DNA from: a virus
Strand: one strand, 5' to 3'
Virus record (IMG/VR): IMGVR_UViG_3300044680_000035
Coordinates: 1 to 24,258 of that record
Length of the DNA: 24,258 nucleotides
Shown piece after piece: positions 1 through 24,258 of this stretch (its first letter is position 1; every line of letters starts with the position of its first letter). Position numbers and translations under genes: made by a program. The notes beneath the pieces were generated by a model. That model was not told the origin of the DNA and did no database searches. It worked only from the letters and a program-made list of their open reading frames with translations.

Positions 1-20
1 ACGATTACAGCGACATAGGG

Positions 21-245
21 GTGAATCACGATGCCTCGAGAAGGTTCTGCAACCTATGCGGAGCCGCCGTCCAGCCCGATGTCGTGCCTGAGGGGTGTTG
101 CCCAAGTTGCGCACAGCCTGTGGTTGACCACTTCACGCTCGCGGGCACCCCCCAGGAAATCGAGAACTGGTCGCAGAGCGACGTCGTGTGCTGGCGCACG
201 CGCGGCGACGTGCAGGCGCTGATCGACGAGGCTAATCGTGGCTGA
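21..245 (+). CDS. Small zinc-ribbon protein (74 aa)
   Basis: The function is unknown. The protein has two cysteine pairs, C10-x2-C13 and C27-x2-C30 (with an extra C26), which is the usual spacing of a zinc ribbon, followed by an acidic tail of about 40 residues. The GTG start follows the purine-rich AGGG of the preceding bases. The stop overlaps the GTG of the next gene by 8 nt, so the two are probably translated together. Many phages carry such small zinc proteins as takeover or regulatory factors, but nothing here identifies a target. Confidence 0.7.
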   Translation: MNHDASRRFCNLCGAAVQPDVVPEGCCPSCAQPVVDHFTLAGTPQEIENWSQSDVVCWRTRGDVQALIDEANRG

Positions 246-828
246 CACACCCCCCGCACTGGGAGAGCCGCGACGAGAGTTGGAGTGGCGTAAGAAGCCG
301 GTCGTAATTCAAGCGATTCAGTTCACGGCACTAACCAAGTTCGTAGCGCGGTTTGTCGGTCGAAGCATTGACGCAAATGTCAACGGTACTGCGGTGATTC
401 ACACGCTCGAAGGCGACATGACCGTTTCGGTTGACGACTGGATTATTCGTGGCGTCCAGGGCGAGTTCTACCCTTGCAAGCCCGACATTTTCGAGGCAAC
501 CTACGAGCGCGTACTCGACGGTGAACCCGACAACGATTTGGAAATTCGCCTCACTGAATTTATTCAGAACACCGGCGACGAGCGATTCTCCAAGAACTTC
601 GTCCGCGAAGGCGTACTGGCAATCCTCGACCCCGATACGCACGACAAAAAGCGAACGCTCGACGGTGAACCGAGAGAGCCGGAGTGCCCGACGAATCACA
701 GCCGACGAGTATTCGTGCTTGGAAAACCTTTGGACGGACCAGGAACTGAACGAATGGTCCGACACGAATCGGATTTCTGCCCCGACTGCGGTGCATCACT
801 GAAAGGAACGGAGACGAGTAATGGCTGA
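238..828 (+). CDS. Phage protein with GEFYPCKPDIFEATYE motif and C-terminal zinc knuckle
   Basis: The first 90 residues match a widespread phage family of unknown function. It begins with a KKPVVIQAIQF strand (residues 19-29) and ends in the diagnostic segment DDWIIRGVQGEFYPCKPDIF (residues 66-85). The residues after about 95 are unlike that short family. They end in FCPDCG (C181, C184), which could bind a metal with another cysteine. The protein is therefore longer than the usual 90-110 aa form and may be a fusion. It starts at GTG, overlaps the gene before it by 8 nt, and its stop overlaps the ATG of the next gene by 8 nt. The family call is from recall of the motif; the role is not known. 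Confidence 0.8.
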   Translation: MADTPPALGEPRRELEWRKKPVVIQAIQFTALTKFVARFVGRSIDANVNGTAVIHTLEGDMTVSVDDWIIRGVQGEFYPCKPDIFEATYERVLDGEPDNDLEIRLTEFIQNTGDERFSKNFVREGVLAILDPDTHDKKRTLDGEPREPECPTNHSRRVFVLGKPLDGPGTERMVRHESDFCPDCGASLKGTETSNG

Positions 829-1144
829 AAGTCACTCGAAATGCAAGGACGGGCACGTCTGCCAAAAGCCACCCCCGATGACTGAAAACTCAAAGTTCGT
901 GTCAGCCGAGGAAGCAGTGAAGGCGCTGCAACAGTGGACTGATTTGCAGATGGACAACCACAACTACGCGGTGAAGCGCGAGACAATTCACGCCGCAATC
1001 GAAATCATCCGCTCCCTTCCCGCTGTCCCACAAGAGGAAGGCCCGGAAGCAGAAGCGCGACATGCTTTTTGCCAGACGGTTCACGCCAACTTGATGTGGA
1101 CGCACTACGAAGAGGCGTCGGGGTTTCGGGTCGAACTTCTATGA
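821..1144 (+). CDS. Hypothetical phage protein (107 aa)
   Basis: I do not recognise this protein. Its N-terminus carries Cys and His residues (KCKDGHVC, residues 8-15) and the remainder is predicted helical with acidic and amphipathic stretches. The ATG at 821 has a GGAACGGAG purine-rich stretch just upstream, inside the end of the preceding gene, and the 8-nt overlap argues for coupled translation. A later in-frame ATG at 878 is possible, but it would lose the overlap. Its stop codon forms an ATGA with the following 17-codon ORF. Confidence 0.6.
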   Translation: MAESHSKCKDGHVCQKPPPMTENSKFVSAEEAVKALQQWTDLQMDNHNYAVKRETIHAAIEIIRSLPAVPQEEGPEAEARHAFCQTVHANLMWTHYEEASGFRVELL

Positions 1145-1194
1145 ACGCGGAAATAATTGAGTTGTCGGCACAACCCGAAAGGGGGGGGGAATGA
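1141..1194 (+). pseudogene. 17-codon ORF resembling a leftover methyltransferase C-terminus
   Basis: The reading frame MNAEIIELSAQPERGGE is joined by ATGA overlaps to the gene before it (1141-1144) and to the methyltransferase after it (1191-1194). Its last nine residues, SAQPERGGE, match the end of that methyltransferase, PAQPEREGE, and the residues before (EIIEL against QLLEF) are also alike. The DNA similarity is the 29-bp repeat described separately. I read it as the stub of a second, deleted methyltransferase copy or of the gene in front of which a cassette landed. It could still be translated as a coupling peptide. A run of nine G residues lies at 1181-1189. Confidence 0.5.
1166..1194 (+). 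repeat. 29-bp direct repeat, left copy
   Basis: This copy reads CGGCACAACCCGAAAGGG followed by a run of G, then GAATGA. It differs from the copy at 1864-1892 at one base (G here, A there). It supplies the Shine-Dalgarno region and the ATGA start of the methyltransferase. The right copy does the same for the next gene, so the methyltransferase lies between two equivalent junctions. Confidence 0.85.
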
Positions 1195-1892
1195 AACCTC
1201 GACTTTTGGATTTGTTTTGCGGGGCTGGTGGAGCGGCGATGGGATATGCAAGGGCTGGTTTCGAGGTCGTCGGCGTCGATCTGAAAAAGCAGAAGAACTA
1301 CCCATTCGAGTTTCGTCACGCCGACGCGCTCGCCAGTCTTGACATATTCGCTGGGTTTGATGCCGTTCACGCCTCGCCGCCTTGTCAGGCGTACTCGGTA
1401 ACGAAGCACAGCCACAAGGTGGAGCACCCGAAGCTCATTGAACCAACGCGGGCCCTGCTGAAGTGGAGCGGCCTGCCATACGTCATCGAGAATGTCATTG
1501 GTGCCCCGCTCATCTCCCCAATCACGTTGTGCGGCACCATGTTCGATCTAAAGACGAATGACACTGACGGGCGGCCGTTGGTGCTGAAGCGGCATCGGCT
1601 GTTCGAGTCGAACGCGCTCCTACTTCAGCCAGCGTGCCGCTGCAAGGAATACCGAGACTTGGGCGTGAAGGTCGGAGGCGTCTACGGTGGCGGCTCGGTC
1701 GATAGGGCGCATGCCGAGAACGTGCGACGCGGTGGCTACACGCCGGCGGGAAACGTGCGACGCGAACTGATGGGTATCGACTGGTGCACGATCAACGAAC
1801 TCTCACAGGCAATCCCTCCCGCCTACACCGAATTCATAGGCCGACAACTTTTAGAGTTTCTTCCGGCACAACCCGAAAGGGAGGGGGAATGA
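1191..1892 (+). CDS. C5 cytosine DNA methyltransferase (233 aa)
   Basis: This enzyme transfers a methyl group from S-adenosylmethionine to carbon 5 of cytosine in DNA. Motif I is LLDLFCGAGGAAMGYARAGF (residues 5-24). Motif IV holds the catalytic Pro-Cys in ASPPCQAYS (C65). Motif VI is IENV (residues 99-102), followed by KRHRLFES (133-140). A C-terminal AIPPAYTEFIG segment resembles motif X. At 233 aa it is shorter than bacterial C5 enzymes (usually over 300 aa) and has little room for a target-recognition domain, as in other compact phage versions. No restriction endonuclease is nearby, so it is probably an orphan protecting phage DNA. It starts within a G-rich Shine-Dalgarno repeat, and its stop overlaps the next start (ATGA). 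Sequence specificity cannot be read from the sequence. Confidence 0.93.
   Translation: MKPRLLDLFCGAGGAAMGYARAGFEVVGVDLKKQKNYPFEFRHADALASLDIFAGFDAVHASPPCQAYSVTKHSHKVEHPKLIEPTRALLKWSGLPYVIENVIGAPLISPITLCGTMFDLKTNDTDGRPLVLKRHRLFESNALLLQPACRCKEYRDLGVKVGGVYGGGSVDRAHAENVRRGGYTPAGNVRRELMGIDWCTINELSQAIPPAYTEFIGRQLLEFLPAQPEREGE
1864..1892 (+). repeat. 29-bp direct repeat, right copy
   Basis: This copy matches 28 of 29 bases of the copy at 1166-1194. It encodes the last residues of the methyltransferase and carries the ribosome-binding region of the following gene. Deleting one repeat copy with the methyltransferase would leave a correctly spaced junction between the flanking genes. Confidence 0.85.
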
Positions 1893-2176
1893 GCGACATA
1901 GGTTTCGATACTGGCGATTGGGTGAGCGCACCCCGAGCACAACTAGAGGGGCGGCAACTGGAGTGGCGCGAGGCGAAGAACGATTTTGGTCGGCCTATGT
2001 GGGAGAGCGACGAGGGCTGGCAAATCATGGAATACGACGGGCGCTTCCATCTATCGACGCCGGGGGCGGATTACCGCTTTCGTCAGTCGTACGGATACCG
2101 CGAAACGCTCACCGCCGCCAAATCCCTCGCAAGCCGTCTTTCCGCCATCCTCGATTCCGTGGCCCCGAGCCGATGA
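1889..2176 (+). CDS. Hypothetical phage protein (95 aa)
   Basis: I do not recognise this protein. It has a mixed, tryptophan-rich alpha/beta composition with segments such as EGRQLEWREAKNDFGRPMW and a helical C-terminus (AAKSLASRLSAILDSV). The open frame extends upstream, but the ATG at 1889 is preferred because it forms an ATGA with the methyltransferase stop and follows the AAAGGGAGGGGG ribosome-binding sequence. Its own stop forms an ATGA with the next gene. Confidence 0.7.
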   Translation: MSDIGFDTGDWVSAPRAQLEGRQLEWREAKNDFGRPMWESDEGWQIMEYDGRFHLSTPGADYRFRQSYGYRETLTAAKSLASRLSAILDSVAPSR

Positions 2177-2415
2177 GCCACGGGTTTTTGGCTTTTCAAG
2201 ATTGTGACATCGAAGACTGTGAGTCCTGCGCGAAGTTCATCGAATCGCACCCTTTGCCGAGACTAGGGACGTGGAACGGGATGTCGAAGGTTGGGAGGTC
2301 GGTCGGGGTGAAACACCCGTCTAGCCGCGCCTATCAGGAGGGCTGTCACTGCCCCGAGTGCAAGCGTTTCGAGGCGAATCGCCGCAGGAAGACACGCCAA
2401 AGTGCTCGACGGTAA
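2173..2415 (+). CDS. Small Cys-rich basic protein, GCxCxxC type (80 aa)
   Basis: The protein has two cysteine groups: C11/C16/C19 (CDIEDCESC) and C58/C60/C63 (GCHCPEC). A strongly basic tail follows (ANRRRKTRQSARR). The second half resembles the small phage zinc-finger proteins with a Y..GC.C..C core and a basic helix, which are thought to bind nucleic acid; that likeness is from recall. The ATG at 2173 forms an ATGA with the preceding stop, which favours it over the longer upstream extension. It overlaps the next gene by 14 nt. Confidence 0.7.
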   Translation: MSHGFLAFQDCDIEDCESCAKFIESHPLPRLGTWNGMSKVGRSVGVKHPSSRAYQEGCHCPECKRFEANRRRKTRQSARR

Positions 2416-2743
2416 CCAAGTCCATGAACTGATTGAGGCCGAATTAACGGCGTTGGAAGAACTCGTCAGTGAAATCCGTGCCGCGGGCAAGGAATCGGCC
2501 CAGGCGGAAGCGTCGTTCAAGATAGAACAGTCCAAAGCCCGTTTGACGATCAAGGCCACCCAGACCTACAAGATGACGGTCCAGGACATCGACGCTGAGA
2601 CGACCATAGCGACCGAGGAACTTTTAACTCGACACTTGATAGCCGTCAACGCGTTGCTAACCGCTAGGGAGGCTCTGAGGGCGTCTCAGGCCAGATTGGA
2701 CGGGCTCCGCTCCCTGATGACCTCGCTACGCACGGTCGTCTGA
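2402..2743 (+). CDS. All-helical coiled-coil phage protein (113 aa)
   Basis: The whole chain is predicted helical with heptad-like leucine and alanine spacing. It starts with LIEAELTALEELVSEIRAAG, has a central block rich in Ala, Glu and Lys, and ends ASQARLDGLRSLMTSLR. Small phage proteins with this pattern are common near replication and recombination genes, and some have been compared with recombination mediators, but no such partner is visible here. The GTG start overlaps the previous gene by 14 nt. It is the last gene of the leftmost plus-strand group and converges on the minus-strand operon. Confidence 0.75.
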   Translation: MLDGNQVHELIEAELTALEELVSEIRAAGKESAQAEASFKIEQSKARLTIKATQTYKMTVQDIDAETTIATEELLTRHLIAVNALLTAREALRASQARLDGLRSLMTSLRTVV

Positions 2744-2866
2744 TAAGTTCAGTTTCGAGCTACGGCGTATTTCCACAAAATCCACCTGACACTGGCCCAT
2801 AACTCTTGCGGGTCGCTCATCGTGAGTTGCCAGTCTGGGACGCTTCCTCGGCTGGCGCGCAACAGC

Positions 2867-2892
2867 AAAAAACGCGCCCAAACTTCGGACGC
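2867..2892 (-). terminator. Intrinsic terminator of the minus-strand operon
   Basis: Read on the minus strand, a GC-rich stem (GCGTCCGA, loop AGT, TTGGGCGC; two wobble pairs; 2892-2874) is followed by a run of T (complement of 2867-2872). It lies about 38 nt past the last minus-strand stop codon at 2930. On the plus strand no U-tract follows the stem, so it should act in one direction only. The rest of 2744-2929 shows nothing I can support. Confidence 0.7.
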
Positions 2893-2929
2893 GAATTCTG
2901 CTGCACCTCAGCGACGAGGAACGAATAGT

Positions 2930-3061
2930 TTACTGGATTTCTTGAATTGATCGCCAACTTTCTTCGCGTGAATCGCGCTCATCGTTCTCAGCCATCCCTC
3001 GAAAGCAAATTTGGAAGGCTTTCAAACCAAAACCGCCCATGAGCATCCATGCGGCCCACAT
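2930..3061 (-). CDS. Tiny protein with hydrophobic N-terminus and charged C-terminus (43 aa)
   Basis: The reading frame begins MWAAWMLMGGFGLKAFQICF and continues with a charged half (ENDERDSREE). The N-terminal 20 residues could sit in or against the membrane. Its ATG overlaps the stop of the upstream gene as TGATG, which favours real, coupled translation, and the operon terminator follows its stop. It has no recognised family. It could be a small inner-membrane factor, but the evidence is only composition and gene position. Confidence 0.5.
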   Translation of the reverse strand: MWAAWMLMGGFGLKAFQICFRGMAENDERDSREESWRSIQEIQ

Positions 3062-3312
3062 CAGAGAGCCCTCAAAAAGTCAGTGAACTCGCGTGGCGTG
3101 ATGGTTTCGCCGCGCTCTAGGCGAATTAACGGGCTTTCGTCTTCATCCTCGTCCCTGTCCATCGAAAGTGCCTCGCGTTTGAAAGCCTCTTCGTCAAGGA
3201 CGCCCATCGTTACGTTGTGGCCCGTCGCGAAATAATGCCGCTCCGATTGGATGTACAGCCGTCCAGCGCCCGGACTGGATTCCCAGTGGCATTCCGTGCA
3301 ACGCGCCTTCAT
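3061..3312 (-). CDS. Small zinc-binding protein, C2H2-like (83 aa)
   Basis: The motif C5-x2-C8 followed by H26 and H32 in ERHYFATGHN gives a plausible zinc site of the C..C..H..TGH kind often seen in small phage proteins. A very acidic stretch (MDRDEDEDESP) and a helical end follow. The frame is open for nine more codons upstream, but the ATG at 3312 forms an ATGA with the stop of the preceding gene and has AAGG upstream, so it is chosen. Its stop overlaps the next start as TGATG. Function unknown. Confidence 0.75.
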   Translation of the reverse strand: MKARCTECHWESSPGAGRLYIQSERHYFATGHNVTMGVLDEEAFKREALSMDRDEDEDESPLIRLERGETITPREFTDFLRAL

Positions 3313-3506
3313 TTCAGCGCCTTGCCGCATGCCGAGCATTTTACGTTGCCATCAAATGTCACGTGAGTTAGGGGAACGCACAAGGACATTTTATAGATGC
3401 CACAATCGAGACAAATCAGCGCTTCCTTGCCGTTCTCTCCGGTCGGGATGCAAAAACCGTTGACCAACTTTCGCGGCTTGTAGGGTCTCAGCGGTTTCGT
3501 TATCAT
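3309..3506 (-). CDS. Zinc-ribbon protein (65 aa)
   Basis: Two knuckles, C32-x2-C35 (CLDCG) and C57-x2-C60 (CSACG), give a standard four-cysteine zinc ribbon. The N-terminus is basic and proline-rich (KPLRPYKPRK). Such proteins can contact nucleic acid or the host transcription machinery, but no partner is shown by the sequence. It is preceded by a purine stretch (AAAGAGAG on its strand) and ends in an ATGA with the next gene. Confidence 0.75.
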   Translation of the reverse strand: MITKPLRPYKPRKLVNGFCIPTGENGKEALICLDCGIYKMSLCVPLTHVTFDGNVKCSACGKALK

Positions 3507-3578
3507 CGGTTTGCTCTCTTTCGGTAAGTCACTCGCTCACCTGAGAACCAGTAAACACGACCAATCACAACAGATTCA

Positions 3579-3758
3579 CTACGCATTCACTACATTTGAA
3601 CAAATTTCGCAAACTTCAGGATGGTAGAGGACCGTCGGGATTATCCCTGGACGCATATTGATGCCGACCCGCGCCAAAAATGCTTCAGCGCAGTCAATCG
3701 AACAAAGCATGTGAATTTCGTCGCCGACGAGCATCTCGTAGACTTTGTAGGCTGCCAT
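3579..3758 (-). CDS. Tiny Cys-rich protein (59 aa)
   Basis: The frame encodes MAAYKVYEMLVGDEIHML and continues with C19/C23 (CSIDC), a helix (AEAFLARVGI) and an end with H46, C50 and C53 (HPEVCEIC). The CxxxC...CxxC spacing suggests one zinc site. An AGAAAGGA Shine-Dalgarno sequence lies about 10 nt before its ATG. A longer frame across the same bases (3641-3859) has none of these features. It belongs to the minus-strand operon, downstream of the ribbon-helix-helix regulator. No function can be assigned. Confidence 0.75.
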   Translation of the reverse strand: MAAYKVYEMLVGDEIHMLCSIDCAEAFLARVGINMRPGIIPTVLYHPEVCEICSNVVNA

Positions 3759-3908
3759 TTTGAGCGCATCCTTTCTGTGTATTTATCCTGATGAACTAGC
3801 GCGGCTACACTACGTTTCAAAGCTTTAAGTGCCGAGAATCGAATCGTAGAGCGCGTCAATCGCTGCCAGACACTTCAAACTTGAGTTTCGCGCCCCGGCT
3901 AACGATTC

Positions 3909-4064
3909 TCAGTTTCCTAGCGCCTTGTCCTCTTGAATACACCGTACGATGAAGTTCCTCACGATTTTCGACACTGAAATCCCTTGACGTTGCGATATCG
4001 CTTTGAGTTCCTGCATCAACACAGGTTTGAGACGTATTTCAAGTCGTGACGATCTGGTTTCCAT
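3909..4064 (-). CDS. Arc-like ribbon-helix-helix transcriptional regulator (51 aa)
   Basis: The chain has a short beta strand (RLEIRLKP) and two helices (VLMQELKAISQRQG and SVSKIVRNFIVRCIQED). This is the fold and size of Arc/CopG-type DNA-binding proteins, which dimerise and insert the strand into the major groove. The frame is open upstream to 4175, but the ATG at 4064 removes an N-terminus unlike this family. There is no Shine-Dalgarno sequence, and a TACAAT -10-like hexamer (4083-4088, minus strand) would give a very short leader. Direct repeats overlapping that hexamer and the start codon suggest autoregulation. It is the first gene of the minus-strand operon and faces the terminase operon, so it may control both. 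Confidence 0.82.
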   Translation of the reverse strand: METRSSRLEIRLKPVLMQELKAISQRQGISVSKIVRNFIVRCIQEDKALGN

Positions 4065-4090
4065 TGTACGTACGTTAGCAGGATTGTACG
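4063..4090 (-). promoter_or_regulatory. Candidate promoter/operator of the ribbon-helix-helix gene
   Basis: On the minus strand CGTACAAT occurs twice (4090-4083 and 4070-4063), exactly 20 bp or two helical turns apart. The first contains a TACAAT -10-like box and the second overlaps the ATG of the regulator gene. Between them is the palindrome GTACGTAC (4066-4073). Spaced half-sites of this kind are typical for ribbon-helix-helix dimers. The -35 region is poor. A second possible promoter is listed at 4229-4256. Confidence 0.45.
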
Positions 4091-4228
4091 GACACAGCGT
4101 TGTATCGATAAAACCGAGACGGAATGGTTGATTATCTGTTAGGCAGATTTCGCTTAGTTTCCATTGATTCACCACAAGACGTTCAGAAACGCTGGTTACT
4201 CGTCAGTAATGTGGGCAGACTCACCACC

Positions 4229-4256
4229 ATTGTCGTGTATCAGCACGCTAAGTCAA
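4229..4256 (-). promoter_or_regulatory. Candidate minus-strand promoter
   Basis: On the minus strand TTGACT (4256-4251) is separated by 16 nt from GACAAT (4234-4229). This matches five of six -35 bases and four of six -10 bases of the housekeeping-sigma consensus. It would give a leader of roughly 150 nt ahead of the regulator gene, so it competes with the nearer TACAAT box. Confidence 0.35.
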
Positions 4257-4445
4257 CGTAATCACCGTTATCGGCGTTACACATACACACATAACACCTG
4301 ATGACAATGACAATCCATCATTAGTGAACTACTGAATCAGCTTCGATCAATCCATGTGTGTGCGATCATCATGAATCGTCGCGAAGTCTGTCGTAGGTGA
4401 ATTGATAACCGGGTATATGCCGCGAGCGGGTTGTCAAGTAAGTAA

Positions 4446-4462
4446 CTATACCACTCGTATAG
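4446..4462. promoter_or_regulatory. Operator-like inverted repeat upstream of the packaging operon
   Basis: CTATAC and GTATAG form a perfect 6-bp inverted repeat with a 5-nt spacer, flanked by AAGTAAGT direct repeats at 4436-4443 and 4471-4478. TATAGA (4458-4463) could serve as a -10 box for rightward transcription, but no well-spaced -35 box is visible (TTGTCA at 4431 is 21 nt away). The location suits a repressor site controlling the terminase operon. Confidence 0.35.
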
Positions 4463-4501
4463 AAATATCAAAGTAAGTCAAACCCACAATTCCGCTGTAC
4501 G

Positions 4502-4585
4502 ATGTTTCACGTGAAACGTTCCCAGTTGTTCTTGATTGGGCTCTACATTGGCGTTGTGCTCGGGCTGTTGACCTTCGTGCGATGA
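4502..4585 (+). CDS. 27-aa predicted single-pass membrane peptide
   Basis: The peptide starts MFHVKRSQ, followed by the hydrophobic run LFLIGLYIGVVLGLLTFV and a terminal Arg: a basic N-terminus and one transmembrane segment. Its stop forms an ATGA with the terminase start, so it is placed like a true coupled gene. No clear Shine-Dalgarno sequence precedes the ATG. Codons 1-6 coincide with the parS palindrome, so the N-terminal residues may be dictated by the DNA site. It could be a small phage membrane protein or only a leader for terminase translation. Confidence 0.5.
   Translation: MFHVKRSQLFLIGLYIGVVLGLLTFVR
4503..4518. promoter_or_regulatory. parS: parS-like ParB-binding site
   Basis: The sequence TGTTTCACGTGAAACG contains the perfect 14-bp palindrome GTTTCACGTGAAAC (4504-4517). 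This is the core of the chromosomal centromere site bound by ParB, and the 16-bp consensus TGTTTCACGTGAAACA is matched at 15 of 16 positions. ParB loads on such sites as a CTP-dependent clamp and spreads. No parA or parB gene is in this window, so a protein binding here would come from the host or from elsewhere in the phage genome. Confidence 0.8.
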
Positions 4586-6453
4586 TATCCCAAAAACAAT
4601 GGCTCGTCTACGAGGAAGGCCGCTCCAGGGGCCTCAATCAGGCCGCGGCCTCCAGACTTGCTTCTATCTCGATTGCGAGCGCGAGACGGCACGACTCCAA
4701 GAGTCCCGACGGGGTTGCCTACCGAATCGCCGCGAGAGCCCACCGGAACCAACCCGACCCCATGAGGCCGTACGAACTCGGGAAGGAAGCCAAGCGAGCC
4801 TTAAGCGACTTCAACTACTTCCAGAGAAGGTACCTCGGCAGGATCGGACTTCCCTGGCAACAAGACGCCGCCAAGAGAATTGTGGAACTCTTGGAGACCC
4901 CGGATAAGGAGTACTGCGTAATAAATCTAGCACCGGGGGCGGGGAAGTCCAGCCTCTTCACCTACGCAATTCCTTTGTGGCTGACCTGTCGGGACAGGGC
5001 TATCCGAGGACTGGTTGGAAGTGCTACCGCCAGATTGGCCTCCCAGTACACCGTGCTCATAAGAAAAGCCTTAGAAGCCACCCTGCCGATGCTGGCCGAT
5101 GACGAGGACAAACTCAAAGGGATAGCCGTCGATGCCGTGGCGACGTTATCTGAAGACTACGGACGGTTCAAACCCGTCGAACACGATTCGTGGACCAAGG
5201 ACGCCTTCATCGTCGAGCAGTACGACGGGGCGAGCATCAGGAGCAAGGAACCCACCTGGACCGCAGTTGGCAGAGACCAAGAGTTCATCGGGGGCAGGTA
5301 CGACTTTTGCATCTGGGACGACCTGGTTACGACTTCAAGGCTGAGGACGATAGAAACAATAGAAAAGGACCGGGACTGGTGGGACACCTACGCGGAACGC
5401 AGATTGGAACCCGCGGGGTTACTGATCCTGCAAGGCCAGAGACTCGGAGCGAACGATTTGTACAGATACTGCCTGGATATGGAAGTGGTCGAGATAGAGG
5501 ACGGGGACGAGGAGGACACCGAAGGGGTTTCTTTGCGAGAGTCCGAAGGTTCCCCCAGGAAGTATCACCACATCATCTACAAGGCGCATTATGAAGATAG
5601 GTGCAAGGGAAAAGAAACCCACAAACAGAGTGCCAAACCCTACCCGGAGGGCTGTCTGTTATCCCCTCGAAGGGTTACCTGGCGAGAGATTTCGGGGATG
5701 GAGAAGAACCGACCGGATACTTTCGCCCAGGTCTACCAACAAGAGGATGTCAGTCCTTCGGCAGTCTTAGTCGACCCGGCCTGGATAAATGGCTACGGCA
5801 ATCACATCGGGTGCTGGGACAAGGAACGCTCAAGACTTGAGTATCCCAGGAACCTCCAGCCCCCGAACTACTCCATCATGTGCGTCGACCCGTCTCCTAC
5901 CAGGTACTGGGGGATCACCTGGTGGCTGTATAACCAGTCCTCGGACCAGTGGTTCCTCATCGACTTAGCCAAGCAGGGCTTAGAGGCCCCGGACTTCTTG
6001 GACTGGTCGCAGAACGACAACGTCTACTCCGGGCTGCTGAATGAATGGTTAGAAACCTCCCGGGACATCGGCATCCCGATAACCCACGTCATCATGGAAC
6101 GAAACGGCGCCCAGAAGTACATCTACGCCTACGACTTCCACAAGAGGTGGATGTCCAAGAACTCCGTCGAGATAATCCCCCACGACACCCATCGCAACAA
6201 GACCGACGATCAGTATGGGGTGCAGATGATCGCCCCGAACTTCAAGTTCGGCAGGGTCAGGCTTCCCGGTAAAGGTGCGAGCCGAGGCTTCAGCATGAAA
6301 CTCGTCGACGAAGTGACGCGCTATCCGCAAGCCTCAACCACGGACCTCACCATGTCGACGTGGTTCGGGATGTACCAGATGCAATATTTAGCGATTCCAA
6401 GTAGTACGATTACGCGCAGCCGTAGACCTTCGTGGCTGGGGAGAGCATCGTGA
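4582..6453 (+). CDS. terL: Terminase large subunit (623 aa)
   Basis: This is the packaging motor: an ATPase that drives DNA through the portal, plus a nuclease that cuts the concatemer. The Walker A motif is LAPGAGKSS (residues 116-124) and Walker B is DFCIWDD (241-247). The nuclease domain follows with an acidic residue in IMCVDPS (D436), another in VIMERNG (E507 region) and a third cluster in KTDDQYG (542-543). The N-terminus (about residues 6-36, GLNQAAASRLASISIASARR) looks like a helix-turn-helix, which is unusual for this subunit, and no separate small terminase is recognisable. Its start forms an ATGA with the upstream membrane peptide. The last 20 or so residues (ITRSRRPSWLGRAS) are basic and unlike the rest. 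Confidence 0.93.
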   Translation: MISQKQWLVYEEGRSRGLNQAAASRLASISIASARRHDSKSPDGVAYRIAARAHRNQPDPMRPYELGKEAKRALSDFNYFQRRYLGRIGLPWQQDAAKRIVELLETPDKEYCVINLAPGAGKSSLFTYAIPLWLTCRDRAIRGLVGSATARLASQYTVLIRKALEATLPMLADDEDKLKGIAVDAVATLSEDYGRFKPVEHDSWTKDAFIVEQYDGASIRSKEPTWTAVGRDQEFIGGRYDFCIWDDLVTTSRLRTIETIEKDRDWWDTYAERRLEPAGLLILQGQRLGANDLYRYCLDMEVVEIEDGDEEDTEGVSLRESEGSPRKYHHIIYKAHYEDRCKGKETHKQSAKPYPEGCLLSPRRVTWREISGMEKNRPDTFAQVYQQEDVSPSAVLVDPAWINGYGNHIGCWDKERSRLEYPRNLQPPNYSIMCVDPSPTRYWGITWWLYNQSSDQWFLIDLAKQGLEAPDFLDWSQNDNVYSGLLNEWLETSRDIGIPITHVIMERNGAQKYIYAYDFHKRWMSKNSVEIIPHDTHRNKTDDQYGVQMIAPNFKFGRVRLPGKGASRGFSMKLVDEVTRYPQASTTDLTMSTWFGMYQMQYLAIPSSTITRSRRPSWLGRAS

Positions 6454-6737
6454 CGTTTCAGACAACCTCGTCCGCCGCTTACACCGCGTTCGTTCATCTG
6501 GACGTTGTATCGGACTGGGACTTCGGCAAGCTCGACTGGCCCACGATTCAATTCGCGCGCCCCCGTAAAATCGACTGGCGCTTCGAGTTGACCGACGAGC
6601 AGAAAGCGGAGATGACTCCGCAGCAAATCGAGTGGCACGAGATGAGATTCTGGACCGACGCCGCTGATGTGGTTCTTCCCGAGCCGCGATGTGAACACTG
6701 CGGCCACGTTCTCGACAGTTGGGATGACGGGTGGTAA
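6450..6737 (+). CDS. Hypothetical protein with C-terminal Cys pair (95 aa)
   Basis: The function is unknown. It has several tryptophans and acidic patches and ends CEHCGHVLDSWDDGW, half of a zinc-ribbon pattern. The GTG at 6450 overlaps the terminase stop (GTGA) and follows GGGGAG at a good distance, so it is preferred to the GTG at 6432. Lying between terminase and portal in an unbroken operon, it may assist packaging, but that rests only on position. Confidence 0.65.
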   Translation: MTFQTTSSAAYTAFVHLDVVSDWDFGKLDWPTIQFARPRKIDWRFELTDEQKAEMTPQQIEWHEMRFWTDAADVVLPEPRCEHCGHVLDSWDDGW

Positions 6738-8608
6738 CGAGCATCGAAGACATCGAACTCTGGTACCGGACACGGCAGGCTGAACGGGGACCGCTCTTAA
6801 CCAGGTGGGCTGAGGTCGCGCGTCACGTCGATGGCGACATCACTGTTCCCCTTGCGGAGTTGGACAAGGACGAGAAGTCGATGGCCGTCAACCTCATGGG
6901 CCCGGGGCTGGACCAACTCGCCATGCGGATTGCCTCGACGATGCCCGACATTTCCTGTGACCCGCTACGAAGGGGTATCAAGGACTCCGAGAACCGCGCC
7001 GACACGAAACGACTTGCACTTCTTTCTTGGTGGGACATGAACCGCATGGACATGATCCTGCGCCGTAGGGCGAGATACCTACTCGGATACGCCGCATCGC
7101 CCGTCTCCATCTCCTTCATGGCGATGAACCCGCTGGATAAACGAGACATCCCGCATTGGAGAGCCCTCAATCCGATGTCCGTCTTCCCCGCCCCCACAGT
7201 CGACGTGAATGACATCGAACCGCCGAACTGCATCCACGCGACCTTGCAGACACTCTCTTGGTTGCAGGCGATGTATCCCGCGCAGACCGCTGTGCTCTAC
7301 AAGGGCAAAGGGATGCCGGATTCTAAGTTTGAAATCCTGGAGTACAACGACGACGAAGAGACCGTTCTTGTTGCTCTAGGCGCGGTGAAGGAGCAAGAGT
7401 CTGGGCCACAGTGGACACGAACCAATACCGTCGCCAACGGGACGCAGAGTTGCGTCGAACTTGCTCGGGTCCCTAACCGCGCTGGGATTCCTCTCACCGT
7501 CTACCCGGGACGGATAACACTTTCTAAGTTGCAGGGCATGTTCGACCAACTCATGCCCGTCTACCACAACGCCTCGAAACTAGCTGCCTTGGAGTACATC
7601 GCCATCAAGCAGTCCATCTTCCCCGAGCAGTGGTTGGTCTCGCACCCGAACTCTCCGGGACAGGCGCAGATCATCAACGCCGCTGACGGCCTAACCGGAG
7701 TGATAGGAGAGATACGAAATGGCCAACTCCAGCAGACCCAAACTCAGCCTTCTATTCAGGCGGCGCAGATGCAAGACCGCCTCGAAAGAGTGGGTCGTTT
7801 GGCGGGGGGACTCCCCGCGGAACTCGGAGGGGAAAGCGCCACCAATATTCGTACGGCTCGACGTGGTGAAGCAGTTCTCGGGGCAGCCATTGATATGCCA
7901 GTGCAGGAACACCAGGAGATTTTTGAAGATTCAATGGAAGCAGAGAACCGTCGAGCGATAGCGGTCGCGAAAGGCTACTGGGGCGCGAAGCAGTTCTCTT
8001 TCTACATCCCGAAGAACGGCAAGATAACCCAGAACGACTACGTGCCCAACGAAGTCTTCTTCAACGATCAAAATGTTGTCAAATACGGTATGACTGGAAC
8101 CGACGCGAACAGTTTCGTCATCGCGATGGGGCAGCGTTTGCAGATGGAAACGATTTCCCAAGAGACCTTCATGGAGATGGACCCCGTCGTCGAAGACGTG
8201 CAAGAGGAGATGGCGCGTATCAACATCGGTGGCGCCCGCAGGGCGATGATGAGTTCAGTCGAGAACGGCGCATCCCAGGGTCAGATAGACCCCACGTTCA
8301 TCGCACGATTCGCAGTTGCATTACAAGACGGGAAAACGAACCCCGAAGACGCGTTGATAAAAGTTCACGAGGAGATGCAGAAGGCCCAGGCCGCGCAGCA
8401 AGCACAGCAACCTCCACAACAACCACAGCCCGGACAGATGCCCGGCATGGCGAACGCTCCCGCTCCGGGAGTCCAAGGCGGAATCCAGATGCCTCCACAG
8501 GGTCAGGGCGCACTCGCACAGATTCTTGGCAATCTTCGCAAGCCCGCAGCGCAGTCAGCACCAGAACAACAGATGAACGCCCCGCCTCCTAACGCCATGG
8601 CACAATGA
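6731..8608 (+). CDS. Portal protein (625 aa)
   Basis: The portal is the dodecameric ring at the head vertex through which DNA enters and leaves. The order of segments is typical. A helical N-terminus (IEDIELWYRTRQAERGPLLTRW) comes first, then the QLAMRIASTMPDI region. A central wing carries ALNPMSVFPAPTV, and a stem/crown region contains SKLAALEYIAIKQSIFPEQW and ESATNIRTARRGEAVL. The C-terminal 70 residues are rich in Gln, Pro and Gly (QAAQQAQQPPQQPQPG) and probably disordered. The gene lies directly after terminase. The GTG start at 6731 overlaps the previous gene by 7 nt, and its stop forms an ATGA with the next gene. I know this type from actinobacteriophages; the assignment rests on pattern and position. 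Confidence 0.85.
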   Translation: MVTSIEDIELWYRTRQAERGPLLTRWAEVARHVDGDITVPLAELDKDEKSMAVNLMGPGLDQLAMRIASTMPDISCDPLRRGIKDSENRADTKRLALLSWWDMNRMDMILRRRARYLLGYAASPVSISFMAMNPLDKRDIPHWRALNPMSVFPAPTVDVNDIEPPNCIHATLQTLSWLQAMYPAQTAVLYKGKGMPDSKFEILEYNDDEETVLVALGAVKEQESGPQWTRTNTVANGTQSCVELARVPNRAGIPLTVYPGRITLSKLQGMFDQLMPVYHNASKLAALEYIAIKQSIFPEQWLVSHPNSPGQAQIINAADGLTGVIGEIRNGQLQQTQTQPSIQAAQMQDRLERVGRLAGGLPAELGGESATNIRTARRGEAVLGAAIDMPVQEHQEIFEDSMEAENRRAIAVAKGYWGAKQFSFYIPKNGKITQNDYVPNEVFFNDQNVVKYGMTGTDANSFVIAMGQRLQMETISQETFMEMDPVVEDVQEEMARINIGGARRAMMSSVENGASQGQIDPTFIARFAVALQDGKTNPEDALIKVHEEMQKAQAAQQAQQPPQQPQPGQMPGMANAPAPGVQGGIQMPPQGQGALAQILGNLRKPAAQSAPEQQMNAPPPNAMAQ

Positions 8609-8871
8609 GCGACGACGAGCGCGCCAACGCGGCCCGCGCTGCGCTCGAAGGAGTGATCAACGAATTTCCGGACGTATTCGTGGACGACGAGAACGAAGTC
8701 ATGCATATGCCGGTGCTGACGAGTTGGGTCCTCGTCACGTACCACGATGACGCGGCCGACCCGGAGCTTTTGTGTACCCATCGGCTCAATCGACTACACC
8801 AAGGAACGCATGAGACCATCGGTCTACTGACGATGGCGCTCGATGACGTTCGTGTTCGTGAAGAAGCCTGA
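8605..8871 (+). CDS. Small acidic protein next to the portal (88 aa)
   Basis: The central motif VLTSWVLVTYHDD, followed by a helix ending GLLTMALDDV, resembles a family of short actinophage proteins that begin with a beta hairpin and carry a basic HRLNRLH segment. No function is known to me. The ATG forms an ATGA with the portal stop, and the gene ends in a TGATG overlap with the next start. Confidence 0.65.
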   Translation: MSDDERANAARAALEGVINEFPDVFVDDENEVMHMPVLTSWVLVTYHDDAADPELLCTHRLNRLHQGTHETIGLLTMALDDVRVREEA

Positions 8872-9344
8872 TGCCCCACAAGCGCGCCGCCCGACAACTG
8901 CAACCGAACCGTGCAGACCTGACACGCCCTACGGCAACGACGGTGCCGGGGCAAGGTTATGGCGAGGCTGCGCAGCAACGATCCGCAATGCAGGCCATCC
9001 CGTTGCCCGCCCCGCGACTTTCTCCCGGTGGGGGTTCTTCCCTTTCTCCCACCGGGCCTTCTCCGCTTGGCTCTCAACCATCGGCTGTAGCTGGTGCCCC
9101 GATGGTGGGGGCCAACGGACCCTTGACCCGACCGACCGAAAGACCGAACGAGCCGGTTACACACGGGCTCCCCGTAGGACCCGGTGCGGGACCGGAAGCG
9201 TTGCAAGGAGTCGGCGCAGCCGCTCGTCAAGGTGCGGTCGAACAGGGGACGCTGACACACCTACTTACTTCGCTCGCCGCAGGACCGAACGCGACCTCAG
9301 CTATCAAGGACCTAGCGGCTAGGGCTCAACAGGGCGTAGCGTGA
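8871..9344 (+). CDS. Proline/glycine-rich head-associated protein (157 aa)
   Basis: The chain is low in predicted structure. A basic N-terminus leads to GQGYGEAAQQRSAMQAIPLP, a Gly/Pro/Ser-rich stretch, and then the motif LTRPTERPNEPVTHGLPVGP (residues about 85-104), ending in two helices. Proteins with the GQ.YG.A..Q....A.PLP and RP.EPVT.GLP.GPG.GPEAL patterns often follow the portal gene in actinophages, which supports a virion or head-assembly role. It overlaps the preceding gene as TGATG. Its last 26 nt are overlapped by the opposing 58-aa gene. Confidence 0.7.
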   Translation: MPHKRAARQLQPNRADLTRPTATTVPGQGYGEAAQQRSAMQAIPLPAPRLSPGGGSSLSPTGPSPLGSQPSAVAGAPMVGANGPLTRPTERPNEPVTHGLPVGPGAGPEALQGVGAAARQGAVEQGTLTHLLTSLAAGPNATSAIKDLAARAQQGVA

Positions 9345-9495
9345 AATCGAAAGCTTCTCCGGCTAAGGCGCGGCGTAGTTCCGCAAGGAACGGCTCTACG
9401 CGCTTACGCGGGGACTCCCACGTTATTACCGGAGCGATTAACTCAAACTCATCGATTACTCTCTGCGCATTTTCTAATCGTGATTCACAGTCCAT
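9319..9495 (-). CDS. Antisense 58-aa gene inside the structural operon
   Basis: This minus-strand frame encodes MDCESRLENAQRVIDEFELI, then APVITWESPRKRVEPFLAEL and an end RPVEP. It looks like a folded helix-strand-helix protein, with two amphipathic helices and a central TW strand. AAGGGAG lies 4-5 nt before its ATG, a better ribosome-binding site than that of the large gene starting 11 nt away on the other strand. It fills the whole gap between two plus-strand virion genes and overlaps the end of the first by 26 nt. No family is recognised. A lone minus-strand gene here suggests a separately expressed moron-like gene or an antisense control of the operon. Confidence 0.6.
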   Translation of the reverse strand: MDCESRLENAQRVIDEFELIAPVITWESPRKRVEPFLAELRRALAGEAFDFTLRPVEP

Positions 9496-9506
9496 GACGC
9501 TCCCTT

Positions 9507-12500
9507 ATGACTAGCACACTCGACTCGGATACTACTCCGGACGCGCCACCGCCCGCGCCGACTGCGAGCGGGTTTTCAACGTCGCTGAACACCGTCGTCA
9601 ACTCCGCGCCGGAACTGAAGAAGTCCCCCGGGCTGTCCGTCGGTATCGCTTCTGCCGGTGGGGACACACAGGGCAACGCCCAAGCCGTGGCCCGAGGTAC
9701 GAACGCGATTTCAGATTCCAACGCGCACAACTCGGTCGCGCAAGCGGTCGGTGGTGGGAATGTACTTCAGTCCGCGCTCGACTGGTTCGGCAATCACATC
9801 TCTTCGACGGTCGGACAGTACGGGTCGGACGTAATCAAAGGTGCAGAGAAGGTCGGAGAGAGCGCGCTAAGTACCCTGAACAAGCCGATGCAGATAGTCC
9901 AACACGAGTACCGGTACTTGCACGATGTCGAAGCCACCCACGGCATGGGCGCAGCGGTCTTAGAAGGAATCGGCATCGCCGCTGGTGGTGTCGCGGGCCT
10001 CGCCGCAACCGGCAACCCCTACGGTGCAGTCTTAGGTGCCGAAGCCGCGACCGGCGCAGAATCACAGATGTTCTACAAGGACTCGTGGGAGCGAACGGGT
10101 AAAGCCTCCTACGTCGATCCGAACACGCACAACCAAGTCTCACTAGGAAGAGACATTATCTCGGAACTGTCTCACTGGGTGCCGGGGTTAGAGAATAAAT
10201 CCGTCGGGTTCAAAGTGACTTCAGGATTAATCGACGGCATCTTCGACATGAACGTCGGCGGTACTGAAGTCCTGGGTCTTGCCGGGGCAGCTAATTCTGC
10301 TGAAGGTCTGGGGGGAGCACTTGGAGATTACTTCCCCGGCAAGGCCCCGCAGACCACTGAGGCGTTCGACGACCTGATGAACAGTTTCTCCGGTCGCAAC
10401 GTGCAGCGCGCGTTCGACAAGATTGCCGGACAGTCGGCGGGTGAGATTGCCAATGACTACCGTTCTCTCGCGGGCCAAGATGAGTTCTTGAACAAACTCT
10501 CTAACGCTTCGACGGGAGATGAGGTCGCGGAGTTGTTCCGCTCCGCGATCAGAACGCACGAACTTGCCTTCATGGAGAAGTTACCTACTCTGTCGGTCGG
10601 CAGACTTCCGTTCCAGGCGATGCACGAGTACATGGGGAATTCTGAGATACCCGGGGTGCAGAGACTCTACAAAGCGACCTCACGGTTACCCACGAGTTGG
10701 GACGACGTGCAAGGACTGTGGACCAACAAGGACTTCGACGCGGCTTCGACGAAAGACTCTGGAGTACTGGGCATCTTTAGGACTGCGCTCTTCACCGAGA
10801 ACGAGAACACCGCTGCAAGTATCGCCCAGGCGTATTCAGATGCTGACGTGCCGGGGAGAATGCGAATCTGGGAGAACCTCCAGATGTCCACCCTCATCAA
10901 CATGGCGGGCTACCACGGCTACACGAAAGACGAGTACCTCGCTGCCGCCTTCGATGACCCACAAGTGCGAGCGGAGTGGGGTCACGCTATAGATGAAGCA
11001 ATCGCCCAGGGGATGTTCGGCAAGTCCGCGGTCTACGGCGTCGACGACCAAGCGAGAGACCTCTCCCAAGTCAGGGACGTAGATACCGGCGCGACGCACT
11101 CTGCGGCCATCACCCAGAACCAGACGGGACGATTTGAGTATCTGGACCTTGCAAAAGTAAGACGCGCCGGTCAGATTCTCGGCGGGCAGAACGTACGAAG
11201 CGCCATCGGCGGGTTCGATGACTTCGCCTACGATCACATCACCGCGGCGATATTCAAACGCTGGGTGCTGATGTCACCCTCCTACGCGATGCACATCTCT
11301 CTGGCGGAACTGATACCGAATGCTCTGAGACTCGGTCCGTTCACACTTGTTAGGTCCGCCGTTGAAGGACGCATGGCCGAACTGGGATTGAAAGTTGAGG
11401 ACGGAGACATCAACGCCGTCGAAGGAATCGTCTACAAGACACTTCGCCACATTCCTGGGCTCTCGATTGATTCAAAGAACGTCCAATACGCCACGGACGC
11501 GATACTTGACAACGACGGTCAGATAGTCCCGAGAGCATTGTCGTCCGGTCACAACTACGCCGACGAGATAATCCCGAGGGACGAGAGAGCGGTGTCATTA
11601 ACTCGAAGGGGATACTTCGACTCCGGCAAGACCGCGCAGAAACTCTCGGATGACTTCGGGATGTTTGGAACCGGGAATGAACAAGGACTCAACGCATGGC
11701 AGGCGACACTGAGAGAGTCCTCCAAGGACCCGGCATCACAGATGGCGGCGAGACTGCTGATCGAAGACGCAGCTCGCGGGGCGACACTCGACGACGCAAC
11801 CGCTAGGGCCACCCAAGAGGTAGCAACGTACCTCCGGAGTAACCCCGAAGAGTACGAGGGATTCTTCCTGCGCAGTCTTCCAAACATAACTTCGTTCCCC
11901 GAAGGCGTCGACAGACCCCCGGACATGGACCAGTTCGACGAGTGGGCCAATGCGATTGTGAAGAAAGTCCTCGGCGAGACCAAGGGCGTCGATGGGACGC
12001 TGCACGTCCCACTTCTCTCGCACATCGCCAACGGTGAACTCGCAGATGACGACGAACTCTCCGACATCCCACAGCACCAACGACCGCTGTTAGTGAAGGG
12101 TCGCGAGGCCGTCCCTAGCGGTGACCCCGCATTGCAGCGAATCGCCAACTGGGGCTTTCGCAGAGTCCTGAACCCGATGGTGAACTTCCTCTCTCGTCAA
12201 CCAATATGGATGAGTCAGTACATCAAAGAGCGGGAGTTACTACAGGACGCGGTTGACAACGGTTGGAAGACCGAGGATGAAGCACGGGTCGGCGCGAACA
12301 TAAGTGCGACCCAGAAGGTCATCGACAACGTTCACAACTTGACGGATAGGACCCAGTGGACCGTGACCTTCAGGAACTGGGCGCCGTTCTACTTCGCGCA
12401 GGAACAGGCCTATCGCAGGATGGGGAGACTGTTAGCTGAGGACCCGGCGGCCTTTCGGAAGTACCAACTGATGATTACCTCCATGCACAACGTCGGGCAG

Positions 12501-13970
12501 ATATTCGGCGGCAAGGACGGGCAGGGGTATCTGGTAATCCCCGGGACGGGGTTCATGACCGCGGGTGCCGTCGCCTCTGCTTCTCTGCTTGGCCTCCCGG
12601 TTGATACCGCGACCCCCGTGGGGATGGGCTGGAACCTCAGTTCTTCGTCCGTCATCTTCCCGCTCTCCGCAGGTTTCAGGCCCGACGTGGGGCCGTTGCT
12701 CTCTATCCCAGTCTCTGCATTCGCCCAGTTCTTCCCCGAGACACTTTCACCAGTCCTGAAAGCTGACATGACCGCCGCCGCGACTACGTTGCTAGGGCCT
12801 ACCGCGACCGAACCAATCTACGAACAGATGGTGCCGAACACGATCCTCCAACGGCTCCTCACTGCATGGGCTCCGGGGTTCGACCAGCGCAGTTTCAACT
12901 CCACGATGATGCAGACGCTGGCGACGTTGACCGCGGAAGGGAAGGTTCCACCGGCTGACGCGAACTACCGACAGATGCAGACCTTCATCGACCGAGTGAG
13001 ACTCCAGACCCGAATCCTCTACACCATGAAGGCGATTGTCGGGGCGGCGACTCCGGTCTCACCGGAACTCACTAACGAGACCTACAACCAGTTCAGCGGA
13101 GACCTCGCAGCCGAGATTGATTCTCATAAATCCATCGCCGCGGGCTACCAAGCCTTCGCAGAAAAATACCCCGACGCGTGGCCCTTCGCCGTCGCGCAAT
13201 CTCAGAACTTGACCGGGACCTCCCTCCCCTCTTCAGTCTCAGCCGAGAACTGGATAAACGAGAACGCTGACCTCATCAACAAGTTCCCGAATGCCGCCAT
13301 CCTTCTGATGCCTCAGGTCGGCAAGACGTACAACCAGGCCGTCTACAACGAACAGATCGCGCAATCTCTCAGGGCGAAACTCGACCCGGACCAGTGGACC
13401 CAAGACGGTGCGGTGCCTTCCTACATCGACGCGCTCTACATCGGCGCGGGCAACGCCATCTTCTACAAGTGGTACGGGCAGTATGAGAATCAAATCAAAG
13501 GACTTGCCGGAACCGAGAAGTACGACGCCGAGCAAGCCTTCTGGGGCGACGGCTCGCCCGGCTCAGGAACAATCGGAAAGTACGGTCTCCAGAACCCCGT
13601 CTGGTACAACTGGTTCAACTCTGACACGAGAGAGACCCAGCGGGGTGAGACGATTAAACAGATGACCACGTTGCTCGATGACAACCCGAACCTCAAGACC
13701 CCCATCGCGCAGAACACGAGGGTCCTCCTGAAGGGCTACGCCAACTACGAGAAGCAGATAACCACGCTGTCCCAGGACGGCGCTTCTTCTGCCTTGCAGA
13801 CCGACGCCAAGGACGCCTGGACCTCGTACCTTCAGGGGGTCGCCACCTCGGACCCGGAGATGATTAACGTCATAACCGCCATGTTCATGTCGATAAGTGA
13901 TGAGAAAGCCCCGGCGGTCAACATCACGAACACGCCCGGAGCCTTTAAGTCCAAGAGTTGGCGCCCGTGA
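9507..13970 (+). CDS. Very large virion protein, probable internal/ejection protein (1487 aa)
   Basis: This is the largest protein in the window, with no clear enzyme motif. The first 100 residues are Ser/Ala/Thr-rich. Next comes a predicted helical segment (LNKPMQIVQHEYRYLHDVEA, near residue 130) and a Gly/Ala-rich hydrophobic stretch (GIGIAAGGVAGLAATG). A conserved-looking block lies around residues 890-1010, including SRQPIWMSQYIKERELLQDA and TFRNWAPFYFAQEQAYRRMG. That is followed by GTGFMTAGAVASASLLGLP. The length, helical character and hydrophobic patches suit a protein that is packaged in the head or channel and injected with the DNA; it could also replace a tape measure. This is inference. 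The ATG at 9507 has no good Shine-Dalgarno sequence. Its last bases overlap the next gene. Confidence 0.75.
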   Translation: MTSTLDSDTTPDAPPPAPTASGFSTSLNTVVNSAPELKKSPGLSVGIASAGGDTQGNAQAVARGTNAISDSNAHNSVAQAVGGGNVLQSALDWFGNHISSTVGQYGSDVIKGAEKVGESALSTLNKPMQIVQHEYRYLHDVEATHGMGAAVLEGIGIAAGGVAGLAATGNPYGAVLGAEAATGAESQMFYKDSWERTGKASYVDPNTHNQVSLGRDIISELSHWVPGLENKSVGFKVTSGLIDGIFDMNVGGTEVLGLAGAANSAEGLGGALGDYFPGKAPQTTEAFDDLMNSFSGRNVQRAFDKIAGQSAGEIANDYRSLAGQDEFLNKLSNASTGDEVAELFRSAIRTHELAFMEKLPTLSVGRLPFQAMHEYMGNSEIPGVQRLYKATSRLPTSWDDVQGLWTNKDFDAASTKDSGVLGIFRTALFTENENTAASIAQAYSDADVPGRMRIWENLQMSTLINMAGYHGYTKDEYLAAAFDDPQVRAEWGHAIDEAIAQGMFGKSAVYGVDDQARDLSQVRDVDTGATHSAAITQNQTGRFEYLDLAKVRRAGQILGGQNVRSAIGGFDDFAYDHITAAIFKRWVLMSPSYAMHISLAELIPNALRLGPFTLVRSAVEGRMAELGLKVEDGDINAVEGIVYKTLRHIPGLSIDSKNVQYATDAILDNDGQIVPRALSSGHNYADEIIPRDERAVSLTRRGYFDSGKTAQKLSDDFGMFGTGNEQGLNAWQATLRESSKDPASQMAARLLIEDAARGATLDDATARATQEVATYLRSNPEEYEGFFLRSLPNITSFPEGVDRPPDMDQFDEWANAIVKKVLGETKGVDGTLHVPLLSHIANGELADDDELSDIPQHQRPLLVKGREAVPSGDPALQRIANWGFRRVLNPMVNFLSRQPIWMSQYIKERELLQDAVDNGWKTEDEARVGANISATQKVIDNVHNLTDRTQWTVTFRNWAPFYFAQEQAYRRMGRLLAEDPAAFRKYQLMITSMHNVGQIFGGKDGQGYLVIPGTGFMTAGAVASASLLGLPVDTATPVGMGWNLSSSSVIFPLSAGFRPDVGPLLSIPVSAFAQFFPETLSPVLKADMTAAATTLLGPTATEPIYEQMVPNTILQRLLTAWAPGFDQRSFNSTMMQTLATLTAEGKVPPADANYRQMQTFIDRVRLQTRILYTMKAIVGAATPVSPELTNETYNQFSGDLAAEIDSHKSIAAGYQAFAEKYPDAWPFAVAQSQNLTGTSLPSSVSAENWINENADLINKFPNAAILLMPQVGKTYNQAVYNEQIAQSLRAKLDPDQWTQDGAVPSYIDALYIGAGNAIFYKWYGQYENQIKGLAGTEKYDAEQAFWGDGSPGSGTIGKYGLQNPVWYNWFNSDTRETQRGETIKQMTTLLDDNPNLKTPIAQNTRVLLKGYANYEKQITTLSQDGASSALQTDAKDAWTSYLQGVATSDPEMINVITAMFMSISDEKAPAVNITNTPGAFKSKSWRP

Positions 13971-15574
13971 GCAACATCGCGACCTACGGCGGTTCCTCGG
14001 GTTCCTCGACGCCTACCTCTAATGCAGGAACGTCGGGGGACTTCCCGATGGGCAGCCCCGTTTCGGTCACTGCTTCGCAGATTCAGGGGATGAGCCCGTC
14101 GGCGTTCTTCGCGGAGTACAAGATTTCCTCGACGGACGAGGCGCTGTACCTCGACAAATCGGGGGGTTTGAACGCCAACGCCGCCGACCTCGTATGGTAC
14201 CAATCTCTAGGCCAAGGTGATCGTCAGACCCTCCAGCAAGGGATGGTGACCGCTGGCTATCTCCCCGCTGGCGACGCCAACGGGCTCGCGAGTCCCACGT
14301 CACTCTCGGCCTTCCAAGCCCTCATGGGCTTCACGACTTCCGTGTGGGGCCCGGGAACGGTCTCGAACTACATCGACTCCGTTGGTGGCGGAATAGCGGG
14401 GCTCCAGAACCAAATCTCGGCCAACCTCACCAAGGCTCAAGAGGATGCGACCCAACCGATAGTTGCCGAAGTCGAGAACCCAACGACGCTCTCAGCCGAC
14501 ATCACCGCCGCCTTTGAAACGGCTTTGGGTTATTCCCCTGACCAGGCCCAAATAAGTTCGTTCATCAACCAAGTCCAAGGCCAAGACACCCAATACGCCG
14601 AAGCTCCCAGGACCGAAGCCCAGCAGCAGATAGACCTCGCCCACTCCGAGGAATCTGCCCTCAACAAGTTAGGCCCGGACGGAATCGATACCGTCATCCA
14701 GGCCTACCAAGCAGCCGTGTCTGGGACGAAGATGCCAGGGGCAGGGACGATGCAGGGGCCGCAAATCGGCAACGTGCCTTCCGGGATGCCCAACCAATTC
14801 CCCACCCCTGGAACCCAGATGCCAGCCGGGAGCGGCGCACGGATACAGGGCCAGAACGAGGTCGGTTTCAACACCCTGCCGACTCAGAAGACGACGAACC
14901 AGATCGTCCCGGCTGGTGGTCTGGAAGGGTTCCTGACTTCGGGACACATGGGGGTCGACCAGAAAGAGACCACCTACCAGCAGCGCCCCGGTGGCATTGC
15001 GCCATCGCTGCCAGCCGGTAGTAACACCACCCCGACCTACGGGGGCCTCTACGCGCTATCCGCCAAGGACTGGAAGGAGGCCCAGTCTGACTACGCCCCC
15101 GCCAAGAAGTACTCGACTCCCGGCGCGGCGCCACAGTCGGTCCAGTTAGGTGCCTTTTCCGCGGTCCTCCAGGCCGCCTACGACTCGACCGGCTCGTGGT
15201 CCAAGGCGGTCTCTTCGATTGCTTCCGGCAGCCCTTTCGGGACGGCGGAAGGCACGCATCTCTCGGCCTTTGGCGATCAGGTCGCAAGTGAAGTGAACAA
15301 CCAAATCGAGGCCGTCCAGTACCAGGTCAACAACGACACCGTGACGACGAAAGTAAGCGCCCCCGACGCTGTAGCCGAGGCTGACCTAGCAGCCAAGCAG
15401 TCCGACCCCACGGGTTACTACGCCGCTCAGGACGCCAGCTGGGGTTCAGTCCTAAATAAGATGCTCTCAGGGACCCCTGACATGTACGACCAGACGACCT
15501 CGGACACCTTCACCGGACCGGTCCAGGCCCAGGCCGACACCCAGCCCGCGATGGCTTCGACAGGGACGATATGA
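13967..15574 (+). CDS. Large virion protein with repeat-like binding modules (535 aa)
   Basis: The N-terminus is Ser/Gly/Thr-rich. Residues 70-115 read WYQSLGQGDRQTLQQGMVTA, then GYL, and end SPTSLSAFQALMGF, like the short helical modules found in actinophage structural proteins and reminiscent of peptidoglycan-binding repeats. A second helical module (SADITAAFETALGYSPDQAQ) and a Pro/Gly/Met-rich linker follow, then a C-terminal helical region. The GTG at 13967 forms a GTGA with the preceding stop; a TTG nine bases earlier is a weaker choice. It belongs to a run of four consecutive large virion genes joined by overlaps. Confidence 0.7.
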   Translation: MSNIATYGGSSGSSTPTSNAGTSGDFPMGSPVSVTASQIQGMSPSAFFAEYKISSTDEALYLDKSGGLNANAADLVWYQSLGQGDRQTLQQGMVTAGYLPAGDANGLASPTSLSAFQALMGFTTSVWGPGTVSNYIDSVGGGIAGLQNQISANLTKAQEDATQPIVAEVENPTTLSADITAAFETALGYSPDQAQISSFINQVQGQDTQYAEAPRTEAQQQIDLAHSEESALNKLGPDGIDTVIQAYQAAVSGTKMPGAGTMQGPQIGNVPSGMPNQFPTPGTQMPAGSGARIQGQNEVGFNTLPTQKTTNQIVPAGGLEGFLTSGHMGVDQKETTYQQRPGGIAPSLPAGSNTTPTYGGLYALSAKDWKEAQSDYAPAKKYSTPGAAPQSVQLGAFSAVLQAAYDSTGSWSKAVSSIASGSPFGTAEGTHLSAFGDQVASEVNNQIEAVQYQVNNDTVTTKVSAPDAVAEADLAAKQSDPTGYYAAQDASWGSVLNKMLSGTPDMYDQTTSDTFTGPVQAQADTQPAMASTGTI

Positions 15575-17247
15575 CCGCCCCCGCTCAGGTAACCGCCTTC
15601 GCCGAAGGGGTCATCAAGGACCTCGGGGCTCCTGTAAATTCCGCCACGATCACCGCCTTCGAGACCTGGCTGGCCAATGAACAAGGTTCCAACTGGTCGG
15701 CCTTCGAGAACAACAAAGGCAACCCGCTAGGAATCCAAACCCCCCAGGCCCAGGCTGCGGGCAACGCCGGGAACATGGCCGAAGGGATAAAGCTCACGGC
15801 CCAGGAACTACTGACGAACCCCGACTACAAGGAGATTGTCGCCACGTTCAAGCAGGGCGACAACACCACGGCGATGGAGACGGCCATCATGAACTCCGCC
15901 TGGTCCGGGGGGGAGTACGCCAAGAAAGGTTTAGCGAACTTCCAGGCCGCCCCTACTGGGGAGACCACAGGCGAGCCGGGGGCCGTCAACATCCCCTCTC
16001 AGCCCGAGGCCCAACCTATCGCCGGAGCAGATATCAAGGACTTCTACGGCTACGACCTCTCCCCCTGGGCGAACACCCCGGATGACCTCGGCAAGATGGA
16101 GAACGCCATTAAGCAGTACGTCATCGACCCGAAGTACAAGGCGACCATCGACAACAAACTCACCACGGAATACGGCTATCAGACGAATTGGTGGAAGAAC
16201 ATTCCCGAAGTGAACGCGGTGATGATTTACGCAGCTACCTCGTTGGACCCCTCGAATCCCACGCAACAGAATGAGTTTCAAAGTCTCTTGGCCCAGACGA
16301 ACTGGTGGAAGACCACCACCTCCAACGGTAGATACTGGGATGAGGCCTATGGGACGAACGGACAGAACGGGACCGACCCCGCCCAAGCCCAACAAGCGCT
16401 CCAGAACGCCCAGGAGAAAGTCCTGGCCGACGCGAACCAAATCGGCGTGACGCTCTCCAAGCAGGAGTTAGACGCAATCGCCCTGACCTACGCGAAGAAC
16501 AACTACGTCGCCTCGGGCTCATTCGGTAGCGCCTCGGGGACGGCGGCGGAGTGGCTGGACCAGGCGATTGTCGACACCCTGGAGAACATACAGGGCCAGA
16601 AAATCGGGAAGATTCCCACAGACTTCTCCACACTCGCCGCGGGCCAGACCCAGTTCGGCTTAGACACCCAAGGCCAACCCACCTCTACCGGAACGACCCC
16701 CACAGGACTAACCGGAATCGCGGCGGAACTCTACTCCGGGTTTCAGAACATCGCCCAGCAGTACCTCATGTACAACCCGTCCAATCCCTCGGGTTCTCTC
16801 TTGACCCAGCAGAGCCTGTTGAACCAAGTCGAAAAGTCCCTCCAGAACTACACCGGGACCGGGTCGAGTTTCGGATCGTCGAACCTGATTGCCGGGGCTG
16901 AGGCCGACTTCACCCAGCAGATGATGACCCAGGCCGCCCAGATGTACCCGTCACTCGCGGCAAGTATCCAAGCCGGGGTCACCCCCCAGGCCTACGTCCA
17001 GCCGTACCAGTCAGCCATAGGTTCCATGCTCGGCATTGACCCCGCTTCGATCAACTTCACCACCCCCCAATGGAACTGGGTCATCGCGACGCCTTCGGCC
17101 AACGGCACCAAGCAGGCCCTTACGCTCGACCAAGTGCAGCAGAAGTTAGCCACCACCCCCATGTTCGACCAGTCCAACAACGCCCAGCAGATGGCGACTG
17201 ACGTGACGACGACATTGGACAAAAGTTTCGGATTCGGCGGCTCATGA
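15571..17247 (+). CDS. Virion protein with N-terminal cell-wall hydrolase-like domain (558 aa)
   Basis: Residues 8-120 look like the lysozyme/transglycosylase-like domain of actinophage lysins. It opens FAEGVIKDLGAPVNSATITA, then FETWLANEQG with a candidate catalytic Glu (E37). The NNKGNPLGIQT loop, AEGIKLTAQELL helix and YKEIVATFKQGDN segment follow, ending in SAWSGGEY. The middle carries two TNWWK segments (about 210-250), and the C-terminal half is Gln-rich and helical. Such a domain in a structural operon would cut peptidoglycan locally while DNA enters the cell. The family call is from pattern memory, and E37 is a guess. Start and stop both form ATGA overlaps with the neighbours. Confidence 0.72.
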   Translation: MTAPAQVTAFAEGVIKDLGAPVNSATITAFETWLANEQGSNWSAFENNKGNPLGIQTPQAQAAGNAGNMAEGIKLTAQELLTNPDYKEIVATFKQGDNTTAMETAIMNSAWSGGEYAKKGLANFQAAPTGETTGEPGAVNIPSQPEAQPIAGADIKDFYGYDLSPWANTPDDLGKMENAIKQYVIDPKYKATIDNKLTTEYGYQTNWWKNIPEVNAVMIYAATSLDPSNPTQQNEFQSLLAQTNWWKTTTSNGRYWDEAYGTNGQNGTDPAQAQQALQNAQEKVLADANQIGVTLSKQELDAIALTYAKNNYVASGSFGSASGTAAEWLDQAIVDTLENIQGQKIGKIPTDFSTLAAGQTQFGLDTQGQPTSTGTTPTGLTGIAAELYSGFQNIAQQYLMYNPSNPSGSLLTQQSLLNQVEKSLQNYTGTGSSFGSSNLIAGAEADFTQQMMTQAAQMYPSLAASIQAGVTPQAYVQPYQSAIGSMLGIDPASINFTTPQWNWVIATPSANGTKQALTLDQVQQKLATTPMFDQSNNAQQMATDVTTTLDKSFGFGGS

Positions 17248-18440
17248 CTAGCACCTTCGACTGGACCTACGACCCAAATAATCCGACCGGGCTTCTGAAC
17301 ACGTCCCAAATCCAGAACGCCCCCACTCAGGGGACGGGAACTGGCCAAACCGTGAACGGTGTCCCTACTGGCGAGCCGGTCGCCTCCGGCGCCCCTCAGA
17401 AGACACCGGCTGCCCCAACACCATCGGGGACCAACGACCCCGGGTTCCAGTGGACCTACGACCCAAATAATCCGACCGGGCTCCTGAACCCGACAGCCGC
17501 CAACGCCGCAGCAAATCAAAGCGCCACAGCGACAATCGACGCCTGGGCTCAGTCCGTTGGTTTAGGTTCCCTTTCGGGGTGGATCAACCAGCAGTACCAG
17601 ACCTTGGCGGGTCAGGGGATGGACGCCACCGACATCGCCAACACCATCGAGACGACCATCAACACCGCCCCCGGTTTCGACGCCTTGCTCCCTGGCTACA
17701 ACCTGCGTATCACCAACGGCTACACCAACACCGACCCCAACACCGGAGCAGGGATCGCGGGCTACATGGCCTACGTCCAACAAGTCCAAGCGATGGCCGA
17801 GACCGCTGGATTAGTACCTGGGACCATCACCCTGGCCGACATCGGCCAGTCCTGGGCCAATGACGTGTCGACGAACGAACTCAGTGACCGGATAACCACC
17901 GAGTACACGAACGCGATAAACGCCCAACCGGCGATCCAGGCCGAACTCGTCAACTACGGCTACACCAACAGCCTTTCACCAGGTCAACTCGCGAGTTACT
18001 ACCTGAACCCCGACAACACGGTTTCGACCTTGCAGCAGCAGTTCAACTCCGCCGTCGCTGGAGGGGAAGGGACGCTGACCGGCTTCGGGGAAATAGGAAA
18101 ATCCCAGGCCTACGCGTTACAGGCGTTCTTGTCCAACGGCGGTCAGAACAACCTCTCAACCGGTCAGGCGGCGAACTTCTTCTCGGGCCAACTCGGCAAC
18201 GGACTCAACTCAATCGCGGCGATGGCGAACGCCGGGTTCGAGCAGGCCCAACTCGGAACGGCTCAGAACGGTCCCGGCACGGTGACCCAATCACAACTTC
18301 TCGGAGCCGCTGAGGGCAACGCTGCGGCCTTGGCTGCTACCCAACGCGCCGCGCAGACCCGCGCTGCCCCGGGGTTGGGTGGTGGTGGGTTCACTGCGGA
18401 TCAGTCAGGCGTGGCTGGCGTAGGATACGGCAACTCCTAG
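17244..18440 (+). CDS. Virion protein with duplicated WTYDPNNPTGLLN motif (398 aa)
   Basis: The N-terminal 85 residues hold two copies of WTYDPNNPTGLLN (residues 7-19 and 70-82) separated by a Pro/Thr linker. A helical region rich in Ala, Gln and Asn then runs to a Gly-rich C-terminus (GLGGGGFTADQSGVAGVGYG). The first seven codons closely resemble those of the 1487-aa gene (MTSTFDW against MTSTLDS). It is the last gene of the large-protein run and probably an internal or channel protein; no enzyme motif is visible. Its ATG overlaps the previous stop (ATGA). Confidence 0.7.
   Translation: MTSTFDWTYDPNNPTGLLNTSQIQNAPTQGTGTGQTVNGVPTGEPVASGAPQKTPAAPTPSGTNDPGFQWTYDPNNPTGLLNPTAANAAANQSATATIDAWAQSVGLGSLSGWINQQYQTLAGQGMDATDIANTIETTINTAPGFDALLPGYNLRITNGYTNTDPNTGAGIAGYMAYVQQVQAMAETAGLVPGTITLADIGQSWANDVSTNELSDRITTEYTNAINAQPAIQAELVNYGYTNSLSPGQLASYYLNPDNTVSTLQQQFNSAVAGGEGTLTGFGEIGKSQAYALQAFLSNGGQNNLSTGQAANFFSGQLGNGLNSIAAMANAGFEQAQLGTAQNGPGTVTQSQLLGAAEGNAAALAATQRAAQTRAAPGLGGGGFTADQSGVAGVGYGNS
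17262..17300 (+). repeat. 39-bp in-frame direct repeat, copy 1
   Basis: The 39 bases encoding WTYDPNNPTGLLN recur at 17451-17489 with one silent difference (CTT against CTC). The offset of 189 bases is a multiple of three. Confidence 0.9.
17451..17489 (+). repeat. 39-bp in-frame direct repeat, copy 2
   Basis: This second copy of the repeat at 17262-17300 matches 38 of 39 bases. The near identity at DNA level points to a recent duplication or to conversion between the copies. Confidence 0.9.
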
Positions 18441-18458
18441 CCTCTCGGCTGAAACGCA

Positions 18459-18472
18459 GGGCGCTTGCGCCC
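18459..18472 (+). terminator. Hairpin at the end of the large virion operon
   Basis: GGGCGC-TT-GCGCCC is a perfect short inverted repeat 18 nt after the stop of the 398-aa gene. No U-run follows directly, the nearest being about 40 nt on, so termination is plausible but not certain. It would separate the large-protein transcript from the capsid transcript. Confidence 0.4.
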
Positions 18473-18539
18473 GAGTACCGGCGTAGCCGCTGTGAAGAAC
18501 TCGCTGGGACTTTTTCACTATTTTTTAGTCGACCTTGCC

Positions 18540-18605
18540 TGTGGATAACCAGTAGTAAAACCTGTTGATTTCTTGTGGATAACCCTGTGCATAACTTGTG
18601 GATAA
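18540..18605 (-). promoter_or_regulatory. Cluster of four DnaA boxes
   Basis: TGTGGATAA, the reverse of the DnaA box TTATCCACA, occurs at 18540-18548, 18574-18582 and 18597-18605. TGTGCATAA (box TTATGCACA) lies at 18586-18594. All four fit TTATNCACA and point the same way. The last three start 12 and 11 bp apart, about one helical turn, and the first is 34 bp (about three turns) away. TAGTAA directly after the first box resembles the DnaA-trio of bacterial origins, and T-rich DNA lies just before it. This is the layout of a DnaA-dependent origin or a DnaA-controlled promoter. Confidence 0.8.
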
Positions 18606-18613
18606 CTTGGTGC

Positions 18614-18643
18614 TTGACAGAAGGATATCCGTGTGCTTAGATT
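18614..18643 (+). promoter_or_regulatory. Promoter for scaffold and capsid genes
   Basis: A perfect TTGACA -35 hexamer (18614-18619) is followed after 18 nt by TAGATT (18638-18643), which fits the actinobacterial TANNNT -10 pattern. It starts 8 nt after the last DnaA box, so bound DnaA would sit directly upstream of RNA polymerase. The expected start near 18650 gives a leader of about 145 nt. Confidence 0.6.
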
Positions 18644-18660
18644 CCAATTGACGTAGACGC

Positions 18661-18686
18661 CTCGGTGTCGCTAGACGCGACCTGAG
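18661..18686 (+). other. Leader hairpin upstream of the scaffold gene
   Basis: CTCGGTGTCGC, loop TAGAC, GCGACCTGAG folds into a stem of ten pairs with one wobble and one bulged T. It lies in the presumed 5' leader about 110 nt before the scaffold start. It could stabilise the transcript or regulate it; no U-run follows, so it is not an ordinary terminator. Confidence 0.4.
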
Positions 18687-18795
18687 TGTGCGCGTCGCTG
18701 CCGTTGGATTGAGCCGCCCCTCACCAACGTGATTCCCGGGCGAGTCCATTTCGGAACTCCACGCGTTTCCACGTGTGCAAACAAAAGGAAAAGAA

Positions 18796-19281
18796 ATGCC
18801 AGAAGACGTTGAAGTCCTGACCACCGATGAACTGAAGTTGCCGAATGAAGTCCAAGCGCAACTCCGGATCGCCCGAAAGAGCGAGAAGGAGAACGAGGCC
18901 CTGAAAGCCCAGATAACGCAAATGGAGCGACACTCAGCAATCTTGGCCGCGGGGGTTCCGGAACACCCAGCACGAGAAGTTGTCTTCGCGAACTACGACG
19001 GTCCGCTCGACGGGGACTCAATCCGAGCCCACGCCGAGAAGATGGGGATCGTGGCTCAAGAGAGTGCGACACAGGTTACGCCTCAAGAGCAAGAAGCGCA
19101 GCGACAGATTCTCAACGCGGGTGGTGGAAGCCCACCCTCATCAGGTGATATCGACCTCGCAGTTGCCCTACGAAACGCCAAATCTCAAGCAGAGGTCATG
19201 GCGATTGTCAGAGAAGTATCAGGGAACCCGGGGTTCAGGAGCCGCGACGGTCTGATTGGAGAAATGCCACCGCCGATTTGA
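18796..19281 (+). CDS. Capsid scaffolding protein (161 aa)
   Basis: This protein directs shell assembly and is removed before DNA packaging. The layout is typical: an acidic N-terminus, a coiled-coil (about residues 18-46, QAQLRIARKSEKENEALKAQ), then AAGVPEHPAREVVFANYDGP (51-70) with LDGDSIRAHAEKMGI. Actinophage scaffolds share the AG.P.HPAR....YDG.LD...I...A pattern. The gene sits directly before the capsid gene. The ATG at 18796 is chosen over an upstream GTG (18775) because AAAGGAAAAGAA lies just before it. No protease domain is visible. Confidence 0.85.
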   Translation: MPEDVEVLTTDELKLPNEVQAQLRIARKSEKENEALKAQITQMERHSAILAAGVPEHPAREVVFANYDGPLDGDSIRAHAEKMGIVAQESATQVTPQEQEAQRQILNAGGGSPPSSGDIDLAVALRNAKSQAEVMAIVREVSGNPGFRSRDGLIGEMPPPI

Positions 19282-19293
19282 GCTAGGAGGCTC
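19280..19293 (+). promoter_or_regulatory. Shine-Dalgarno in a hairpin loop before the capsid gene
   Basis: AGGAGG (19285-19290), the strongest ribosome-binding sequence in the window, lies mainly in the loop of GAGC-TAGGAG-GCTC, 7 nt before the capsid ATG. The 4-bp stem begins on the scaffold stop codon. Presentation of the site in a loop would suit very high capsid translation. Confidence 0.5.
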
Positions 19294-19297
19294 GTAA

Positions 19298-20308
19298 ATG
19301 GCTTACACCACCACCGGGACAGTTGACTACGTACAGACCGCGTACGACATGCTGGCCTACTACGCCCTGCGTCCGGAGTTGTACTTCGACCAGGTAGCGG
19401 ACATCAAGCCAACCAACCAGTCGATGGCCGGTTCGTCGGTTGTCTTCAACATCCAAAACGACCTCGCGCTGGCGACGACCTCGTTGAACGAGTCGACCGA
19501 CATCACCCCGGTCGCTCTCACGTCCTCGCAGGTCACCCTGACCCTCGCTGAGTACGGTGGCGGCACGATTTCGACGGCCCAGGTCCGCGCGGAATCCTTC
19601 GTCTCGATTGACGAAGTGCAAGCGAATGCCGTCGGCTACTGGGCCGGTAGGACAGTGGACGAGTTGGCGAAGATTCAACTCCAAGGCGGGACGAACGTCA
19701 ACTACTCCGCCGGTCCTGGTGTGACCGTGGGCACCGCGGGTCAGCCCCCGACCGCGCGCAACCAGATCACCCCACTGGACACGTTTAGGGCCTATGACGT
19801 TCGCTACAACGTCTCAGCCCTGAAGCGCAACAACGTCCCCGGCTACGGTGGGTACTACCTCACCTTCATCCACCCCGACGTGGCCTTCGACCTCTGGATG
19901 GAATCGGGCAACCAGGCCCTCATCGCCCCGCACATCTACTCCGCACCGGACGAGGTGTTCAAGGGCGAAATCGGCTCTTTTGCGGGCGCGAGGTTCATCG
20001 AGACCCCGACCGCTCCGCTGTTCGCGGACGCCGGTTCCTCGACCACGGACACCGATGTCTACGGCACGCTGTTCCTTGGTCGCCAAGCCCTGGCAAAGGT
20101 CTGGGCGATGAAGGACGGCAACGGCCCGCACCCCGTTCTGGTCATGGGTCCGATCACTGACTACCTGCGTCGGTTCCAGCCGCTTGGGTTCAAGTGGCTT
20201 GGGCAATACGGCGTGTTCCGTTCGGCCTCCATCTGGCGTCAAGAGTCGGCTTCGTCTATCGGTCAGAACACGGCCGCAGGCACCGACACCCCGGCAGAAG
20301 ACCTCTAA
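19298..20308 (+). CDS. Major capsid protein, N4-gp56-type HK97 fold (336 aa)
   Basis: This is the main shell subunit. Diagnostic segments are GSSVVFNIQNDLALATTSLN (45-64), then ESTDITPVALTSSQVTLTLA and EYGGGTISTAQV, matching the N4 gp56-like family. That family shows a LTEG.T..P..LT....T.TL..YG pattern. Later come a DELAKIQLQGGTNV helix/loop and a C-terminal domain with LTFIHPDVAFDLW, FAGARFIETPTAPL and LGRQALAKVWAM. It follows scaffold by 16 nt with a near-ideal ribosome-binding site, and a strong hairpin follows it. The length is normal for the family. Confidence 0.92.
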   Translation: MAYTTTGTVDYVQTAYDMLAYYALRPELYFDQVADIKPTNQSMAGSSVVFNIQNDLALATTSLNESTDITPVALTSSQVTLTLAEYGGGTISTAQVRAESFVSIDEVQANAVGYWAGRTVDELAKIQLQGGTNVNYSAGPGVTVGTAGQPPTARNQITPLDTFRAYDVRYNVSALKRNNVPGYGGYYLTFIHPDVAFDLWMESGNQALIAPHIYSAPDEVFKGEIGSFAGARFIETPTAPLFADAGSSTTDTDVYGTLFLGRQALAKVWAMKDGNGPHPVLVMGPITDYLRRFQPLGFKWLGQYGVFRSASIWRQESASSIGQNTAAGTDTPAEDL

Positions 20309-20312
20309 ACGT

Positions 20313-20343
20313 AGCGGGGCACCCACCGACCGGGTGCCCCGCT
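20313..20343 (+). terminator. Strong hairpin after the capsid gene
   Basis: AGCGGGGCACCC and GGGTGCCCCGCT form a perfect 12-bp stem with a 7-nt loop, starting 4 nt after the capsid stop. No U-run follows. It could be a partial terminator that lowers expression of the downstream genes, or a 3' stabiliser of the capsid message. Confidence 0.65.
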
Positions 20344-20362
20344 CTACACCGAAAGGAACGAG

Positions 20363-20698
20363 ATGCCTGCTTGCCCCAGTTGTGGACGTGGAGACCTCAT
20401 GTCGGTCCAGGTCCGCACGCACCAGTGTCTGGCCTGCGGAGCGATCACCAACGAAGACGGCACACCGTTGGTCACTCAAGCCAAAACGCCGCCTTTGTCC
20501 AACATCGGCGCACCGGTAGTGGAACTGGGAGAACCGGCCGAGGTCGTTAACGCCCCCGCTCAAGAGCCCCAGGAAGTCGAGCCTGAGGAAACTACTGAGG
20601 AAGTCGAGCCTGAGGAAGAGGACCCCGTTGAACTGCCGGTCGACCTCTCAAGCCTGAGTGACGACCAGAAGGAAGCCCTGCGAGAGGCGCTGAACTGA
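20363..20698 (+). CDS. Zinc ribbon fused to an acidic tail (111 aa)
   Basis: The N-terminus holds C4-x2-C7 (CPSCG) and C22-x2-C25 (CLACG), a classic zinc ribbon. The middle is Pro/Glu-rich with the repeat EEVEPEE. It ends in a short helix (LSSLSDDQKEALREAL). Acidic, low-complexity proteins beside the capsid gene are often minor head proteins, but the ribbon is unusual there, so the role is open. GAAAGGAACGAG precedes the ATG. Confidence 0.75.
   Translation: MPACPSCGRGDLMSVQVRTHQCLACGAITNEDGTPLVTQAKTPPLSNIGAPVVELGEPAEVVNAPAQEPQEVEPEETTEEVEPEEEDPVELPVDLSSLSDDQKEALREALN
20571..20617 (+). repeat. 20-bp direct repeat pair in the acidic tail
   Basis: AGGAAGTCGAGCCTGAGGAA occurs at 20571-20590 and again at 20598-20617 without a mismatch, 27 bp (nine codons) apart. 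It encodes the duplicated EVEPEE segment of the 111-aa protein and is a likely site of length variation. Confidence 0.9.
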
Positions 20699-20699
20699 G

Positions 20700-20873
20700 A
20701 TGGCCATCAAAATCAACCCGGCCAATAAGGGAAAGTACACTGCGAGGGCCAAGGCGAACGGCAACTCTGTTCAAGAGCAGGCCAAGAAGGATTTGGCCCC
20801 CGGGTCGAAGGCGAGCCCTACAGTGAAGAAGCGGGCAAATTTTGCGCGCAACGCAAAAAAGTGGGGTAAGTGA
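20700..20873 (+). CDS. Small basic head-region protein, KGKYTARAKANG type (57 aa)
   Basis: The chain starts MAIKINPANKGKYTARAKAN and ends KKRANFARNAKKWGK. It resembles a small, very basic protein family found near capsid genes of many phages (INPANKGKFTAKAKAAG.SVQE...ANFARNA.KW), recalled from pattern. The charge suggests contact with DNA or with acidic capsid proteins. The ATG starts 2 nt after the previous stop and its stop overlaps the next start (TGATG). Confidence 0.8.
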   Translation: MAIKINPANKGKYTARAKANGNSVQEQAKKDLAPGSKASPTVKKRANFARNAKKWGK

Positions 20874-21133
20874 TGGCTGAAGGCGTCCCGATGACCAATG
20901 ACACATCAACCACAGGCTCACGGCTCCCGGCTGAAGTTCCGTGGAGCGGGGCTCAGTCTGGGTTAGGGCTGAAGCCCGACCTCGAAGCAGTGGCAGGCTT
21001 GTCCGAAATCCCCGGTATCTACGACCGACCCGCGAAAGCGCAAGGATTCGATGCACAGTTCGATGACGGTCTGATTGCCGAAGGTAGGATGGACGGCGAA
21101 GTAGACACCGAGAGGGACATTCCATGGATTTGA
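20873..21133 (+). CDS. Hypothetical acidic protein (86 aa)
   Basis: I do not recognise this protein. It is rich in Gly, Pro and Asp, contains the motif PGIYDRPAKAQGFDAQFDDG, and has little predicted helix. The ATG at 20873 overlaps the preceding stop as TGATG and is preferred to a GTG one codon earlier. It overlaps the next gene by 10 nt. Its place after the capsid gene suggests a minor head component. Confidence 0.6.
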   Translation: MAEGVPMTNDTSTTGSRLPAEVPWSGAQSGLGLKPDLEAVAGLSEIPGIYDRPAKAQGFDAQFDDGLIAEGRMDGEVDTERDIPWI

Positions 21134-21534
21134 GTGAATACCGCAACCACGGCGTCAGCCCTCTAGGAGACGTTGAGGGGACCGGAGGCTACGACGGCAA
21201 AGGGGTCAACCTTCCGACCTCGACCTACGAGAACCCCGGACCGACGGCGAACATCCGAGGGATTGAGCCCAACACCAACTGGGACAGCGGCACATTTGAG
21301 CCGACCTACCAAGTCGAGGTAGCTGGGGAGATGCCCGTGAACGTAGTTCTCTCCCCGCCCTTCCAAGTTCCAATGGACCAATTGGGAGATGTCGACGACA
21401 ACTCCCCCGCGGGCTGGAGCCACCCGGACAACACCGACGATAACTGGATTCAACCCGAGTGGCCCCAGGTCGGCAGTTTCACCAAGTTCGACGAGACCTA
21501 CCCCGCGAACACAGGAAGGGGCTTAGATGGCTAA
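21124..21534 (+). CDS. Hypothetical head-region protein (136 aa)
   Basis: This is an acidic chain rich in Gly, Pro, Asn and Trp (GIEPNTNWDSGTFEPTYQVE; FQVPMDQLGDVDDNSPAGW), with short beta strands and no transmembrane segment. I do not know the family. It overlaps the gene before it by 10 nt and the one after by 8 nt, so it is firmly within the head operon. Confidence 0.65.
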   Translation: MDLSEYRNHGVSPLGDVEGTGGYDGKGVNLPTSTYENPGPTANIRGIEPNTNWDSGTFEPTYQVEVAGEMPVNVVLSPPFQVPMDQLGDVDDNSPAGWSHPDNTDDNWIQPEWPQVGSFTKFDETYPANTGRGLDG

Positions 21535-21781
21535 CATCCCTCAGCGCGACCCTGAAAGCGGAGCCTCGGACCAGGCTGGATACACTCCAACTTCCGGGGA
21601 CGCCCGCGAATATGCCGACACCGACCGTTTCGGCAAGACCCAAAAAGGTCAGACCTCGCCAGTCGCCTACGCAGTGAACCCAATCAACAAAGTCTCAGAC
21701 CTCGTGTGGGGCGTCAACGCTCCCTCAGGGGGTAAGAATCCACCCCTGCCCCCGGACATCCCGGTGGCCAAGGGCGAGTAA
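21527..21781 (+). CDS. Hypothetical head-region protein (84 aa)
   Basis: A hydrophilic, Pro/Gly/Ser-rich chain (PQRDPESGASDQAGYTPTSG) is followed by VNPINKVSDLVWGVNAP and a proline-rich end. It is probably extended rather than globular. The ATG lies 8 nt inside the preceding gene. No function can be assigned beyond its position among head genes. Confidence 0.6.
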   Translation: MANIPQRDPESGASDQAGYTPTSGDAREYADTDRFGKTQKGQTSPVAYAVNPINKVSDLVWGVNAPSGGKNPPLPPDIPVAKGE

Positions 21782-21801
21782 TCCAATAGAAGGAGAATGA
21801 A

Positions 21802-22461
21802 ATGCCACTCATAGGTTCAAATGCAGGAACGATATTCCCGGGGGGTGTCGACTCGTTCAACTCCGCCTACGACCCGAGCCTCGGCCCTGCGCTACAGCAG
21901 TTGGAGGGCACAGAGGGATTCTTCCCGCCCAACACCCTCTCGGGGATCATCGCTCAGTCCATCCCCGACCTGTATGCCACTTCTACGGTGACGCTGACGG
22001 CGGGCTCGGTCTTCCAAACCCCGTTGTATTTGCGAGCGGGGCAGACGGTGACCAACCTGAGTTACTACAACGCCAACACCCAAGCCTCGACCCCGACGAA
22101 CCAGTGGGTTGGCTTGGCCTTCCCCGCCGGGCTTTCGGGCGCGACGGCGACGGCGAAGTGCGTGGCGATTTCCGCCGATGGCCTCACGGCAGTTCACGCG
22201 GCGAACTCGCTCATCACCACCGCACTCGCGACGGCCTACCTCGTGCCCACTTCGGGCTACTACATCGCCTTCGTCTGCGTCGCGGCCACCACCGGCTCGA
22301 ACGCCAGCGCAGGGGTCACGATGGGAACCGTGGGGCGTGGAGCCTTCGCCCCGTGGCCTGCAGGCGTGGGTGACACCGGCAAGACGACCCCCTACACCAT
22401 TGGGGCGACTGTCGGAGCGACCACCGCTGCGAGCGCGTCGCTTTTGGTATACGCGAACTGA
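21802..22461 (+). CDS. Beta-rich virion protein, possible decoration or fibre (219 aa)
   Basis: After a Gly/Pro-rich N-terminus (about 55 residues), the chain is almost all predicted beta strands rich in Ala, Thr and Gly. Segments include TSTVTLTAGSVFQTPLYLRA, GQTVTNLSYYNANTQ and LVPTSGYYIAFVCVAATTG. This suits a jelly-roll or sandwich fold on the virion surface, such as a head decoration or fibre protein. A good AGAAGGAG site lies before the ATG after a 20-nt gap. No catalytic motif is visible, and the role is inferred. Confidence 0.7.
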   Translation: MPLIGSNAGTIFPGGVDSFNSAYDPSLGPALQQLEGTEGFFPPNTLSGIIAQSIPDLYATSTVTLTAGSVFQTPLYLRAGQTVTNLSYYNANTQASTPTNQWVGLAFPAGLSGATATAKCVAISADGLTAVHAANSLITTALATAYLVPTSGYYIAFVCVAATTGSNASAGVTMGTVGRGAFAPWPAGVGDTGKTTPYTIGATVGATTAASASLLVYAN

Positions 22462-22476
22462 TTGGACTGAACCCAG

Positions 22477-23136
22477 ATGGCGGAGCCGTTCTACCGAGTG
22501 GGCGAACAGCGAGGACCGTTCATCGTTACGGAGTCCACCTTCGAGATAATCGGGGACAGGACACGTGAGTACGTCAAGGACTCCGGGGGCAACTACGCCA
22601 CCACCTACGGGTGGAACGACGATAGGGAGTACCACCAGGTCTGCCAACGAGACTCCGATGTTCTCGTGCCCTACACGGTCCGCCACAAACTGACCGAGGA
22701 AGGCGTTCCTGAAAATGCAAGCTGGGTCTACGTCGGCAACTCACCCTATGACTACTGGCGAGTCCTTTGTGAGTGGTGGAAGCCGAGAGATTTTGTGGTC
22801 ATCGAGCACGACGTGAAAGCCAATCCTGAAATCTTGGAGGAGTTCGAGAACTGTTCCAGACTCTGGTGTTACGGGGTCTACTCCAATTTCAGAGCGCAGG
22901 ATGTCGAGGCGTGGAAGTTCGGGATTTTGGGATGTACGAGGTTCCGGACAGGGATAATTCAAGCAGTTCCTAAAGCCTTAAAAGAGATGCAGTGGCGCTA
23001 CCGTGACTGGCACGTGCTCTCGACGGGGTTGGGTAGAACTCTTAGAGAGCACGGCTTCGAACCGCATTTGCACGGGGTCGTCGACCACCACCGCATGATG
23101 GACCTAGGCGGGGTAGCGGAGTTGATGGCGTCGTGA
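22477..23136 (+). CDS. Glycosyltransferase-like protein (219 aa)
   Basis: Residues 84-135 look like a GT-A type nucleotide-sugar site: VYVGNSPYDYWRVLCEWW, then DFVVIEHDV with EHD (110-112) in the place of the metal-binding DxD, then CSRLWCYGVY. LGCTRF (151-156) and HLHGVVDHH (197-205) match the pattern of phage-encoded transferases that I recall with ALGC.RF and PHVHG segments. It could attach sugar to a virion protein or to phage DNA; its place in the structural operon favours the former. The ribosome-binding site is weak. It ends in a GTGA overlap with the HNH gene. Confidence 0.62.
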   Translation: MAEPFYRVGEQRGPFIVTESTFEIIGDRTREYVKDSGGNYATTYGWNDDREYHQVCQRDSDVLVPYTVRHKLTEEGVPENASWVYVGNSPYDYWRVLCEWWKPRDFVVIEHDVKANPEILEEFENCSRLWCYGVYSNFRAQDVEAWKFGILGCTRFRTGIIQAVPKALKEMQWRYRDWHVLSTGLGRTLREHGFEPHLHGVVDHHRMMDLGGVAELMAS

Positions 23137-23750
23137 GCCCGTACAAAGATCCCGAGTACCAGAAGAAATACCATCTAGCGCACCGCGAGGAGTTAAATCG
23201 CCGCGCCGCTGAGTACGCGAAGGGGCACGTCGACGAGCGGCGTGAATACTTGGCGAAGTGGCGTGCGGCGAACCAGGACAAGATTGTGGCGTATCGTGAG
23301 TCGCACCGCCCCGCGCCCAAGCCAAGACGCGCGCAAACTGCGGCGGAGAAGGAAGCCGCGAGGGTGCGGCATCTCGCGTCAGCCAACGCTTGGAAAGAAA
23401 AGAACCGTGGCCGCACCGCTGATTACTGGCAACAGTGGATAGCCGAGAACAAGCAGGCCCGCGTCGAGTACCGAAAGGCGAACCCCGATATAGGACGCCG
23501 CGTGCGCGCGAATCGCCGCGCACGGATGATGGGAGCGCTGGTGCTCCCCATCACGCAGAAAATGCTCGACGGGAAACTGGAATACTGGGGGTCGATGTGC
23601 TGGGTATGTCGAGCCGCACCCTTCGAGCATTGGGATCACGTGAAGCCGTTAGCAAAGGGAGGGGCGCACGTCCTGTCGAATCTGCGCCCAGCGTGCCACC
23701 GCTGCAACTCAAAGAAGAACGCCACGTGGCCTTTTAAGGTTGCCCTTTGA
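23133..23750 (+). CDS. HNH endonuclease (205 aa)
   Basis: The C-terminal 55 residues hold the zinc-stabilised HNH nuclease. CWVC (C156, C159) and EHWDHVKPLAKGGAHVLSNL, with the catalytic His in WDHV and the Asn in SNL, are followed by RPACHRCNSKKN. The first 130 residues are basic and repetitive (YQKKYHLAHREELNRRAAEY, then KWRAANQDKIVAYRESHR), like the DNA-binding parts of phage homing enzymes. It is placed between coupled structural genes, with GTGA in front and TTGA behind, so it is probably a free-standing homing endonuclease gene. Packaging-associated HNH proteins usually lie by terminase, not here. Confidence 0.9.
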   Translation: MSPYKDPEYQKKYHLAHREELNRRAAEYAKGHVDERREYLAKWRAANQDKIVAYRESHRPAPKPRRAQTAAEKEAARVRHLASANAWKEKNRGRTADYWQQWIAENKQARVEYRKANPDIGRRVRANRRARMMGALVLPITQKMLDGKLEYWGSMCWVCRAAPFEHWDHVKPLAKGGAHVLSNLRPACHRCNSKKNATWPFKVAL

Positions 23751-24232
23751 CGATAATTTATGACGCTCTCATCGCTTACGATTCCCCCGTCGAATACGAT
23801 GGCACTGGGTTGCCCACCGGCTATCTGTTTACCCCTCCGAACGTGAAGGTGGAACCCACGTTCCTGCCTGATTCAACAGAACTAGAGAAGTCGTTATGGG
23901 CGCACTTTGAGAATAGATACCGCGGGGTCAACGTCTGGATTTTGAGTTCCGGCGAAATAGTACAAAGTGACCCAACCCCTGAAAATTCCAACACTGATAT
24001 GAGTTCGGTGTATCCCTGGGATGTGAATAACGCCGCCGCTCCGTACGTGACATCCGTGTTTGTGCCTGCGTTGCCTGCACCGCAGGTCGCCACCGTGACG
24101 ACGGTGAGCCATCCGGTCTACCCCGTGGCGTTCTTTTCCGGTGGTTCAACCCACTCAGTGACGAGTGCGCAGGCTACGCTTTTGGCTGACTACACCGCGT
24201 ACGGAATTGGTTACGCAGACCGTCTGACCTAA
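23747..24232 (+). CDS. Probable neck/tail virion protein (161 aa)
   Basis: The protein starts MTIIYDALIAYDSPVEYDGT, has a helix/strand middle (ELEKSLWAHFENRYRGVNVW), and ends in Thr/Val/Pro-rich beta strands and a helix (SAQATLLADYTAYGIGYADR). I do not recognise the family; composition and place after the head genes suggest a neck or tail component. The start is a TTG forming TTGA with the HNH stop, which is rare but keeps the overlap seen throughout the operon; the first in-frame ATG would be far downstream. Confidence 0.55.
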   Translation: MTIIYDALIAYDSPVEYDGTGLPTGYLFTPPNVKVEPTFLPDSTELEKSLWAHFENRYRGVNVWILSSGEIVQSDPTPENSNTDMSSVYPWDVNNAAAPYVTSVFVPALPAPQVATVTTVSHPVYPVAFFSGGSTHSVTSAQATLLADYTAYGIGYADRLT

Positions 24233-24239
24233 GGACACA

Positions 24240-24258
24240 ATGGGCACGAACTATCCCG
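24240..24258 (+). CDS. Start of the next gene (cut by the window end)
   Basis: An ATG with AAGGACACA directly upstream begins MGTNYP and runs off the end. It lies 7 nt after the preceding stop, as expected for the next gene in the operon. Nothing can be said of its function. Confidence 0.5.

Follow-up and report, generated by a model that had tools for sequence, protein, structure and literature searches.

Why should a cluster of boxes for DnaA, the host replication initiator, lie in the middle of the structural genes of a phage, and does it mark a replication origin or tie capsid expression to the host? The window analyzed here, a whole stretch of 24,258 bases from a virus record, has structural genes that run rightward. 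The terminase gene starts at 4582 and is followed at 6731 by a putative portal gene, assigned from its size and position with no family match; a gene for a 1487-aa protein and two further large genes separate the latter from a 398-aa gene that ends at 18440 and directly precedes the intergenic gap holding the array. This gap, of 355 bp, lies 5' of a scaffold-like gene (18796-19281, plus strand; ATG at 18796) that matches phrog_7813, a family of unknown function, and sits before the gene for the major capsid protein (19298-20308, plus strand; phrog_1357 and PF13252). The capsid protein is ~40% identical to those of Streptomyces phages of the Beephvirinae. No prophage came out of a capsid search of GTDB genomes, which leaves the host unproven, and the eight contigs examined held no WhiB gene.

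Four exact matches to TTATNCACA, all on the minus strand (the plus strand reads TGTGNATAA), lie inside 66 bp, as a first-pass annotation of this DNA had claimed. Boxes 1 (18540-18548), 2 (18574-18582), and 4 (18597-18605) read TTATCCACA, and box 3 (18586-18594) reads TTATGCACA. Start to start they are 34, 12, and 11 bp apart, with gaps of 25, 3, and 2 bp, and the 25-bp gap contains a degenerate minus-strand box with three mismatches (TGTTGATTT / AAATCAACA; 18563-18571) that keeps an ~11.5-bp helical register with the others. The 2- and 3-bp gaps match the preference of Escherichia coli DnaA, which in vivo is found on box pairs with such gaps at almost all of its sites (PMC11317965). In 2000 dinucleotide shuffles the window held a mean of 0.2 exact sites, and two same-strand sites fell within 66 bp in one shuffle and three in none; shuffling the intergenic region alone gave even two same-strand sites in 0 of 5000 trials. 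The four-box cluster is real, chance being excluded by the shuffles, and the sites are very probably true DnaA boxes. A single further exact box (TTATTCACA) stands isolated at 24022-24030, close to the end of the window. The other elements named by the annotation were also located, namely a T-rich stretch at 18511-18527 (plus strand), a TAGTAA element at 18553-18558, and a TTGACA hexamer at 18614-18619.

The TTGACA hexamer begins 8 bp after box 4 and, with TAGATT at 18638-18643 (both plus strand) across an 18-bp spacer, forms the sole promoter-like site within 18000-19400. Both hexamers recur in relatives: TTGAC[AT] with a -10-like hexamer ~17 bp on was present in all 18 relatives with a located promoter, 17 of which also had a leader of 150 to 180 nt. 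The leader contains a conserved RNA hairpin (18659-18691, plus strand) that starts ~9 nt past the expected transcription start. In an alignment (A8) that takes in the window, L006, L008, L009, and others, 10 of its 13 pairs showed compensatory, double-sided changes, a result that beat every shuffle and slid control; a search of Rfam gave no match above threshold. This covariation indirectly supports a transcript start where the promoter predicts one and is independent of the promoter motif. Because the TTGAC[AT] and -10 elements are kept in 18 relatives and the leader hairpin covaries, the scaffold/capsid promoter is very probably real. The boxes thus adjoin a promoter with a conserved motif and a covarying leader, which is indirect evidence as to the working of the promoter. 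On the other side of the array, the terminator scan gave no match at the upstream hairpin, and the predicted RNA fold of 18438-18540 was not unusual (z, -1.0).

A search of viral contigs returned 26 relatives, and among about 25 of them the boxes were present only in L006. This is a distant relative, with 66 to 77% DNA identity in the genes around the array, and despite that divergence a 70-bp block (18538-18607), including box 1 and the degenerate box, aligned to it without a mismatch, apart from one additional 22-bp box unit in L006. Its array accordingly has five boxes at distances of 34, 22, 12, and 11 bp, and since the variant consists of one extra unit of 22 bp, the helical register is kept. 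The identity of the 70 bp could reflect recent recombination instead of selection. The sole other exact match to the spacer sequence, in L151, was rejected as a chance 20-mer within an unrelated tail gene. The array is absent from about 20 other relatives, some with capsid proteins 93 to 94% identical, and these retain the promoter and the covarying leader hairpin; in most relatives the preceding gene's stop codon leads directly into GGTGCTTGACA, giving the same promoter with no boxes. Conservation among related phages, which the first-pass annotation had set as a test, therefore divides, the boxes being maintained in the diverged L006 and missing from about 20 others.

The position occupied by the array is filled differently elsewhere. 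In L029 (3513-3626) it holds a different 11-nt direct repeat of the CTGAGAGA type, with spacing of 35 and 11, and an inverted copy lies inside the promoter spacer, so that the whole looks like an operator array. As relatives are box-less, L006 has five boxes, and L029 has another repeat, the slot upstream of the promoter is variable and regulatory in appearance, judging from these comparisons, with the DnaA array as one of its accessory forms. About 20 relatives keep the promoter and hairpin without the array, which marks the array as an accessory regulatory insert.

We favor the reading, at a probability of roughly one in two, that host DnaA binds the array cooperatively and modulates, most likely activates, the late scaffold/capsid promoter. 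Host DnaA would bind the head-to-tail boxes cooperatively and form an oligomer. Relative to the expected start, box centers fall near -49, -60, and -72, with two more at about -83 and -106; from there the oligomer would act on RNA polymerase at the neighboring TTGACA/TAGATT promoter, and transcription of the scaffold/capsid operon would thereby be modulated, most likely upward. Arguing for this reading are exact boxes far above chance, gaps of the kind that DnaA prefers, a block unchanged in L006, and an array that abuts a promoter conserved in relatives. DnaA is not essential for the promoter, because most relatives use this promoter with no boxes beside it. We infer the binding of DnaA, the direction of regulation, and its timing in infection. 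Promoters of this kind are familiar in bacteria: in E. coli, DnaA activates nrdA and polA (PMC11317965), as well as glpD and fliC, and represses dnaA and mioC. The likeness lies in boxes near a sigma70-type promoter and in pair gaps of 2 to 3 bp (PMC11317965); the difference is that the promoter here would serve a phage structural operon and that its dependence on DnaA is a proposal. A phage promoter near DnaA boxes with host DnaA as the effector also has a precedent in lambda, where DnaA stimulates transcription at pR/pO at the origin (PMC3985674), but the lambda boxes near pO are on the downstream side of the promoter, and their role is in early replication rather than with capsid genes.

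Similar arrangements recur across viral contigs. Three phased boxes were found in at least 119 contigs, versus 3 for a composition-matched permuted control, and the motif occurs in unrelated phages spanning GC contents of 0.26 to 0.66. Two phased boxes lay 4 to 14 bp 5' of TTGACA in 57 contigs (43 clusters), and a correctly spaced, sigma70-like -10 element followed in 26 of these 43 independent clusters. The corresponding figures were 5 of 18 for a reverse-complement hexamer control, with a strong -10 element in none, 125 of 307 for other TTGACA hexamers in the same loci, and 8.3% for background. Oppositely oriented boxes are found 5' of TTGACA as well; 13 of their 39 clusters have a -10 element, as against 26 of 43 (Fisher P = 0.016). 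Since this orientation occurs too, and since many arrays in other places have no promoter next to them, the link between boxes and promoters is a tendency. These comparisons lend support to the annotation's suggestion that DnaA controls the capsid promoter, which we read from a conserved adjoining promoter, cooperative-type spacing, and the 26 viral clusters.

The gene that follows a box-pair promoter nearly always shares its strand. In L236, with six boxes, and L212, with three, the arrays precede promoters of capsid operons whose major head protein belongs to an unrelated family, the L236 operon also having a scaffold match, and in L226 a box pair lies upstream of terminase genes. The genes that follow triple arrays include several families of terminase and scaffold, whereas a control set of other genes consisted mostly of tail tape-measure, endolysin, and recombination families, the 25 listed including a single terminase and a single major head protein (both tallies count families, not genes, and no statistic was drawn from them). 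Phased arrays directly 5' of the promoters of unrelated scaffold/capsid operons were also noted in the six-box L052, alongside L236 and L212. In L203 and L229 a shared array sits between divergent promoters, so that each side has boxes 5' of a TTGACA hexamer. Among cultured phages, similar arrays are likewise present in lactococcal viruses and microviruses, and in phages that we take to be T5-like and T7-like. A tentative extension, to which we give appreciably less credence than to control of the promoter in this window, is that many unrelated phages independently placed cooperative DnaA-box arrays at capsid or terminase promoters and that the level of host DnaA, or its dilution as the phage replicates, times the late genes.

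T5-like phages resemble the window in having clusters of DnaA boxes, at the injection stop region, but these boxes lie elsewhere in the genome, and the proposed effect is on DNA injection (PMC13250531). Arthrobacter phage Seahorse (MH910041.1; L187) carries a phased array of four boxes, one of them mismatched at one position, that is unannotated in its record; the boxes lie at the right end of the genome, oriented towards the left-end terminase and head genes, and differ from the window array in this terminal position and in having no clear TTGACA promoter.

The strongest alternative, though we think it unlikely, is that the array is a DnaA-dependent phage origin, at which a DnaA filament would engage DnaA-trios and melt DNA towards the T-rich stretch. 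The resemblance that points this way, and so against promoter control, is on the box strand, which reads box 2, AG, the weak box AAATCAACA, GGTT, and TTA CTA CTG, the last being three trio-like triplets (18550-18558, minus strand) 15 bp from box 2. A strong box, 2 bp, a weak box, 4 bp, and three trios fit the BUS search rules, which call for a box, a spacer of up to 16 bp, and at least three trios with a middle A on the complementary strand (PMC8287927). The same strong and weak tandem boxes, short spacer, and three trios are seen at the oriC of organisms with a basal unwinding system, such as Bacillus subtilis and Helicobacter pylori (PMC8287927). Three trios thus lie within 16 bp of the boxes, as at DnaA-dependent origins, weakly so at local composition: their score of 8 of 9 has a chance per box of 0.0006 at window composition and 0.02, near chance, at local composition. 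Because random flanks reach that score in 0.06% to 2% of cases, the motif is suggestive, and the trios run directly into another box. The box-trio block is identical in L006, and the T-rich 20-mer ranks in the top 0.03% of the window; the element, 80% AT over 20 bp here versus 70% at best in L006, has no match there. Also in favor of an origin, polymerase, helicase, and initiator genes were not recognized by Pfam and PHROGs in the early regions of three long incomplete contigs, scans of which did find Gam, Erf, ArdA, and HNH genes.

Against an origin stands the cumulative GC skew, which the first-pass annotation had proposed as a check near 18.5 kb and which reaches neither a maximum nor a minimum at the array, in the window and in the 42.8-kb L006 contig alike. 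Close relatives lack the array, and their contigs of up to 36 to 39 kb contain scattered single boxes with no cluster elsewhere; with the absence of a skew extremum, this argues against a family-wide origin. The array differs from chromosomal oriC in lacking a clear AT-rich unwinding element in both phages, a skew shift, and conservation across the family. A local origin is possible, judged by motif, because the box-plus-DnaA-trio motif lies inside the array. The earlier proposal that host DnaA starts replication here is thus weakened by the skew and by relatives without the array, while the box-trio motif in the conserved block still speaks for it.

Less probable than an origin is a datA-type sink, in which multiplying phage genomes would titrate DnaA and stop initiation on the host chromosome, proximity to the promoter being incidental. 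Tandem high-affinity boxes with no origin signal would suit such a role, as would the confinement of every exact TTATNCACA in the L006 contig to the array cluster and the wide distribution in phages of arrays that often have no adjoining TTGACA promoter, but there are only four or five boxes, and the window and L006 alike have the array immediately next to the promoter. Lower still we place a switch in which DnaA would repress the late promoter at low phage copy number, until replication dilutes DnaA over many arrays and frees the promoter; this would explain boxes at a late promoter and would fit titration of DnaA, but the boxes lie upstream of the -35 element, a position more typical of activation. 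Least probable of all is a phage-encoded regulator binding repeats that merely look like DnaA boxes, for although the slot takes other regulators, as the different repeat in L029 indicates, three of the four sites here are exact high-affinity TTATCCACA with gaps of 2 to 3 bp, and the same motif is found in unrelated phages across the GC range given above.

Control of the late promoter by host DnaA would mean that the phage reads the replication state of its host when deciding to build particles, and it would link the host cell cycle to virion production. A search of the open literature did not find such a link, by way of DnaA-controlled late promoters, described. Comparable layouts turn up in phages unrelated to one another, so the late genes of some phages may be under the control of the host initiator, and this recurrence makes the idea testable in cultured phages.
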